Positions 1 through 64,000 of a stretch of 64,000 nucleotides of DNA are shown here, in pieces. The notes beneath the pieces are model-generated. The model was not told the origin of the DNA and made no database searches. It worked only from the letters and a program-made list of their open reading frames with translations. The DNA lies in assembly GCA_013349285.1 (NCBI GenBank), contig DUZU01000009.1:1-64000 (forward strand), written 5' to 3'. Positions within the stretch are counted from its first letter, which is position 1. Each line of letters opens with the position of its first letter. The stretch comes from Deltaproteobacteria bacterium (GTDB taxonomy: Bacteria > Desulfobacterota > Desulfobulbia > Desulfobulbales > Desulfurivibrionaceae). The position numbers and the translations under genes are program-made.

Positions 1-94
1 CATGGACCCCGCAGACAGCAAGCGCAAAAAACATCAACTCCCGCCAGACGATGCATCCCTCCATGGATAATCAGCACTAGCCGAGCCAACCAAT

Positions 95-1441
95 CTACTC
101 CATGCTATATTTCTTCAACTTCCGCCACAATGACACCCGATCTATACCCAGAATCTCGGCGGCCTTGGTCCGATTGCCCTCGGTTTTTTCCAGAACCCAT
201 TCAATATAGGTCCGCTCCTGTTCCTCCAGGGAAGGCATGGTGCTTTTCCGTGCCCGGAATGTCTGAATCCCCATTTCCGGCAGATGCTCGGGCTCGATGC
301 TCTCGCCGGGCGCCAGAACCACGGCCCGCTCGATAATATTCTCGAGTTCACGGATATTGCCGGGATAATCATAGCCCATCAGCAAAGTCATGGCATCGGG
401 CGACGCCTGGCGAATATTTTTGTTCATCGCCCGGCTGAATTTGTTGATGAAAAACTGAACCAGTAACGGAATATCGCGCCGCCGTTCCGCCAGGGGCGGC
501 AGGTGGATATTCATCACATTGACCCGAAAATAAAGATCCTGCCGAAAACGGCCGTCGCGCACCATTTTCAGGATATCACGATTGGTGGAGGCGATGAACC
601 GCACGTCAATCTTCACCGGTTTGGTTGACCCCACCGGTTGCACCTCCTTCTCCTGCAGGACCCGAAGAAGCTTCACCTGCATGGCCGTCGACATCTCGGT
701 AATCTCATCAAGCAGCAGGGTGCCGCCCTGGGCCGCCTCGATCAGCCCCTTCTTGCTGCTGTCGGCCCCGGTGAAGGCACCTTTCTCGTGTCCAAACAAT
801 TCATTGGCCAGCAAATCTTCGGTAAAGACCCCGCAGTTCACCCCGAGAAACGGTCCTTTGGCCCGGGGACTGTTCTCATGCAAAAACCGACTCATTAACT
901 CCTTACCGGTACCAGATTCACCGGTGATCAACACACTGACATCTCCCTGGGCGATCTGCCTGGCGGTGCGGAGAAGGTCTTTCATCTTCGGATCTTCGCT
1001 GAGAATGGTCGCGCCGTGGGCCTTGGCCAAGGTGTTCTTCAACTGCCGGTTTTCCAACTTGAGATGCCGTTTTTCCAGGGCCTCGCGGACCACCCGCCTG
1101 ACCTCTTCAAGCTTATAGGGCTTGGCGACATAATGATAGGCGCCGGACTTCATGGCCTCCAAGGCCGAATTAACCGTGGCATAACCGGTAATCATCACCA
1201 CCTCGGTATCGGGGAAGAGACTTTTGGACAACTCCAGAATCTCCATGCCATCCACCCCGGGCATGCGCAGATCGGTCAGGACCAGATCCAACTCATCCGC
1301 CACCATCCCTTTCAGGATCTTCACCGCCTGGGCGCCGCTCTCGGCCATCTCTACCTCGTGTCCATCCTTGACCAGGATGTGACGCAGGTTGCGCAGGGCT
1401 ATCTTTTCATCATCAACAATCAGAATTTTAGCTTTTTCCAT
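95..1441 (-). CDS. NtrC-family sigma-54-dependent response regulator
   Basis: A 448-residue transcription activator. The receiver domain (about residues 4-118) has acidic residues D10/D11, phosphoacceptor D57, T85 and K107. The AAA+ domain (about 145-375) has Walker A GESGTGKE at 174-181, the sigma-54 contact loop GAFTGA at 221-226 and Walker B LLLDE at 242-246. A Fis-type helix-turn-helix lies in the last 45 residues. All catalytic features are intact, so it should activate sigma-54 promoters when phosphorylated. The start overlaps the end of the upstream histidine kinase by 14 bp, which implies translational coupling and a cognate pair. A consensus sigma-54 promoter lies just beyond the head of this operon at 5233-5249, so the genes divergent from the operon are plausible targets (inference). 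Confidence 0.95.
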   Translation of the reverse strand: MEKAKILIVDDEKIALRNLRHILVKDGHEVEMAESGAQAVKILKGMVADELDLVLTDLRMPGVDGMEILELSKSLFPDTEVVMITGYATVNSALEAMKSGAYHYVAKPYKLEEVRRVVREALEKRHLKLENRQLKNTLAKAHGATILSEDPKMKDLLRTARQIAQGDVSVLITGESGTGKELMSRFLHENSPRAKGPFLGVNCGVFTEDLLANELFGHEKGAFTGADSSKKGLIEAAQGGTLLLDEITEMSTAMQVKLLRVLQEKEVQPVGSTKPVKIDVRFIASTNRDILKMVRDGRFRQDLYFRVNVMNIHLPPLAERRRDIPLLVQFFINKFSRAMNKNIRQASPDAMTLLMGYDYPGNIRELENIIERAVVLAPGESIEPEHLPEMGIQTFRARKSTMPSLEEQERTYIEWVLEKTEGNRTKAAEILGIDRVSLWRKLKKYSME

Positions 1442-2903
1442 TGGACTGCTCCAAAAAACCAGATTTTTCCACGGGCAGCATTATGGTAAAGACGGTACCG
1501 CCTTCATCCGGACAACTGACCTTAATCTCGCCGCCGTGCTTGGTGATAATCTCGCGGGTTACCGCCAAACCAAGCCCTGATCCCTCACCAACATCCTTGG
1601 TGGTGAAAAAAGGATCGAAAATTTTATTAACTATCTCATCAGGAATCCCGGGCCCATTGTCCCTGACCTCGATCTTGACCTTGCCGGTATCGTCATCAAA
1701 GCCGCCGCAAAGTTCTATCCGGCCGAAATCGCCCAAGGCATGAAAAGCGTTTAACAGCAGATTAACCAGCCCCTGCTGCAAGCGCTGCTTGTCCGCCCAG
1801 AAAAAAACATCCTCGCTGATCAGCAATCTGGTTTCCACGTTAGTGGGGATCTCCCCCCGCACCAAATCCATGGTTTGATGCAACACATCGCTTACCAGCA
1901 GCTGCTCGGGGCGCACCTCACGCTCCCGTGAAAATTCCAGCAGCGAGCGGACAATGGTCCGGGCCCGGTCGGTCTGCTCGGTGATCTGCTCAAGCATTTC
2001 CAATTGAAACTTCCTGGGAACATCCTCGTTTTCCCGCATCTCCTCCAGGAGAATCTCCGCCGAAGTCCCGGCATTGGAAAGGGGATTATTCAGTTCATGG
2101 GCAACCCCGGCCACCAGGGTCCCGACCGCGGCCAACTTTTCTTTCTGAATGATCAACTCCTCGCGATTTTCGATCTTATGCAGCATATATTGGATGGCCT
2201 GCATCACCGCTTTGATCTCGGCCAGGTTGACAACCTCGGCAAAGTCGGTGCAGGGCGCGGTCTCGCCCGAGGCGATTTTGCCGGTGCAGTGAACAATCTG
2301 CCGCAAGGGGCGCACCACCGAGGTGGCGAGATTACGAGCAAAAAACATGGCGGTTAAGGTAAAAATCAGCAGCAACAAAACACCGCTGGCATGGACCGAG
2401 CTCAAGGTGGAATTAATCGAACTACGGGTCGAATCATTGAGATCGTCGGCCAGATCCACCAGATACTTGCCCTTCTCCCTTATGGTCTCGAGCATCTTGT
2501 GGGATTTCCCGGCGTGCAGCAGTTCTGCCTCCCGCTCCATCAAATCCTCATATTCACCGAGGATCATCTTGATATTCTTTAACTTTTTATAGGTTTCCTT
2601 GCCCAGATTATCCGAACCGTCCAATTCCTCAATCAAGGCAAAAGCATTGGCCACCATGGTGTGATTGATCGCCAGGTCATCCTCCAGTCCATATAAAATC
2701 CAGTTTTTCTCATAGCGCCTGATCTCCAGCACTGTATCGAGAAGCTTGGTAACCTTCTCCAGCACAATGACCCGGGACTGCACCCGGGATAACGTCCCGC
2801 CTGAGAAAAAAAGGCCGGCCATTACCATGGCGATCATAATGTAAAAACCCCACTGTATTCTCTGGGCGATGCTATTTGTCCAAGGCCAGTTCATAACCAC
2901 CAC
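1428..2903 (-). CDS. Membrane sensor histidine kinase
   Basis: A 491-residue kinase, probable partner of the NtrC-type regulator that follows with a 14-bp overlap. Two membrane segments (about 16-38 and 172-192) flank a roughly 130-residue, mostly helical extracytoplasmic domain of the four-helix-bundle type. A HAMP-like linker follows, then the HisKA H-box with H269 (motif AHELNNPLS), and a HATPase domain with N-box LLLNAFHAL, DNGPGIP and GSGLGLAVT. The periplasmic sensor is not assignable to a named ligand class by eye. The gene lies 37 bp after the receiver-Lon fusion, so one transcript probably carries a protease, a kinase and an activator. The start gives MVVMNW; the internal Met at residue 4 is an alternative. 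Confidence 0.93.
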   Translation of the reverse strand: MVVMNWPWTNSIAQRIQWGFYIMIAMVMAGLFFSGGTLSRVQSRVIVLEKVTKLLDTVLEIRRYEKNWILYGLEDDLAINHTMVANAFALIEELDGSDNLGKETYKKLKNIKMILGEYEDLMEREAELLHAGKSHKMLETIREKGKYLVDLADDLNDSTRSSINSTLSSVHASGVLLLLIFTLTAMFFARNLATSVVRPLRQIVHCTGKIASGETAPCTDFAEVVNLAEIKAVMQAIQYMLHKIENREELIIQKEKLAAVGTLVAGVAHELNNPLSNAGTSAEILLEEMRENEDVPRKFQLEMLEQITEQTDRARTIVRSLLEFSREREVRPEQLLVSDVLHQTMDLVRGEIPTNVETRLLISEDVFFWADKQRLQQGLVNLLLNAFHALGDFGRIELCGGFDDDTGKVKIEVRDNGPGIPDEIVNKIFDPFFTTKDVGEGSGLGLAVTREIITKHGGEIKVSCPDEGGTVFTIMLPVEKSGFLEQSNGKS

Positions 2904-2940
2904 CTTCCAAGTTTAATTTTGCCGACAACGCCGCTTGCAC

Positions 2941-4959
2941 TCAGCGCAGCACATGCTCAACAATCTCCTCGACCGTGGCCGCGCAGAATATCTGCAAATC
3001 CCTTTTGATTTCCGGCGGAAGTTCGAGAAGATCAGGCTCGTTCAGGCTCGGGAAAATCACCTTCTTAATTCCGGCCCGCCGCGCGGCCATCACCTTTTCC
3101 CTGACCCCGCCCACCGGCAACAGCCTACCGCTTAACGTCAACTCGCCGCTTAAGGCCACGTCCTTCCTGGCCGCCCGGTTGGTCAACAGGGAAAGCAGGG
3201 CCAAGGCGATGGCCAATCCGGCCGAAGGCCCATCCTTGGGAATGGCGCCGGCCGGCAGATGGATATGGATGTCATGACCCAAGAAAAAATCATCCGCCAC
3301 CTGAAAACGGGCCGCATTGCTGCGGATATAGCTCAACGCCGCTTGGGCCGATTCCTTCATCACCTCTCCGAGGGAACCGGTAAGCAAGAGATTCTCCTTG
3401 CCCTTCATGATGGTGGCTTCCAGAAACATAATCTGTCCGCCGGACTCGGTCCAGGCCAGGCCGGTAACCACCCCGACCTGCTCCCGCACTGCGGCCAGAT
3501 CGAAATAAAACTTTCGCGGCCCCAGCAGCTCATCCACCTTCTCCGGGGTGATCACCATATAATCACCGCCGACACCGTTTTGATCGGCAAGAACCTTGCG
3601 GGCGATTTTCCGGCAGATGGCGGCAATCTGCCGCTGCAGATTACGCAACCCCGCCTCCCGGGTATGGTCACGGATTATCTTCTCGATCGCCTCCTTGGTG
3701 AATTCCAAGGGATGACCGGCAAGCCCGGCCTCATCGACTTCCCGAGGGACCAGATGCTTGACCGCGATCACCTCCTTCTCCTCCTCGGTATAGCCGGGCA
3801 GAGAGAGGATTTCCAGCCGGTCAAGCAGCGGGGCCGGAATATTGGCCGTGCTATTGGCGGTGGCAATAAATATCACCCAGGAAAGATCAAAGGGCACATC
3901 CAGGTAATGATCAAGAAAATGGTGATTCTGACTATGATCCAGCACCTCGAGCAGGGCGGCGGCGGTATTGCCCCGGCCCTCGTGGTCAAGCTTGTCTATC
4001 TCGTCAAGCATTATTACCGGATTTTTGGAACCGGCCCGGTTTATCTCCTGAATGATTCGACCAGGCAAGGCGCCGACATAGCTGCGCCGATGGCCGCGGA
4101 TCTCGGCCTCATCCTTGACCCCGGCCAAGGAAATCCTGATAAATTTGCGGCCCAGGCTCTTGGCAATGGAGCGCTGCAGCGAGGTCTTGCCGGTGCCGGG
4201 AGGGCCGACAAAACAAAGCAGGGGCCCCCTGGAACCGAGGTTGGCCGTTTTTTTCAAAAGAAGATCTTTAATTGTTTTCCTGAGCAGATCGAGCTGCAAC
4301 GGCTTGGCCAAAAAATGAAACGCCCCTCGGGTGATGGCTTCCACCGCTGCCGGAGGAGTGGCATAGCCGGTTACCATGATCACCCCGATATCGGGAGAGA
4401 CGGCCACCGCCTTCTCCACCACCTGCAGGCCGTCGACCTTGTCCATCTTAAGATCGGTCACCAGCACGTCAAAGGTTTTCGCGGAAAGCAACGCCAAGGC
4501 CTCGGCGCCGCCGGCGGCGAGTTGAACCTCGTAGCCTTCCTTGCCAAGCACATGCGCCAAATTGCGCCGTGCCGTCTTATCATCATCAACCACCAGGATC
4601 GCCGGCTTCCGGCTCAACTTGAGGATCTTCACCGCCAGGTGTTCGAGGATCCGCTCCTTGACATCATCCAGCCCGTGATGCTCATCGTCAAGAATCGTTG
4701 CCGCCCGCCGCATATCGAGATTGTCCACGGTCTCGCTATGCCAGGGCAGCCCTTTAAGATAGCCGAGATAATTAACGCCGATGGTGTACTCGGCCGAAGA
4801 AGTGTCGGCCTTGCTCAACCTGGTTAATTCATCAAGGGCAACCTTCTCCACCTCCTGCGGCATTGCCGCCTCCAGGATGGCTTTTTGCAAATCATCCAAT
4901 TCCGACCGAGGCTTCATACTTTCGCGTTCATCATCCCCAGGTCCGCTAAAAAATCCCAT
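2941..4959 (-). CDS. Lon protease with an inserted response-regulator receiver domain
   Basis: A 672-residue ATP-dependent Lon-type protease. Residues 65-110 resemble the stretch just before the Lon ATPase (GYLKGLPW, ILDDEHHGLDDVKERI). The normal continuation is interrupted by a complete receiver domain at about 118-235, with DDD at 125-127, phosphoacceptor D169, T197 and K219. The Lon sequence then resumes at GPLLCFVGPPGTGKTS (Walker A 252-260), Walker B VIMLDE 315-320 and LLDR at 378-381. The C-terminal Lon protease domain has the Ser-Lys dyad S579 (KDGPSAG) and K622 (GGVREKV). The N-terminal LAN substrate-binding domain of ordinary Lon is missing. Proteolysis is therefore likely gated by phosphorylation of D169 (inference). 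It heads an operon with a kinase and a sigma-54 activator. A GAGG ribosome site lies 10 nt before the chosen ATG; Met15 is an alternative start. Confidence 0.93.
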   Translation of the reverse strand: MGFFSGPGDDERESMKPRSELDDLQKAILEAAMPQEVEKVALDELTRLSKADTSSAEYTIGVNYLGYLKGLPWHSETVDNLDMRRAATILDDEHHGLDDVKERILEHLAVKILKLSRKPAILVVDDDKTARRNLAHVLGKEGYEVQLAAGGAEALALLSAKTFDVLVTDLKMDKVDGLQVVEKAVAVSPDIGVIMVTGYATPPAAVEAITRGAFHFLAKPLQLDLLRKTIKDLLLKKTANLGSRGPLLCFVGPPGTGKTSLQRSIAKSLGRKFIRISLAGVKDEAEIRGHRRSYVGALPGRIIQEINRAGSKNPVIMLDEIDKLDHEGRGNTAAALLEVLDHSQNHHFLDHYLDVPFDLSWVIFIATANSTANIPAPLLDRLEILSLPGYTEEEKEVIAVKHLVPREVDEAGLAGHPLEFTKEAIEKIIRDHTREAGLRNLQRQIAAICRKIARKVLADQNGVGGDYMVITPEKVDELLGPRKFYFDLAAVREQVGVVTGLAWTESGGQIMFLEATIMKGKENLLLTGSLGEVMKESAQAALSYIRSNAARFQVADDFFLGHDIHIHLPAGAIPKDGPSAGLAIALALLSLLTNRAARKDVALSGELTLSGRLLPVGGVREKVMAARRAGIKKVIFPSLNEPDLLELPPEIKRDLQIFCAATVEEIVEHVLR

Positions 4960-5084
4960 GCCGCATCGGCCTCATCATTATTTTTTTAATATGATCATGG
5001 AGTGGTGGTTCCTGACAATGCTTTCGCTCCCCCGATGTTGAATATTGTAACACGGTGAAACGTTTTTGCAACAACTGCGAAAAT

Positions 5085-5098
5085 CTTTGTAAACAAAG
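5085..5098. promoter_or_regulatory. Inverted repeat, candidate upstream activator site
   Basis: CTTTGT-AA-ACAAAG forms a near-perfect dyad about 135 bp upstream of the -24 element at 5233. Enhancer sites for sigma-54 activators commonly lie 100-200 bp upstream, so it could be the site of the divergently encoded activator. Only the dyad itself is seen; the role is a guess. Confidence 0.3.
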
Positions 5099-5232
5099 GA
5101 GGTAAGATTAAAGTCACCCAAGCCGCCGATGCAAAGTGCAACATGTTGATATTTTTTTCCTTCCCCCCACGAGCGAACCAACAAAACAAATAAAATCCAC
5201 AAAATCAATAAGTTAGTTTTTTTATGCTGAGT

Positions 5233-5249
5233 TGGCACGCCTATTGCTT
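5233..5249 (+). promoter_or_regulatory. Sigma-54 (-24/-12) promoter
   Basis: TGGCACG-N4-TTGCTT matches the RpoN consensus TGGCACG-N4-TTGCW at every fixed position. The -24 GG (5234-5235) and the -12 GC (5246-5247) are exactly 10 nt apart. Transcription would start near 5258-5260, giving a leader of about 110 nt before the gene at 5368. A sigma-54 activator gene is encoded in the divergent operon. Confidence 0.85.
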
Positions 5250-5367
5250 TATACACCAATCAAAACGAACGGTTTAAATTGATTACCGGGAAGATCAGAG
5301 AAACATGATACTGACGACAACCGGGTAAAAATTACTTAACAACTTTATTTAAAGGAGAGAAGTTAAA

Positions 5368-5637
5368 ATGAATACTCGAATCAATGCTTGGGATCGGATG
5401 ATGGGTGCTGTTACTTTTGCCGAGGCTGGTGAAGCTGGAACCGCCAAGGCCATACTGGCACAAAAAAGCGTGCGCCAACAACCCACCTTGAATCTGTGGG
5501 ACCGGATGATGGCAGCGGTAACCTTTGCCGAGGCTGGTGAAACTGAAACCGCCTTGCAGATTATGAACCGCAAAAGCCTTCAGGACCAGGCCCATGTTCG
5601 CAAACAAGCCGACAACCGTCCGCGGCTGCAGGCTTAA
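5368..5637 (+). CDS. Small protein with two FAEAGE repeats
   Basis: An 89-residue soluble protein that I do not recognise as a named family. It is essentially two copies of a 23-residue unit, residues 8-30 and 44-66, both reading WDRMM-x-AVTFAEAGE followed by a Thr/Ala-rich helix end, offset by 36 residues. The C-terminal 20 residues are basic and polar. The units look like amphipathic helices and suit a docking or oligomerisation peptide better than an enzyme. The ribosome site GGAGAG lies 8 nt before the ATG. It is the first gene after the sigma-54 promoter at 5233. The two genes that follow carry one copy each of the same motif within UspA-like proteins, so the three probably act together (inference). 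Confidence 0.85.
   Translation: MNTRINAWDRMMGAVTFAEAGEAGTAKAILAQKSVRQQPTLNLWDRMMAAVTFAEAGETETALQIMNRKSLQDQAHVRKQADNRPRLQA
5389..5457 (+). repeat. FAEAGE repeat, copy 1
   Basis: Codes for residues 8-30 of the small repeat protein. It is clearly similar at DNA level to the copy 108 bp downstream, sharing the core TTTGCCGAGGCTGGTGAA, which suggests an internal tandem duplication. Confidence 0.8.
5497..5565 (+). repeat. FAEAGE repeat, copy 2
   Basis: Second copy, residues 44-66 (WDRMMAAVTFAEAGE core). Related single copies are coded at 5845-5913 and 6320-6385 in the next two genes, so the motif occurs four times in 1 kb. Confidence 0.8.
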
Positions 5638-5664
5638 GCCACTGACCCATCACAGGAAGAGAAG

Positions 5665-6165
5665 ATGCAAAAAGTTTTACTGGTCATTAACGGGCTTACC
5701 CCCAATCAAAAGGCTCTTGATTATGCGTTGCAGTTATGCGAGCGGATCAAGGCTGAGTTGAAAATTTTGCTGGTGGTCAAGCCCGAGGTTGACGCTAACT
5801 GGCTGAGTTCTTTGAAAAAAAAGGCTCGCCTGGCCAAAAACATCTGGGAGGAAGCCATGATGGCCGCCGCCTTTGCCGAGGCTGACGTCCACGAAGCCGC
5901 CGACGAATTAATGGACCAGGCCCTGGCAAACATAAAAAAACTGCTTTCCGCTTCAAAAGCGGCGGGCATCCCTTGCCAGCTGATCGTTGAAAAAGGGGAG
6001 GCGGAGAAAAAAACAGCCGAGTTTGTCGAAGAAAACAGCCGGGTTGTCGTCACGGTCTACGATGCACCCGAGGCCGGCCAAGGGAAAAGGGGACCAGGCC
6101 AGAGTTTACAGAAGATATTACCGATCCCGGTAGTAATGCTTCAGACCGCAGGCCAAGAAACCTGA
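5665..6165 (+). CDS. UspA-like protein with embedded FAEAGE-type motif
   Basis: A 166-residue protein with a universal-stress-protein-like alpha/beta fold: the N-terminal strand KVLLVINGL, an amphipathic helix (ALDYALQLCERIKAE), strand LKILLVV, and a C-terminal strand PIPVVML. The loop usually holding the long connector carries residues 61-83, WEEAMMAAAFAEADVHEAA, which is the same peptide as in the small upstream protein. The ATP-binding G-x2-G-x9-G signature of nucleotide-binding Usp proteins is not evident (GQGKRGPGQS is only a weak match), so it may not bind ATP. It begins 27 bp after the repeat protein, with ribosome site AGGAAGAG, and is probably cotranscribed. Function unknown; a stress-signalling or transporter-regulatory role is inferred from its neighbours. 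Confidence 0.85.
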   Translation: MQKVLLVINGLTPNQKALDYALQLCERIKAELKILLVVKPEVDANWLSSLKKKARLAKNIWEEAMMAAAFAEADVHEAADELMDQALANIKKLLSASKAAGIPCQLIVEKGEAEKKTAEFVEENSRVVVTVYDAPEAGQGKRGPGQSLQKILPIPVVMLQTAGQET

Positions 6166-6241
6166 ATATAAAATTGCGTATCAAATTCTTTATATTTTTA
6201 ATTGTGCCTTCAATAAAGGGCACCTTGCAGGAGAGTGCAAC

Positions 6242-6802
6242 ATGGCATTTTTAGACTTTTTCAAAGGCAAAAAAAACAAACAGGAAGTAAAGGTCACCGA
6301 ACACAAACACTCAACCGTTCAGAATGCCGCAGTAGCGGCGGCCTTTGCCGAGGCCGGCGAGCATGAAACCGCCCGCAGCATGATAACCACCCCGGCCGGC
6401 AAACGGTCGCTTCTGGTTATCGGCCGGGAGGACAGCTTTTCCAGCATTTTGACCGATTATGCCGTGAACATGGCCAAAAGAATGAATGCCGAAATGATCT
6501 CCCTTAATTTTTCCGAGGAGCCGTTGGCCCAGGCCGATTCCGAACAGACGGCCGCCGTTGAGAATTTCCGCATAAACAGCGAGGCCAATGTTGCCACCTT
6601 AAAAACCAAAGCGGAACAGGCCGGCATCGCCTTTTCCCATCTGGTGGAAATCGGCGACGAAAAGAGCGTTTTGAAAAAAATGCATGCAAAGTTTCCCCAA
6701 GTACGCTATGTGCTAACCGAGCCTGACGTCGAGGCGGTTCAAGAAGCCAAAGGCTTGGTAACCGTGCCCGTATGCGACATGGCCACTTTCGTGTCAGCAT
6801 AA
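6242..6802 (+). CDS. UspA-like protein with N-terminal FAEAGE motif
   Basis: A 186-residue protein. A short basic leader (MAFLDFFKGKKNK) is followed at residues 28-48 by NAAVAAAFAEAGEHETARSM, the fourth copy of the cluster's shared peptide. A UspA-like domain from about 55 to the end has strand RSLLVIG, a helix with DYAVNMAKRMNAE, strand MISLNF, and a terminal strand VTVPVCD. No clear nucleotide-binding glycine motif is visible. The ribosome site AGGAGAG lies 7 nt before the ATG. A small stem (GTGCC/GGCAC, about 6206-6225) precedes it. The motif is N-terminal here and internal in the preceding gene, so it behaves as a mobile module. An SLC13-type permease follows, suggesting regulation of ion or anion transport (inference). 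Confidence 0.85.
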   Translation: MAFLDFFKGKKNKQEVKVTEHKHSTVQNAAVAAAFAEAGEHETARSMITTPAGKRSLLVIGREDSFSSILTDYAVNMAKRMNAEMISLNFSEEPLAQADSEQTAAVENFRINSEANVATLKTKAEQAGIAFSHLVEIGDEKSVLKKMHAKFPQVRYVLTEPDVEAVQEAKGLVTVPVCDMATFVSA

Positions 6803-6859
6803 TGCGGGGCATAAAATGCGGTAAAACGCGTTAAAAAAAATAGATAGACAAGGAATAAT

Positions 6860-6919
6860 TCCCGCCGGATGCGGGAGGCTCCTTCATTCACCCTGGCCGC
6901 ATTTCGCGGTCGGGGTGAA
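6860..6919 (+). terminator. Tandem hairpins between usp-like gene and permease
   Basis: Two adjacent stem-loops: TCCCGC-CGGAT-GCGGGA (6860-6876) and a 14-bp imperfect stem at 6887-6900 / 6906-6919. Neither is directly followed by a T-run, although a T-rich stretch starts near 6932. They may partly terminate or process the transcript ahead of the permease gene. Confidence 0.4.
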
Positions 6920-6977
6920 CTAGTATAACCCATTATATTTTTTACATTTTTTTTCAAACCCGGAGGAAGTAGAAATA

Positions 6978-8783
6978 ATGACCCCAGAAATAATGATCGT
7001 AATGGCCGTTTTAGTCGTAGCCATTCTCCTGTTTATATTTGAATGGGTTAGGGTGGACGTGGTAGGCATCATCATGATGGTTGCACTACCCCTGCTCGGA
7101 CTCGTAACCCCCAAGGAAGCAATAAGCGGCCTGTCCAGTAACGCCGTGGTTTCCATTATCGCGGTAATAATTATCGGCGCCGGCCTTGATAAAACAGGGG
7201 CCATGAACTCGCTGGCCCGGCTGATTTTAAAATTTGCCGGCAAAAGTGAAAGCCGGATCGTGACCCTGATCGCCTCCACCGTGGCCTTCATCTCGAGCTT
7301 TATGCAGAACATCGGCGCCGCAGCCCTGTTCATGCCGGCAGCCAAACGTATCGGCCGGCAGACCGGCATCCCGGTTTCCAAGATTCTGATACCCATGGGA
7401 TACTGCGCCATCATCGGCGGCTGTATCACCCTGATCGGCTCCAGCCCCCTGATCCTCTTGAACGACGTGATGAAGATCACCAACCCCAATGTCGAGCCCT
7501 TCGGGCTGTTCTCGGTAACCCCGGTGGGCTTGGCTCTAACCATCGCGGCCCTGCTTTACTTCATCTTTTTTGGCAAGTTTGTCCTGCCTTCGGCCCAGGG
7601 CGAGGAAACCTCCGGCCCGATGTCGGCCATCCTCCAGAACACTTACCGGGACATGGGAACCGTGTTTGAACTTCACATTCCCGAAAACTACAACGGTCCG
7701 ACCCTGATGGAAGAATTAAACATCAGGCCCCATTACTTCACCACGGTGGTGGCCCTGGCCCAAAATCAGCTGAAGAAAAAGCTGTTCGCCCCAAAACGCG
7801 ACAACCATATTGCCGCCGGCGATGATATTGCCGTGGTCGGCACCCGTGAATTCGTGGAAAACCTGGCCCGAGATTTCGGCTGGACCCTGCGCAATGAACT
7901 CTCCACCTTTGCCGAGGATCTTTCGCCCAACAACGCCGGCATCCTCGAGGCGATCATTACCCCCCGGTCGGAACTGGCGAGCAAGGCGATGCGCGCTTTT
8001 GAATTCCGGAAAAAATACCAGGTCAACCCCCTGGCAATTTTCCGCGGCGACAAGGTCTTCGTGGCCGGAATCTCCGACATTATCATGCAGCCCGGCGACG
8101 CCCTGCTGCTCCAAGGCCGCTGGGAAAAATTCCATAACCTGAAAAACAAACCGGATCTGGTCTTCACCGAAGAGGTCCAAGGTGAGATCATCCGGGAAGA
8201 CAAGGTGAAAATCGCCGTCGGCTGCCTGATATTTTCCCTGATCATGATCCTCGGTTTCAACGTCCAGCTTTCCATCGCCCTGTTGGCCGGCGCCCTGGGC
8301 ATGGTGCTGACCAAGGTAATGACCATCGACGAGGCCTACAACTCGGTAGACTGGATGACCGTTTTCCTGTTGGGGGGCCTGATTCCCCTGGGTATCGCCT
8401 TTGAAAAAACCGGGGCGGCCAACTTCATCGCCAACACGATCATGACTACCATCGGCACGGTATCACCCCTGGTGCTTTTAACGGTTATCGGCCTGTTGAC
8501 CTCCTTCTTCACCCTGGTGGCCTCCAACGTCGGCGCCACCGTTCTCATGGTGCCCCTGGCCATGAACATGGCCGGAGCAGCCGGCGCCGACCCACGGATG
8601 GCGGCCTTGGTTGTGGCAGTGGCCTGTTCCAACACCTTTGTCCTGCCCACCCATCAGGTCAACGCCCTGATCATGCGGCCGGGCGGTTACAAGACCATCG
8701 ACTACTTCAGAGCGGGCAGCGGCATGACCGTGCTTTTTATGGTGGTAATGATGAGCATGCTTTACTTCTTCTACGGCATTTAA
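6978..8783 (+). CDS. SLC13/DASS-type permease with two TrkA-C domains
   Basis: A 601-residue membrane transporter of the SLC13/ArsB/NhaD (ion transporter) superfamily. N-terminal membrane helices occupy about residues 1-200, with conserved SFMQNIGAAALFMPAA and GSSPLILLND. A cytoplasmic segment of about 170 residues looks like two tandem TrkA-C (RCK_C) ligand-binding domains, and a second membrane half begins near 410 (LLGGLIPLGIAFEKTGAANF, ASNVGATVLMVPLA). Such proteins move sulfate or dicarboxylates with sodium, and in sulfate reducers they are candidate sulfate importers; the substrate cannot be read from sequence. A GGAGG ribosome site precedes the ATG. It follows the two Usp-like genes and precedes nhaD, all rightward, so sodium-coupled transport is a common theme. 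The TrkA-C domains suggest nucleotide control. Confidence 0.9.
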   Translation: MTPEIMIVMAVLVVAILLFIFEWVRVDVVGIIMMVALPLLGLVTPKEAISGLSSNAVVSIIAVIIIGAGLDKTGAMNSLARLILKFAGKSESRIVTLIASTVAFISSFMQNIGAAALFMPAAKRIGRQTGIPVSKILIPMGYCAIIGGCITLIGSSPLILLNDVMKITNPNVEPFGLFSVTPVGLALTIAALLYFIFFGKFVLPSAQGEETSGPMSAILQNTYRDMGTVFELHIPENYNGPTLMEELNIRPHYFTTVVALAQNQLKKKLFAPKRDNHIAAGDDIAVVGTREFVENLARDFGWTLRNELSTFAEDLSPNNAGILEAIITPRSELASKAMRAFEFRKKYQVNPLAIFRGDKVFVAGISDIIMQPGDALLLQGRWEKFHNLKNKPDLVFTEEVQGEIIREDKVKIAVGCLIFSLIMILGFNVQLSIALLAGALGMVLTKVMTIDEAYNSVDWMTVFLLGGLIPLGIAFEKTGAANFIANTIMTTIGTVSPLVLLTVIGLLTSFFTLVASNVGATVLMVPLAMNMAGAAGADPRMAALVVAVACSNTFVLPTHQVNALIMRPGGYKTIDYFRAGSGMTVLFMVVMMSMLYFFYGI

Positions 8784-8808
8784 GGTGTTCACATCCTGCC
8801 GGATATTC

Positions 8809-8850
8809 GCCCCTTGCCCAGCCTCCCCGGCTGGCGAGGGGCTATTCTTA
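8809..8850 (+). terminator. Rho-independent terminator-like hairpin
   Basis: GC-rich stem 8809-8823 / 8829-8842 (GCCCCT ... AGGGGC) followed by TATTCTTATTTA. It separates the SLC13 permease from nhaD, so nhaD may be read through or have its own promoter. Confidence 0.6.
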
Positions 8851-8869
8851 TTTATAAGGGACAACAACC

Positions 8870-10297
8870 ATGAATAACCTGATATCGATAAGCTTCGCAC
8901 TTTGTTCCGTGCTATTTTTAGCCGGCCCGGCCTGGGCAAGCGGCCACGGGGGAGGTTCAACCCTCACCGACCTGACCCATACCGCCATGGGCTACGCGGC
9001 AGTGGCATTTTTTGTCTGCGCCTATGCGCTGGTCATCTTCGAAGAGCAGCTCCACCTGCGCAAATCCAAGCCGGTGATGTTCGCGGCCGGGGTGATCTGG
9101 GTGCTGGTCGCCGTAGCCTTTCATCAGCTGGGTAAGCCCGAGGCAGCCCATGATGCGATCATGCACAATATTTTAGAATACGCCGAGCTGATGCTGTTTC
9201 TGCTGGCGGCGATGACCTACATCAACTCCATGGAAGAACGCAATGTCTTCCAGGCCTTAAGGGCTTGGCTGGTCAACCGTGGTTTCTCCCTGCGCTTGGT
9301 TTTCTGGATTACCGGCTTGCTGGCCTTTGTCATCTCGCCGATTGCCGACAACCTGACCACCGCCCTGTTGATGGGCGCCGTGGTAATGGCGGTGGGCGGC
9401 GACAACACGAAATTCGTCGCCCTGGCCTGCATCAACATCGTGGTCGGCGCCAATGCCGGCGGCGCCTTTTCCCCCTTTGGCGACATCACCACCCTGATGG
9501 TCTGGCAAAAGGGGATAGTCCAGTTTGGCGAATTTTTCTACCTCTTCATCCCCTCCCTGGTCAACTGGCTGATTCCCGCCTTTATCATGAACCTGGCCGT
9601 GGGCAAACTTTACCCGGCTCCGATGAAAGAAGAAGTATTCATGAAACTGGGGGCCAGGCGGATAATCTTCCTCTTCCTCATGACCATCACCACCGCGGTT
9701 TGTTTTCACAATTACCTGCATCTGCCGCCCGCGGCCGGCATGATGTTCGGCCTTTCCTATCTCGGCTTCTTTTCCTATTACATCAAGAAAAAGGAACAGA
9801 GACAGCTTGAGTACGACAACCCCCTTGGGATCAGGCCCAACGGCGACAAACCCGCCACCTTCGACCTGTTCCGCAAGATCGCCCGGGCCGAGTGGGACAC
9901 CCTGCTCTTTTTCTATGGGGTAATCCTTTGCGTGGGCGGCCTTTCCCAGTTCGGTTACCTGGCCATGGTTTCCAACCAGATGTACCACGGGCTCGGCGCC
10001 ACCTATGCCAACGCCCTGGTCGGCGTTCTTTCCGCGATTGTCGATAACATCCCGGTCATGTTTGCCGTTCTCACCATGAATCCGGACATGTCCATGGGGC
10101 AGTGGCTGCTGGTAACCCTCACCGCCGGAGTTGGCGGCAGTATGCTCTCCATCGGCTCGGCCGCCGGCGTCGGCCTGATGGGTACGGCCCGCGGCGTTTA
10201 CACCTTCGGCGCCCACCTTAAATGGATGCCGGTCATCGCCTTGGGTTACGCAGCCAGTATCGTCTGCCACCTCTATGTGAACAGCAATCTATTTTAA
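8870..10297 (+). CDS. nhaD: Na+/H+ antiporter NhaD, copy 1
   Basis: A 475-residue inner-membrane sodium/proton antiporter of the NhaD family, which exports Na+ (and Li+) in exchange for protons. It has an N-terminal hydrophobic leader ending WASGHG, then about a dozen membrane helices. Family signatures are present: HNILEYAELMLFLL, SPIADNLTTALLM, NAGGAFSPFGDITTLM, and near the C-terminus DNIPVMFAVLTMNP and GGSMLSIGSAAGVGLMG. Length matches the family. The ribosome site AAGGGA lies 8 nt before the ATG. A strong terminator follows at 10317. A close paralogue starts 538 bp downstream, a tandem duplication pointing to a sodium-rich or alkaline habitat or sodium-based energetics (inference). Confidence 0.95.
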   Translation: MNNLISISFALCSVLFLAGPAWASGHGGGSTLTDLTHTAMGYAAVAFFVCAYALVIFEEQLHLRKSKPVMFAAGVIWVLVAVAFHQLGKPEAAHDAIMHNILEYAELMLFLLAAMTYINSMEERNVFQALRAWLVNRGFSLRLVFWITGLLAFVISPIADNLTTALLMGAVVMAVGGDNTKFVALACINIVVGANAGGAFSPFGDITTLMVWQKGIVQFGEFFYLFIPSLVNWLIPAFIMNLAVGKLYPAPMKEEVFMKLGARRIIFLFLMTITTAVCFHNYLHLPPAAGMMFGLSYLGFFSYYIKKKEQRQLEYDNPLGIRPNGDKPATFDLFRKIARAEWDTLLFFYGVILCVGGLSQFGYLAMVSNQMYHGLGATYANALVGVLSAIVDNIPVMFAVLTMNPDMSMGQWLLVTLTAGVGGSMLSIGSAAGVGLMGTARGVYTFGAHLKWMPVIALGYAASIVCHLYVNSNLF

Positions 10298-10316
10298 TAG
10301 TGGTTGTGCAAAGTAT

Positions 10317-10356
10317 AAAAAAAGCCTCATTCTTTTCCTGAATGAGGCTTTTTTTA
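10317..10356 (+). terminator. Strong rho-independent terminator after nhaD
   Basis: A-run, stem GCCTCATTC / GAATGAGGC with a TTTTCCT loop, then an uninterrupted T-run. The flanking A and T runs would let it work in both directions. Confidence 0.92.
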
Positions 10357-10724
10357 TGTTCAATCTCTGCTCTCTCACATGTGAGCATCATGACCAAAAA
10401 CCGGCTCCTCCTGTTGTAACTTCGGAGCGGGTAACCTGCATCAGGGATTTTTGCCAAAAAGCAAACTCATGTCCCAGAAGAATTGCAGCAATTTGGCCAC
10501 TGTCCGTGTCACAATACTCCACCCCACGGAACTAATCGATATATAAGGGGTTTTGCCAGAACGCCTTATGGCGACACCGGGGCCTCCGCGCCATTTATAT
10601 TGATCAACGATGATGTTTAATAAAAAAAATGACGCCGTGACCGTTATGCTACTATAATGACAAACATAGGTAGAAAAGATTTGCGGGGACGGGATAAACT
10701 AAAAATTAAAAATTTCGGATTTGC

Positions 10725-10753
10725 TTGACAGGACAAAAGACCCCGTATTATTG
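10725..10753 (+). promoter_or_regulatory. Candidate sigma-70 promoter of the second nhaD
   Basis: TTGACA at 10725-10730, followed by TATTAT (10746-10751, spacer 15) or the overlapping TTATTG (10748-10753, spacer 17). It lies about 80 bp upstream of the GTG start. The -35 is perfect; the -10 register is ambiguous. Confidence 0.45.
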
Positions 10754-10834
10754 AAATACCCTTAATAATTAAGAAACCATTTTCCGGTAAAATTTAAGAG
10801 AAAAATCAAGCATCCAGCTTAAGGAGGAAAGCAA

Positions 10835-12262
10835 GTGACAGGCAAACTGTTTGCTATAATTCTGACCACAATCGGCGTCGCCATCCCCGGCATGGCGCTG
10901 GCCTCGGCGGCCCCGGGCGAAACCATCAACCTGACCGCAGCCGGCGTCGGCTATACCTGCCTGGCAATTTTCGTGCTGGCCTACCTGCTGGTGATGGGCG
11001 AAGAGTTCACCCATATGCGCAAATCCAAGCCGGTGTTGCTCGCGGCCGGATTGATCTGGGGAATCATCGCCTATGTCTACGCCAGCCACGGCCTTACCCA
11101 TGCGGCGGAGATCGCGGTGCGCCATAATATCCTGGAATATGCCGAACTCTTTCTCTTCTTGCTGGTGGCGATGACTTATATCAACGCCATGGAAGAAAGA
11201 CAGATCTTTGAAGCGCTGCGCTCCAAGCTGGTAAGCGCGGGCTTCTCCTTCCGCAAAATATTCTGGATTACCGGCCTGCTGGCCTTTTTCATCTCGCCGA
11301 TTGCCGACAACCTGACCACCGCCCTCTTGATGTGTGCCGTGGTCATGGCCATCGGCAAGGGCAACGCCAAATTCATCGGCCTGGCCTGCATTAACATCGT
11401 GGTGGCGGCCAATGCCGGCGGCGCTTTTTCTCCCTTCGGCGACATCACCACCCTGATGGTCTGGCAGAAAGGAATCATCCAATTCTGGGACTTTTTCTCC
11501 CTTTTCGTGCCTTCGGTGGTCAACTGGCTGGTGCCGGCCTTTATCATGAGCCTGGCAGTTCCCAATCTGCAGCCGGACGCCAACGAAAGGGAAGTGAGCA
11601 TGAAGCGGGGCGCCGTGGTGGTTATGGGGCTTTTTCTGGCGACCATCTGCACGGCGGTCAGCTTTCATAACTTTCTGCACCTGCCGCCGATGATGGGGAT
11701 GATGACCGGGCTGGCCTACCTCAAACTGTATGGCTACTACCTGAAAAAAACCCATAAAAAGGTGGGCGAGGAGCCCAGAAGGCGGCGCGGGGATGAAGGC
11801 CAGGAAATCGGCGACACCGTTCCCTTTGATATCTTCAACAGCATCGCCCGGGCCGAGTGGGATACCCTGATGTTCTTCTACGGGGTCATACTCTGCGTGG
11901 GCGGCCTCGGCTTCATCGGCTATCTGGCCATGGTTTCCAACACCATGTATACCGGCTGGGGCGCCACCCCGGCCAACGTGATGGTGGGAATCCTTTCAGC
12001 CATTGTCGATAACATCCCGGTAATGTTCGCGGTCCTCACCATGAATCCGGAGATGTCCCAGGGCCAGTGGCTGCTGGTCACCCTCACCGCCGGGGTCGGC
12101 GGCAGCATGCTCTCCATCGGCTCGGCGGCCGGGGTCGCCCTCATGGGCCAGGCGAGAGGCAACTACACCTTTTTCGGCCATCTCAAATGGACCCCGGTCA
12201 TCGCCTTGGGTTACGCGGCCAGCATTTACGTCCACTTTCTGATAAATGCCGCCAAATTTTAA
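10835..12262 (+). CDS. nhaD: Na+/H+ antiporter NhaD, copy 2
   Basis: A 475-residue NhaD antiporter, paralogue of the gene at 8870 and of identical length. Most membrane segments align without gaps (shared HNILEYAEL, SPIADNLTTALLM, NAGGAFSPFGDITTLMVWQKG, DNIPVMFAVLTMNP). It diverges mainly in the N-terminal leader and in the cytoplasmic loop around residues 305-330, which here is longer and basic (EEPRRRRGDEGQ). It starts with GTG behind a full AAGGAGG ribosome site 7 nt upstream. It is monocistronic: a candidate promoter at 10725 and a strong terminator at 12281 bracket it. Separate control of the two copies suggests different expression conditions (inference). Confidence 0.95.
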   Translation: MTGKLFAIILTTIGVAIPGMALASAAPGETINLTAAGVGYTCLAIFVLAYLLVMGEEFTHMRKSKPVLLAAGLIWGIIAYVYASHGLTHAAEIAVRHNILEYAELFLFLLVAMTYINAMEERQIFEALRSKLVSAGFSFRKIFWITGLLAFFISPIADNLTTALLMCAVVMAIGKGNAKFIGLACINIVVAANAGGAFSPFGDITTLMVWQKGIIQFWDFFSLFVPSVVNWLVPAFIMSLAVPNLQPDANEREVSMKRGAVVVMGLFLATICTAVSFHNFLHLPPMMGMMTGLAYLKLYGYYLKKTHKKVGEEPRRRRGDEGQEIGDTVPFDIFNSIARAEWDTLMFFYGVILCVGGLGFIGYLAMVSNTMYTGWGATPANVMVGILSAIVDNIPVMFAVLTMNPEMSQGQWLLVTLTAGVGGSMLSIGSAAGVALMGQARGNYTFFGHLKWTPVIALGYAASIYVHFLINAAKF

Positions 12263-12280
12263 GATCTTTCCCCACTAAAC

Positions 12281-12321
12281 AAAAAAGCGGTCAGCCGATT
12301 TTTTCGGCTGACCGCTTTTTT
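12281..12321 (+). terminator. Strong rho-independent terminator after second nhaD
   Basis: A-run, 12-bp GC-rich stem GCGGTCAGCCGA / TCGGCTGACCGC with a T-rich loop, then a T-run. Confidence 0.92.
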
Positions 12322-12454
12322 ATCCCATCTCCCCAAAACGGCCGACTTCGCCGATACCCCTTTTGCTTGCATATGGATGTAAGACAACTTAATTAAATTC
12401 CTGCCATTCTCATCGAGAAGATATCCAGCGCAAAGCCACGGCGCCCCTTTATCC

Positions 12455-12482
12455 TTGACAGATTCAGCCAGGCCGTTGTAAT
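12455..12482 (+). promoter_or_regulatory. Candidate promoter of gspG, possibly leaderless
   Basis: TTGACA (12455-12460), a 16-nt spacer and TGTAAT (12477-12482). Transcription would begin about 12489-12490, at the ATG of gspG itself, and no Shine-Dalgarno sequence is visible before that ATG. Confidence 0.4.
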
Positions 12483-12489
12483 CAAAAAT

Positions 12490-12915
12490 ATGAAAAAATT
12501 TCAGCGAAACAAAAAACAGCAAGGCTTTTCATTGATTGAACTTCTGATCGTCATGGTGATCCTTGGCCTGATTGCCTCCTTGGTCGGCCCCAAGCTCTTC
12601 GGCAAACTGGGCAAGGCCCAGCAGAAAACAGCCAAGACCCAGATCGAGATGCTGATGGCAACCCTGGACGCCTTTCGGCTCGATATCGGCCGCTACCCGA
12701 GCCAGCAGGAAGGGCTGGACGCCCTGTTCACCGACCCCGGCCTTGACAAATGGGAAGGGCCCTATCTAAAAAAAGCGGTGCCCACCGACCCCTGGGGCAA
12801 TCCCTACCATTACAAAAATCCCGGCGAGCATGGCGAGGTTGATATTTTCAGCTACGGCCAGGACAATCAGCCGGACGGCGATAAAGAAAACAGTGATGTG
12901 GGCAGCTGGCAATAG
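12490..12915 (+). CDS. gspG: Type II secretion major pseudopilin GspG
   Basis: A 141-residue prepilin-like protein, main subunit of the periplasmic pseudopilus of the type II secretion system. A short basic leader ends at Gly12, and the prepilin peptidase site is G-FSLIELLIVMVILG, with Glu at +5 of the mature chain. The C-terminal half has GspG hallmarks: RYPSQQEGLDAL, GPYLKK, DPWGNPYHYKNPG and the calcium-binding-type end (SYGQDNQPDGDKENSDVGSW). It sits alone, 1.8 kb upstream of the rest of the gsp operon, separated by a leftward redox gene and remnant sequence. That is unusual because gspG normally lies next to gspF and gspH. Confidence 0.95.
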   Translation: MKKFQRNKKQQGFSLIELLIVMVILGLIASLVGPKLFGKLGKAQQKTAKTQIEMLMATLDAFRLDIGRYPSQQEGLDALFTDPGLDKWEGPYLKKAVPTDPWGNPYHYKNPGEHGEVDIFSYGQDNQPDGDKENSDVGSWQ

Positions 12916-12960
12916 TTTGTTCTGTATTTTCCCAGACAATCCACCGACAACCAACCGACC

Positions 12961-13548
12961 CTAACCCCGGGCCAAATCAGTGTGCCGCCTTTCCGGCACC
13001 AGACGGCGCTCAATCCCCATGGCATTCCAGGCGGCGGAAACATAGAGGCCGCAATAGCAGCTGCCATATTCCTCGACATCAGGTTCCCGGTAAAGACAGG
13101 GGCAGATGATATCTCTGTCTTTTTCCCGCTCCCCCGCCGCCAGGCGGCAGGGGCAACTCATATAGCCGTAGCGATCCCTGTTGGTAAACAGCGCCCGGAG
13201 CAGAGCAAAGGTCAACTCCTTATCATTATTAAAAAAATAGCCCCTCGGCTCCTGGGTGAGCCGTAATCTGTCGTACAGGCGATCAACCTCGGTAATAATG
13301 CCCAGCGCCTCTTTAAGCTCCTGCTCGCGATAGCCGGTGATAACCTGATCACCGACCACGGTGGTGGGAAAGGTTTGCTTCGGATTAAATTGTGCGAGTT
13401 CAGCCAGAGCCTGCGCCTTTTCGTCCCCGCTGAGCAGGTCCAGCTCGAGCAATCGATAATCTACCCCATGCAGATCCAGCATTTGCTTGAGATTACGGCA
13501 ATAGGTACAGGTGGTTAAACTGAAAACAATCACATTTTTTGCGCTCAA
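12961..13548 (-). CDS. Glutaredoxin - ferredoxin:thioredoxin reductase (FTR beta) fusion
   Basis: A 195-residue two-domain redox protein. Residues 1-85 form a glutaredoxin/thioredoxin fold with active site C14-TY-C17 and cis-Pro motif TFPTTVV. Residues about 88-185 match the catalytic (beta) chain of ferredoxin:thioredoxin reductase, with cysteine pairs C132-P-C134, C149-P-C151 and C164-Y-C166, which hold a [4Fe-4S] cluster and an adjacent redox disulfide; the last pair is CYC where plant FTR has CHC. The fusion suggests ferredoxin electrons are passed internally to the glutaredoxin disulfide (inference). It starts with TTG behind AGGTGA; an upstream ATG is out of frame and stops after two codons. 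A consensus sigma-54 promoter lies about 190 bp upstream (13740-13756). Confidence 0.88.
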   Translation of the reverse strand: MSAKNVIVFSLTTCTYCRNLKQMLDLHGVDYRLLELDLLSGDEKAQALAELAQFNPKQTFPTTVVGDQVITGYREQELKEALGIITEVDRLYDRLRLTQEPRGYFFNNDKELTFALLRALFTNRDRYGYMSCPCRLAAGEREKDRDIICPCLYREPDVEEYGSCYCGLYVSAAWNAMGIERRLVPERRHTDLARG

Positions 13549-13739
13549 AACATCACCTATAAAAAATATTTATCTCTGATCAACTTATTTTATCTGAACC
13601 AGATATTTTTTGTATATTTCTATTTTTTTTTAAGGCCGATATAGCGCTGGCTTGACGGACCCATCCCGAAAAAACCCTGCTGGGACAAGCCTTTTCACTC
13701 CCAGACTGTAACTTGCCGAAAATACTAGATATTGTAGGA

Positions 13740-13756
13740 TAGCAAACTACGTGCCA
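13740..13756 (-). promoter_or_regulatory. Sigma-54 (-24/-12) promoter of the Grx-FTR gene
   Basis: On the minus strand TGGCACG-TAGT-TTGCTA matches the RpoN consensus at every fixed position, with GG and GC separated by exactly 10 nt. Transcription would start near 13729 and run into the Grx-FTR gene with a leader of about 180 nt. Confidence 0.8.
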
Positions 13757-13865
13757 CTACATGTGGGGTCTTTTCCCTTTGCCTTACCCCCATTCTTTTA
13801 GTAAAATATACTATAATTACAGACTAGCGAGGGGGCGGGGAAACCATTACTTGCTGGGTGAAAAC

Positions 13866-14048
13866 ATGAATAGATTTCAAAGAGAAGGACTGCTTATCGG
13901 GTTCAGAAAAGAGAAGATGGCATTGCCGACCGGCCACTACCTCCCGTACAACCATCGGAAAGAAACACCATCGGCCAAGGAGCAGCGGTTGGAAGTTATA
14001 AAAACAATGTCGCAAAATCTCCACGGCTGGCTCACTCGGGTATTTTAA
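13866..14048 (+). CDS. Possible small hypothetical protein
   Basis: A 60-codon frame encoding a basic peptide beginning MNRFQREGLL, with no recognisable domain. A weak ribosome site (GGTGA) lies 4-8 nt before the ATG. It ends immediately before the hairpin at 14049. Its composition is plausible but nothing else supports it, and the surroundings look decayed, so it may be spurious. Confidence 0.3.
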   Translation: MNRFQREGLLIGFRKEKMALPTGHYLPYNHRKETPSAKEQRLEVIKTMSQNLHGWLTRVF

Positions 14049-14079
14049 CCGGGTGTCACCCTTATTGGGTGATACCCGG
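14049..14079. repeat. 13-bp inverted repeat (hairpin)
   Basis: CCGGGTGTCACCC / GGGTGATACCCGG with a TTATT loop and one G-T mismatch. There is no T-run on the plus strand; on the minus strand TTAAAAT follows, so it could weakly terminate leftward transcription. Confidence 0.7.
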
Positions 14080-14465
14080 CCCACAAAAACCGGCCCTTGA
14101 ACACCCCTCCACCACCCTTGGCAAGGCCAACGGTTGGGGCGAATCATTTAAATTCGCCCCAAGTGAGCCCCAACCGCCAAGGCCTGCGCCATTCACAGCA
14201 TCCTTGGTCCCGGCCGCCCGGCCGAGATCATAAGAGATCCTTTCGGCGGCCAGTGTTCCATATTCGCTGCCCAGGATTTTTTTAAGCTGAACGCCGAAAG
14301 TAGCGGCCCGCGCCAAGATGTACCTTTCCCCGTTAATGGCAATCTCCCCTTTTTCAGGGCAGCGTTCCATCCCGGCAAAAAATCGGAAATCGATTTTTCC
14401 GATTGGCGAAATAAATCCGCAAAAGCCGGCGGACATTTAACGTATTTCAGACTTGATTCAGACAC
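14062..14465 (-). pseudogene. Frameshifted and truncated XylR_N-type sensor remnant
   Basis: A remnant of an activator N-terminal sensory domain (XylR_N/V4R type). One frame starts with GTG at 14465 behind AAGGGA and reads MSESSLKYVK ... FADLFRQSEKSI. The homology then continues in a different frame as DFRFFAGMERCPEKGEI, RYILARAATFGVQLKK and ERISYDLGRAAGTKDA, the usual XylR_N pattern of a short linker, a strand-rich start and a helix with an R-x-G-Y-x-x-G-like region. One frameshift near 14390 and loss of the remainder (V4R, AAA+ and helix-turn-helix domains) leave a dead fragment; the last 40 codons have no family resemblance. XylR_N domains usually belong to sigma-54 activators, and a sigma-54 promoter lies 300 bp away. 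Confidence 0.6.
14134..14162. repeat. 11-bp perfect inverted repeat
   Basis: TTGGGGCGAAT / ATTCGCCCCAA with a 7-nt loop. An outer pair, CGGTTGGGG (14131-14139) and CCCCAACCG (14168-14176), gives an alternative longer fold. Confidence 0.7.
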
Positions 14466-14675
14466 ATATTCCCTTTTATCAAGGTGGCCGAATTGTTAGG
14501 GGGTAAAGGCCTTTCTCCCCATGCCGTAACACCAGAAACAGACCGCCTGCACGGTTTGACTCTTAACAAAGAATGACACTCCAATCGTCTTCAGCCTACG
14601 TGAAAGTTTGCGAAAAAGTCAAATAAAACTGGCAGATAAGTATTACCATCAAGGGGCGCGCCGCAATGGATATTC

Positions 14676-14704
14676 TTGACAAAAAGAGCAATAAAGCCTT
14701 TACA
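14676..14704 (+). promoter_or_regulatory. Candidate sigma-70 promoter of the gspE operon
   Basis: TTGACA (14676-14681), a 17-nt spacer, then TTTACA (14699-14704). It lies about 65 bp before the gspE start and is the best promoter-like match ahead of the operon. Confidence 0.45.
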
Positions 14705-14771
14705 TTAAAGAGTCGCCTGCTAATTTTTGCTCTCAAGATCAAACCAGGAGAATGCGGATTTCATCGAGGTC

Positions 14772-16451
14772 ATGAACCAAACGGTTTTTTTTCATAAAAA
14801 AGATAAACTGGGCGCCATCCTGCTCCAAGCCGGCAAGCTCCAGGCCGGGCTCCTCGACCGCGCCCTGGCCCATCAGGAAACGGTATCGCACCGGCTCGGC
14901 GAGATCCTGATCTCACTCGGCTATATCAGCGAGGAGGATCTGGCCGCCGCTCTGGCCGAGCAGCTTGATCTTGCCCTTTATTGCCAGGCGGCCGGCGAGG
15001 AGGTGCTCACCCCACCGCTGTCCCAGCCCTTTCTCCGCGACCACCCCTTTCTGCTGATCCGGCGCGAGGCGGAGGGCAACCTCCTCATCACCAGCGATCC
15101 TTTGGACAGCGCGATCCTGGCCGCGGCCGAGGTCTGTTTTACCGCAGCCTATACCGTCCAGCTTGCCGCCGAAGCCCAGCTCAAAAAAATGGTGCGCGAA
15201 CATTACAACCTGGCCCAGCAGGAAAACGACGGGGCAACCCTGCTCATCGACGAGGCGGATATCGACAAGCTCAAGGACATGGCCTCGGAAGCGCCGGTCA
15301 TCAAGTATGTCAACAACCTGATCGATACCGCCGTAAGTCGCCGGGCCAGCGACATCCATATGGAGCCGTTTGCGGACGGCCTCTCGATCCGGTTCCGGAT
15401 CGACGGCATTCTTCATGATTTTGAGATGCCGCCCCACGCCATGCAACCGGCGATCATCTCCCGGACCAAGCTGCTGGCCGGCCTCGATATCGCCGAGCGC
15501 CGCCTGCCCCAGGACGGCAAAATAGCGATGCGGGTCTCGGGCAAGGAGATCGATCTGCGGGTTTCCACCCTGCCCACGGTTTTCGGCGAGGGGGTGGTCA
15601 TCCGCATCCTGGAAAAGGGCTCGATCATTCTTGATCTGGCCAGCCTGGGGATGAGCCGCGAGATCGAAACCATGTTCCGCAAAATCATCGCGGTGCCGGA
15701 CGGCTTCTTTCTGGTCACCGGCCCAACCGGCAGCGGCAAAACCACCACCCTCTACTGTGCGCTGAACCATATCAACACCGGGGACAACAAGATCATCACC
15801 GTGGAAGACCCGGTGGAATATCAGCTGCACGGCATCAACCAGATCCAGGTCCGCTCCGAGATCGGCCTCACCTTTGCCTCGGGGCTGCGCTCCATTGTCC
15901 GCCAGGATCCGGACGTGATCATGATCGGCGAGATCAGGGATCTGGAAACCGCGGAAATCGCGGTACAATCCTCCCTCACCGGCCATCTGGTTTTCAGCAC
16001 CCTGCACACCAACGACGCTATTTCCGCGGTGATCCGCATGATCGACCTCGGGGTGGAGCGCTTTCTCATCTCCTCATCCCTGCGCGGCGTTCTCGCCCAG
16101 CGCCTGGTCCGCTGCATCTGCCCCCATTGCAAGCGGGAAAAGGGGATGATCAGCGAGTTCGGCTATCGGGCCAATGGCGACGATTTTGCCATTTACGAGG
16201 GCGCCGGCTGCAACCATTGCTCGGGCACCGGCTATTCCGGTCGGATCGGCCTCTATGAGCTGCTGGTGATCAATGACACCATCACCCGCGGTATCTCCAA
16301 GGGCCTTGACTTAATCGAGCTCAGACAGATTGCCGAAGAGGAAGGATTCAAGCCCATGTTCAACGACGGAATGACCAAGGTCCGCCAGGGAGTCACCACC
16401 TTTGCCGAGGTGGTGCGGGTCTGCAGGGGAACGGAGAATGGCCAGTTTTAA
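14772..16451 (+). CDS. gspE: Type II secretion ATPase GspE
   Basis: A hexameric cytoplasmic ATPase that powers pseudopilus assembly, 559 residues from the chosen ATG. The N-terminal GspE_N domain reads LGAILLQAGKL; the core has Walker A GPTGSGKTTTLY, the Asp box ITVEDPVEY, Walker B DVIMIGEIRD and the His box LVFSTLHTNDA. The tetracysteine zinc motif is present as CICPHC ... CNHCSGTGYSG. The start is uncertain. TTG at 14727 is in frame but lacks a ribosome site. The only good site (AGGAG, 14746-14750) precedes a 7-codon frame at 14752-14775 whose stop overlaps the chosen ATG, hinting at coupling from a leader peptide. Downstream, gspF overlaps by 14 bp. Confidence 0.95.
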   Translation: MNQTVFFHKKDKLGAILLQAGKLQAGLLDRALAHQETVSHRLGEILISLGYISEEDLAAALAEQLDLALYCQAAGEEVLTPPLSQPFLRDHPFLLIRREAEGNLLITSDPLDSAILAAAEVCFTAAYTVQLAAEAQLKKMVREHYNLAQQENDGATLLIDEADIDKLKDMASEAPVIKYVNNLIDTAVSRRASDIHMEPFADGLSIRFRIDGILHDFEMPPHAMQPAIISRTKLLAGLDIAERRLPQDGKIAMRVSGKEIDLRVSTLPTVFGEGVVIRILEKGSIILDLASLGMSREIETMFRKIIAVPDGFFLVTGPTGSGKTTTLYCALNHINTGDNKIITVEDPVEYQLHGINQIQVRSEIGLTFASGLRSIVRQDPDVIMIGEIRDLETAEIAVQSSLTGHLVFSTLHTNDAISAVIRMIDLGVERFLISSSLRGVLAQRLVRCICPHCKREKGMISEFGYRANGDDFAIYEGAGCNHCSGTGYSGRIGLYELLVINDTITRGISKGLDLIELRQIAEEEGFKPMFNDGMTKVRQGVTTFAEVVRVCRGTENGQF

Positions 16452-17655
16452 ATACAGCGCCCTGGATCATGACAATGTCCTGCGCAACGGCATCCTGGAA
16501 GCGATCGACCGCGATAGCGCGGCCAAGACCCTGGTCCGCCAGGGGCTGCGGCCGGTGGATATCCGCCGGCAACCACAGACGGCCGCCGGCGGCCTGGGGC
16601 TGAAGTTCCGCTTCGGCCGGCAAAAACTTAAGCGAAACGATATCGATTTTTTCACCAACCAGATCGGCCTGCTCCTCAAAAGCGGCCTCTCCCTGGACGC
16701 GGCCCTCAGGGTGATGAAAAATCACAGCGCCAAGCCCGAATTCCAGGAGTTTGTCGCGGAACTGGGGCAGAAGATCAAGGAGGGCAAATCCTTTTCCCAG
16801 GCCCTGAGCGAATACCCCTATTTCTCGCCGATGTACATCAACATCGTCCGGGCCGGGGAGGAGGGGGGGATCCTGCCCGCCATGCTCAGCCGGATCGCCG
16901 GTTACCAGGCGACCTTTCAGGAGCTCAGCCAATACATCATTTCCGCTTCGATCTACCCGCTTTTCCTGTTAGCCGTGGGCCTGGTGGCCATTGTTATTCT
17001 CTTGACCACCATCCTCCCGCGCTTTGAGATCCTCTTTGCAGGCATGGGCCAACAGCTGCCCGGCCATGTCGCCATGCTGATGGCCACGGCCAAGACCATC
17101 GGCGCCCATCCTCTGTTAGCTTTGCTGCTGCTGACCGGCCCCCCCGCCGCGTTAATCTGCTATTTCAAGACCCCGGAGGGCCGGGAACGCTTTGATTACT
17201 TATCGCTCAAGATACCGGTGATCGCCGGCTTTGTCCGCAGCCTGGAAACCACCCGAATCTTCAGAACCATCGAGGTGCTGGTCAACAACGGCGTACACCT
17301 GGCCATGGCCCTCAAGATCAGCAGCGGGGTGGCCGGCAACATCGAGTACCGCCGGCTACTCAACCAGGCGACCCAGGCCCTGAAAGAGGGTAAACGGATC
17401 GGCGGCAAACTCGGCGAGGCCCGGCTCTTCCCCGAGCTGGCCACCGAGTTGCTGGCCATCGGCGAGGAGTCGGGGCGGGTGGGGGAGATGTGCGGCCAGA
17501 TCGCCGACCATTTTGAAGGCGAACTCAAGCTTAAGATCAAAAGGCTCACCGCCCTGGTGGAACCGATCTTCATTCTGCTCATCGCCCTGGTCGCCGGCTA
17601 CGTGGTCATCTCCATGCTGAGCGTCATCCTCAGCATCAACGATATTGCCGGGTGA
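16438..17655 (+). CDS. gspF: Type II secretion inner-membrane platform protein GspF
   Basis: A 405-residue polytopic platform protein with two T2SSF repeats, each a helical cytoplasmic domain followed by membrane helices (about residues 170-200, 220-240 and 375-400). Family motifs are present: FFTNQIGLLLKSGLSLDAAL, IVRAGEEGGILP, EVLVNNGVHLAMAL, AIGEESGRVGEM. The chosen ATG has GGGGAACGGAG upstream; a longer TTG-initiated reading at 16402 is unlikely. It overlaps the gspE 3' end by 14 bp and is followed 4 bp later by gspH. Confidence 0.95.
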   Translation: MASFKYSALDHDNVLRNGILEAIDRDSAAKTLVRQGLRPVDIRRQPQTAAGGLGLKFRFGRQKLKRNDIDFFTNQIGLLLKSGLSLDAALRVMKNHSAKPEFQEFVAELGQKIKEGKSFSQALSEYPYFSPMYINIVRAGEEGGILPAMLSRIAGYQATFQELSQYIISASIYPLFLLAVGLVAIVILLTTILPRFEILFAGMGQQLPGHVAMLMATAKTIGAHPLLALLLLTGPPAALICYFKTPEGRERFDYLSLKIPVIAGFVRSLETTRIFRTIEVLVNNGVHLAMALKISSGVAGNIEYRRLLNQATQALKEGKRIGGKLGEARLFPELATELLAIGEESGRVGEMCGQIADHFEGELKLKIKRLTALVEPIFILLIALVAGYVVISMLSVILSINDIAG

Positions 17656-17659
17656 GCCG

Positions 17660-18121
17660 ATGACTGAGAGCTTTGCGGCCGAAGGGGCCGGCCGGGACCA
17701 CGGGTTTTCGCTGTTCGAGCTGCTCATCGTCCTGGTACTGCTCGCCATGATCGCCGGGGTGGCGGCCCCGGCCACCGGTCGGATTATGGACAACTTAAGC
17801 TTTCGGCGACAAAACCAAAACCTGCTGGCCGTCCTCAACTATGCCCGCCTGACCGCGATCAGCAAGGGCAGGCCGGTTAAAATGACCCTCGGCGCTCAAC
17901 CCGGCACCATCCTGCTCAGCGGCGCTATTGACGAAAAGAGATCACTGGAGCTTGCCGACACGGCCACCATTGTCCTTGAGCCCGATTATCTCGTTTTCTC
18001 CCCGGCCGGGCAGGCCACTCCGACCCAGCTGGTGTCTATGCTCGGCCCCCGAAGCCAATCCTACCGGCTTGATTCGCTCAGCGGGCGGCCGGTGGCAAAA
18101 AATCGGAGCCCGGCGCCATGA
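17660..18121 (+). CDS. gspH: Type II secretion minor pseudopilin GspH
   Basis: A 153-residue prepilin-like minor pseudopilin. The cleavage region is HG-FSLFELLIVLVLLAMI, with Glu at +5. The mature part has the GspH-type strand pattern (LAVLNYARLTAISKGRPVKMTL). An ATG with GGTGAG upstream is the start; a TTG five codons earlier is less likely. The 3' end overlaps the next pseudopilin gene by 4 bp (ATGA), typical of tight coupling through this operon. Confidence 0.88.
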   Translation: MTESFAAEGAGRDHGFSLFELLIVLVLLAMIAGVAAPATGRIMDNLSFRRQNQNLLAVLNYARLTAISKGRPVKMTLGAQPGTILLSGAIDEKRSLELADTATIVLEPDYLVFSPAGQATPTQLVSMLGPRSQSYRLDSLSGRPVAKNRSPAP

Positions 18122-18714
18122 AAGCAAGCCGCCCGAGATCCAGCCGATCACAAACCGACAAGCAAGCCGGGGTTACCCTTTTTGAACTGCTGGTGGCCGT
18201 ATTGCTGCTGGCCATGGTCAGCACCATGATCTATTCGGTGCTCAAAGCCGGAATCGATTTCAACGGCAAGGGGGAAGATAAACTGCAGCGCCTGGCCCAG
18301 GAGCAGGGGCTGGTCGGCCTGCTGCGGCGTCAGGTACGCGGCGCCATCTACGACCAGCAACAGAGACGGCCCATGATCAGCGCCGGCCCGGACACCTTGC
18401 GGCTGGTGACCAATCAATCCCTTTTGGCCGGGGAGTCGAACACGGTCCTGGCGGTATACCGATATAACGAAGCGGATTCCGCCCTTTATTACCTGGAAAA
18501 AAAGGATTTTTACAACAGCGACTATGATGAGGATTTTCAGCCGAATGTTGAGGAGATGACCCGGCTCTTGACCACCAGCTTTCCCCTTGCCCTCGGTTAT
18601 GAACAGGAATCCGGCCAGGTAACTCTTGAATATAATGAGCGCCAATACCTTTTTGCCCCCAAAGCCCGGCCTGTCGCCGCAAATATCATCCTCAGCCGCT
18701 TGGTGCAGCCATGA
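18118..18714 (+). CDS. gspJ: Type II secretion minor pseudopilin GspJ
   Basis: A 198-residue prepilin-like protein with cleavage region AG-VTLFELLVAVLLLAMV and Glu at +5. The following STMIYSVLKAG and the long C-terminal beta-rich domain (QGLVGLLRRQVRGA, DTLRLVTNQ, VTLEYNERQ) fit GspJ better than GspI. The order here is H-J-I-K, swapped compared with the common H-I-J-K. It overlaps both neighbours by 4 bp. Confidence 0.82.
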   Translation: MKASRPRSSRSQTDKQAGVTLFELLVAVLLLAMVSTMIYSVLKAGIDFNGKGEDKLQRLAQEQGLVGLLRRQVRGAIYDQQQRRPMISAGPDTLRLVTNQSLLAGESNTVLAVYRYNEADSALYYLEKKDFYNSDYDEDFQPNVEEMTRLLTTSFPLALGYEQESGQVTLEYNERQYLFAPKARPVAANIILSRLVQP

Positions 18715-19040
18715 ATCGCGACAAAACAGGGGCAGGGCGAGATAAACCGGCAAACAATCAGGGCTTTACCCTGCTCGAAGTCCTGGTCGCCACCGTAATC
18801 CTGAGCCTGGCCTATGTGGCGGTGCTGGAAAACTTCTCGCAATCAATGGCCCATATCTTCCGGCTGGAGCAAAGCCAGGCCAAAACCATTGCCGCCGGCC
18901 TCGCCTTTGAGGGCAGGCTGCGGGAGAGTTCAGCTTCCGCGGCAACCGGGGAGATCCTCACCGAGGGGAGCAAATTCAGGTTAATCAAAATAAGCAGTGA
19001 AGACGGCGAGTTAATCTCCGTCAAACTTGAAAAGCGCTGA
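18711..19040 (+). CDS. gspI: Type II secretion minor pseudopilin GspI
   Basis: A 109-residue prepilin-like protein with cleavage region QG-FTLLEVLVATVILSLAYVAVL and Glu at +5. Its short length and the QAKTIAAGLAFEGRLRE helix fit GspI. It should form the pseudopilus tip with GspJ, GspK and GspH. Its stop codon shares a base with the gspK start codon (TGATG). Confidence 0.82.
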   Translation: MNRDKTGAGRDKPANNQGFTLLEVLVATVILSLAYVAVLENFSQSMAHIFRLEQSQAKTIAAGLAFEGRLRESSASAATGEILTEGSKFRLIKISSEDGELISVKLEKR

Positions 19041-20008
19041 TGACTATGATACCAAGTAACAACTCCGGCGCCGATGATCGCGGCTTTGCCCTGCTGGTGG
19101 TCATCGTGGTGATGCTGATGGTGAGCTTTTTGGCCTCACAACTCATCTTGGCGCTGCGCACCGAACAGCAGATCGCCTACAACCTCAAACAACGGGATCG
19201 CGCGCTGTTCTTGGCCGAGGCCGGGGTCAACCTCGCCCTGTTCCGGCTGCTGGATAAGGCGCCGACCGAAGAGGAAAATGAAGAATTCGGCCCCATGCTC
19301 GCCGGCTACGATTATACAACCTTGCTGGAAAACGGTCGGATCAGCTACTCTATGACCAGCGAATCTGGTAAGATGGATCTGAACAACGTGCCCCTCGGCC
19401 TGCTGGAACTTTTTCTTAGCCATCAGGGCCTGACGGAAGAAGAGATCGCCATCATCAGCGACTCGTTGCTGGACTGGCGGGATGCCGACAACCTGCACCG
19501 ATTAAACGGCGCTGAGCAGGAATTTTATATGGATTTGCACGACCCATACCTCCCGAGAAACGGCAGAATCAAAGAGCCGGACGAATTTTTTCTGATCAAC
19601 GGCACCGCTGCCGTGACCGGCAAATTTACCGCCGATGCGGCCTTTACCGTTCATAATCCGCAGAAAACCATCAACTTCAACAGCCTGACCCCGGTTATGC
19701 TCGACTTTGTCATGGCCGGCGACAACGACCGCAAACAAGCCTACCGCGAAGCCCAGGATGTGTACACCACCCTCAACAAGGCCATGGCCCGGCAGATTAT
19801 CGGCGATGAACGCTTTGCCCTGCTTGAGCCCTATCTGAGCTACAACCAAGGCACCAACCGCTACTACACCATCAGCGCCACCGGCCGGGCCGGGGCCGAC
19901 CCGCAAGGAGAATCCCCGCCAAACCGGCCGGGCCTGACGGTCAAGGCCCTGGTAAGGCTGCTCACCGATAATTATCAGATAATAGCCTGGAAGGAGCACC
20001 TTTCATGA
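19040..20008 (+). CDS. gspK: Type II secretion pseudopilin GspK
   Basis: A 322-residue large minor pseudopilin. The prepilin-like segment RG-FALLVVIVVMLMVSFLASQ lacks Glu at +5 (Val instead), as is normal for GspK, the tip-most subunit. The helical insertion domain is recognisable from LNNVPLGLLELFLSHQGL, DSLLDWRDADNLHRLNGAE, and KTINFNSLTPVMLD. The last is the region where GspK proteins bind calcium. It overlaps gspL by 4 bp. Confidence 0.9.
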   Translation: MTMIPSNNSGADDRGFALLVVIVVMLMVSFLASQLILALRTEQQIAYNLKQRDRALFLAEAGVNLALFRLLDKAPTEEENEEFGPMLAGYDYTTLLENGRISYSMTSESGKMDLNNVPLGLLELFLSHQGLTEEEIAIISDSLLDWRDADNLHRLNGAEQEFYMDLHDPYLPRNGRIKEPDEFFLINGTAAVTGKFTADAAFTVHNPQKTINFNSLTPVMLDFVMAGDNDRKQAYREAQDVYTTLNKAMARQIIGDERFALLEPYLSYNQGTNRYYTISATGRAGADPQGESPPNRPGLTVKALVRLLTDNYQIIAWKEHLS

Positions 20009-21120
20009 GGGGGCCGGAGGCAATCATCACCGGCGCCGGGATTACCTATTGCCCGCCAACCGGGCCCGGCGAGGCAATCCCCGCCCTTTTAGCCCGGCTC
20101 GGCATCAGCAGTGCGGAAAACTCGGCAACCACCGTCTACGTGGCCGAGGAGCTTTTATTCTACACCACCTTTGAATTGCCGGCCAAAACCGCGAGTATCA
20201 AGGATGCCGTCCATTATCAGCTGGGGATGCTGGTTCCTTTCCCGGAAGACACCTATTTGTACAGCTTTTCCAGCAAGCGCCGGGACGAGGCCATTGTCGT
20301 CACCGTCTATGCCCTGGCCAAGGATAAAATCGAAGAGCCCCTGGCGGAAATTGCCGCCAACAGCTCAACCATTGCCGGACTTTTCCCCCTCGGCCAGCGT
20401 TACCTCACCCGCAGCAACCGCAAGGAAAAATGGGCATTGCTGCTGCCCGGCCCGCTGCCAAAGCTGCTGATTTTTGATCATGGCCGGACCAGTGGCCGCT
20501 TGCTCTGCCCCAACGATGCAGACCTGACCGCGGCCAGGGAACTGGCCGATTGCCAAGCGATTTACCAGCCGGCGCCCACCCCGGACAGCGGTTTTCTCGA
20601 TCCAGCCCCACTGCTGGCCGAGTCTCCCCTGGCCGCGGAATTCGACCTGCTGCCCGCCGGTTTCCGGCGCCCCGATTACTTCAAGATGGTCATCACCGCC
20701 CTGGTCGGCCTCAACCTCATCGCGCTGCTGCTGCTGATCGGCATAAAAGAGTACAGCTTCCATCGGCTCAGCAACCGGCTTGATAGCGAAATTGCCGCCC
20801 TGCAACCGCAGATCATGGCCCTCAATAAAGAGAGCGGCAACGAAGTTGAGCAACGAAAAATAATCGAACAGATGGAGCGCCTGGGTAAAAATCCTGATCT
20901 CATCAAATTTTTCAACGAACTGAGCCGGAAGCTGCCCCCCTCATCCTACCTGGATCAAATCCGCTTGGATAAAAAAAGCGAGGCCATTTTCATTCATGGC
21001 TACAGCGATGATATCAGCGAATTAACCAACAGCCTGCAAAGCCTGGGCGAGGTGCGGCTCAACTCAACCAGCCGCCGGCAAAACAAAAATTATTTTCAGC
21101 TGGAGATCAGCCTGCAGTGA
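20005..21120 (+). CDS. gspL: Type II secretion protein GspL
   Basis: A 371-residue bitopic assembly-platform protein that links GspE to the periplasmic apparatus. The cytoplasmic part (1-225) has the actin-like PilM/GspL fold (YVAEELLFYTTFELP, KDAVHYQLGMLVPFPEDTYLY). One membrane helix (about 230-248, VITALVGLNLIALLLLIG) is followed by a periplasmic coiled segment and a ferredoxin-like PilN-type domain (PPSSYLDQIRLDK, FIHGYSDDISELTNSLQSLGEV). The N-terminal portion is shorter than in enterobacterial GspL. GTG of gspM overlaps its stop. Confidence 0.88.
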   Translation: MRGPEAIITGAGITYCPPTGPGEAIPALLARLGISSAENSATTVYVAEELLFYTTFELPAKTASIKDAVHYQLGMLVPFPEDTYLYSFSSKRRDEAIVVTVYALAKDKIEEPLAEIAANSSTIAGLFPLGQRYLTRSNRKEKWALLLPGPLPKLLIFDHGRTSGRLLCPNDADLTAARELADCQAIYQPAPTPDSGFLDPAPLLAESPLAAEFDLLPAGFRRPDYFKMVITALVGLNLIALLLLIGIKEYSFHRLSNRLDSEIAALQPQIMALNKESGNEVEQRKIIEQMERLGKNPDLIKFFNELSRKLPPSSYLDQIRLDKKSEAIFIHGYSDDISELTNSLQSLGEVRLNSTSRRQNKNYFQLEISLQ

Positions 21121-21695
21121 CCATGCTCCTTGACCAGATAAACCGTTTTGACCGCCGCCACCTGCTGCTGGGCGTGGCCGCGTTGCTGTTGCTGCTCAAT
21201 CTCGGCCGCCTGGGCGCAAATTTTCTTGATGCGCGACAACAGGAGCTTGGCGACCGGCTTGAACTGCTGAGCCGATACCGGGAGTCGGTGCTCAAGCTGC
21301 CCCAGGTGCAACAAAGGGTGAGCCGCCTCCAAAAAAGAACGCAGTATCTCGAATCATTTCTCTTTACCGGCGATTCCGAAGAACAAATCGCCTCGGCCAT
21401 GCAGATCAAACTGCAATCGGAAATCAGTCAGGCCGGGCTGTCGCCGGAGTTTATCCAACCCCTCCGCAACCGGGACAATAATGGGACGCCGGGGGTCAAC
21501 GACATCGGGATCAAGATAAGAATGTCGGGCAGCCTCAACAACTTTGCCGCCTTTATCAAGGCCATCTACTCCGGCAAACAGCTTTTCAAAATCGAAAGCT
21601 TGACCATCAAGCCTTTTAAAAAAGATGAGCTCAAGATCTTTCTGGAGGTGCGGGGAGTTTACCGGCTCACCCCAAGCGGGGGTGAATCATCATGA
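21117..21695 (+). CDS. gspM: Type II secretion protein GspM
   Basis: A 192-residue bitopic inner-membrane protein with one helix near residues 16-34 (LLLGVAALLLLLNLGRLG), a periplasmic coiled coil (35-85) and a C-terminal ferredoxin-like domain (IGIKIRMSGSLNNFAAFIKAI, FKIESLTIKP), as in GspM/PilO. It partners GspL. The start is GTG overlapping the gspL stop (GTGA), with ATG two codons later as an alternative. Confidence 0.85.
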   Translation: MTMLLDQINRFDRRHLLLGVAALLLLLNLGRLGANFLDARQQELGDRLELLSRYRESVLKLPQVQQRVSRLQKRTQYLESFLFTGDSEEQIASAMQIKLQSEISQAGLSPEFIQPLRNRDNNGTPGVNDIGIKIRMSGSLNNFAAFIKAIYSGKQLFKIESLTIKPFKKDELKIFLEVRGVYRLTPSGGESS

Positions 21696-22444
21696 TCTCC
21701 CGATTGATTATCATCCTCCTCCTGGCTCTCGGCCTGCTTGCCCAGGGGCTGAGCATGGTTACCACCTTGCAGGATGACCCGTTGCGCGAAACATCGCGCC
21801 CAGCCGCGGCCCCCAAAACAACCAGGCCGCCGGCCATGGATAAAATGAGCGCATTTTACCCCAGCCCCCCGGCCCGGCTCCCGGACCTGAACGAGGGCTA
21901 CATCTTCAATGAGCAGCGCTCCCTGACCGAAGCCGGCAAGGAGGGCAAAGAGCAAAGCCTGGAGGATGTGGACATCAACACCGTCCAGTACAGCGGCTCT
22001 ATTATAACCGGCGCCACCACCAAGGCTCTGTTAAGTTATGCCTTACGAATCAGGCCGACCCGGAAAAATTCCATTGCCGGCCACCAGAATGATGGTCATC
22101 TGCAGGTTACGGTCGGGGACACGGTTGACGGCTACAAAATTACCGAGATTTTGCCGGAAAAGATTGTTTTTTTAAAGGGCAACGATAAGATAGAAAAGTA
22201 TCTCTACGACCAGGACAAAAAACGGCTTGAACTGAAACAGCCGGTTCCGGCAAGGCCGCAAAGCACGAAAACACCGCCTCCTGTCCCCCCCCGGACCCCG
22301 GGCATGCCGCCGGAGATACCGCCGGAAATGCCGCCGGAAATGCCGCCGCTACACCAGATGGAGCGGCAACCGCTGGACAATAGCCCCCTGCCGCTACCGA
22401 TCCCCGGCAATAGGCCGACATCAGGCATGAGACGGATGATCTAA
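21692..22444 (+). CDS. gspC: GspC-like clamp protein with proline-rich tail
   Basis: A 250-residue bitopic protein in the position of GspC, the link between the inner platform and the secretin. It has an N-terminal membrane helix (3-22), a linker, and a homology-region (HR) domain around 100-175 (GSIITGATTKALL, LQVTVGDTVDGYKITEILPEKIVFL). There is no PDZ domain. The last 75 residues are Pro-rich, with a 12-nt repeat at about 22304-22348 giving PPEI/PPEM units, and an 8-C run at 22285-22292 where replication slippage could shift the frame. A GspN or PilP-like label is the alternative. It overlaps gspM by 4 bp and precedes gspD by 9 bp. Confidence 0.75.
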   Translation: MISRLIIILLLALGLLAQGLSMVTTLQDDPLRETSRPAAAPKTTRPPAMDKMSAFYPSPPARLPDLNEGYIFNEQRSLTEAGKEGKEQSLEDVDINTVQYSGSIITGATTKALLSYALRIRPTRKNSIAGHQNDGHLQVTVGDTVDGYKITEILPEKIVFLKGNDKIEKYLYDQDKKRLELKQPVPARPQSTKTPPPVPPRTPGMPPEIPPEMPPEMPPLHQMERQPLDNSPLPLPIPGNRPTSGMRRMI

Positions 22445-22453
22445 GAGGAAAAG

Positions 22454-24613
22454 ATGCTTAACCCAAGAGCCAAGGGATATTTTACAATGAGTTACAAAAG
22501 CTTGCTGACAATGATCATCATTGGGTTGCTGCTCTGCAACACCAGCTGCGCCACCCAGGAAAAAACCAGGCCCTGGGTGGACCTGGCCAAAATCAATGCC
22601 CAGGTGGAAAAGGCCAAAAGCCAAAACCCGGTGCTGGACGCGGCCGACCAAGAGCAAGCCAAGGGGGAGCGGGTTAAGGATATGAGCAGCAGCGAACCGG
22701 TGGCCAACGACTTTCTTGCCGGCCAACCAACCGCCGCCCAGCTCCAGGCCGAAGAACCCAAGGACGGCATCCTGCTCAACTTTGACAATACCGACATCTA
22801 CGAATTTGTTCAGATCATCGCCCAAACCCTTGAGATAAACTATATTGTCGACCCCAAGGTCAAGGGGGTGGTCAATATCCGCTCCGGCCGCAAGGTCGGC
22901 AAGGACAAGCTCTTTGACGTCTTCCGCAAAATCCTCCATATCAACGGCCTGGATGTGCGCAGCGAAGGGGATTATTATTACATCTACCCCGCCAAAGGGG
23001 CCACCCCGCAGAAACTGTTGGGGCCCGAGCAGATCGACAGCCTGAAGGACTCCTCCCGGATGGTTTTGCAGATCATCCCGGTGGTACACCTGGCCTCAAG
23101 TGAAGCGGAAAAACTGATCACCCCCTATCTCTCCGAGGCCGGAGCGATCCATAACCTGAGCAACCAGAACACCCTGATCGTCCACGACTTTGAAAGCAAG
23201 ATCATTGATGCGGTCACCATGTTGGCCAAGCTTGACATCTCGCCCCTGGCCGCCTTGAAAATAAGATTGGTCCGGGTTGAAAACGCGCCGCTTTTCGACC
23301 TGCGCGACGAACTGCAGGAAATCCTGGGGGCGCTCGGGGTCAACCCCAAAGACCATGAAGCCGTATCGCTGATTCCCCTGGAACGAGTCAACTCGCTGCT
23401 CATGGTCAGCAAGAGCGAACAACTCCTCGACAATACCGACCGCTGGATCAAGGAACTCGACGTGGTGCCCTCCGAGGGCCGCGACAATATCTTTTTCTAT
23501 AACGTCCGCAACTCGGTGGCCTCGGAACTGGCCGCCCTGGTTTCCGCGCTCATCGACGGCGATGTCACCCCGCTCACCAACCAGACCAAAAGCCCGGTTA
23601 AAAAAGCAGCAGGCGATGATCCAAAAACGATGGCCGCCATACCAGCCGCCGGCAACCGGCTCACCAACACCGCTCCCAGCACCTCGACCCTGCGCTTTGC
23701 CGGCAAGCCCGTGCTCATGGCCGATGACAGCCGTAATATCATCCTGCTCCGGGCGCTGATGCCTGACTACTCCCGGTTGGTCAAGCTGCTGGAGCGGCTG
23801 GACAACATGCCGCGCCAGGTGCTGATCGAGGTGCTGGTGGCCGAGGTCAAACTCACCGACACCTGGGAGTTCGGGGTGGAGTGGGCGCTGAAAAACAACC
23901 AACTCAACTTTAACAACTCCAACTATAAACAGACCGTCGGCACCAACTTCACAGCGGTGGCCAACAACGCGGTGGGCGGCCTCACCTATGCGGTGTTCAA
24001 CAGCGCCAGCGATGTAATCGGCCTGATCAACGCCCTGGCCTCGGAAACCGATGTCAGCCTCCTCTCTTCGCCCCAGGTCCTGGTGCTCAACAATGAACAG
24101 GCCACGGTCAATGTCGGCGACCAGGTGCCCATTGTCACCACCGAGACCCAACAAACCGGCGAATCAACCGCGGTGGACAAAACCGTGCAGTACAAAGACA
24201 CCGGCACCATCCTCACCGTTACCCCCCGAATCAACTACAACGGGGTGATCATCCTCGATATCGACCAGCAGGTGAGCCAGGCCACCGAAACCACCTCGTC
24301 CACCATCAACTCGCCGACCATCTCCACCCGCAAGCTTAAAACCAAACTGGCGGTAAAAGACGGCCAGACTATTCTCATGGGCGGCCTGATCTCCAAGAAT
24401 CTCACCAAAAACCAGAACAGCGTACCGATCTTAGGCGATATCCCCATCCTGGGCTGGCTGTTCAAGTATGAAAAAGAGGTGGACACCAAAACCGAGCTGC
24501 TGGTGATGATCACCCCTTACGTCATCGAGTCGGAGGATGTGCTCGACCAGTACATCAAAAAATTCAAGGCCAAGATGGATGGAATCAGGCAGGAGCTGGT
24601 GGAGAAAAGATAA
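22454..24613 (+). CDS. gspD: Type II secretion outer-membrane secretin GspD
   Basis: A 719-residue secretin. An N-terminal signal segment ends at a cysteine (CNTSC, imperfect lipobox), suggesting a lipoprotein. The N0 domain reads GILLNFDNTDIYEFVQIIAQ, followed by N1-N3 repeats (residues about 185-430). The secretin core has VLIEVLVAEVKLTD, SLLSSPQVLVLNNEQATVNVGDQVPI, a TGTILTVTPRIN strand, and DGQTILMGGLISKN near the C-terminus. An S-domain-like C-terminal tail is short. Ribosome site AGAGGAAAAG precedes the ATG. It closes the operon, unlike the usual order where gspC-gspD come first. Confidence 0.95.
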   Translation: MLNPRAKGYFTMSYKSLLTMIIIGLLLCNTSCATQEKTRPWVDLAKINAQVEKAKSQNPVLDAADQEQAKGERVKDMSSSEPVANDFLAGQPTAAQLQAEEPKDGILLNFDNTDIYEFVQIIAQTLEINYIVDPKVKGVVNIRSGRKVGKDKLFDVFRKILHINGLDVRSEGDYYYIYPAKGATPQKLLGPEQIDSLKDSSRMVLQIIPVVHLASSEAEKLITPYLSEAGAIHNLSNQNTLIVHDFESKIIDAVTMLAKLDISPLAALKIRLVRVENAPLFDLRDELQEILGALGVNPKDHEAVSLIPLERVNSLLMVSKSEQLLDNTDRWIKELDVVPSEGRDNIFFYNVRNSVASELAALVSALIDGDVTPLTNQTKSPVKKAAGDDPKTMAAIPAAGNRLTNTAPSTSTLRFAGKPVLMADDSRNIILLRALMPDYSRLVKLLERLDNMPRQVLIEVLVAEVKLTDTWEFGVEWALKNNQLNFNNSNYKQTVGTNFTAVANNAVGGLTYAVFNSASDVIGLINALASETDVSLLSSPQVLVLNNEQATVNVGDQVPIVTTETQQTGESTAVDKTVQYKDTGTILTVTPRINYNGVIILDIDQQVSQATETTSSTINSPTISTRKLKTKLAVKDGQTILMGGLISKNLTKNQNSVPILGDIPILGWLFKYEKEVDTKTELLVMITPYVIESEDVLDQYIKKFKAKMDGIRQELVEKR

Positions 24614-24697
24614 GTGCGGAAGGGGGCTTGATGGGGATAGTTGCTGGTCGCGGATTCTTCGCGAAAAAATTCCTTACGACGATCAAGCGGTAGGGCG

Positions 24698-24735
24698 GAT
24701 AGCCAGCCAAGATTCGCGGCTGAAGCCGCTCCCAC
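24698..24735. repeat. REP-like palindromic element, copy A
   Basis: AGCCAGCCAAGATT followed by CGCGGCTGAAGCCGCTCCCAC, a hairpin-forming REP-type sequence (AGCGGCTTCAGCCGC core on the other strand). A related copy lies at 32008-32045. Both are intergenic. Confidence 0.65.
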
Positions 24736-24814
24736 CCAACTCTACACTCTACGCAAGTCAGCTGAAACTCGCTGCTGATCAGGTGGTTTTCATCCTGTGC
24801 CAGCTCTGGCTAAC

Positions 24815-25774
24815 TTATTTGCCGGTTGCGTCCTTCTCCTTATCATCCCGGAGCAATGAAGCAACCGTCGCCTCCAGCAGGGGATTTAAGGTAAAGCTTG
24901 AAGCCCGCACATAAAACGGGGAGGCCGATGACTTGATCACCAGGGTCTTGCTTTCGCTATCCAGGGCGCCGACCGCCAGCACCACCTTTTCATCCTTGCC
25001 GACCAACGTCAACACGGCGACTGGGTCGAGCAGATCGTATTGCTCCTTATCATCCCGGCCCAGATACTCGGTGAGATTAAGCTGGTCCAACTTGTTGACC
25101 AGCTCCTGAACCTTGCCGGGATCGGCTGTCTTCCCCGCCGGCACCTGATCGAGCTGCCAACCGTTATCCTGACCCTTGCGCAGCACCAGCTCACCGTGGC
25201 GATTCACAACACGCACCTCGCTAAGGGTCTCTTCAGCCAGATCAAGATAGCGGCTCTGCCACCAGCCCGACTCCTCGAGGGGCACCTGCCAGGTGGAAAA
25301 ATCTTTGACCAGATAAACCAGATCATCGCCGGCAGCTCGGACATGCACCGATTTATAGGAAGGGGAAGTGCCCAGAAACAGGCTCTTTTTGCCGCCGTCG
25401 GCCAGGAGCAGGGTCACCTGTTGATTAAACCTGTTCACCCCAACCTGGAAACGGTTATGGCTGGCCGGGGTCCGGGTCACCAGATGATCGGAGGCCAGGG
25501 CGGTGAGTTTGCCGAGGGCCTGCTTCATTTTTTGCGGATCAACCGGCAGGTGGTCGGCGGAAGCGATGGTCCAGCCCTGCTCGCCTTTGTTCAGGATGAT
25601 ACTCCGCCCATCCGAGCCGAGCATCGACAGCCCGGTGATCTGCTCGACTTTGACGCCTTCCCAAAACGCAACCCGGGCCGGCGCCGAATTGATGCCGGGC
25701 CGATTGATAAAGCCGATAACAACAACCTGCAGCAAAAGCAGGAGCAACAAGGCAAGATTACGTTTACTCATCAT
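24815..25774 (-). CDS. DUF4340-family membrane-anchored protein
   Basis: A 319-residue protein with one N-terminal membrane helix (residues 6-23) and a predicted extracytoplasmic beta-rich remainder that fits DUF4340 (repeated units such as GWTIASADHLPVDPQKM and GWQLDQVPAGKTADPGKVQELVNKLDQL, each a strand pair plus helix with the LxxL pattern). DUF4340 proteins commonly accompany GldG-like ABC modules, and here it ends that operon, starting 8 bp after the permease gene. The biochemical role is unknown. Confidence 0.85.
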   Translation of the reverse strand: MMSKRNLALLLLLLLQVVVIGFINRPGINSAPARVAFWEGVKVEQITGLSMLGSDGRSIILNKGEQGWTIASADHLPVDPQKMKQALGKLTALASDHLVTRTPASHNRFQVGVNRFNQQVTLLLADGGKKSLFLGTSPSYKSVHVRAAGDDLVYLVKDFSTWQVPLEESGWWQSRYLDLAEETLSEVRVVNRHGELVLRKGQDNGWQLDQVPAGKTADPGKVQELVNKLDQLNLTEYLGRDDKEQYDLLDPVAVLTLVGKDEKVVLAVGALDSESKTLVIKSSASPFYVRASSFTLNPLLEATVASLLRDDKEKDATGK

Positions 25775-25782
25775 TGTTCCTC

Positions 25783-28686
25783 TTAGCTCTCAACATCATC
25801 CAGGGGCATAGGCCGTTCCCGGTGCCGCCGCCGGTAACCATACCAGCTGACCAGCGCCAGGGCGAGCAGGGCCAGCCCGTAATTTAACCACTCCCAGAAG
25901 GCCTGCTCGCGACTGCTCAACGGATAGAGCAGACGGGCATGGGTGCCCCGGGAACGGATGGCAAGCAACCCCTCATCCTCCACCGACCAATCAATGAGGT
26001 TCTGCAAAAATTCCAGACTGTTCAAAATCCGATCCTGGCCCATGGACTGGCCGATGGAAATCACCGTATCACTGATAAACTCGGAGCTGCCCACCACCAC
26101 CAACCGGGAGGAATCAGGGGATTTTTCAAGCAGGGGGCTCAGGGCCAACTCCTTGCTATGGTCATGGCTCCCAGCGCCTTGCACATCATGCCCCTCATCG
26201 GAATGCTCCCCTTCCGCCAGCCGGGGATCGGCTTTGCCTTTAAAAAAGCTGGGCAAGGAACCCTTGAGAGCCACGGCCAGGGTCCGGCTTTGCCTCTCTT
26301 CGCCAAGCTCAAAACCCCGGGCCGGGAAGCGATCAAAATCCGGCTGGATGTCGATGTCCGAGGCCAGCCAGGAATCCGGACTTGAGCGGAGCAGGGCGAC
26401 CGGGGCCAACCCTTGAGTTTTATCCCCATCCACCGTCAGAGGGGAGACCCAGTTCATGGTCACCGTGGGCAGATTGGCCACCGGCGGGCTATCCTTGGCC
26501 ATCCCGTCCGGCCGCACGTCGACAAAGAAGGGGTAGTCGAGCTGCTTGATCTCCTGGATGACAAAGCCGCCGAGATCCCGGGCCACCGGCACCGGGAACG
26601 GCTCGTTCTGCAGATCCATGACCAGGGCCTTGTCCACCGTTACCCCGTAATGGCTCAACAACTCGCCGAGCCCCTCGGTGAGTTCCGATAATTTCAAGGA
26701 CTGGGCGCCGGGGGCCAGATCGAGCACATAGCTGCCGGCAAGGGCGACCACACTGCCGCCGTGCATCAGATACTGATCAACGGCCAATCGCTCGATATCG
26801 GTCAACTGTTGGGAAGCGACCAGCAGCAACACATCCACCTCGGCGGAAACATGGCCGCTTTTAAGATCGACCTGCGCCAGGTTATAGTTTTCCCGCAGCA
26901 CCTGCTGAAAAAAATTATACTGCTGGCCGCCCTGCATCCCTTGCATGCCGCCCATGGGAGAAGCCGGCGCCGGAGTCCAGATCCCCACCGTTTTCAAAAA
27001 GCCGGAGGAGGTCCGCTTGAGCACCGCTTCGATCTCCCGGCGCATTTCCGCCGCGCCCATCTCGCTGCCGATATAGATCCGCTCGCTCTGTTCACCAACG
27101 GTCAGCACGAGGTGCAGATAAAAAGTATCCTTGGCAAAAAGGGCGGCGGTCAGGGGTTGGATCTGAAAGCGGCGGTCCACCTCCGCCCGATCAAGCTTTG
27201 CCCCCGGCGCATCGGGATCAAGCAGCTGAAAAACCAGCTTGCCGTCAGCCTCCTCGGCCAGGGCCTCGCCCATCTCCTTTATGGTCTGCACCAGCCCGTC
27301 CAGCTGGGGGGGCAGGGAGTCGGGGGTAACCACCGCCGTAAGTTCCATGGGCTGGGTCGCCCGGCTGAAAATAGTATCCAGGCCCTGGAAGCCGTAAACC
27401 GTCTTTTTTATGGACTTGGTCAGATCATACTCCAGGTTGCGCAACCCCACCTCGAGCTGGCCGTCGGGCCGGGTGCGGACCTCGATCAGGTCATTGAAGC
27501 CCAGGGTCACATGCTGGTCGCCGTACTTGATCAGAATATTGAAATAGGAGTTAATCACCGAGGCCTCGTAGCGGCCGGCGACCTGAAAGGGCACCGGCTT
27601 GATGCCGTACTGCTGGTTGGCCTCGATCTCGGCGGCCTCATCATGTTTGGGATCGACAAAATCCACCTTGACCCGGCCGGAGGAGGCCACCTGATACTCC
27701 TCCATGAAATCGCGGATCCTCGGCACCAGGGGGGCGAGCAAGGGATGGGTTTTTTCACTGAAATAGCCGCGCAGCACTAACGGCTCGGGCAGGTTTTCGA
27801 TCAGATCCCGGGTGGGCTGGGAGATGGAGAACTCATGGTTCTCGGTAAGATCCAGCCGCAAAAAGTGCACCGAGCCGAGCCAGATGTTGAGGGCCAGCAG
27901 GTTGAGGGCCACCAGGACCAGGGCCAGCTTCAGATTGAACCGATGACGGGCGGTTTGCCGGCCGCGGCTCCAGCGTTTACTTTCAAGGGAAACCCCGTTC
28001 ATCAACAGAAAAAAGAGGGTCAACGAGCTGTAATAAACCAGATCCCGCAGGTCGATGACCCCGCGCTCAATACTGGCAAAGCGGCTGCCGGTCCCCAGGC
28101 TGCGCAACAGTTCTCCTGCGTCATTGCCGACCAGGGCCACGATATTGGCCGCTCCCAAGATATAAAAGAACCCGCTCACCAGCACGGTGAGGATCAGGGC
28201 GATAATCTGGTTATCGGTCCTCGAGGAAACAAAGAGGCCGATGGCGATATAGGCGGCGGCCAGGAGCATGGCGCCCAGATAGCCGGCCAGCACCACTCCC
28301 CAGTCGATATCGCCCAGCATGGCGACGGTGAGGGGCAGCACCAGGGTCAGGCTCAGCGCCAAGCCGACCAGAGCCAACACCGCCAGAAACTTGCCGCTTA
28401 CCAGCCGGCTGAGCCGCACCGGCAGGGTGAGCAGCACCTCCAGGGTGCCCATCTTCTGCTCCTCGCTCCACTGCCGCATGGTGAGCGCGGCACAGAGAAA
28501 GATCATCAGCAGGGGCATCCAGCGAAACAGCGGCCGGATGTCGGCGATGTTTCTGGCAAAAAAGGTTTCCACCCAGAAAAAAGAAAACAGCACGGTAAGC
28601 AGAAAGGCGCCGATAAAGATCGCGGCCATGGGCGAGCCGAAATAGGCCTTGAGCTCCTTCTTGGCAAGGGACATGGTCTGGTTCAT
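25783..28686 (-). CDS. GldF-GldG fusion ABC transporter permease
   Basis: A 967-residue fusion. Residues 1-250 are an ABC-2 type permease with six membrane helices like GldF (AKKELKAYFGSPMAAIFI, EEQKMGTLEVLLTLPV). Residues about 265-960 are the GldG-like auxiliary protein: a membrane helix, an extracytoplasmic ABC_transp_aux region (DLTENHEFSISQPTRDLIENL, VKVDFVDPKHDEAAE, VLLLVASQQ) and a final helix near 925-945. In Bacteroidetes the separate proteins GldA/F/G serve gliding or secretion; in Proteobacteria the fused version has no settled function. A Gly/Met-rich insert (MGGMQGMQGGQQ) occurs near 595. The start overlaps the ATPase stop by 4 bp. Confidence 0.9.
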   Translation of the reverse strand: MNQTMSLAKKELKAYFGSPMAAIFIGAFLLTVLFSFFWVETFFARNIADIRPLFRWMPLLMIFLCAALTMRQWSEEQKMGTLEVLLTLPVRLSRLVSGKFLAVLALVGLALSLTLVLPLTVAMLGDIDWGVVLAGYLGAMLLAAAYIAIGLFVSSRTDNQIIALILTVLVSGFFYILGAANIVALVGNDAGELLRSLGTGSRFASIERGVIDLRDLVYYSSLTLFFLLMNGVSLESKRWSRGRQTARHRFNLKLALVLVALNLLALNIWLGSVHFLRLDLTENHEFSISQPTRDLIENLPEPLVLRGYFSEKTHPLLAPLVPRIRDFMEEYQVASSGRVKVDFVDPKHDEAAEIEANQQYGIKPVPFQVAGRYEASVINSYFNILIKYGDQHVTLGFNDLIEVRTRPDGQLEVGLRNLEYDLTKSIKKTVYGFQGLDTIFSRATQPMELTAVVTPDSLPPQLDGLVQTIKEMGEALAEEADGKLVFQLLDPDAPGAKLDRAEVDRRFQIQPLTAALFAKDTFYLHLVLTVGEQSERIYIGSEMGAAEMRREIEAVLKRTSSGFLKTVGIWTPAPASPMGGMQGMQGGQQYNFFQQVLRENYNLAQVDLKSGHVSAEVDVLLLVASQQLTDIERLAVDQYLMHGGSVVALAGSYVLDLAPGAQSLKLSELTEGLGELLSHYGVTVDKALVMDLQNEPFPVPVARDLGGFVIQEIKQLDYPFFVDVRPDGMAKDSPPVANLPTVTMNWVSPLTVDGDKTQGLAPVALLRSSPDSWLASDIDIQPDFDRFPARGFELGEERQSRTLAVALKGSLPSFFKGKADPRLAEGEHSDEGHDVQGAGSHDHSKELALSPLLEKSPDSSRLVVVGSSEFISDTVISIGQSMGQDRILNSLEFLQNLIDWSVEDEGLLAIRSRGTHARLLYPLSSREQAFWEWLNYGLALLALALVSWYGYRRRHRERPMPLDDVES

Positions 28687-29621
28687 TGCACACCTCCCTC
28701 GGCGGCGGCCAGTTCGTTAAAAACCGCCTCCAGGGTCCGGACTTCCTTGCGCAACTCGCACAGGGTCCAGTCGTTCCGGCGGGCCAGTTGATAGATCTCC
28801 GGGCAGAGATCGCGGTCGGTGGCGCCGTGGACCCGGTAATTGATCCGGCCCGCCTCCTGGCCCAGGATCTCCACATGCTGCACATCATCCATCGCGGCAA
28901 GGCTGGCCAGCGCCTCTTGCTCCCGGCCGGTGTCGGCCAGGGTGAACAGGGCGTCGGTGGTGGCGGCCAGCGTCGAAAGCCTAGCATCGGCCTTGACCTG
29001 GCCCCGCATGATGATAATGGCCCGGTCACAGGTGGCCTCCACCTCGGAGAGGATATGGGTGGAGAGCAGCACCGTGCTGTTTGCCGCCAGTTTTTTGATA
29101 AGATGGCGCACCTCGACGATCTGGGTCGGATCGAGGCCATTGGTGGGCTCATCGAGAATAAGCAGCTTGGGCCGATGGAGGATGGCCTGGGCCAGGCCGA
29201 CCCTTTGCCGGTAGCCCTTGCTCAGGGTGGCGATCGGCCGCACCAGTCGCTCCTCAAGACCCACGGCATGGATGGCCGCGGACAACCTGGCCCGCTGCCG
29301 GGCCTTGGGGATGGAGCGCAGATCGGCGATCATCTGCAGATAGGACTGAACGGTGAGCTCCGGATAAAGCGGCGCATTTTCAGGCAGATAACCGATCTTC
29401 GCCTGCACCTCTTCCGTGTGATCCATGACCTCGAGGCCGTCCACCGTTACGCTGCCCGAGGTTTGATGCAGATAACCGGTCAGAATCTTCATGATCGTGG
29501 TTTTGCCGGCGCCGTTGGGGCCGAGCAGCCCGATGATCTCGCCGGGCTGCACGTTGAACGATACCCCGCGCAGAGCCTCTACATCGTCATAGGATTTACA
29601 CAGCTCCTCGACATGGATCAT
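28683..29621 (-). CDS. GldA-like ABC transporter ATPase
   Basis: A 312-residue ABC ATPase with Walker A GPNGAGKTT (34-42), Q-loop region YLPENAPLYPELTV, signature LSKGYRQRVG, Walker B LLILDEPTNGLDP and switch His in LLSTHIL. The C-terminal 100 residues form the regulatory extension common in ABC-2 exporters. First gene of the three-gene GldA / GldFG / DUF4340 operon. It drives an export-type transporter whose substrate is unknown. Confidence 0.92.
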   Translation of the reverse strand: MIHVEELCKSYDDVEALRGVSFNVQPGEIIGLLGPNGAGKTTIMKILTGYLHQTSGSVTVDGLEVMDHTEEVQAKIGYLPENAPLYPELTVQSYLQMIADLRSIPKARQRARLSAAIHAVGLEERLVRPIATLSKGYRQRVGLAQAILHRPKLLILDEPTNGLDPTQIVEVRHLIKKLAANSTVLLSTHILSEVEATCDRAIIIMRGQVKADARLSTLAATTDALFTLADTGREQEALASLAAMDDVQHVEILGQEAGRINYRVHGATDRDLCPEIYQLARRNDWTLCELRKEVRTLEAVFNELAAAEGGVQ

Positions 29622-29691
29622 GGTTAATCACCTATCCGCTTAGAACATGGTCTGATTAGTTAGCTATGATATATAATGAAGTTACCAAGAA

Positions 29692-29725
29692 AATCGGTCA
29701 GGCGATTAACACCGCCTGACCGATT
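29692..29725 (-). terminator. Terminator of htpG
   Basis: 13-bp perfect stem AATCGGTCAGGCG / CGCCTGACCGATT with an 8-nt loop, followed leftward by TTCTT. It lies between htpG and the ABC ATPase gene. Confidence 0.75.
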
Positions 29726-29754
29726 AAGAGTTATACGCCTGAAGCTGACTCTTT

Positions 29755-31650
29755 TCAAGACTGATTTTGCACCAGGCGGCTCAAAATCTTATAGGTGCGC
29801 TCCACCATTGTCCGCGGCTCAACCATGAGACCGGCCTGGATCATGGCATTGTCAAAGATCTGCTCCACCACACTCTTGGCCAACGCCTCGTCCTTTTCCT
29901 TGAGCCCGGCCAGGCCTTTGATCAACTCGTGGCCGGTATTGACCTCCAGATTTTTGGCGCCAAAGGGCTGCAGGCCATCCTGGCCCGAGGCCCGCATCAA
30001 CCGCTCCATGCTGGCGGTGACAAAACCGTCCGGATTAACGACAATGGCCGGGCTGTCGGTCAGGCGCTTGGAGGCGACCACCTCCTTGACCCTCTCACCC
30101 AGCGCCTCTTTCATCCACTTGGTCAGGCTGTCGGAATCCTCGGTTGCCATAACCTCTTTCGGCGTTTCTTCCTTGGCCGCCTCTTTGGCCGCCTCGGTTT
30201 CCGGCAATTCCAGATCACCGCGGTCGGCGGAGAGCAGCTTCTTCTCGTCAAACCGGGCCAGATGGCTCATGGCGAAATCATCAATGGGATCAAGGGTGAA
30301 GATCACCTCGATATTGCGTTTTCTAAAGGCCTCGAGATAGGGGCCGTTCTCGATCGCCTCCCGGCTGGGCCCGTTGATATAATAAATGTCATTCTGCTCG
30401 GCGGGCATCCGTTCGACATACTCGGCCAAGGAGGTGAGCTTGCCGCTGTCGGTCTTGGAGGATTCAAAACGCAGGAGCTTGCCGAGCTCCTCCCGGTAAG
30501 CAAAGTCGGAGATCACCCCTTCCTTCAAAAATACGCCGAAGGTCTTCCACAGCTCGACATAGGTTTCCGGTTCTTTCTGGGCCAACTCGCCGAGATGTTT
30601 AAGGAAACGCTTGGTAACCACCTTGTTGATCTTGGCCACCAGGCTGTTATCCTGCAGGGCCTGCCGGGAGATATTGAGCGGCAGATCCTCACTGTCGATC
30701 ACCCCTTTGAGAAAACGGAGCCACTCGGGCAGGATGGTCTTGCTGTGCTGCTCGATGAGCACCTTGCGGCAGTAAAGGCTGACTCCGGGATCAATCCGGC
30801 CGAGGCCCATGGTCTCGAAATTATCCTTGGGCACAAAGAGCAGGGCCTTGATCGACAGGGGCGCTTCCGCGGAAAAATGGAGCTTGGCCAGGGGCTCATC
30901 CATGGCATTGCCGATAAACTTATAAAAATCGGTGTACTCCTCATCCTTGATCTCGTTCTTGCTGCGGGTCCAGAGGGCCTGCACCGTGTTGATCGCCTCA
31001 TCCTTTACCTTGATGGGGAAGGGAACGAAATTAGAATACTGTTTGATGATCCGCTTGATAGTGTGCTCGTTGGCGTAATCCTTGGCCTGCTCTTTGAGTT
31101 CGAGGATAATGCTGGTGCCGCGCCGGATACCGGGACACATGGCAATGGTATAGGTGCCCGCCCCGTCCGAGACCCACTCATGGCCCATGTCATCCATCCG
31201 ATAGGAGCGCGATTTGACCCGCACCTTGTCGGCGACCATGAAGGCCGCATAAAAACCTACGCCGAACTGGCCGATCAGGTTGACGTCCTGCCGTTCCTTC
31301 TCATTGAGCTTGGTGAAAAAGGTCTTGGAGCCGGAATGGGCAATGGTGCCCAGATTGGCTTCCAGCTCCCCGCGATCCATGCCGATCCCGGTATCGGTGA
31401 TGGTGAGGGTATTCTTTTCCTCATCGAGGTCGATGGTGATTTCAAGGGGCACCTGGCTGTCAAACACCTCTTGCTCCATGATGGACTGATGCCGGAATTT
31501 CTCCAGGGCATCGGCGGAGTTTGAGATCAGCTCCCGCAGGAAAATATCCTTCTCGGTATAAAGCGAGTGGATCACGATATCGAGCATCTTTTTAACTTCG
31601 GCCTGAAACTCCTTGGTTTCCGACTGGACAGTATTCTTTTCCGAACTCAT
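29755..31650 (-). CDS. htpG: Molecular chaperone HtpG (Hsp90)
   Basis: A 631-residue Hsp90-family ATPase chaperone. GHKL ATPase motifs are present: ELISNSADALEK, DTGIGMDRGEL, GQFGVGFYAAFMVADKV, GTSIILELK. The middle domain (FVPFPIKV, LPLNISRQALQDN) and dimerisation domain follow. The length matches the family. A ribosome site GAGGGAG precedes the ATG. The gene appears monocistronic, with its own terminator and an inverted repeat 56-80 bp upstream that may be an operator. Confidence 0.97.
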   Translation of the reverse strand: MSSEKNTVQSETKEFQAEVKKMLDIVIHSLYTEKDIFLRELISNSADALEKFRHQSIMEQEVFDSQVPLEITIDLDEEKNTLTITDTGIGMDRGELEANLGTIAHSGSKTFFTKLNEKERQDVNLIGQFGVGFYAAFMVADKVRVKSRSYRMDDMGHEWVSDGAGTYTIAMCPGIRRGTSIILELKEQAKDYANEHTIKRIIKQYSNFVPFPIKVKDEAINTVQALWTRSKNEIKDEEYTDFYKFIGNAMDEPLAKLHFSAEAPLSIKALLFVPKDNFETMGLGRIDPGVSLYCRKVLIEQHSKTILPEWLRFLKGVIDSEDLPLNISRQALQDNSLVAKINKVVTKRFLKHLGELAQKEPETYVELWKTFGVFLKEGVISDFAYREELGKLLRFESSKTDSGKLTSLAEYVERMPAEQNDIYYINGPSREAIENGPYLEAFRKRNIEVIFTLDPIDDFAMSHLARFDEKKLLSADRGDLELPETEAAKEAAKEETPKEVMATEDSDSLTKWMKEALGERVKEVVASKRLTDSPAIVVNPDGFVTASMERLMRASGQDGLQPFGAKNLEVNTGHELIKGLAGLKEKDEALAKSVVEQIFDNAMIQAGLMVEPRTMVERTYKILSRLVQNQS

Positions 31651-31705
31651 AAACTACTCCCTCGTTCAATATTTTTTTGATGCGTTAAACCAGATATACT
31701 CAGTT

Positions 31706-31730
31706 ATTATGTGCCGCGATAACACATAAT
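31706..31730 (-). promoter_or_regulatory. Inverted repeat upstream of htpG
   Basis: ATTATGTG-N9-CACATAAT. The spacing equals that of the HrcA/CIRCE operator (9-N9-9), but the sequence is different. A position 56-80 bp ahead of the htpG start fits an operator. Confidence 0.45.
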
Positions 31731-32007
31731 GCATGCGGCATCGGCCCGCTCACCGCTGTATCACCGAATTTTCGGTGGCCGCTCCATTTTGGCCGAAAAA
31801 ATAAGCATCTCTCTTTTGCTGTCAACCCTCTAAAATAAAACCAAAATATTTACATCACGGAGAGGTTGTGCCATAATTCAAATAGTAGTGATTTTTTATA
31901 CTGATTACCGCGGACTTGCAGCCGGGATAACACCGCCTGCAATCTGCAACTTTAGTTGGAAGGTCTTTGCGGGGAGCGAAGTTATTCACAAAAAAATTAC
32001 CAGGGCT

Positions 32008-32045
32008 CTTAGCCAGCCATTATCCGAGGCGAAAGCCGCTCCCAG
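32008..32045. repeat. REP-like palindromic element, copy B
   Basis: TAGCCAGCCATTATCC followed by GAGGCGAAAGCCGCTCCCAG, similar in order and spacing to copy A at 24698-24735 but with a weaker palindrome. Confidence 0.5.
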
Positions 32046-32162
32046 CGACTTTCCTTGATCCGGCTCAAACTCGGGGGTAATCGAATTTTGATATGATTAA
32101 AATTAAGGGGCAGGGCGATTAGGCAAGCATAACAACCAACATCAACCAATATGCGGTAAGCC

Positions 32163-33020
32163 ATGGACGTAGCAAGAGAATATATCAAGAATATCGACAA
32201 GATCGCGCCATGCCCGGAAGTGGCCCTGGATGTTCTGTCCATTGCCCACGAATCAGACTGTTCCATCCCGAAATTGGCGGAAAAAATCGAACAGGACCCG
32301 GGCCTGACCGCGAATATGCTGCAGATGGCCAACTCCGCCTACTTCGGCCATATCAAAAAAATCACCTCGATCAGGGACATTATCGTCCGCCTCGGCCTGG
32401 AAACCGTTAAAATCATCGCCATCACCAGCGCATCGGTGGGCCTGCTCAATACCCCGCAAAAAGGCTATGCATTAGGCCGCGGGGAACTATGGCATCATTC
32501 ATACGGGGTGGCCACCCTGGCTAACATCATCGGCCGCTACGCCAAGGTCCGCGACAACGCGGCAATCTACACCGCAGCCCTGCTCCATGACGTGGGCAAG
32601 ATCATCCTCGACCGGCCGTTACAGCTTGAAAGCTATAACCGCGATAACCAAAACCCGCCCCTGACCATGATCGAACGGGAAAGAAATCTGCTGCACACCG
32701 ATCATGCGGAGGTGGGGATGGCCCTGCTGGAAAAATGGGGCCTGCCCGAATCGATTTGCGTGCCGGTCGGCCTGCACCACGACATGAGCCAGCCCCGCGC
32801 CAAAAGACTAGGGGTCAAGATCGTCCACTTGGCCGACTTTCTGGCGCACATCACCGAGTATGATCCGGAAAAACCGGAAGACATGTTTTTTGACGCCTTG
32901 GCCTATGAGGACCACAAGGAAAACCTGCCCGAGGTGCCCCATTTTGAAAAAAACATGCGGCTGATCATCGATGAGTATATCGATAAATTCACCGAAACCG
33001 TATCGGTGTTCGAGCTTTAA
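32163..33020 (+). CDS. HDOD-domain signalling protein
   Basis: A 285-residue single HDOD domain protein (IAPCPEVALDVLSIAHE, DPGLTANMLQMANSAYFG, SIRDIIVRLGLETVKIIA). The HD-like residues are kept (ALLHDVGK with H142-D143, and HTDHAEVG), so unlike many HDOD proteins it might retain metal-dependent phosphohydrolase activity. HDOD proteins act in chemotaxis, motility and stress signalling. The next gene, convergent, is a receiver-SBP-CheW fusion, so a chemosensory role is plausible. The ribosome site is weak. Confidence 0.9.
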   Translation: MDVAREYIKNIDKIAPCPEVALDVLSIAHESDCSIPKLAEKIEQDPGLTANMLQMANSAYFGHIKKITSIRDIIVRLGLETVKIIAITSASVGLLNTPQKGYALGRGELWHHSYGVATLANIIGRYAKVRDNAAIYTAALLHDVGKIILDRPLQLESYNRDNQNPPLTMIERERNLLHTDHAEVGMALLEKWGLPESICVPVGLHHDMSQPRAKRLGVKIVHLADFLAHITEYDPEKPEDMFFDALAYEDHKENLPEVPHFEKNMRLIIDEYIDKFTETVSVFEL

Positions 33021-33028
33021 ACGAGCTT

Positions 33029-33042
33029 CGCGGCTTGCCGCG
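33029..33042. terminator. Small palindrome between convergent genes
   Basis: CGCGGC-TT-GCCGCG between the stops of the HDOD gene and the CheW-fusion gene. It has no T-run; a possible bidirectional stop signal. Confidence 0.3.
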
Positions 33043-33056
33043 GCAAATTACCCGGC

Positions 33057-34973
33057 CTAAAATTCCCCGCCCAGCTGCACCGCATCCCGGGTGTGCATCA
33101 GACGATCGATATCGAGCAGGATGGTAACGCCTTCCTTCATCTTCGCCATGCCCAGCAGACATTCGGTCTCCACCCGGCCGCCCAAAGCAGGCGCATCCTC
33201 CACCTCCTCTTCTTTGATGAAGGCCACCTCGGACACCGAATCAACCACCACCCCCATGAGTTGCGAGCCGGTTTTACCGGATATTTCGACGATGATAATA
33301 CAGGTCCGTTCATTATAATCCACTTCCGCCATGTCGAATTTACTGCGCATGTCCATGACCGGAATCACCTTGTCACGCAAATTGACCACCCCCCGGAAAA
33401 AGGGCGGCATGTTGGGCAACTCATGGATTGCGATGAGACCGATGATTTCACGCACATCAAGAATTCCCAACCCGTAACGCTCCGAGCCCAGGGTAAAGAT
33501 CAGATACTTGCCCTCCCGGGTCGCCAGGGCTTCCACCTGCTCAAACCCGGGTTTTCGCGGGGCTTGCGACTCGGTCCGGGCAGCCCCGGCGGCCTTATCC
33601 TTGCAGGCGATATCGGCAAACCGGGTATCGACGAAGCCGTGCAGGTCGATCCGCCGGCCGATCTCCATCTTGGCGGTCATATAATCCTGGATGGTTTCCA
33701 GATCTTCGATCACCGGATAAAGGTTGTCGGTGGTAATGCCCAGAGGATCGGACAAGACCTTGCGGAGCAGCTCCGGCTCCAGGCCGATCTTCTTCTCCGG
33801 GTCTAAAAACGACACCGCGATGTCGGCGGCCTGATCGATGTTATTCTTAATGAAGATTCCGGCCTCCACCAGCATGTTGGTGAACTCCTGCAAGGCCTCG
33901 GGATACTTGTTGATAATCTCCTCGCGAAAAACCACCACGCAGCAGGGATGATCCTGCCAGATCTCGCTGGAAACGAACTGCTGCTCGGCGATCCCGGCGG
34001 CAATGGCCCGGGAGCCGATGGGCTCGGCGACCAGGAAGCCGGAGCAATCAGGGTTTTCCTTCATGAATTCCGGCATGGCAATGGGCGGCACCACGTCGAA
34101 AAGAACGTTGACCGCCTCCTTGCCGGCCACCCCGGGCCGCAACCCCATCTTGGTAAAATACATATGGGCAAGCATGTTGTGGATCGACATCTTGTGGGGG
34201 ATATAAAAGGTTTTATGCTTAAAAAACTGCTGATAGGGCTTGTTGTATTTGCCGGCCTTGTTGCGCACACAGATGCTGCCGTTGCGGTGGGCAAACAGCA
34301 CCAGCCGGATGGGCACCTCATAGCTGAAAAGATCCATGGCCATGGGCGCCAGGATAAAGGCCCCATCGACCTCCCCATTTTCCAGGGCTTTCTGCACCGG
34401 GTTCCAGCCGGGCATGCACAAGGTTTCCAGGGTGAAATTCTCCGGCTGCTGCCGGCCGCTATCCACCATATTTTTCAACACGCCCAAAGCAAGATGATCG
34501 GTGATCTGGATATGGGCCATCTTGAGATGCACCCGGCCTTCGGCGCTTACCTTGGGCCCTTCATCAACCTTGGCCTCCACCGCCCGGGCCACCCCGAAAA
34601 TATCATCGATCAGCAGTTTGAGCTCATCCGCGGTAAAGGGCTTGGCCACCACCCCGTTGGCCCCACCAGCCTTGGCCTTGGCCACATATTCCTTGTCGCC
34701 GTGGCCGGTGGCCATGATAAAGGGAATATCCTTAAAATCATCTTCCCGGCGCACCCATTGCACCAGCTCATAGCCATCCATATTGGGCATGGACCAGTCG
34801 CTGATAATCAGGGCGATATCGGGCTGGGCCTTGAGCTGGTCCATGGCATCATTGCCATCAACCGCTTCAATTATATTGGTAAAGCCGACCTGATTGAGGA
34901 TCCGGGCTTCCATCTTCCGCATGGTGCCGGCGTCTTCGACAAGCAATATTTTCATCTGTGGATCAATGGCCAT
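33057..34973 (-). CDS. Receiver - substrate-binding-protein-like - CheW triple fusion
   Basis: A 638-residue cytoplasmic protein with no signal peptide or membrane helix. Residues 7-125 are a CheY-like receiver (E13/D14, phosphoacceptor D59, T89, K111). Residues about 148-455 resemble the NMT1/NrtA/SsuA periplasmic substrate-binding fold: VHLKMAHIQITDHLALGVL, a hallmark VQKALENGEVDGAFILAPMAM, SGFLVAEPIGSRA, and PEALQEFTNMLVEAG. Residues about 484-630 are a CheW domain (YLIFTLGSERYGLGILDVREIIG, FFRGVVNLRDKVIPVMDMRSKF). This looks like a CheV whose domain order is reversed, with a ligand-binding domain between receiver and adaptor. It could couple an intracellular nitrate-, sulfonate- or pyrimidine-like ligand to chemotaxis (inference). 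AAGGAGGT precedes the start. Confidence 0.9.
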   Translation of the reverse strand: MAIDPQMKILLVEDAGTMRKMEARILNQVGFTNIIEAVDGNDAMDQLKAQPDIALIISDWSMPNMDGYELVQWVRREDDFKDIPFIMATGHGDKEYVAKAKAGGANGVVAKPFTADELKLLIDDIFGVARAVEAKVDEGPKVSAEGRVHLKMAHIQITDHLALGVLKNMVDSGRQQPENFTLETLCMPGWNPVQKALENGEVDGAFILAPMAMDLFSYEVPIRLVLFAHRNGSICVRNKAGKYNKPYQQFFKHKTFYIPHKMSIHNMLAHMYFTKMGLRPGVAGKEAVNVLFDVVPPIAMPEFMKENPDCSGFLVAEPIGSRAIAAGIAEQQFVSSEIWQDHPCCVVVFREEIINKYPEALQEFTNMLVEAGIFIKNNIDQAADIAVSFLDPEKKIGLEPELLRKVLSDPLGITTDNLYPVIEDLETIQDYMTAKMEIGRRIDLHGFVDTRFADIACKDKAAGAARTESQAPRKPGFEQVEALATREGKYLIFTLGSERYGLGILDVREIIGLIAIHELPNMPPFFRGVVNLRDKVIPVMDMRSKFDMAEVDYNERTCIIIVEISGKTGSQLMGVVVDSVSEVAFIKEEEVEDAPALGGRVETECLLGMAKMKEGVTILLDIDRLMHTRDAVQLGGEF

Positions 34974-35202
34974 TGTTACTACCTCCTTGACTTACTATAG
35001 ATGAACTTTTCCGAATGCTCAAGAAATGAGCAAAAACTTTATTTGCCCCACAATATCGGCCGGTTAAAGATTATAAAAGCGAAAAAATGCCGCAAGTTCC
35101 CGACTGTGCCAGACAAAAAGATCTGGATGTTTGCCTAGCCGGCCGGGTATCCTGAACCAAGAATCCCCGGCCTAAAAAAATACCAGCAATAGACGGCAAC
35201 TC

Positions 35203-36078
35203 ATGACTAAAAAAATTCTTTACCCACCCCAGGAGGTGAACAGCCTGATCGCCCAGCACGCTGTTCTGCTCATCGATATCCGGGACAATGAGAGCTATGC
35301 CGAGGCCCATATCCCGGGGGCGGTCAATGTGCCCGAGGTCTTCACCTTTTTAAGCACCAGCAGCCCGGCAGGCCTTGCCGAACTGCAGGCCACGTTCAGC
35401 CACAGCTTTGCCAGGGCCGGGGTTACCTCGGACCGCAGGGTTATTTTTTATGAAGACAGCCTCGACAGCCGCTACGGCGCCTCCTGCCGGGGCTACTGGC
35501 TGGCGGGCTATCTCGGCCACCGGGATTGCGGCATCCTGGATGGCGGTTTTTTCGCATGGCAGAACTTGGGCCTCAGGGAAGAAACCACGCCAGCCACCCC
35601 GGCCCCTTCAAATTTTAGCGCCCAGCCCGATGCGCAACTCATGGCTACCCGCGATGACGTGCTGGCCGCGATCGGCGACCCCTCCGTTATTCTGCTTGAT
35701 AACCGTGACGCGGCCGAATGGCTGGGCAAGTCATCTTCCCCCTATGGCGTCGACTTTGCGCCGCGCCGGGGCCGGATTCCCGGCGCCCGCTGGATCGAAT
35801 GGTACAGCTTCATGGACCGCAAGCCCATACCCGCCTTCAGGCCGGTGGAGGAAATCCGCGCCCTCTGCGCCACCCATCACATTTATCCCGAGAGCGACAT
35901 CATCATTTACTGTTTTAAAGGATCACGGGCCGCCCACACCTACGTTGCCCTGAAGCTGGCCGGCTTTAAAAAATTACGGGTTTATTTCGCCTCATGGAAT
36001 GAGTGGGCCCGCGACCCGCGGCTGCCGGTGGAATGCGGCGAGGCGCAAAATCCGGTCCCCTGCGACAATGGAGATTAA
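35203..36078 (+). CDS. Two-domain rhodanese sulfurtransferase
   Basis: A 291-residue tandem rhodanese protein of the thiosulfate / 3-mercaptopyruvate sulfurtransferase type. The N-terminal domain (VLLIDIRDNESYAEAHIPGAVN) has no catalytic cysteine at its loop and is structural. The C-terminal domain (VILLDNRDAAEW, GRIPGARWIEWYSFMD) has the active-site loop C237-FKGSRA, which differs from both CRKGVTA and CGSGVTA, so donor preference cannot be assigned. No signal peptide is seen, so it is probably cytoplasmic. A small membrane protein follows 3 bp later. Confidence 0.88.
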   Translation: MTKKILYPPQEVNSLIAQHAVLLIDIRDNESYAEAHIPGAVNVPEVFTFLSTSSPAGLAELQATFSHSFARAGVTSDRRVIFYEDSLDSRYGASCRGYWLAGYLGHRDCGILDGGFFAWQNLGLREETTPATPAPSNFSAQPDAQLMATRDDVLAAIGDPSVILLDNRDAAEWLGKSSSPYGVDFAPRRGRIPGARWIEWYSFMDRKPIPAFRPVEEIRALCATHHIYPESDIIIYCFKGSRAAHTYVALKLAGFKKLRVYFASWNEWARDPRLPVECGEAQNPVPCDNGD

Positions 36079-36081
36079 CCA

Positions 36082-36375
36082 ATGGGCTGCTGCTATGACA
36101 CCCCGCCCTGGGCCGCAAAAAAATCAAAGGCCAGGCTGCCGGCCTCGCTCATCGGCTTCGCCCGGCTGCTGGCGGCCGCCATTTCTTTTACCGTCTCCGG
36201 TTATGCCATTATCAATTTTGATGAGTTGACCACGATCAAGATCCTGATCATGGTTATCTTCATGGCCCTGGCCTGGGCCATTCATTCCGACTCCAGGCGG
36301 AGTGCGGCCTGGCACGACCGCGAGAACAAGCAAGCAAAGGCAGCCCAGTTAAAAACAGCGGGGAAAATGGTTTAA
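36082..36375 (+). CDS. Small membrane protein of unknown function
   Basis: A 97-residue protein with a CC-rich start (MGCCYDTP), two predicted membrane helices (about 25-45 and 52-68) and a basic C-terminal tail. I do not recognise the family. GGAG lies 9 nt before the ATG, within the end of the sulfurtransferase gene, so the two are cotranscribed. Confidence 0.75.
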   Translation: MGCCYDTPPWAAKKSKARLPASLIGFARLLAAAISFTVSGYAIINFDELTTIKILIMVIFMALAWAIHSDSRRSAAWHDRENKQAKAAQLKTAGKMV

Positions 36376-36463
36376 CCTTGTCAACCAAAGAGAAAAATGG
36401 TCAATTCAGCGCAAAATTTTTGACCGTTTTTTCCGACCACCGCCTCTGCCATGCTGATATCTT

Positions 36464-37033
36464 ATGGAATTTACGACAATACTCCTCATTGCAATCGCCC
36501 TGGCCGTAGACGCCTTTGCCGTGGCCCTGGCCGCCGGGGTAAATCTCTGCCAGGTCAACCTGCGGCAAACCCTGCGCCTGGCTCTGCATTTCGGCCTGTT
36601 CCAGGGGGGGATGAACATCATCGGCTGGGCTTCCGGCTTGACGGTGCGTTCGCTGATCGAGAGTGTCGACCACTGGATAGCCTTCGGCCTGCTGGCCGTG
36701 GTCGGCGTCAGAATGATCATCGAGGCGCTCAAGGAAGAACGGGAAGAAGCCGAAGGGATTGACCCCACTCGGGGCCGCATGCTGGTCTTTTTGTCGGTGG
36801 CCACCAGCATCGACGCCCTCGCCGTCGGCTTGAGCTTTGCGGTGCTCAAAATAAGCGTCTGGCTGCCGGCCCTGATTATCGCCCTGGTCGCGGCGATCCT
36901 CACCGCGGTGGGCCTCCGGCTGGGTTGTCTGCTCGGGGCCGCCTCCCGGCTCGGACCCCGCACCGAAATCGGCGGCGGCCTGGTCCTGCTGGCCATCGGC
37001 CTCAAAATCCTTGCCGAACATGGAGTTTTCTAA
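36464..37033 (+). CDS. mntP: Manganese efflux pump MntP
   Basis: A 189-residue, six-helix protein of the MntP (YebN) family. Duplicated family motifs with conserved Asp are visible: AIALAVDAFAVALAAG near the N-terminus and SVATSIDALAVGLSFA in the second half. It should export Mn2+. No yybP-ykoY riboswitch could be recognised in the 88 bp upstream; only a weak stem (GGTCAA/TTGACC at 36399-36425, then T-rich) is there. Confidence 0.92.
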   Translation: MEFTTILLIAIALAVDAFAVALAAGVNLCQVNLRQTLRLALHFGLFQGGMNIIGWASGLTVRSLIESVDHWIAFGLLAVVGVRMIIEALKEEREEAEGIDPTRGRMLVFLSVATSIDALAVGLSFAVLKISVWLPALIIALVAAILTAVGLRLGCLLGAASRLGPRTEIGGGLVLLAIGLKILAEHGVF

Positions 37034-37058
37034 GCTCCGGCCGCCTCGTCGCTTTTGC

Positions 37059-37156
37059 ATTGCATTCTTATAGCGCCGCTGGTATGTTTTCGAGTTTCAA
37101 TTCATAGATATTTTACTTTTTTTACGAAACATTCGGCGGCGCGCAGTTATTGCAAT
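37059..37156 (+). promoter_or_regulatory. Long-range hairpin in the thiC leader
   Basis: ATTGCA (37059-37064) pairs with TGCAAT (37151-37156), an 8x8 internal loop follows, then GCGCCGC (37073-37079) pairs with GCGGCGC (37136-37142). Inside, TGTTT(T)CG near 37086 can pair with CGAAACA at 37125-37131. The structure ends 24 nt before the ATG. It does not match the TPP (Thi-box) or cobalamin riboswitch consensus. Confidence 0.45.
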
Positions 37157-37180
37157 CAGCCGCTTATCGGAGATAGCTTA

Positions 37181-38482
37181 ATGAGCATCAGAGAAGACGC
37201 CATCAACAACAAAGTTACCCCAATCTTTGAAAACTGTGCCAAAAACGAAGGAATAACCACCGAAACCCTGATCAAGGGGGTGGCCGACGGCACCATCTGC
37301 ATCCCCAAGAACAAAAACCATAATTTTGAAAAAATAATCGCGGTGGGCAAGGGACTCTCCACCAAGGTCAACGCCAACATCGGCGCCTCCAAGGATTATC
37401 CCACCGTTGAGCAGGAAATGCAGAAGCTCTGCGTCTGCCTCAAGGCCGGCACCGATACGATCATGGACCTGTCCATGGGCGGCGAGCTTAACCACATCCG
37501 CCAGGAAATCCTCAAGGCCTGTCCCATCCCCCTGGGCACCGTGCCCATCTATCAGGCCATTTCCGATACCGTGGAAAAACAGAAAAAGAAAATCGGCGAA
37601 GTAACGGTTGATGAGATGTTCAAGGTGGTAGAACAGCAGGCTAGAGAGGGCGTCGACTTCATGACCCTGCACTGCGGCATCACCCGGAGCACGGTTGAGC
37701 GGATCCAGAACCACAAACGGCTGATGGGCGTAGTCAGCCGCGGCGGCTCCTTTACCATCGAGTGGATGAGCTACAACAACAAAGAAAACCCCATGTACGA
37801 GCAGTTTGACGATCTGCTGGCCATCCTCAAGGAACACGAGGTCACCCTGAGTCTGGGCGACGGCATCCGGCCCGGCTGCCTGGCCGACGCCACCGACCGC
37901 GGCCAGGTCCAGGAATTAATTCATCTGGGGGAACTGACCCAGCGCGCGTGGGAGGCCGGAGTCCAGGTCATGGTTGAAGGTCCGGGCCATATGCCGCTCA
38001 ACCAGATCGAAGCCAATATCATGTTGCAGAAACGCCTCTGTCATGGCGCGCCGTTTTACGTACTCGGCCCGCTGGTCACCGATATCGCCCCGGGCTACGA
38101 CCACATCACCGGCGCCATAGGCGGGGCGATCGCCGCGTCAGCCGGCGCCGACTTCCTCTGCTACGTCACCCCGGCCGAGCACCTGAAACTGCCCAGTCCG
38201 GAGGATGTCCATGAGGGGATCATGGCCTCGCGCATTGCCGCCCATGCCGCAGATATCGTCAAGGGAGTGCCCGGCGCCTTTGAAAAAGATCTGGCCATGG
38301 CCAAGTGCCGCAACAATCTCGACTGGAAAGGACAGATCGACCTATCCGTCGACCCGGAAAAAGCCAGACGATACCGGGAAGAAGGAAATACCTACAAAGG
38401 TGATGCCTGTAGTATGTGTGGTTCTTACTGTGCCATTAAAGTATACAAACAGGCCACTTCGGAAAAACGGCTGCAGAAATAA
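37181..38482 (+). CDS. thiC: Phosphomethylpyrimidine synthase ThiC family
   Basis: A 433-residue radical SAM enzyme converting aminoimidazole ribotide to the thiamin pyrimidine (HMP-P). It has the short ThiC form found in anaerobes. Core motifs are present: [69 protein letters not shown], and the C-terminal cluster motif C-SM-C-GSY-C. The anaerobic paralogue BzaF (5-hydroxybenzimidazole synthase, cobalamin lower ligand) is similar and cannot be excluded; no bza or cob genes are adjacent. GGAGA precedes the chosen ATG. A longer in-frame reading from 37055 would run through the structured leader and is rejected. Confidence 0.88.
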
Positions 38483-38506
38483 ATACCACCTGGGGGGAGG
38501 TAGCAT

Positions 38507-38839
38507 ATGCTTGAATTTTTAAGTTCAGTAGTCGATTTTATCAACAACACCAACGTACCCGCACAAATCCGCGAGGTCGACGCCAAGGGCTTATTCACCA
38601 ATGCCTGGTTCCTGGTGCCTTTTATCGGTTACCTCTGTTACAACCTGTATAAACAGGCATCCAATACCCTGGTCATGACCGGCCTGGGCATCGGCCTCTG
38701 GCTCTTTACCGGCAGCCGGTATATGGAAGGACTCATCGTCAACGGCGAAATGCAGGCCGGCAAAGTCCTGCCGGTGGCCGGCGTCTTTATCGTCGCCCTT
38801 GCCATTGCCATCTACTTTCTCTTCATGCGCTCCGACTGA
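38507..38839 (+). CDS. Small membrane protein of unknown function
   Basis: A 110-residue protein with an amphipathic N-terminus and three predicted membrane helices (about 32-48, 55-70 and 88-106). The family is not recognised. A near-perfect ribosome site (GGGGGGAGGT) lies 24 bp after thiC and implies strong translation. It is followed within 2 bp by the glycosylase gene. Confidence 0.8.
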   Translation: MLEFLSSVVDFINNTNVPAQIREVDAKGLFTNAWFLVPFIGYLCYNLYKQASNTLVMTGLGIGLWLFTGSRYMEGLIVNGEMQAGKVLPVAGVFIVALAIAIYFLFMRSD

Positions 38840-38841
38840 TC

Positions 38842-39486
38842 TTGATTGCCGTGGCCAATCGCATCCAACAGCTCTACGACACCTTATTAGCTCATTTCGG
38901 CCCCCAGCACTGGTGGCCCGGCGACACCCCTTTCGAGGTGATGATCGGGGCGGTCTTAACCCAGAACACCAACTGGCTAAACGTCAGCCGCGCCCTGGAC
39001 AACCTTAAGGCCCAGGGCCTACTTTCTTTTGAGAGGCTGGAAAGCCTGCCCGTGGAAAGCCTGGCGGAAAACATCAGACCCTCGGGGTACTACAATCAGA
39101 AGGCCAAACGGCTCAAGGGGCTGCTTGCCGCCATCCGTGCCGACAGCGGCGACCTTGAAACCTTTTTTGCGCAAGACCCCGCCACCTTACGGGACAAGCT
39201 GCTGCAGGTCAAAGGGATAGGCCCGGAAACCGCCGACTCCATTCTTCTCTATGCAGCGGAAAAACAAGCCTTTGTGGTTGACGCCTACACCCATCGGATC
39301 CTCTGCCGCCATAATCTCATTGCCGAAGAAAGCGACTACCACGAAATTCAAGAGGTTTTTGTCGAGGCCCTGCCGGCAGAGATCGCCACCTACAACGAGT
39401 ACCATGCCCTCCTGGTTCGCCTGGGCAAGGACTACTGCAAAAAAACAAATCCGCTCTGCAAAACTTGCCCCCTGGCCGACTTTTAA
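38842..39486 (+). CDS. Endonuclease III-like DNA glycosylase (HhH-GPD)
   Basis: A 214-residue HhH-GPD base-excision repair glycosylase close to the COG2231/MagIII group. The N-terminal PFEVMIGAVLTQNTNW, helix-hairpin-helix VKGIGPETADSILLYA, and catalytic Asp (VVDAYTHRI, D147) are present. The Lys used by bifunctional endonuclease III is Glu here (E129), pointing to a monofunctional glycosylase such as 3-methyladenine type. The C-terminal cluster loop has only three cysteines (C-x6-C-x2-C) and the chain stops exactly where the fourth is expected. The start is uncertain: TTG as given, or GTG three codons later; neither has a clear ribosome site. Confidence 0.85.
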   Translation: MIAVANRIQQLYDTLLAHFGPQHWWPGDTPFEVMIGAVLTQNTNWLNVSRALDNLKAQGLLSFERLESLPVESLAENIRPSGYYNQKAKRLKGLLAAIRADSGDLETFFAQDPATLRDKLLQVKGIGPETADSILLYAAEKQAFVVDAYTHRILCRHNLIAEESDYHEIQEVFVEALPAEIATYNEYHALLVRLGKDYCKKTNPLCKTCPLADF

Positions 39487-39524
39487 ATCTGCTCCCGCCC
39501 CCCATCCTAACAATCACAGTTGTC

Positions 39525-39558
39525 AAAATTACATGAGGCTTCATGTGCGGATAATTTT
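39525..39558. repeat. Hairpin downstream of the glycosylase gene
   Basis: AAAATTACATGA-GGCT-TCATGT, four unpaired bases, then AATTTT, giving a 12-bp stem with a 3' bulge. There is no plus-strand T-run. It could be an operator-like dyad (ACATGA/TCATGT) for the next gene. Confidence 0.4.
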
Positions 39559-39701
39559 AACAACCACAAGCTCGCCGATTGCTGACACCTTCAATGTATA
39601 GCTAATAGGCTGAAATTACTTGTAAAAATTACTTGCACGGAGTGGATTAAATGCCTATACTCAAAATAGGGAAGCCTAATATAGACAGAAGGGAGGAGCG
39701 C

Positions 39702-39926
39702 ATGAAAAAATATGGCCTGTTGACAAAACAAAAAGTAGAAACCTCCATCCTGGTCACCGACGGCATCGGTACCGATATCATGCAAGGCGCTGCGGTTGGG
39801 GTCGCGGCAATGGCGGTCGGCCTGATCGGCGCGTGGTCACTCAGTTGTCTGGTGGCCGGAGTTATCACGGCGGGCGGACCAATGGCGCTGGTCAGCAGCT
39901 GGTTTAACGCCGTAAGCGGATTCTAA
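39702..39926 (+). CDS. Small Gly/Ala-rich membrane peptide
   Basis: A 74-residue protein, MKKYGLLTKQK then a polar stretch (ETSILVTDGIGTDI) and one long hydrophobic Gly/Ala-rich helix (about 33-62). An in-frame start 17 codons upstream exists, but the GGGAGGAG site 3 nt before this ATG is far better. No family recognised. The short basic N-terminus resembles small regulatory membrane peptides or leaderless bacteriocin-like peptides; no immunity or export genes are nearby. Isolated, followed by a strong terminator. Confidence 0.7.
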   Translation: MKKYGLLTKQKVETSILVTDGIGTDIMQGAAVGVAAMAVGLIGAWSLSCLVAGVITAGGPMALVSSWFNAVSGF

Positions 39927-39995
39927 GCAGACCTCCTGCCGACTTGCCAAAAAAATGCGCTGATCAGCCAAAACACCGGCAACCGATCCTCAAAT

Positions 39996-40030
39996 AAAAC
40001 AGCGACTGCTTAAGCATCAGTCGCTGTTTT
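39996..40030. terminator. Bidirectional terminator
   Basis: Perfect 13-bp stem AAAACAGCGACTG / CAGTCGCTGTTTT with a 9-nt loop. It serves the small peptide gene on the plus strand and trmJ on the minus strand, overlapping the last trmJ codons. Confidence 0.88.
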
Positions 40031-40792
40031 ACGTTGCTGTGCACGGTCCCAGATAAACTGCTTACAAAGCCCCCTGATCACCCGGGCCTCCTTGGTCCGC
40101 AGGCCGACCCGGCCGAAAAACTGCCTGATATTATTCATCCAATACTCATAATCCGTATCCTTCAAATAACCGATGGTGCGCAAAACCTGCTCAAGCCGGT
40201 CATAGGTCGCTTCCAGTTCCCGGCTTTCCACCTGCTTGGGAACAAAATCGGTATACCCGGTCGCCACCGCATTGAGTAATGCAAAATGAAGCTCATGGCA
40301 AAGAATGGCCACGGCCTGGGCCAGATTCAACGATGAAAAATCAGCGGTCGGGATAGTGGTTATCTGGTTGCAGTACTGAAGATCTTCATTGGTAAGGCCG
40401 CGATCCTCCGGGCCGAATAGCAGGGCCACCTTATTGTTGCCGATAAGGGGCAGCAACTCATCCATTACCTGGCGCGGGCTGTTAAAAGCCACCCTTCGCC
40501 GGCCTTGGCGGGCCGAGGTGCCGACCACCCAGCCAAAGGGGGCCACCGCCTCCTTGACCGAATCATAACGCTTGATCTTGTCAATGATATGGCCGGCATT
40601 ATGGGTGGCCATCTTCCGCATCCGCTCATCATCAGGCAACTCATTACGAACCAGAATGATTTGCGAGATGCCCATGTTCATTGCCGCCCGGGCCGCTGCC
40701 CCGACGTTTTCCGGGTACTTGGGGGCAACCAGCACGATGGCGACATTGTCAAGAAGCTCTTTAACCTTTAGATGCGCTGCCTGACCCATCAC
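40010..40792 (-). CDS. trmJ: TrmJ-like SpoU-family RNA methyltransferase
   Basis: A 260-residue SPOUT methyltransferase, best match the tRNA (Cm32/Um32) 2'-O-methyltransferase TrmJ group. SpoU motifs are present: VLVAPKYPENVGAAARAAMNMG (motif 1), LLFGPEDRGLTNEDL (motif 2) and IPTADFSSLNLAQAVAILCHEL (motif 3, the knot). A C-terminal extension follows. The start is GTG or the ATG directly after it; both overlap the rnr stop codon, so it is cotranscribed with rnr as a stable-RNA processing pair. Confidence 0.9.
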   Translation of the reverse strand: MMGQAAHLKVKELLDNVAIVLVAPKYPENVGAAARAAMNMGISQIILVRNELPDDERMRKMATHNAGHIIDKIKRYDSVKEAVAPFGWVVGTSARQGRRRVAFNSPRQVMDELLPLIGNNKVALLFGPEDRGLTNEDLQYCNQITTIPTADFSSLNLAQAVAILCHELHFALLNAVATGYTDFVPKQVESRELEATYDRLEQVLRTIGYLKDTDYEYWMNNIRQFFGRVGLRTKEARVIRGLCKQFIWDRAQQRKTATDA

Positions 40793-43011
40793 ACACTCTC
40801 AATGCCGTCAAGGTTTTCGGCAATTTTGAAATTGATCCGCCGGCGCGCCACCTCAACCCCGGTCAAGGTTACCCGGATCAAATTTCCCAACTGGTAGATA
40901 TTACCGCGCCGCTCGCCCACCAACCGGTGACGCTCCTCATCATGGTGATAGTAATCATCGCTCATATCGGTGATCGCCACCGCGCCACTGATAAAAACAT
41001 CGATCAACTCCACAAAAAGACCGAAGGAGGTCACCCCGGAAACAACCGCCTCAAAGCTCTCGCCGATTTTGTCCGCCATGAACCTGACCTGAAGCCTGGC
41101 CACCATCTCACGGTCGGCATCCACCGCTACCCGTTCACGCTTTGACAAAAACAGTCCCGCTTCCTCGGTGTCGGCATATTCCACCCCCTTTTCCGGAGCC
41201 CGACCAAGCAGATTAGCGGCCAGGGCCCGATGCACCATCAAATCCGGATAGCGCCGGATCGGGGAGGTGAAATGGGTGTAATGGGTGGCGGCCAGACCGA
41301 AATGGCCTAAATTTTCAGCGGTATAGCGGGCCTGCTTCATGGTCCGCAACAGCAGATTACTGACGATATACTCCTGGGGGCTGTCGGCCGTAAGCTCGAG
41401 AACCTTGCCAAACCACTGGGGCGAGCCGCCGCCCTCGGGCAACTTGATGCCCATGCCGGAGATGAATTCGACAAACTCGGTCACCTTAAGGGGGTCTGGG
41501 GTTTCATGGACCCGGTAAAGGCTGTCGATCTTCCGTTGCGCCATGGCCTCGGCCACCGCCTCATTGGCCGCCAACATGAACTCCTCGATAAGCTTGTGGG
41601 CCCGATTACGCTCGGCCCGCACCACATTTTCGACCTTATCATCAGGGCTCAGCACCACCACTGGCTCCGGAATCTCAAAGCCGATGCTGCCGCGCTGCAT
41701 GCGCCTAGCCTCAAGCAATAGGGCCAGCTCGCCCATCAGCTCGATATCAGGGAGGATATCCGCATATTTAGCCAGCTGGGCCTCGGCCCGGTCAACCAAC
41801 ATCTCCTTGACAATGGTATAGGTCAAACGGTGCCGACTCTTGATGATGCTTTTCATGAAATTCTTGCCGACCATCTTGCCGGTTTTATCAAAGTCAAGCA
41901 CCGCGGTAAAGGTATAGCGAGCCTCATTGGGGACCAGACTGCACAGATTGTTGGACAACCGCTCCGGCAGCATGGGCAACACCCTGGTCGGAAAATAAAC
42001 GCTGGTGCCCCGGGCATAAGCCTCCTGGTCAACCGGCGTGCCGGGCCGCACATAATGGCTGACATCGGCAATGGAGACATAAAGCCGATAACCCTTGGGC
42101 AGGGATTCGACCGCCACCGCATCATCAAAATCCCGGGCCGTTTCCCCGTCGATGGTTACATGCGCCACATCGCGCAGATCGGTGCGTTCCGCAGTAAGGG
42201 TAACCTGCGGATCAAGGGCGGCCACCTGCTGCTCCACCCGCTGATCAAAGACATGGGGCAGCTGGAATTTCCGGATAACCATCTCGGTCTGCACCTGGAT
42301 ATCATCGGGATTGCCGAGCACCTCGATAATCTTGCCGTCGAGATTGCGCTGGCCGCTCTCAAAGGAGATAACCTCGGCCAACACCGCGTCGCCGTTTTTG
42401 GCGCCGCAACTGTACTCCCGCCGAATCACCAGATTATAGGGAAAGCGATCATCCTCGGGAATAACCAACCCGGTACTGCCGCCGGCCGTATAAACCCCGA
42501 CCAGCATGGTCGTGGCCCGGCTTAAGACCTTGATGACCCTCGCCTCAAAACGGCCACGGTTTTTGCCGATAATCTGCAGCAACACCCGGTCTTCATGGGC
42601 CGCACTGCCCAACATTCCCGGGGGCACGAAAATATCCTGCTCAATGGTTAAATGGGGCGGGGGATTTTCCACGGTCACAAACCCGAAGCCGCGGGGATTA
42701 ACCGACAAGCCCCCCTCGACCAAATCATTCTTGGCGGGCAACTTATAGGTGCCCTTGCGGCAGGTGACAAGATGCCGCCGACAAAGATGCTCAAGCACCA
42801 CCTGCAACTCATGCCGATATTTCCGAGCCAGATCCAGCTCCTTGAAAATATCCTTGTCCGACCGCGGTTGCCCGGCCTGATATAAAAGCGCTAAAATATC
42901 ACTTTCCAGGCGATGGGCGGCGCCTTGGCCCGGCTTCTGGACCGGTTTAACCTCACGCCGCCGGGGAGCTTGTCGTCCTATGCGGCTCTTGCTAGCTCGT
43001 CTACGTGCCAA
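40789..43011 (-). CDS. rnr: Ribonuclease R
   Basis: A 740-residue 3'-5' exoribonuclease of the RNase II/R family. It has an N-terminal helix-turn-helix-like region (60-110), cold-shock RNA-binding domains (about 115-250), the RNB catalytic domain with the metal-binding cluster TARDFDDAVAVE, and VSIADVSHYVRPG, LPMLPERLSNNLCSLVP and HFTSPIRRYPDLMVHRAL. A C-terminal S1 domain reads GESFEAVVSGVTSFGLFVEL. A basic N-terminal leader (ARRRASKSRIGRQAPRRR) replaces the basic tail of other RNase R proteins. It degrades structured RNA. Confidence 0.95.
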   Translation of the reverse strand: MARRRASKSRIGRQAPRRREVKPVQKPGQGAAHRLESDILALLYQAGQPRSDKDIFKELDLARKYRHELQVVLEHLCRRHLVTCRKGTYKLPAKNDLVEGGLSVNPRGFGFVTVENPPPHLTIEQDIFVPPGMLGSAAHEDRVLLQIIGKNRGRFEARVIKVLSRATTMLVGVYTAGGSTGLVIPEDDRFPYNLVIRREYSCGAKNGDAVLAEVISFESGQRNLDGKIIEVLGNPDDIQVQTEMVIRKFQLPHVFDQRVEQQVAALDPQVTLTAERTDLRDVAHVTIDGETARDFDDAVAVESLPKGYRLYVSIADVSHYVRPGTPVDQEAYARGTSVYFPTRVLPMLPERLSNNLCSLVPNEARYTFTAVLDFDKTGKMVGKNFMKSIIKSRHRLTYTIVKEMLVDRAEAQLAKYADILPDIELMGELALLLEARRMQRGSIGFEIPEPVVVLSPDDKVENVVRAERNRAHKLIEEFMLAANEAVAEAMAQRKIDSLYRVHETPDPLKVTEFVEFISGMGIKLPEGGGSPQWFGKVLELTADSPQEYIVSNLLLRTMKQARYTAENLGHFGLAATHYTHFTSPIRRYPDLMVHRALAANLLGRAPEKGVEYADTEEAGLFLSKRERVAVDADREMVARLQVRFMADKIGESFEAVVSGVTSFGLFVELIDVFISGAVAITDMSDDYYHHDEERHRLVGERRGNIYQLGNLIRVTLTGVEVARRRINFKIAENLDGIESV

Positions 43012-43235
43012 AATTGTCTCTCCTTCAACTTAACTTCAACTGCCGATTAGCAAGCTTTAATCCGAATTATCCGCGAAAAACGGTTGCATAAATACCCATG
43101 ATGGGCAAATGTCTCTTATGGATATTTTTCCAAAAATAAAAAACATACATTTGACCAATGATACTACTTAATTGTACATTAATTACCCAAGCAGATCACC
43201 TCTTTTAGAGTATACAAACCGACAAGAAAATAACC

Positions 43236-45350
43236 ATGCCTCCCACTAATCATTTTAACATAGCCGAATATTGCGAACGCATGGAACAGCATCTTGGCGG
43301 CCAGGAAGGGCCGGCCAAGGTCTTCTGGAAGGCGCTCTCCTTTGCCGTTGCCGCCCACCAGGACCAAAAAAGAAAATCAGGGGAAGCCTATATCAGCCAC
43401 CCCCTCATGGTTGCCCAGATCCTGGTGGAAGAGCTGGAAATCACTGATCCGGAAATCCTGGCGGCCGCGGTCTTACACGACACCGTGGAAGACGTGGAAG
43501 AGGTTACCAATGAAGTGCTCGGCGAGGTTTTCGGTAAAAGAATCGAAACCATTGTCGAGGCCTGTACCAAAATCACCCATTTTTCCGGCGACAAACAAAC
43601 CTTTTACAAGCTGGTTCACCGCAAACTCTTCTCCGGCGCCGCCTCCCAGCTCGAGGTCATGCTGATCAAGCTCGCCGACCGGCTCCATAATCTGCGCACC
43701 ATGCAATCGATGCCCAAACATAAACGGCAGAAGATTGCGGAAGAAACCCTTGATGTCTACGCGCCCCTGGCCCAGGTCATGGGGCTCAACGCCATGAAGC
43801 GCGAGCTGTACAACCTGGCCCTGCTTTACAAGTTCCCGCGCCAGGGGCAGAAGGTGCTGTCCAATATCGACAAAATCCTCAACAGCGAAGAAGTCCTGGA
43901 CATCAAGAAAACCCTTGAGGCGAAAATGAAGGAGGTGTGGCTCACCTGCGAGATCCGCATCAACCCCAAGGGCCTCTGGTCTTATTTTGATAAAAAGAAC
44001 AAGGTTCTTTACAAATCAATCGAAAGGCCCATCGAGTTCATCATCATCACCGACGATATCCAGACCTGTTACCGGATCCTGGGCATTCTCAACCAGAACT
44101 ACCCGCCCATCCCCCGCACCATCAGGGATTTTATCGCCAACCCCAAGGCGACCGGCTACCAGAGTCTCCATGTCCGCGCCAACATCCGGGGCCGCAGCTA
44201 TCTCTTTAAAATAAGAACCAAAGAGATGACCACCTCTTCGCGCACCGGACTGGTTCGCACCTGGTTCACCAATAAAAAAATGCCCAGCAACTTCGAGATG
44301 GAACTGAGCGAAATGCTCGGTATTCTCGGCACGGACGAGGCCCTTTCCTACCGGGATATGATCGCGGCCAGCGGCAAAAAAACCATTTACACCTATACCC
44401 CCAAGGGCGATTCCATCGAATTGCCCAAACAGAGCAATATCCTGGATTTTGCGTTCAAGGTCCACACCGAGGTGGGTAAACGGTGCATCAGCGCCAAGAT
44501 CGGCCACCACAAGGTAAAACCGGATGCCATCCTGCACGATGGCAATCAGGTGGAAATCCTCTGCCAGAAAGACCCGGTCCGCTTTGAGCCGGATATCCAA
44601 AATCTTTGCCAGACCCCCAAGGCCCGGGCCGAACTCTCCAAGATGTTCCGCCACAGACGCCAGACCCTGGCCCACAACATCGGCCACTCGATCATCAAAC
44701 AGGAATTCAAACGCTACGGCCTGCCCATCGATCTTCTTGACAAACCGGGCATGGCGGACATCCTGCTCTATTTTGGCCTGCCCGACCTTGATAAACTATT
44801 CTTATCAGTGGGCGAGGGGCACCTGCGCTTGCGCGAACTGATCTTTGAGGTCAAAAACGGCCTGTATGTGGGCATGGAAACCCTGGAACCGCCCACCGGC
44901 AGCCTCAACCGCATCGATCTTGCCACCTTGGACCCGGCCTGCATCAAATTCTCCCGTTGCTGCAATCCGTTACCCACCGAAAAACGGCTCTACGGCCTGC
45001 GGAGCGAAAGGGGGCTCTCGGTCCATCAAAAGGATTGCGAAACCATCTCCTCGCTTAAGGTCCAACGGGAAGATGTCATTGAGGTTTACTGGCGGCTGAA
45101 GGAGACCAGGGTCCGCAAGCCCCAGTCGATTTTGATTTTGGATGCCCCGTCCCGCAACCGCCTGCTGATGATGCTGGCCGTTGCCCCGGAAGAGATGAAG
45201 ATCAGCGAAATCGAACTCCTCTCCCGGATCCCGGCCCAGACCTCGGCCTGGCAGATCATCTTTCAGGTGGAAACCCTCCAGGATCTGAAAAACGTGCTGA
45301 ACCACTTCAATAAAACCAATTTCACCTATGAGTTCGGCCTGGAACAATAA
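43236..45350 (+). CDS. RelA/SpoT homologue with intact hydrolase and degenerate synthetase
   Basis: A 704-residue long RSH protein. The HD hydrolase domain is well kept: KRKSGEAYISHP, VLHDTVEDVEEVT (H81-D82, E85-D86) and IKLADRLHNLRTM. The synthetase region is recognisable (IRDFIANPKATGYQSLHV, FKIRTKEM) but by hand alignment to Rel_Seq the catalytic Asp (YDLIAIR) is R264 and the catalytic Glu (IEIQIRT) is L323, and the GRPKHLYSIYRK motif reads INPKGLWSYFDK. TGS (about 388-446), a helical domain with CCNPLP and an ACT-like tail follow. It probably only degrades (p)ppGpp. It is transcribed rightward, divergent from rnr. No clear Shine-Dalgarno site is visible. Confidence 0.92.
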   Translation: MPPTNHFNIAEYCERMEQHLGGQEGPAKVFWKALSFAVAAHQDQKRKSGEAYISHPLMVAQILVEELEITDPEILAAAVLHDTVEDVEEVTNEVLGEVFGKRIETIVEACTKITHFSGDKQTFYKLVHRKLFSGAASQLEVMLIKLADRLHNLRTMQSMPKHKRQKIAEETLDVYAPLAQVMGLNAMKRELYNLALLYKFPRQGQKVLSNIDKILNSEEVLDIKKTLEAKMKEVWLTCEIRINPKGLWSYFDKKNKVLYKSIERPIEFIIITDDIQTCYRILGILNQNYPPIPRTIRDFIANPKATGYQSLHVRANIRGRSYLFKIRTKEMTTSSRTGLVRTWFTNKKMPSNFEMELSEMLGILGTDEALSYRDMIAASGKKTIYTYTPKGDSIELPKQSNILDFAFKVHTEVGKRCISAKIGHHKVKPDAILHDGNQVEILCQKDPVRFEPDIQNLCQTPKARAELSKMFRHRRQTLAHNIGHSIIKQEFKRYGLPIDLLDKPGMADILLYFGLPDLDKLFLSVGEGHLRLRELIFEVKNGLYVGMETLEPPTGSLNRIDLATLDPACIKFSRCCNPLPTEKRLYGLRSERGLSVHQKDCETISSLKVQREDVIEVYWRLKETRVRKPQSILILDAPSRNRLLMMLAVAPEEMKISEIELLSRIPAQTSAWQIIFQVETLQDLKNVLNHFNKTNFTYEFGLEQ

Positions 45351-45353
45351 CCG

Positions 45354-46040
45354 CTATTTCAAGCGGGTTTCCCCGGCCGACAACTCCTCAAGGCCGTCCC
45401 GGTCGAGAATAGTAATCACCGGTCCGTCGATATTGAGCAAGCCCTGTTTACTCAATTTGGTCAAGATCCGGGACAGGGTCTCGGGAATAGTGCCCAACAG
45501 GCTGGCCAGTTGCGCCTTGCCGATATTGAGCCGCACCGACTCCCGGTCCTCCTGCTGCTCGCTCAGGTAGAGAATATGCGCGGCCAGGCGGCCGGGCACC
45601 TCCTTTAAAGAGAGATCCTCGATCATATGGGTAAATTTCTTGAGCCGCATGGAAAGTGCGGCCAGCATATTCATGGCCAGGGACGGATTTGCCTCAATCA
45701 TCTTAATAAAAGAGGCGCGGGGCACAAAAATAATCCGGCTCTTTTCAAGGGCCAGGGCGTGGGCCGGGAAGCGTGAGCCGGTGAAAACCGCCGCCTCGGC
45801 AAAGGGCTCGCCCGGACCAAAAATATGCAGGATCTGCTCCTTGCCGTCCATGGACAATTTATAGATTTTAACCAACCCCTCCATGACCAGATAAAAGCCG
45901 TTGCCCTCATCGCCTTCGGCAAAGATCGGCTGCCCGCGCTTATATTCCTGCATGGTCACGATCATGGCCAATTCGTCGTACTGCTCCCGGGTCAGGCCGC
46001 TGAACAAAGAGACCGTTGACAAAAAATCCATAAATTCCAT
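45354..46040 (-). CDS. Crp/Fnr-family transcription regulator
   Basis: A 228-residue regulator with an N-terminal cyclic-nucleotide-binding-type beta roll (FSGLTREQYDELA, GQPIFAEGDEGNGFYLVMEGLVKIY), a dimer helix (about 118-145) and a C-terminal winged helix-turn-helix (IGKAQLASLLGTIPETLSRILTKL). The recognition helix differs from the E. coli Fnr/Crp types (TIPETLSR). There is no cysteine cluster, so it is not an FeS oxygen sensor; it resembles the Dnr/NnrR-like heme or NO sensors, but the ligand is unknown. The chosen start has GGAG upstream and lies 4 bp after the phosphopantetheinyl transferase stop; a longer N-terminus would overlap that gene. Confidence 0.9.
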   Translation of the reverse strand: MEFMDFLSTVSLFSGLTREQYDELAMIVTMQEYKRGQPIFAEGDEGNGFYLVMEGLVKIYKLSMDGKEQILHIFGPGEPFAEAAVFTGSRFPAHALALEKSRIIFVPRASFIKMIEANPSLAMNMLAALSMRLKKFTHMIEDLSLKEVPGRLAAHILYLSEQQEDRESVRLNIGKAQLASLLGTIPETLSRILTKLSKQGLLNIDGPVITILDRDGLEELSAGETRLK

Positions 46041-46044
46041 TCTG

Positions 46045-46797
46045 TTACTCCATTTGGTTGAAATCAAGCCGGGTAAGGGCCAGCAGGTAATCATCCTCGG
46101 CCACCGCCAGCACCTCCACCCGACACGGCCCGTCATTGCCCCGCCGGCAAAAAAGTTGCATGGCGATGGGCGCACCGGGGGTCCCGGCGCCCCTGATTTC
46201 GGCAAGGGCCATTTCGTTAAAGCCGAGCAGCGGCTCAAGGGCGATCATTTTTCTGACCGCCTCCTTGGCCGACCACAACAGGGCCAACCGCCTAGCCGCA
46301 GGCCAGGCCGAGCCGAGATAGGCGGCGAGCAGTTCTCGCTCTTGTTGATCGGCAAAACGATCCGCGACCCGGATCAAGGTTTGCCTTACCTCCTGCACAT
46401 CAATCCCGCAAGGCGAATCTGCCGCCATGGCCACAGCCAGTGAGCCGCTGTGGGATACCGAGATATCGGGCATTGCGTCGCGGCCGCCGACCACATAGGG
46501 CCTGCCGCCGGGCTCGGCCAGGATCTCAAGAGTCCGGGCCGCCCACTCGCCCTCGCCCAGGCAAGCGGCCACCGCCGCCTTGGCGGCCAGCCGCCCGCCC
46601 AGCCATTCCAAGCGCCTTTTTTCCGAGGAAAAACCTCGCAACCTGATCAATTCGGCCTTGCCCAAGAATCGAGCGGCAAGCGCCTCCAAACCGCCGCCGG
46701 TCAAATGGTGGGCCAGATGCGGCAAAAAAACATGGGCGAGCTGAAAAGGGCCCACCTTTTTTATTTGAACCAACGATTCAACAGGCAATGATTTCAT
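46045..46797 (-). CDS. 4'-phosphopantetheinyl transferase (Sfp type)
   Basis: A 250-residue Sfp/HetI-like transferase that converts apo carrier proteins to holo form using coenzyme A. Motifs are ISVSHSGSLAVAM, GIDVQEV (Asp metal ligand) and LLWSAKEAVRK (Glu/Lys). The chosen ATG has AGGTGA upstream; a TTG 15 codons earlier is weaker. No polyketide or peptide synthase is nearby, so it may serve an unlinked pathway or fatty-acid ACP. Confidence 0.88.
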   Translation of the reverse strand: MKSLPVESLVQIKKVGPFQLAHVFLPHLAHHLTGGGLEALAARFLGKAELIRLRGFSSEKRRLEWLGGRLAAKAAVAACLGEGEWAARTLEILAEPGGRPYVVGGRDAMPDISVSHSGSLAVAMAADSPCGIDVQEVRQTLIRVADRFADQQERELLAAYLGSAWPAARRLALLWSAKEAVRKMIALEPLLGFNEMALAEIRGAGTPGAPIAMQLFCRRGNDGPCRVEVLAVAEDDYLLALTRLDFNQME

Positions 46798-46895
46798 CCG
46801 GTCACCTGTGGCGCAAAAGGGAAAACACTTGCCCTCGGGCAAAAGTTTAGGTATGGCTGATGAAGTAACATATTCATTTCACCCGGACAATCATC

Positions 46896-47456
46896 ATGAC
46901 ATATACATATCTGGACGGCATCTTTATCGTTATCATCCTTATTTTTCTGATTCGCGGCATCTGGGTCGGCCTGATCCGGCAACTTGCCTCCATCATGGCC
47001 CTGGCCCTCGGCTTCATCATCGCCGGCAGCTACTACGAACAGTTCAGCCCCCAACTCAACAACCTCATCGACTCACCCCGGATCAGCTTTCTCGTCACCT
47101 ACGCCGTTATCTTCCTGGCGGTTTTCATAACGATCATGGCTCTGGGCTTTCTTCTGAAAAAGGTGGTGACCATTTCGCTGCTGGGCTGGTTCGACCGGCT
47201 GCTGGGCGGCATTTTCGGCCTGGCCAAGGCAATCATCATCAGCACCATTTTTTTCATGGTGCTCTCAGGCATAATGGCCGGTTCAAACCCGGTGCTGACC
47301 AAATCGTTTTTCACCCCATATCTCACCAAAAGCTCGGGGTTTTTCCTGGTTTTCATCAAAAACCAGGAACTGCACCCTTATTTCATCCCCCAAAAACCGG
47401 CAATCTCATTGCCTGATCTTCTCCTTCTCATACCAGACAGCAAGACGAAAGGGTGA
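46896..47456 (+). CDS. cvpA: CvpA family membrane protein
   Basis: A 186-residue protein of the CvpA family (colicin V production accessory) with four predicted membrane helices (YLDGIFIVIILIFLIRGIWVGLIRQ, then helices near 65-85 and 105-125). Family motif LGWFDRLLGGIFGLAKAII is present. In most bacteria its role is unclear. The 3' end overlaps the convergent glycosyltransferase gene by 51 bp, so one of the two stop regions could be shorter than usual for its family. Confidence 0.88.
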   Translation: MTYTYLDGIFIVIILIFLIRGIWVGLIRQLASIMALALGFIIAGSYYEQFSPQLNNLIDSPRISFLVTYAVIFLAVFITIMALGFLLKKVVTISLLGWFDRLLGGIFGLAKAIIISTIFFMVLSGIMAGSNPVLTKSFFTPYLTKSSGFFLVFIKNQELHPYFIPQKPAISLPDLLLLIPDSKTKG

Positions 47457-48113
47457 AACCCCCAAAAAATAGCCAAGTAGCAGCACCTGATTGACCAGCG
47501 TCGTTTTAAGCAACCCCAGATGCCGCCAACGGCGGGCCGAGGTCACCACCTTCGCGGCGGCCGTCACCAGCCTGCCCTTGCGCCCCAATCGGCGCACCAG
47601 ATCGACATCCTCAAACAGAGGAATTTCCGAATAGCCCCCGATCCGGTCAAACATGGCCGCATCCAAAAACAAAGCCTGATCACCGTAGGGCAACCTTAAA
47701 AATCGCGACCTGAGATTAACAAAAAATTCAAGCAGGCGAAAGCCGACTTGCCCGCCATCAACGCCGAAAGAAAAGGCCCCGCCGACAACGCCGGGTCGAG
47801 CCAGAATACCGATGATCGCCGCCGCAAAATTTTTGGGCAACCTGGTATCGGCATGGAGAAACAATAAGATCCTCCCCCTGGCAATGGCGGCCCCCCGGTT
47901 GAGCTGGCCGCCCCGGCCGGCCGGCGCCATGACGATCCTGGCCCCCAGAGCGGCGGCCACGCGGACGGTCTCATCCGTACTGCCGCCATCCGCGACAATC
48001 ACTTCCACCCCGCTCTCTCCGGCAAGAGCAGCCATTACCGCACCGATCACCCCCTCCTCATTGAGAGTAGGGATAATCACCGAAATGTCGCAGGTCTTCG
48101 GGTCGATCGACAT
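47406..48113 (-). CDS. TIGR04283-family glycosyltransferase
   Basis: A 235-residue GT2-type glycosyltransferase of the TIGR04283 group: ISVIIPTLNEEGVIG, VIVADGGSTDETV, LFLHADTRLP, and FEDVDLVRRLGRKGRL. A C-terminal hydrophobic helix lies near 210-225. TIGR04283 and TIGR04282 genes are typically paired and have been proposed for arsenosugar synthesis; here the TIGR04282 member overlaps by 56 bp upstream. No arsenic genes are nearby, so the product is uncertain. Confidence 0.9.
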   Translation of the reverse strand: MSIDPKTCDISVIIPTLNEEGVIGAVMAALAGESGVEVIVADGGSTDETVRVAAALGARIVMAPAGRGGQLNRGAAIARGRILLFLHADTRLPKNFAAAIIGILARPGVVGGAFSFGVDGGQVGFRLLEFFVNLRSRFLRLPYGDQALFLDAAMFDRIGGYSEIPLFEDVDLVRRLGRKGRLVTAAAKVVTSARRWRHLGLLKTTLVNQVLLLGYFLGVSPFRLAVWYEKEKIRQ

Positions 48114-48690
48114 CGGCTAGTTGCTCCAGACAATGGGTTGATAGTTGCAGAAGGTCCGCACGGGACCGGGTTGTCTCAAAAACCTCGCTCCCCCCCCAGG
48201 GGATCTCCCTGAAAAGATAGGGCTGGGGCGCGGCAAGGCCGATCAGGTAATAACCGCCGTCCGTGGCCGGGCCGAGGACCAGATCATGGCGCGCCAAGGC
48301 GGCAAAGGCCCGGGCGAAGATGGCCGGATTAAGGCCGGGGCAGTCGGAGCCGACAATCACCACCCGGCCGACGCCCTCGGCAAAAGCGGTCCGAAAGGCT
48401 AGCTCCAGCCGCTCGCCAAGAGAACCAGCACCCTGGGGAAGGCAGGGCAGGTCAACAGCCAGCCAGTCCCGGAGCAAAAGCTCATTGCCGCCTTCATAAC
48501 AGATTTGCGCGGCAACCTCTTGTGTGGCCAAAAATTTCTTTATCTGGCCGACCGCCTGCTCGGTCATCCGTTTTTGCAACTCGGCCGCCCCTTGCGGGCC
48601 AAGGGCAGGAATCAACCTGGTTTTGGCCTTCCCTGCCTGAGGATAACGGGTAAAGAGAATAAGCAGGTCCCGGCCCGAATTATTTTCCAC
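48058..48690 (-). CDS. TIGR04282-family nucleotidyl/glycosyltransferase (DUF2064)
   Basis: A 210-residue protein with the CofC/MobA-like nucleotide transferase fold: LILFTRYPQAGKAKTRLIPALG (nucleotide loop), VVIVGSDCPGLNPAIF (metal-binding Asp) and LVLGPATDGGYYLIGL. It is the DUF2064 member of the TIGR04282/TIGR04283 pair. The 3' end overlaps the partner by 56 bp, an unusually long same-strand overlap. Confidence 0.9.
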   Translation of the reverse strand: MENNSGRDLLILFTRYPQAGKAKTRLIPALGPQGAAELQKRMTEQAVGQIKKFLATQEVAAQICYEGGNELLLRDWLAVDLPCLPQGAGSLGERLELAFRTAFAEGVGRVVIVGSDCPGLNPAIFARAFAALARHDLVLGPATDGGYYLIGLAAPQPYLFREIPWGGSEVFETTRSRADLLQLSTHCLEQLADVDRPEDLRHFGDYPYSQ

Positions 48691-48794
48691 GATTCTACTC
48701 CAGTCGACTAGCCGGCAACAAGCCTTGCCGAAGGCAACACTCTCAGATATAATGCGCCCACCATGATAATTCCACTAACAATACCAGTCTGCCC

Positions 48795-49571
48795 GTGACC
48801 GTCAAAACAAAAAAGAAAAAACCGGCGCCGGCCTCCTATCAAGACCGAAGCTACCGCCGGCTGGCCGAGTTAGGCAACCTCACGCCCTTTGAGGTACGGG
48901 TCAAGGAAACCGATCTGCAGATCATGGCCGATTGCAATCTGGCCGGGGCGGCCACCGATCTGGTTATCCAGTTCCGCAGCCAGCTGGAGGGCTACATTGC
49001 CGGCCATCCCGCCTTTTTAACTTCGCTCACCCCGCTGCCGGATGACAAACTGGCCCCCCCCATCGTCAAAGCGATGCTCGCCGCCGGCCGCGCCGCCGGA
49101 GTCGGGCCGATGGCGGCGGTGGCCGGCGCCATCGCCGAATTTGTCGGCAAGGCTCTTTGCCCGAAACAGACCAGGGAAATAATCGTTGAAAACGGCGGGG
49201 ATATCTATCTCGATCGCCGGCAAGACAGCACCATCGCCATCTTTGCCGGCACCTCACCCCTGAGCAACAAGGTCGGCATCAAAATCCCTCTCTCGGCCAT
49301 GCCGCTGGGCATCTGCACCTCATCCGGCACCGTGGGCCACTCGCTGAGCCTGGGCGAAGCCGACTCGGTCACCGTTCTCGCCCGCGACACCGCGCTGGCC
49401 GATAGTGTCGCCACCCGCCTGGGCAACGAGGTGATCGCCGGCCGGGATATCAACCAGGCCCTGGCTGTCGGCCAAACCATCCCCGAAATCAGCGGCCTGG
49501 TCATTATCCGCGACGATCAACTCGGGGCCTGGGGCGAGGTTGAGCTGGTGCCCATCCCCAACAACCACTAA
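48795..49571 (+). CDS. UPF0280 (ApbE-related) family protein
   Basis: A 258-residue protein of the UPF0280 family, structurally related to the FAD-binding ApbE fold. Family motifs are VGPMAAVAGAIAEFVGKAL, IVENGGDIYL, and GICTSSGTVGHSLSLGEADSVTVLA, which includes the TSSGTVGHS segment. A role in coenzyme or flavin transfer is suspected for the family but not established. It starts with GTG without a good ribosome site; the Met-less N-terminus is basic (VKTKKKKP). Confidence 0.88.
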   Translation: MTVKTKKKKPAPASYQDRSYRRLAELGNLTPFEVRVKETDLQIMADCNLAGAATDLVIQFRSQLEGYIAGHPAFLTSLTPLPDDKLAPPIVKAMLAAGRAAGVGPMAAVAGAIAEFVGKALCPKQTREIIVENGGDIYLDRRQDSTIAIFAGTSPLSNKVGIKIPLSAMPLGICTSSGTVGHSLSLGEADSVTVLARDTALADSVATRLGNEVIAGRDINQALAVGQTIPEISGLVIIRDDQLGAWGEVELVPIPNNH

Positions 49572-49662
49572 ATTTATTCCCCCAATCTCATCATCAAATT
49601 TCAAGTTTGCTTCCCGCCTGGTCGATAACTACTCATAACCATTAGATTGCACGGAAGGGACC

Positions 49663-50736
49663 ATGAAAATTCAACAAGCGGCAACCAACCTCACCAGCCA
49701 ACACCAGCTGCGGGAAGAACATATCCGCGAGGAATCCCTGCACCTCTGGGTCGGCGAGCAGCGCCCCCTATTTGCCGACGAGGCAATGCCACCGGCCACC
49801 CCGCTTGACGACTCGACCCTGGTCGAGCTATCCGCGCAGGCCAAGGCCCGCGCCCAGGCGATCCACCGGCCACCGTCCGCAACGGCCGAACCGGTTGATG
49901 AGCCGGCAGGGAAGGAAGATCCTAAACTCAGGACCATGCGCCTGATTCTCGAGGCCCTCACCGGCAAAAAAATCGAGCTCGCCCGGTTCAGCGCCCACGA
50001 CCCGGCCCAGACCCCGGCCACGCTGAATCGTGGTAATAACGGGGATGAAAACGGCCCGGCCGGACAAGGGTGGGGCATGGAGTATGATTATTTTGCCGGC
50101 TACCACGAAGAAGAGACCATGCGCTTCAACGCCACAGGTGTGATCAGAACCGCCGATGCCCGGGAAATAAACTTTGAGCTCGAACTTATCCTGGCCCGCG
50201 AATTCAGCGAATCAACCTCGATCAGCCTCCGGGCGGGAGACGCCCGGCTGGTTGATCCCCTGGTGATCAATTTTGACGGCAAAGCCATCGAACTGACCGA
50301 GATGAAGTTCGACTTTGACCTTGCCGCCAACGGCCATCAAGAAAAAATCCCGTTTGTCGGCCCCGGCCAGGGCTTTCTCTTTCTTGATCGCAACAACGAC
50401 GGGGTGGTCAACAACGGTCTTGAGCTGTTCGGGCCGGCCAGCGGCAACGGCTTTAACGAGCTTAGACAGCTTGATGAGGATGGCAACGGCTGGCTGGATG
50501 AAAACGACCCGCTTTTTGCAAAACTTCAGGCCTGGATGAAGGATAAAAACGGCAATGATTATTTTTTAAATCTGGCGACACAAAAGATCGGCGCCATCCT
50601 CCTGGCCCCGGCCGCCACCCCCTTTGCCATGAAAGACGGCGGCAACGCGCTGGTCGGCCAACTAAGGGAAAGCTCGATCTTCGTCAAGGAAAACGGCACG
50701 GTGGGCGCCATCCACGAAATAGACCTGGCGGTTTAG
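49663..50736 (+). CDS. EF-hand-type calcium-binding protein
   Basis: A 357-residue hydrophilic protein with no signal peptide or membrane helix. The N-terminal 100 residues are low-complexity and charged. A beta-rich middle (160-230) is followed by two EF-hand-like loops: DRNNDGVVNNGLE (242-254) and DEDGNGWLDENDP (271-283), with FLFLDRNNDG typical of the calcium-binding proteins of the family. The family is common in marine Proteobacteria without a known role. GGAAGGG precedes the start. Its stop overlaps the convergent receiver-kinase gene by 4 bp. Confidence 0.8.
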   Translation: MKIQQAATNLTSQHQLREEHIREESLHLWVGEQRPLFADEAMPPATPLDDSTLVELSAQAKARAQAIHRPPSATAEPVDEPAGKEDPKLRTMRLILEALTGKKIELARFSAHDPAQTPATLNRGNNGDENGPAGQGWGMEYDYFAGYHEEETMRFNATGVIRTADAREINFELELILAREFSESTSISLRAGDARLVDPLVINFDGKAIELTEMKFDFDLAANGHQEKIPFVGPGQGFLFLDRNNDGVVNNGLELFGPASGNGFNELRQLDEDGNGWLDENDPLFAKLQAWMKDKNGNDYFLNLATQKIGAILLAPAATPFAMKDGGNALVGQLRESSIFVKENGTVGAIHEIDLAV

Positions 50737-51848
50737 GCCGCCGGCAGCAGAAAGGTAAACTCCGAACCCTCATCAATAGCGGATTTCACCGAAATTTCAC
50801 CATTATGGGCCGTGGCCACGGTTTGACTCAAACTTAAGCCGAGGCCGACCCCGGAAACCTTACCCTGCATCGAGCCGGGAGCGGCCTGGGCCCCCTTGGT
50901 CGTAAAAAAAGGATCAAAGATCTTTTTCTGATAACCGTCGGGAATGCCGCAGCCATTGTCAATTACCTTCACATAAACATGATCATCCCGCCGCCCGGTT
51001 TCCACCATAATTTTGCGAGGCACCCGGCCGAGGGTGGCATGCTGGGCATTGGTAATAAAATTTACAATCATCTGCTTCACCAACCCGTAATTGATCACGG
51101 CGTCACAGGTCTCGGCAAATCTGGTTTCTACCTCGACGCCATCGGCGGCGAGGGCTTTAGCGCAGACGGCCAGGGCATCCATCGCCGTTTCGCTCAGGCA
51201 GACCGAGGTAAAACCCCACTGTTTGCTCTGATCGCTGAACGCGGCAAGCTCCTTGACTATTTCACTGCCCCGTTTGGTAAAAAGCTTCACGTTTTCCAGG
51301 TGATCACGGACTTCGGCAGGTAACGCCTTGTTGGCCAATGACATCTGGACATAGCCGAAGACCCCGACGTTTATATTATTGAATTGATGGGAAATACCGG
51401 CAACCAGGCTCCCCAGGGCCGACAATCTTTCCGATCGATCGAACAGCTCACGGGCCTTGCGCTGTGCGGCCAAGGCATCATAAAACTGCCCCGCGTTGCG
51501 TACGGCCAGGATCAACTCCCGGCTATCCTGCCAGGGCTTGACGATATAGCGCCAGATCGCATCATCGCCCACCGCCCCCATAATGCTGTCCACCTCAAGA
51601 TAAGCGGTGAAAATCATGCCGATAAAAGAAGAATTGATCCGTCGAGCCCGGCGCAAAAATTCCAGCCCATCCATGCCCGACATCCGCAGGTCGCTGACAA
51701 TAACCTGGGGCGCCTCCGCCGAAATCATGGTCAAGGCTTGTTCGCCGCTGCCGGCATAGAGGATATTATAATCTTCCCCGGCAAAGGCCAAGGCAATGGT
51801 TTTAAGGATCACCGGGTTATCATCAACGAACAAAACGGTATGCGCCAT
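50733..51848 (-). CDS. Receiver - histidine kinase hybrid
   Basis: A 371-residue soluble kinase. The receiver (about 3-120) has D9/D10, phosphoacceptor D53, T81 and K104. The kinase has H154 in GISHQFNNINVGV, a non-standard H-box (H-Q-F-N-N in place of H-E-x-x-N/P), and HATPase motifs NFITNAQHAT, DNGCGIPDG and VGLGLSLSQTV. The ATG chosen is five codons inside a longer frame and has GAGAG upstream. It ends a leftward four-gene signalling operon. Confidence 0.9.
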   Translation of the reverse strand: MAHTVLFVDDNPVILKTIALAFAGEDYNILYAGSGEQALTMISAEAPQVIVSDLRMSGMDGLEFLRRARRINSSFIGMIFTAYLEVDSIMGAVGDDAIWRYIVKPWQDSRELILAVRNAGQFYDALAAQRKARELFDRSERLSALGSLVAGISHQFNNINVGVFGYVQMSLANKALPAEVRDHLENVKLFTKRGSEIVKELAAFSDQSKQWGFTSVCLSETAMDALAVCAKALAADGVEVETRFAETCDAVINYGLVKQMIVNFITNAQHATLGRVPRKIMVETGRRDDHVYVKVIDNGCGIPDGYQKKIFDPFFTTKGAQAAPGSMQGKVSGVGLGLSLSQTVATAHNGEISVKSAIDEGSEFTFLLPAA

Positions 51849-51910
51849 AACCAAAGCTCTCACTGCTATACAACGTTAGATATCCCGAACCCATGGGATA
51901 TACGGAATAA

Positions 51911-54013
51911 TCACGACTCCATCAATGCCCACAGGGTGCGGATGAGGGCAATAAAGGGGGCAACGAGAACGGTGACGACAATCAGCGCCTGCTTCTGCAC
52001 CCAGGGGTTACGCACCAGCTCGATGATGCCCGCCGCCTTGGTCCCGGCCAGCCAGAAGGCGACAATCGGCACCACCACCGCCCCAATGACAAGCAAGGCA
52101 ATCTCGGTGGCCACCAGTTTCCGGCCGAAAAGTTTAAGCCCATCGAAAAAAATCTTCAGCCAGGCCATCTTCTTGGCCAAAACATTCAGGGCCAGCAAGC
52201 CCTCATCCAATCCGTCCAACATTTCGACACTCTGTCGATAAAGCCCGCCATACATATTTTTTTCAGCAGTAACGCCGACCTTATCAAGGGTCTCCTTGCC
52301 GGCCACCAAGATCTCATGGAATTCTTTGAAAAATGACTTATAGGGGTATGGCTTCCAGTAATTACGGTGGATCTCCCATGACTTGCTCGCCTTTTTAATG
52401 GCGTCATGCAACTCATCAAGCTTTTTCTCCTGGAGCCGATAGCAGAACTCCAACATCCCCTGCGCCTTACCGGCCACCTCAAGGTTGTCATAGTAACTGC
52501 CGCGCTCAAACTGCTGCTCAAGGCCGGCCAGATCAGCCAAGGTCGGGGTCAAGGTCTCGTCATCGCTTGCAAACCAGGTGGCAACATCCTGTACCATCTC
52601 CCGGACCTGCCTGATTTTGCCCTCCGCCTCCTGCCGCTGAACCTCCAGACGGTTGAGCAGCACCTCTTCAACCGGCCCGGCAATCGCGGCGAGCTGCGGA
52701 TCCATCAGGGCGGCGATAAACAACTCCTTATGATCACCGACCAGCCGCCGCAGCTGCCGAATTCCCTTCTCGTCAATCCCGTCCCTGGCCATGAGCTGAA
52801 CCTGCAGATAAAGCGCATCGGCACAATCCGAATCTACGGCAATAACATTGTCCAGGGTATGCTCCGCCTTCCACGAGTTATCCTGCAGGCCGTAAAAACG
52901 AGCCAGGAGCAGAGAAATATAAATCTTCTCCTTTTCCGGACCGGCCAAGGCAGCGGCGCTTTCTAAAAAATGACCCATATCGCTCTCTCTTTCCAACTCG
53001 AGAGCGATAAAGGCACGGCCGATGGTCGCATGAAACTGCCTCCCTTTCGGACGCCGACTTTCATCGACAAACAACTCTTCGGCCTGGCCATATTGCCCGA
53101 CCCTCAGGCAATCAAGGGCCAGATGCAGACTATGGCTGTCAACCGTTACCGTTTCCGGCTTGAGCAGATCTTTCCATTTGGAGTAACCGGAGAATGCATT
53201 ATTCCACAAAAAGCGGGGTTGAAAAATTCTGTTCAGATCAAAATAGGCGACATAAACCTGCAATAGCAGTTGTTGGCGAATCTGGAAGGAGGTCAGCCCG
53301 GTTTCAAGGATATTGTCGAGTTTGATCTGACTGGCAAAGGCCTTGGCAAAAAGATCACCGATGGTCTCCACCGGCAGATACCCGACATGGGGGATGCCCT
53401 GGGTGGCCATGGTCAACATCTTGCTCGGACAATCGGCAGGCCTGTGGGTGGTCATCCCGCAATAAAAACAGGGGGGCAGCTTGCCGGAAAGGGGGAGGGT
53501 TCTCGGGGGGAAAAGCTTGATGGATCTTACCGCGCCAAGGTCGGCGAGCTTGAGAAGATATAGGCCCATGCCGACATCTTCAAACTGATGGGCCGGCATT
53601 TTCTCGACTAATTTAAGCTGCTCCCATTGCAACTTCAGAGCCCGGCTCACATAGGGTTCTTCATAGCGCAACAAATCCCACAGAGAAGCCTTCACATCAC
53701 GCAGGGGGGTGGGGAGATCCCCCGGCTTTTCCAAGTGAAAAACGATCTGCAGCGGCAACGGACCCAGACTTTCCTGCCACTCATATTGGATCTTTAACCG
53801 GGCCAGATTTTCCAAAACCGAGGTGAAAGCGGTAAAGGGCAGCTCAAAACCAACAAGCAAAAGCTCATCGCTGCCGGCCTGATCGACAATCCCTTTTTCA
53901 TGCAAAGCCTTTTTCAGATCCCGGAAAAGATTATCCCAGTTTTCGCCAAGAATTTCCTTGCCCTGATAATTAAGAGCATGGATGGCCACCAGTATGGAAT
54001 AGTTATCTGCCAT
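51911..54013 (-). CDS. TPR-rich membrane protein with CCHC zinc knuckle
   Basis: A 700-residue protein of unrecognised family. Residues 182-195 form a retroviral-type zinc knuckle, C182-FY-C185-GMTT-H190-RPAD-C195 (C-x2-C-x4-H-x4-C), rare in bacteria and usually a nucleic-acid or protein contact. The middle (about 290-460) is helical and TPR-like (LALDCLRVGQYGQAEELF, ADALYLQVQLMARDG). Two C-terminal membrane helices (about 630-655 and 672-692) anchor it. It sits between a receiver-TPR protein and a receiver-kinase in one operon, so it is a candidate output or scaffold component. No clear ribosome site precedes the ATG. Confidence 0.8.
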   Translation of the reverse strand: MADNYSILVAIHALNYQGKEILGENWDNLFRDLKKALHEKGIVDQAGSDELLLVGFELPFTAFTSVLENLARLKIQYEWQESLGPLPLQIVFHLEKPGDLPTPLRDVKASLWDLLRYEEPYVSRALKLQWEQLKLVEKMPAHQFEDVGMGLYLLKLADLGAVRSIKLFPPRTLPLSGKLPPCFYCGMTTHRPADCPSKMLTMATQGIPHVGYLPVETIGDLFAKAFASQIKLDNILETGLTSFQIRQQLLLQVYVAYFDLNRIFQPRFLWNNAFSGYSKWKDLLKPETVTVDSHSLHLALDCLRVGQYGQAEELFVDESRRPKGRQFHATIGRAFIALELERESDMGHFLESAAALAGPEKEKIYISLLLARFYGLQDNSWKAEHTLDNVIAVDSDCADALYLQVQLMARDGIDEKGIRQLRRLVGDHKELFIAALMDPQLAAIAGPVEEVLLNRLEVQRQEAEGKIRQVREMVQDVATWFASDDETLTPTLADLAGLEQQFERGSYYDNLEVAGKAQGMLEFCYRLQEKKLDELHDAIKKASKSWEIHRNYWKPYPYKSFFKEFHEILVAGKETLDKVGVTAEKNMYGGLYRQSVEMLDGLDEGLLALNVLAKKMAWLKIFFDGLKLFGRKLVATEIALLVIGAVVVPIVAFWLAGTKAAGIIELVRNPWVQKQALIVVTVLVAPFIALIRTLWALMES

Positions 54014-54047
54014 GGCTTATCGGAGTGTACGCTACCATTCTCTCAAA

Positions 54048-55217
54048 CTAGAGACACTGGTTCATAATATCGCGAGCTTCTTTATGGCCGGGATCAATCC
54101 GGACGATTTTCGTCGCCCATTTATCGGCCCGCATCTTCATCTTCATCTTAAAATAAGCACGGGACAGGGCCAGCATCACCTCGATATCTTCCGTGAACTT
54201 ATCCGCCGCCTTTTCAAGGGATTTGACCGCTTCATTTAAATCTTCCATCAACATCTGGGTCAAACCGATCTTCTTGTTTAGATAATAACGCTCCGGATCA
54301 AGCTTGAGCACCTCCCGATAGGTTTTTACGGCAAGGTCATATATACCGAAGTCACGGCAGGAATCGGCAATATCCTCTTTAAAATCAGCGTCATTTGCCT
54401 TGGTTTTCAACACCAACCGCAACACCTTTTCCGCCTCTTTCAACAGGTTTTTCTTCATCAGCAGCTTGGCGAAATTAAGAGCCCGATCCGAATGGCGCGG
54501 GCTGATATCCATGGCCCGCGAAAAATTTTCCATGGCCTTGTCCACCTTGCCCTGCCGAAAATAAATCTGGCCCAGGGCATGGTAGGAGCTGACATCCAAG
54601 CGATTGATATCAGTGGCCTTTTCAAAACAGATCTGCCCTTTGGGCAGGTCGCCTTTTTTGACAAAGAGGCGGCCTAATTCCCGATATGGCCGCGAGGATT
54701 GGCCATTAAGTTGCGATGCTTTTTTAGCCGCATCAATGGCGCCGTCGATATCGCCGGCCTCCTCCAAGGTTCGGCTCACGAGCAACAATTTGGTGAACTC
54801 ATTGGGATTATTGATCTGACCCAAAAGCTCATTGACCTTCTGCTCCAGGGTGGCGGTAACAAAAGGCTTGGTCATATAAGCATCGACATCATGCTCCGCC
54901 GCCTCGGCGACAATATCCATATTCGCCTCGGCGGTGATCATCAGAAAAGGAATATCCCGCAGTTTTTTGGAGCCCCGAATCAGGTTCAACAACTCGGTGC
55001 CGGACACATAAGGCATGTTGTAGTCACTGACGATAAAATCGATGGCAACATTTTCATCCTGGAGAATCTGCCAGGCATCACGGCCATTGGCTGCCTCATA
55101 AAACGATTTTCCGTAATGAATCAACTTCAACATGGCCTTCACCGAACGCCGCATATTATCGACATCGTCCACGATGAGAAAATTCATATCTTTGGGTGAT
55201 TTAAGCTTCATGCTCAC
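54048..55217 (-). CDS. Receiver - TPR protein
   Basis: A 389-residue single-chain regulator. The receiver (11-135) has D17/D18, phosphoacceptor D65, T95 and K117. It is followed by about seven tetratricopeptide repeats to the C-terminus (for example YRELGRLFVKKGDLPKGQICFEKA, SYHALGQIYFRQGKVDKAMENFSRA). There is no output enzyme, so signalling is through protein contacts. It starts with GTG or an in-frame ATG two codons later. Gene order suggests it takes phosphate from one of the two kinases in the operon. Confidence 0.9.
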   Translation of the reverse strand: MSMKLKSPKDMNFLIVDDVDNMRRSVKAMLKLIHYGKSFYEAANGRDAWQILQDENVAIDFIVSDYNMPYVSGTELLNLIRGSKKLRDIPFLMITAEANMDIVAEAAEHDVDAYMTKPFVTATLEQKVNELLGQINNPNEFTKLLLVSRTLEEAGDIDGAIDAAKKASQLNGQSSRPYRELGRLFVKKGDLPKGQICFEKATDINRLDVSSYHALGQIYFRQGKVDKAMENFSRAMDISPRHSDRALNFAKLLMKKNLLKEAEKVLRLVLKTKANDADFKEDIADSCRDFGIYDLAVKTYREVLKLDPERYYLNKKIGLTQMLMEDLNEAVKSLEKAADKFTEDIEVMLALSRAYFKMKMKMRADKWATKIVRIDPGHKEARDIMNQCL

Positions 55218-55251
55218 TATTCAATCCATTAAACTCGCTTCAAAATTAACA

Positions 55252-56535
55252 TTAACACGGCAGAGTAAAGAAAAACCGCGCACCCTGGCCGGACTCACTG
55301 ACAACACCTATATTACCCTTGTGCATATCAACCGCCAGCCTACAAAAATACAGGCCCAGGCCGGTGCCGATCAAGGCATCTTTGCGGTCGGAAATAATGG
55401 CATACTTGTTAAAAATCTCCTTCTGCCTCTCCGCGGGGATACCCGGTCCTTGATCCTGCACATAAAACTCCACCTGCTTTTTCTCGGGCAGGGAATTACA
55501 ACCGAAACAAATGGTCGTCCCGGGGGTGGAATAGCCCAGGGCATTGGTGAGCAGGTTCTGCAACACCCGCAAAATAAGGATGCGATCAAGCCTGACCTGG
55601 GGCAGATCAGGGTTGGCATCAAGAAGCAGATTGACGTTTTTAATCTTGGCCATGCCCTTGATGCTGCTCAGGCTTTCGGCCAACACGGCACCAAGATCGG
55701 CAACCTCTTCAATGGGCTTGAGCTTGCCGTCTTCGATCTTGCCGATGGTCACCAGATTGGATACCATGCGCACCGCCCGGTCACAGCCCATCTGGGCCGC
55801 CTCGAGAAACTCCCGGATTTCTTCAGGGGCGGAGTAGGACATGATATCGAGGTTGGCCACCACCTCGGAGAGCGGCCCCTTGAGATCATGGATCAACATC
55901 CGGGACAATTCATTGCGCAAGGTTTCCTGCCTGCGCAACTCAGTGTTTCTCTTACGCAGGGTCTGCTGCTGTTTTTTAAGCTCAATCTGCATATTTTCCT
56001 GAACCAACAGCGAAAGAATAATGCTGCTGAAATCAAAGAGGCGGGTGATGTCATCCTTGAGCAGATCACGTTCGCCGATCTTGTCGGTTACATTGATCAC
56101 GCCCAATACCTGGCCCTTATGGAGGATGGGCACGGATAACAGCGAATTTTTCTTGTAACCGCCCCGGAAACTGTTGCCGAACCGATCATCCTTGCTGATA
56201 TCCCTGATGAAGAGCGGCTCCTGATTAATCGCCACCCAGGCCGCCACCGACGGCTCCTGGGCCTGGATGTTTACCCGGTGCCCGATGATCTCTTTTTTGC
56301 TGGCCGCCCTGACCACCAGATATTTTTTCTTTTCCAAAACCATGAGCGAGCCCTGCTCCACGCCGAGATATTCCAAAATCACCAACAGAACACCTTCGAT
56401 GCGTTTTTCATAAGTTAAGCCCTTGGCGTTGATTACCTCGGCAATCCGGGAAAAACATCCAAGTAGCCGATTGGCCATCTCCAGGTCAGTCAAATCTTTT
56501 TTTGCACCTTGCAACGCTGCACCTTTATTCAACAA
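55252..56535 (-). CDS. GAF-domain histidine kinase
   Basis: A 427-residue soluble kinase. A GAF domain (about 38-180: EGVLLVILEYLGVEQGSLMVLE, SVPILHKGQVLGVINVTDK), a coiled linker, a DHp helix with H216 in MLIHDLKGPLSEVVANL, and HATPase motifs (NLLTNALGY, DQGPGIPAE, GTGLGLYFC) are present. The GAF domain may sense a small molecule or redox state. The TTG start has no ribosome site; an ATG at residue 20 preceded by GGAG, or a TTG at residue 15, are alternatives. It is the first gene of the four-gene operon. Confidence 0.9.
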   Translation of the reverse strand: MLNKGAALQGAKKDLTDLEMANRLLGCFSRIAEVINAKGLTYEKRIEGVLLVILEYLGVEQGSLMVLEKKKYLVVRAASKKEIIGHRVNIQAQEPSVAAWVAINQEPLFIRDISKDDRFGNSFRGGYKKNSLLSVPILHKGQVLGVINVTDKIGERDLLKDDITRLFDFSSIILSLLVQENMQIELKKQQQTLRKRNTELRRQETLRNELSRMLIHDLKGPLSEVVANLDIMSYSAPEEIREFLEAAQMGCDRAVRMVSNLVTIGKIEDGKLKPIEEVADLGAVLAESLSSIKGMAKIKNVNLLLDANPDLPQVRLDRILILRVLQNLLTNALGYSTPGTTICFGCNSLPEKKQVEFYVQDQGPGIPAERQKEIFNKYAIISDRKDALIGTGLGLYFCRLAVDMHKGNIGVVSESGQGARFFFTLPC

Positions 56536-56668
56536 ATTTTATCTGTTATCTGCTGGGAAATTGAATTGCGACTCTAAAATAATACCACAAAAAAAATCAG
56601 AGAATGACAAAATATCATTGTAAATGACCTAAGGAAAAAACAGGGGCGGAAAATAGGCGATGGCCATT

Positions 56669-56699
56669 AAAAAAAAATCGGCTGGAAAACACCTTCAGC
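56669..56699 (-). terminator. Terminator of the guaB-guaA-NYN operon
   Basis: Read leftward, a short stem (GCTGAAGG ... CCAGC) overlapping the end of the NYN gene is followed by a run of nine T (56669-56677). Confidence 0.6.
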
Positions 56700-57480
56700 G
56701 CTTGTCGTCGTCACAGGCGTAGAGGTGGATATCCTGGGCCTCTCGGCGGTTCTGGTTCTGACGGTTGACCGCAACCCGGAACTCGAAGATATTGGCCGGA
56801 TTGCTAAAAAGCTGGGGGTCCAATTCGCCCTGGGATTTTGAGTAGTGAAAAAAGACGCTTTCACTGGTAAGGCCGTCGGGGGACAGGCGGTAATAACGCA
56901 TAAAGCCGAAGCCGCGGCCGGGGTTATAGTTGATGGGCACCCCCCGGAACCACTCATCACCGTTGGCCTTGGCCCCGATGGGCAACAGGCCGGGAACAAG
57001 GAAGCCGGAAAGGTAAAGATCGGCCGCCTCCCGCAGCTCGGCGCTGACGTTATTGAAACCGATCACCTCAACCCGGCAGCCCTTGTTCTGCAAGGCGGTT
57101 ACCAGCCGGACAAAATCACCGTCGCCGGTGAGCAGAATGATCCGGTCGAGATTGCGCGACTGCAACAAGGCATCAATGGCCAGGTCCATATCGGCATTGG
57201 CCTTGGTGGTCACCTCGCCCTCTTCGTCGACAAAAAACTTCACATACTTCTTGATCAGCTTAAAGCCGCAGTTACGCAGGATATCGAAATAATTATAGAC
57301 CTTCTGCCGGTATTCAGGATCTTCCCGGGTCCGCTTCTGGTCTTCGACCACATAGGAGTTGGCCCGCAGCAAGACCGAAGGCCTGACATTGGCCAACTGG
57401 GCCAGCACGTCATAACGCATGCCGTACCCGCCGCACAGGCGAATATTTTCCGCATCAACATAGATCCCGGTCTTGAGCAT
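56695..57480 (-). CDS. NYN (LabA-like) nuclease with cold-shock-like domain
   Basis: A 261-residue protein. Residues 1-165 form a LabA/DUF88-type NYN (PIN-like) RNase domain with the acidic residues IYVDAENI (D9), NADMDLAIDALL and LTGDGDFVRL. Residues about 185-255 resemble a cold-shock OB fold (NPGRGFGFMRYY, ESVFFHYS), a proposed RNA-binding part. It is encoded 9 bp after guaA and is probably cotranscribed with GMP-synthesis genes; that pairing is unexplained. A role in RNA cleavage or turnover is inferred from the folds. Confidence 0.82.
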   Translation of the reverse strand: MLKTGIYVDAENIRLCGGYGMRYDVLAQLANVRPSVLLRANSYVVEDQKRTREDPEYRQKVYNYFDILRNCGFKLIKKYVKFFVDEEGEVTTKANADMDLAIDALLQSRNLDRIILLTGDGDFVRLVTALQNKGCRVEVIGFNNVSAELREAADLYLSGFLVPGLLPIGAKANGDEWFRGVPINYNPGRGFGFMRYYRLSPDGLTSESVFFHYSKSQGELDPQLFSNPANIFEFRVAVNRQNQNRREAQDIHLYACDDDKR

Positions 57481-57489
57481 GGCCGTCTT

Positions 57490-59061
57490 TTATTCCCACT
57501 CAATGGTGCCGGGGGGCTTACCGGTGATATCATAGACCACCCGGGAGACGCCGCGCACCTCATTGACAATGCGCCGGCAGACATGGTCGAGAAAATCATA
57601 GGGCAGATGGGCCCAGCGGGCGGTCATGAAATCCACCGTTTCCACGGCGCGCAGGGCGACGACATGGGCATACTGCCGGTTATCGCCGACCACCCCCACC
57701 GATTTTACCGGCAGAAAAACGGTAAAAGCCTGGGAGGTTTTGTCGTAAAGATCATGCTTGAACAGCTCTTCAATAAAGATATGATCAGCCAGCCGCAGGG
57801 TGTCGGCATACTCCTTGTGCACCTCGCCCAAAATCCGCACCCCGAGGCCGGGGCCGGGGAAGGGATGCCGGTTGACCATCTCCGAGGGCAAGCCCAGTTC
57901 GACCCCGATCTTGCGCACTTCGTCCTTAAACAGCTCGCGCAGGGGCTCAACCAGGCCGAGCTTCATATAGTCGGGCAGGCCGCCGACATTATGGTGCGAT
58001 TTGATCACCTTGGCCTTGCCGGTCTTGGCGCCGGCCGATTCGATCACATCCGGATAGATGGTGCCCTGGGCCAGCCATTTGACGTTGGTCAGCTTTTCCG
58101 ACTCCTCCTCAAAAACATCAATAAAGGTATTGCCGATGATCTTGCGTTTTTTCTCAGGATCTGCAACCCCTCGCAGGTTATCGAGAAAACGCTTTTCCGC
58201 ATCGACCCGGATCACCTTGACCCCCATGTGCTTGGCAAAGGTGGTCATCACCTGGTCACCCTCGTTGAGCCGCAACAGGCCGTTATCGACAAAAACACAG
58301 GTCAGCTGTGTGCCGATCGCCCGATGGAGCAGGGCGGCGACCACCGACGAATCAACGCCGCCGGAAAGGCCGAGCAGCACCTCGTCATCCCCCACCTGGG
58401 TCCGAATCCGCGCAATGGATTCCTCAATAATATTGGCCGGGGTCCACAGCCGGTCGCAGCCGCAGATCTCATGGAGAAAGCGTTCGAGGATCCGCCCGCC
58501 CTGTTTGGTATGGGTGACCTCGGGGTGAAACTGCACCCCGTAGAATTTACGGCTTTCGTCAGCCATGCCGGCAAGCGGCGCGTTGTCGGTTTCACAGATG
58601 GCGACAAAACCGGCGGGCATCCGGTTGACCCGGTCGCCGTGACTCATCCACACATCAAGCAGCCCGTATCCTTCCGGGCTGGCATGGTCTTCGATATCCC
58701 GCAGCAGCTGCGAATGATTCCGGGCCCGGACCTGGGCATAACCATACTCCCGATGGCTGGCCGATTCCACCTCGCCGCCGAGCTGGGCGGCCATGGTCTG
58801 CATCCCGTAGCAGATGCCGAGCACCGGCACGCCAAGCGCAAATACCACCTCGGCCGCCCGGGGGGTTTCGGCCTCGTGCACCGACTGGGGGCCGCCGGAG
58901 AGAATAATGCCGCTGGGGGCAAAGTTCCGAATGGCCTCGTCATCGAGATCCCAGGGGAAAAGTTCGCAATAGACCCCGGCCTCCCGGACCCGCCGGGCAA
59001 TGAGCTGGGTGTACTGGGAGCCGAAATCAAGAATAAGTATCTTGCCGCTATGGATATCCAT
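57490..59061 (-). CDS. guaA: GMP synthase (glutamine-hydrolysing)
   Basis: A 523-residue GuaA converting XMP to GMP. The N-terminal class I glutamine amidotransferase domain has nucleophile C84 in VLGICYGMQ plus H/E in the [11 protein letters not shown] region. The PP-loop [11 protein letters not shown] begins the ATP pyrophosphatase domain, and the GMP synthetase dimerisation domain ends KPPGTIEWE. It follows guaB by 44 bp in the usual guaBA order. Confidence 0.97.
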
Positions 59062-59105
59062 GCTGAATCCTTCTTTATTTTTTCAATCAGTTAAAGCAAA
59101 AACCA

Positions 59106-60566
59106 TTAACCAAGGCGATAATTGGGCGCCTCTTTGGTGATGATCACGTCATGCACATGACTCTCTTTAAGGCCGGCCGCGGTGATCTTGACAAAGCGCG
59201 CCTTCTGCCGGAGCTCTTCGATGCTGGACGCCCCCAGATAACCCATGCCGGAGCGCAACCCGCCCATCAACTGATAGATCATCGAGGAAAGGGGCCCACG
59301 GTAGGGAACCTTACCCTCGATCCCCTCGGGGACGAACTTGGACTGGGACTCGACATTGTCCTGGAAATAACGGTCGCTGCTGCCCTTTTTCATGGCCCCC
59401 AGCGAGCCCATGCCGCGGTAGCCCTTGTAGGTCCGCCCCTGGTAAAGAAAGGTCTCGCCCGGCGACTCATCGGTGCCGGCAAAGAGGCTGCCGATCATGA
59501 CCACCCTGGCCCCGATGCCGATGGCCTTGGTGATCTCGCCGGAAAACTTGATCCCGCCGTCGGCAATCACCGGTATCCCGTATTTTTCCGCCATCTTGGC
59601 GCTGTTGTAAATGGCGCTCATCTGCGGCACCCCGACTCCGGCGACGATCCGGGTCGTACAGATCGAGCCGGGCCCGACTCCGACCTTGACACAGCTGGCC
59701 CCGGCCTTGATCAGGGCTTCGGTCCCTTCGGCGGTGGCCACGTTGCCGGCAATAATCTGCAGATCGGGAAAAGCGTCCCTGATCCGGATGAGGGCGTTGA
59801 GAATATTGCGGGAATGGCCGTGGGCCGAATCAAGCACCACCACGTCAACACCGACATTGATCAATTTTTCCACATGCTCCAGGCTGGTGTTCACCCCGAT
59901 GGCGGCGCCCACCCGCAGGCGGCCCAGTTCATCCTTGGCGGCGTGGGGATACTTTCTAACCTTTTCAATATCCTTGATGGTGATCATCCCCTGCAGGTTG
60001 TTGTCATCATCCACCACCAGCAATTTTTCGATCCGATGCTCATGGAGCAGGGCCTTGGACTGTTCCAAGGTGATCCCGGGCTTGGCGGTCACCAGGTTCT
60101 TACTGGTCATTACATCCTGAACCAGCAGATCCTCATCGGTGACAAACCTGAGATCGCGGTTGGTGACGATCCCGACCAGCTTTTTGCCGCTTAAGACGGG
60201 TACCCCGGAGATCCGGTAATTATTCATGATCTTATTCACGTCCCGCACGGTCTGCCCTTCTTCCACGGTGATCGGGTCGATAATCATGCCGGATTCCGAC
60301 TTTTTAACCCGTTTCACCTCGCGAACCTGCTCGTCAATGGTCATGTTTTTATGAATAATCCCGATCCCGCCTTCCCGGGCCATGGTGATCGCGGCCCGGT
60401 GCTCGGTGACCGAATCCATCGCCGCGCTGACCAGGGGAATATTGAGCTTGATGGTCTTGGTCAACTGGGTGGCCAGGCTCACTTCATTGGGCAAAACCTC
60501 GGAAGCGGCAGGCACTAACAACAGATCGTCAAAGGTATAGGCATGTTCTATTTTATCGAGTGACAT
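59106..60566 (-). CDS. guaB: Inosine-5'-monophosphate dehydrogenase
   Basis: A 486-residue IMP dehydrogenase with catalytic C303 in [15 protein letters not shown], two CBS domains inserted at about 95-205, and the flap region [20 protein letters not shown]. It catalyses the rate-limiting IMP to XMP step. First gene of the guaB-guaA-NYN operon. Confidence 0.97.
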
Positions 60567-60726
60567 ATGGGGACTCCCTAAAAAAATATTGCTGGGAAAA
60601 AACGCTTCAAATTAAAAAACTGCAACAAGCAGGAAAACACTTCAAACTTCTTTTATAAAAAACTTAAGGGCTCCCGGTCAATGATCAGTTTATCAAGCCG
60701 ACGGCCGCCACAACATAAAGATGACC

Positions 60727-61665
60727 TTACAAACCAGCCGCGCTCGGCAGAGAGCTCAGTAAAATACCCTCCAGCAGCCCCCCGTCGCTTACCACGATTT
60801 CGTCGCAGGCCAAGAGCTGCAACAGTTCCCGGTAAATAACCGCCCCGGCCACAATGATCCGGCCGCGGCCTTCACCCAGACCGGGCAAGGCCAGCCGCTG
60901 CTCACTAGAAAGAGCGGTGAGTACTGCAAAAATATTTTCCAGCCGCCCTTGGCCGAGAACATGGTTCTGGACCAGATTTTCATCATAGACGGCAAGCCCT
61001 AAATCCAGGGCGCCAAGGCTGGTGGCGGTGCCGCCGGAACCGACAACCCGGCAGCCGGCAGCCGGCAGCGCCAGATCAGTCAAACCCTCCTTGAGCCTCG
61101 CCCGCACATGACCGGCCATCGCGGCAAGGGCTAAGCTCTCCGGAGCGATCTCAGCAAAAGCTTCGGTAAGATTGACCGCGCCGATGGGCAGACTCCGTAT
61201 CATTGGCGGCGCGCCATGCTCAGCAAGCCAGATCATTTCGGTGCTGCCGCCGCCGACATCAACCAGCAGCAGGGGAGGCTCAAGCGCCCCTTTGCCCGTA
61301 AAAAGCGCGCCGCGCAAGGACAGGGCCGCCTCTTCCGCACCATCGACCACCTCAACCGCAAAGCCGAGCGCGGAGTGCGCCCTCGCGAGGAAAAGGTCCC
61401 GGTTGGCGGCCAGGCGCAGGGCATGGGTCCCGCAGGCCCGGATATAACGGGGCTGATAATGATCAATCATCCCGGCAAATTGAGCCAGAGCGGCGATGCC
61501 GCGCTCAATGGCACCGGGCTGCAACAGATGATCCGCCCCAAGCCCTTCACCCAGGCGGACGGTGTTGAGTTCCTTGCAGCTGGGGACAAATTTTCCCGGG
61601 CCGAGATCGGCAATTAAAAGTCGAAAACTGTTGGTGCCGATATCGATGCCGGCCGCCCTGACCAT
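60727..61665 (-). CDS. Ppx/GppA family phosphatase
   Basis: A 312-residue member of the exopolyphosphatase/guanosine pentaphosphatase family: AGIDIGTNSFRLLIADLG (phosphate 1), LLVDVGGGSTEMIWL (phosphate 2) and VVGSGGTATSLGAL. It is the short, two-domain form without the C-terminal HD extension of E. coli Ppx. With the RSH protein it may take part in (p)ppGpp or polyphosphate metabolism. Start assigned at the Met before VRAAGIDIG, with GGAGG 13 nt upstream; an ATG 11 codons earlier lacks a site. Confidence 0.9.
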   Translation of the reverse strand: MVRAAGIDIGTNSFRLLIADLGPGKFVPSCKELNTVRLGEGLGADHLLQPGAIERGIAALAQFAGMIDHYQPRYIRACGTHALRLAANRDLFLARAHSALGFAVEVVDGAEEAALSLRGALFTGKGALEPPLLLVDVGGGSTEMIWLAEHGAPPMIRSLPIGAVNLTEAFAEIAPESLALAAMAGHVRARLKEGLTDLALPAAGCRVVGSGGTATSLGALDLGLAVYDENLVQNHVLGQGRLENIFAVLTALSSEQRLALPGLGEGRGRIIVAGAVIYRELLQLLACDEIVVSDGGLLEGILLSSLPSAAGL

Positions 61666-61763
61666 TGCTTTGTCATTGCCTCCAAACCCGTAATGCATTA
61701 AAATATAATTGTTATAAGCAGTTACGCGCTATAAAACGACCATCGCCAAAAGGAGCAACCACC

Positions 61764-62372
61764 GTGATCCTGAACATCAACCCGCAAAATCCGCAAGCAC
61801 GCCTGATCAAACAGGCCGCCGACGCCATGCGCAAGGGCGCGGTCATCTGCTACCCGACGGACACCGTTTACGGCATCGGTTGCGATATGTTCAACCAAAA
61901 GGCGGTTAAACGCATCCATCAAATAAAAAAGAGGCCGACACATAAACCGTTCAGTTTCATGTGCTCAAACCTCAAAAACGTCAGCGACTATTGCCATATT
62001 TCCAACACGAGCTACCGGATCATCAAAAAACACCTGCCGGGCCCTTACACCTTTATTCTCCAAGCGACCAAGCTGGTCCCGAAAATCATGATCACCAATC
62101 AGAAAACCGTGGGGATCAGGGTGCCGGATAACCCGATCTCCCTGGCGCTGATCGAAGCCCTCGGCAATCCCATTGTCAACAGCAGCGTAATCTTGAACCC
62201 TGACGAGCAGCCGATTACCGAAGCATACGAAATCGAGGAGCGGCTGGGTAACCAGATCGACATCATCATTGATGGGGGACCGGTCTACCCTGAGCCCTCC
62301 AGCGTAATTTCCCTTATTTCCGATGTTCCGGAAATTATCCGAGCAGGAAAAGGCGATATCAGCAGCTTCTGA
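61764..62372 (+). CDS. Threonylcarbamoyl-AMP synthase-like (Sua5/YciO/YrdC)
   Basis: A 202-residue YrdC-domain protein: ICYPTDTVYGIGCDMFNQKAVKRIHQIKKRP, GPYTFILQATK, VGIRVPDN and a C-terminal SSVISL...IRAGKG. It likely makes the threonylcarbamoyl-AMP used in t6A tRNA modification; the YciO branch is less certain. It starts with GTG behind AAAGGAG (61748-61754). The upstream gene ppx is divergent. Confidence 0.9.
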   Translation: MILNINPQNPQARLIKQAADAMRKGAVICYPTDTVYGIGCDMFNQKAVKRIHQIKKRPTHKPFSFMCSNLKNVSDYCHISNTSYRIIKKHLPGPYTFILQATKLVPKIMITNQKTVGIRVPDNPISLALIEALGNPIVNSSVILNPDEQPITEAYEIEERLGNQIDIIIDGGPVYPEPSSVISLISDVPEIIRAGKGDISSF

Positions 62373-62373
62373 G

Positions 62374-62394
62374 CCACCCGGTAAAGCCGGGTGG
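62374..62394. terminator. Hairpin between convergent yrdC and ihf genes
   Basis: CCACCCGG-TAAAG-CCGGGTGG, 8-bp perfect GC-rich stem right after the yrdC stop. No T-run follows, so it is a probable rather than certain terminator. Confidence 0.45.
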
Positions 62395-62417
62395 ATTGCC
62401 GCCGACCGCTTACAAAC

Positions 62418-62705
62418 TTATTTGCCTTTCTGGATCAAGGCATCTTTGAGGGACTTGCTCATGGTGAAATGAAGATTCTTGCGGGCCGGAATCTCCATGA
62501 TTTTACCGGTCCTCGGATTTTTGGTTGTCCGGGACTTGCGCTCCCGAACGGAAAAACTGCCGAACCCACGAATCTCCACCCGCCGATCTTCGGACAAAGC
62601 GTCGACGATGGTGTCAAGCATGATATCAATTGCCTGACCGACGTCCTTTTTCAGATAATCACCCATTTCACCTGACACCGCATTTACCAAATCACGTTTC
62701 AACAT
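62418..62705 (-). CDS. ihfB: Integration host factor / HU family DNA-binding protein
   Basis: A 95-residue HU/IHF fold protein. The beta-arm has VEIRGFGSFSVRERKSRTTKNPRTGK, with the conserved NPRTGK tip, and the N-terminus MLKRDLVNAV. Residues and position next to sppA and rpsA favour the IHF beta subunit, although distinguishing alpha, beta and HU by eye is not safe. It bends DNA, which helps sigma-54 activators. It follows sppA by 15 bp. Confidence 0.85.
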   Translation of the reverse strand: MLKRDLVNAVSGEMGDYLKKDVGQAIDIMLDTIVDALSEDRRVEIRGFGSFSVRERKSRTTKNPRTGKIMEIPARKNLHFTMSKSLKDALIQKGK

Positions 62706-62720
62706 CTTGCTCTACACTCC

Positions 62721-63641
62721 CTATCGCATATTCCCCAGCCACTCATAGGCGAGGATCGGACCAGACACCGTGGCCTGATTTAACAATGATTTACTGTTTT
62801 TGCCGGTCATCAATCGCAGCAGAGAATAGTCATCCTCCTCCGGATAGATCAACAACGGCACCCCCTCAGACTTATACCCGGCCAAACTTGCGGCCAGCAA
62901 AACCGCATCGGTAAAATTGCCGAGCTCATCGACCAGGCCGTACTCCTTGGCCTGGGCTCCGGAAAAAATCCGGCCATCGGCAATCTTCCGCACCTCTATT
63001 TCCGGCAAAGAACGACTGGTCGCGGCGGCCGCGACAAATTGATCATAAACCGTGTCAATCAGCGCCTGCAACACCTGGCGCTCCTCATCGGTGATCGGCC
63101 GGGAAGAAGAGCCGATATCCTTGAGCCGGCCGCTTTTGACCACCTCACTCTTATAACCTATTTTCTCAAAAAGTCCCTCAAGATTGGCAAACTTAAGGAT
63201 CACCCCCATGCTGCCGGTCAAGGTGCCGGGGTTGGCCATGATCTTGGCGGCGCCCAAAGAGACGTACAATCCGCCGGAAGCGGCCACCGAGGACAACGAG
63301 GCCACCACCGGCTTGACCTTGTTGGTCCGCCGCACCTCGTCGTAAATCTCCTGGGAAGCGCCAACCGTGCCCCCCGGGCTGTCAACCCGCAGGACAATGG
63401 CCTTCACCTTGGCATCCTCCCGGAAGGCGATCAGATTGGCAATCACCTCTTCGGGTTCGACAATAACCCCCTTAACCTCGACAATGCCGACCCCTTCCCG
63501 TTTAAACAGCTCCGCCTGGGAGGGATTGATCAGGCTGGAAATAAAAAAGGTTATTCCGGTCCAAAAAAACAGCATGATTGCCCCCAGGATCAGAAGTCCT
63601 GTGAAAACCGGATGCTTTTGGCGGAATAACCTTTTTGTCAT
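62721..63641 (-). CDS. sppA: Signal peptide peptidase SppA
   Basis: A 306-residue membrane-anchored serine protease of the short SppA type. One N-terminal membrane helix (15-35) and a ClpP-like domain: IVLRVDSPGGTVGASQEIYDEV, catalytic S122 in SSVAASGGLY and Lys174 in KSGRLKDIGS (52 residues apart, as in the Bacillus enzyme). It degrades signal peptides after cleavage. It follows the rpsA stop by 31 bp. Confidence 0.93.
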   Translation of the reverse strand: MTKRLFRQKHPVFTGLLILGAIMLFFWTGITFFISSLINPSQAELFKREGVGIVEVKGVIVEPEEVIANLIAFREDAKVKAIVLRVDSPGGTVGASQEIYDEVRRTNKVKPVVASLSSVAASGGLYVSLGAAKIMANPGTLTGSMGVILKFANLEGLFEKIGYKSEVVKSGRLKDIGSSSRPITDEERQVLQALIDTVYDQFVAAAATSRSLPEIEVRKIADGRIFSGAQAKEYGLVDELGNFTDAVLLAASLAGYKSEGVPLLIYPEEDDYSLLRLMTGKNSKSLLNQATVSGPILAYEWLGNMR

Positions 63642-63672
63642 ATCAGACTCGGACTGAAAATTTACCCGGAAA

Positions 63673-64000
63673 TTACTCCTGTGATTCTCCTTCCTTGCCC
63701 TTGTTCTTCATCTCGGTTTTCAAAAGATCACCGATGGTGGAAGGACCGCTGGCAGCCTGCTTCTGCTTGTAATCCTCATAGGAGCCTTCACCGGAATCAT
63801 CGGTAAGCGCCTTGATGGACAGACCGATCTTCCGGTCCTTGGCGGAAACATTGATCACCTTGGTTTCAAGGGTATCGCCGACATTGTACATCCCAACCGG
63901 AGTGGTGATCTTCTCCTTGCTGATCTCGGAGACATGAACCAGACCTTCGATTCCCTCTTCAACCTCAACAAACACGCCGAACTCGGTCACGTTGGTGATC
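63673..64000 (-). CDS. rpsA: 30S ribosomal protein S1, C-terminal part (truncated by window edge)
   Basis: The open frame runs past the end of the window, so only the last part of the protein is seen. It contains an S1 RNA-binding domain (VTEFGVFVEVEEGIEGLVHVSEIS) and an acidic, Lys/Gln-rich tail (YEDYKQKQ, STIGDLLKTEMKNKG), as in the end of S1. Leftward, upstream of sppA and ihf. Confidence 0.85.
   Translation of the reverse strand, partial: ITNVTEFGVFVEVEEGIEGLVHVSEISKEKITTPVGMYNVGDTLETKVINVSAKDRKIGLSIKALTDDSGEGSYEDYKQKQAASGPSTIGDLLKTEMKNKGKEGESQE

Follow-up and report, generated by a model that had tools for sequence, protein, structure and literature searches.

Three consecutive genes near the start of the window, which is the whole 64,000-nucleotide stretch of DNA that was analysed, hold four copies of a 29-residue module of the form x-M-x-A-x-T-F-A-E-A-G-E-x-E-T-A-R-x-x-L (the FAEAGE module). 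The genes encode a small protein and two UspA-type proteins, UspA1 and UspA2, and are flanked by a receiver-bearing Lon protease (REC-Lon), with its kinase and regulator, and by transporter genes, as follows.

95 to 1441, minus strand: sigma-54 (NtrC-type) response regulator, DVU3305-like, with GAFTGA read from the sequence; its homologues adjoin motif loci
1428 to 2894, minus strand: histidine kinase, DVU3304-like, adjoining the regulator and REC-Lon
2941 to 4959, minus strand: REC-Lon protease, divergent from the small-protein gene, with Response_reg at 121-230, AAA at 248-384 and Lon_C at 470-671
5233 to 5248, plus strand: sigma-54 -24/-12 promoter, TGGCACGCCTATTGCT, 135 bp upstream of the first motif gene
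5368 to 5637, plus strand: small protein, 89 aa, with two FAEAGE hairpins, a basic linker and a C-terminal tail
5377 to 5463, plus strand: FAEAGE module copy 1, in the small protein; profile match
5485 to 5568, plus strand: FAEAGE module copy 2, in the small protein, starting 36 residues after copy 1
5617 to 5634, plus strand: C-terminal tail R-P-R-L-Q-A of the small protein, resembling the SspB ClpX-binding tail RPALRVVK
5665 to 6165, plus strand: UspA1, Usp fold with a FAEAGE hairpin between beta2 and alpha2
5833 to 5919, plus strand: FAEAGE module copy 3, inside UspA1; profile match
6242 to 6802, plus strand: UspA2, N-terminal basic segment, then a FAEAGE hairpin, then the Usp fold
6308 to 6388, plus strand: FAEAGE module copy 4, near the UspA2 N-terminus; profile match
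6978 to 8783, plus strand: DASS/CitMHS-type anion transporter with a TrkA_C domain, by description the probable counterpart of DVU3299
8870 to 10297, plus strand: NhaD-type Na+/H+ antiporter, with a second copy at 10835-12262

The original prediction had placed two copies in the small protein, one in UspA1 and one in UspA2, and all four are in place; that observation was right, and understated. The sigma-54 promoter that it had put ahead of these genes is a real -24/-12 site, and the sodium and anion transporters that it had put downstream are the DASS/CitMHS-type anion transporter and the NhaD antiporters, whereas the key neighbour missing from it was the divergent REC-Lon protease at 2941-4959. 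Both NhaD-type genes are co-oriented and lie downstream of the regulon. Against Pfam PF00582, UspA1 scored 28.0 bits, above the cut-off of 24, and UspA2 17.9 bits only, below it.

A comparable system is known from D. vulgaris, where DVU3303 (REC and Lon), DVU3304 (kinase) and DVU3305 (sigma-54 regulator) are described as a proposed three-component stress system in which DVU3305 targets the operon that it belongs to as well as DVU3302-3298, with UspA-domain and membrane proteins among the products (PMC3333781, PMC4641369). Binding of the regulator to a target promoter is shown for D. vulgaris only (PMC3333781). A further study gives DVU3303-DVU3305 a pairwise cofitness above 0.9 and a detrimental effect in chlorate, and presents DVU3299, a target of the DVU3305 system, as a putative anion transporter (PMC10102598). 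In 2011 the D. vulgaris receiver-bearing Lon was reported as unusual and as one that may need phosphorylation for activity. Like the DVU3303-DVU3305 system, the window has a REC-containing Lon, an adjacent histidine kinase and a sigma-54 regulator, together with a sigma-54-promoter operon encoding UspA proteins and an anion transporter, and on the likeness of gene composition the locus is probably the counterpart of the DVU3298-3305 system. Neither a shared peptide module nor a common C-terminal tail, however, is mentioned in the accessible text of the papers on that system.

To describe the module, a 29-column profile was built from 305 distinct copies, all from fetched loci outside the window. 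This window-free profile recovered the ORFs of the small protein, UspA1 and UspA2 with E-values of 2e-27, 9e-11 and 5e-9, and the three scored 30-54 bits against 9.1 bits for the best of 12,000 shuffled ORFs. None but these three exceeded 4 bits among 600 ORFs of the window, and no further copies beyond the four were found in the window's own genome. The conserved positions are T/A-F-A-E-A-G-E/D, then x-E-T-A-R-x-[IL]-[LM], with A15 invariant in all 305 copies; the collecting pattern fixed F/Y-A-E/Q, and conservation at these positions is by construction. The UspA1 and UspA2 copies are identical at 17 and 21 of 29 positions to those of the same Usp in other families and at no more than 11 to other copies of the window, and the module is therefore old. 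The two small-protein copies share 19 and 18 identities with copies of other genomes and 18 with each other. Recent duplication within the window was rejected, since the copies resemble their counterparts in other families equally or more.

With the 89-aa small protein as query, matches were obtained in 42 of 97 relatives, and the small homologues do carry the motif. Nor are hits limited to this contig: in a sample of 395 genomes spread over the phylum Desulfobacterota, 44 had a match to the motif profile, and among about 85,000 species a pattern scan picked out 146 relatives. Of these, the best 80 come nearly all from Desulfobacterota and Nitrospirota, the strays being bins of Chromatiales, Magnetococcales and Marinifilum. 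A generic alanine-rich helix is not supported, as shuffles reached at most 9.1 bits and the best 80 of the 146 relatives fall mainly into two phyla.

The carriers comprise small proteins with one, two or three copies; UspA1, with the module between beta2 and alpha2, and UspA2, with the module ahead of the fold; a third Usp type, in which the module is N-terminal; a Nitrospirota Usp that has it mid-protein; CheY-like receivers in which it is C-terminal, and degenerate receivers whose variant reads FAQAGE; and a small membrane protein in which it is N-terminal. A PF00582 match at E up to 0.1 was present in 25 of 71 scanned motif proteins, UspA1 among them; unlike the UspA family as such, these proteins have the FAEAGE hairpin as an addition, which sits either between beta2 and alpha2 or ahead of beta1. 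The module is thus ancient and portable, and the idea of a portable element is borne out by at least seven protein contexts, 305 distinct copies and at least two motif ORFs in 67 of the best 80 loci of the 146. That these proteins share a partner, as had also been proposed, is supported indirectly by one regulon, one neighbourhood and a near-invariant FAEAG(E) core on unrelated folds. No curated family for the module was found in Pfam or NCBIfam, no solved structural relative by PDB sequence search, no match for plasmid carriage and no mention of FAEAGE in the literature searched.

A second type of FAEAGE operon, without REC-Lon, was seen in loci L034, L035, L037, L050, L051 and L147. It encodes a multi-repeat small protein ending LGLxxIxxxYG, and a degenerate receiver and a CheY-like receiver with one module copy each, and sits beside kinases and another NtrC-type regulator.

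AlphaFold predicted two helix-turn-helix hairpins in the small protein, with the turn at A-G-E and pLDDT of about 76-82 in the best blocks, the models being of low confidence overall (mean pLDDT 66, the value for the small protein, and 65). In the UspA1 model the module lies between beta2 and alpha2, in a low-confidence region, and its second helix runs into alpha2. The top Foldseek matches were mostly TPR or PPR proteins, none of them significant (best E 0.73); weak Pfam matches were given by TPR_4 in 3 and TPR_6 in 4 of 71 motif proteins (E up to 0.1; best 0.0014), and the motif had no TPR hit among PDB sequences. Where a protein has several copies they are spaced by 34 residues (L034, L035, L037, L051) or, in the window, by 36; most carriers hold just one. 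In these models the FAEAGE module looks like a TPR-like alpha-hairpin. Its predicted helix-turn-helix, its small-aromatic-Gly-Ala pattern and the 34-36 residue period of the multi-copy carriers resemble those of TPR and PPR repeats, which dominate the top structural matches, but it occurs as single hairpins embedded in other folds, with a short second helix, near-invariant AE positions and no significant Pfam or PDB match.

The REC-Lon of the window lacks the canonical Lon N-terminal substrate domain and carries a CheY-type receiver as an insertion immediately ahead of its AAA+ domain. Walker A, the receiver Asp/Thr/Lys and the GPSAG...K protease residues can all be read in it, and it has no ClpX-type zinc domain. 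In the 395-genome Desulfobacterota sample REC-Lon was found in 51 genomes, the motif in 44 and both in 29 (odds ratio 29, Fisher p 1.8e-19, not corrected for phylogeny), with both present in 16 families and the two lying within 2.5 kb of each other in 21 of the 29. Of 118 first motif genes, 40 are preceded by a strict sigma-54 site; among 841 control genes of the same loci the number is 9.

So strong a co-occurrence and adjacency, and the placing of the module at the termini or in a loop of otherwise differing proteins, would fit a degron that is recognised by REC-Lon, or in genomes without it by ordinary Lon or ClpXP, and that would make the products of the regulon short-lived after stress. 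Yet no REC-Lon was detected in a third of the motif genomes (15 of 44), and FAEAGE is therefore not simply a REC-Lon degron; as a strict one it is further weakened by the 22 of 51 REC-Lon genomes without the motif. Many motif-free REC-Lon loci, moreover, keep a homologous Usp with a different segment in that place, and the predicted ordered hairpin would be an unusual degron, which together make even the broader form of this explanation decidedly improbable. Thus, where the original prediction had offered a docking element or degron, the portability stood and the simple REC-Lon degron did not, and it is a separate C-terminal tail that tracks REC-Lon.

Among the best 80 of the 146 scan loci REC-Lon was present in 41, an NtrC homologue in 53 and either one in 71, and where REC-Lon is absent the motif genes usually still adjoin a kinase/regulator pair (L177-L184). 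The presence of this pair, the TPR-like period of the hairpins and the weak TPR Pfam matches are consistent with an assembly or dimerisation hairpin that acts apart from proteolysis, gathering Usp, CheY-like and small proteins in one complex, or onto the kinase or NtrC regulator. However, such a role leaves the REC-Lon adjacency and the REC-Lon-linked tail unexplained, and hetero-assembly cannot be general because several genomes have a single detected motif protein; it is a possible function, though a somewhat unlikely one.

Other families of the order (L053, L054, L058, L063-L068) keep REC-Lon, transporters, kinase and regulator, and in their UspA2 a conserved GEMAAGNxxAAAxAMARM occupies the FAEAGE position. 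A small gene adjoins REC-Lon in FAEAGE-less loci (L053:8513-8851, L064:6713-7033, L065:7246-7581 and others), and its product resembles a HigA-type helix-turn-helix protein (LPDPIDYLKxVMxxRGLRNKDLKxYIGSSGNVSSVLxRRKPLSLRMIRN...).

The small motif proteins beside REC-Lon end R-P-x-[LMI]-R-[VAMIL], and this REC-Lon-associated C-terminal tail is new here. In 47 distinct REC-Lon-adjacent tails, R stands at -6 in 40, P at -5 in 33, L, M or I at -3 in 40 and R at -2 in 32; RPRLQA, the tail of the window's small protein, is a weaker match to the RPxLRV form. Within 2 kb of REC-Lon, 34 of 54 small motif proteins had the strict tail, and far away 2 of 21 did, an association that, like that of REC-Lon with the motif, ignores phylogeny. 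Both of the distant exceptions (L038, L043) belong to genome G029, whose REC-Lon lies on a different contig, and some of the 20 nearby small proteins without the strict tail are other proteins or extended variants, mainly from Nitrospirota. Counted over all ORFs of the fetched loci only, 57 of 87 REC-Lon loci had a tail-bearing ORF within 3 kb, versus 6 of 150 control anchors; some five of these 57 look like chance ORFs. Module-free REC-Lon loci have similar tails on unrelated proteins. In other families of this order a small DWYCFF protein beside REC-Lon has the ending ...RPRLQA, and FAEAGE-free REC-Lon loci encode a membrane segment, coupled to UspA2, that ends RPRPxLRLNA, while in genus g3, mostly without REC-Lon, a related membrane protein has FAEAGE and no tail. 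In L153-L171, which have REC-Lon without FAEAGE, UspA2 and the small membrane protein are read as one frame, either fused or overlapping.

The adaptor SspB ends RGGRPALRVVK, as confirmed residue by residue in PDB 8et3, and its tail docks to the ClpX zinc-binding domain. Over six residues the tail of the small protein resembles this ClpX-docking motif, and may be equivalent to it. SspB (PDB 8et3, 2DS8) and the product described here are both small proteins with a flexible linker and a C-terminal R-P-x-L-R-V-type tail, but the latter has predicted helical hairpins instead of the SspB fold, with no ssrA pocket and no Pfam match, its neighbour is a receiver-bearing Lon rather than ClpX, and its tail is without the final VK. 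Both the small protein and unrelated REC-Lon neighbours, including membrane proteins, have the tail as their very last residues, as they might if it sent only its own bearer to the protease; the small protein would then be a substrate serving as sensor or titrating anti-adaptor, and FAEAGE would bind something else. We consider this very doubtful, as docking is the main role of the similar SspB tail, even if an XB fusion did give moderate degradation of eGFP.

In the reading that we prefer, the small protein next to REC-Lon would act as a bipartite adaptor, the FAEAGE hairpin binding one or more partners and the tail docking to REC-Lon or ClpX; we give this reading a probability of roughly 0.4. 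The FAEAGE hairpin would mark the products of a DVU3303-3305-type sigma-54 stress regulon, made up of a histidine kinase, an NtrC-type activator and, in numerous lineages, a Lon under receiver control. The hairpin or hairpins of the adaptor would bind FAEAGE-bearing proteins or their common receptor, and the R-P-x-L-R-hydrophobic tail would tether it to the protease, REC-Lon or less likely ClpX, in a way resembling the tethering of cargo to ClpX by SspB; phosphorylation of the inserted receiver may gate REC-Lon. A separate adaptor would make sense because REC-Lon is without the usual Lon N-terminal substrate-binding domain. In favour of the adaptor are a module that is real and specific and occurs in many unrelated contexts, its co-occurrence with REC-Lon, the sigma-54 sites and the REC-Lon-linked tail; against it are the motif genomes without REC-Lon and the REC-Lon genomes without the motif, a tail of six residues, a REC-Lon without the zinc domain of ClpX and structure models of low confidence.

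A tag common to differing stress proteins of one regulon in sulfate reducers and related bacteria, together with an SspB-like tail on the small tagged protein beside REC-Lon, suggests a new protease-adaptor system. In its most far-reaching form, which we hold to be rather unlikely, a phosphorylation-gated Lon without a substrate domain would use tiny adaptors that combine an SspB-like tail with a FAEAGE hairpin code; if this were true, then, through the hairpin that unrelated proteins share, one two-component signal would settle simultaneously what becomes of an entire stress regulon. The accessible text of the later D. vulgaris papers is silent on substrate selection by REC-Lon, and the small protein, hairpin and tail offer a concrete hypothesis, which is testable in a tractable organism where kinase, regulator and Lon already share a phenotype. 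An adaptor role would, moreover, supply a function for very small proteins that form a widespread family without a name in the databases.
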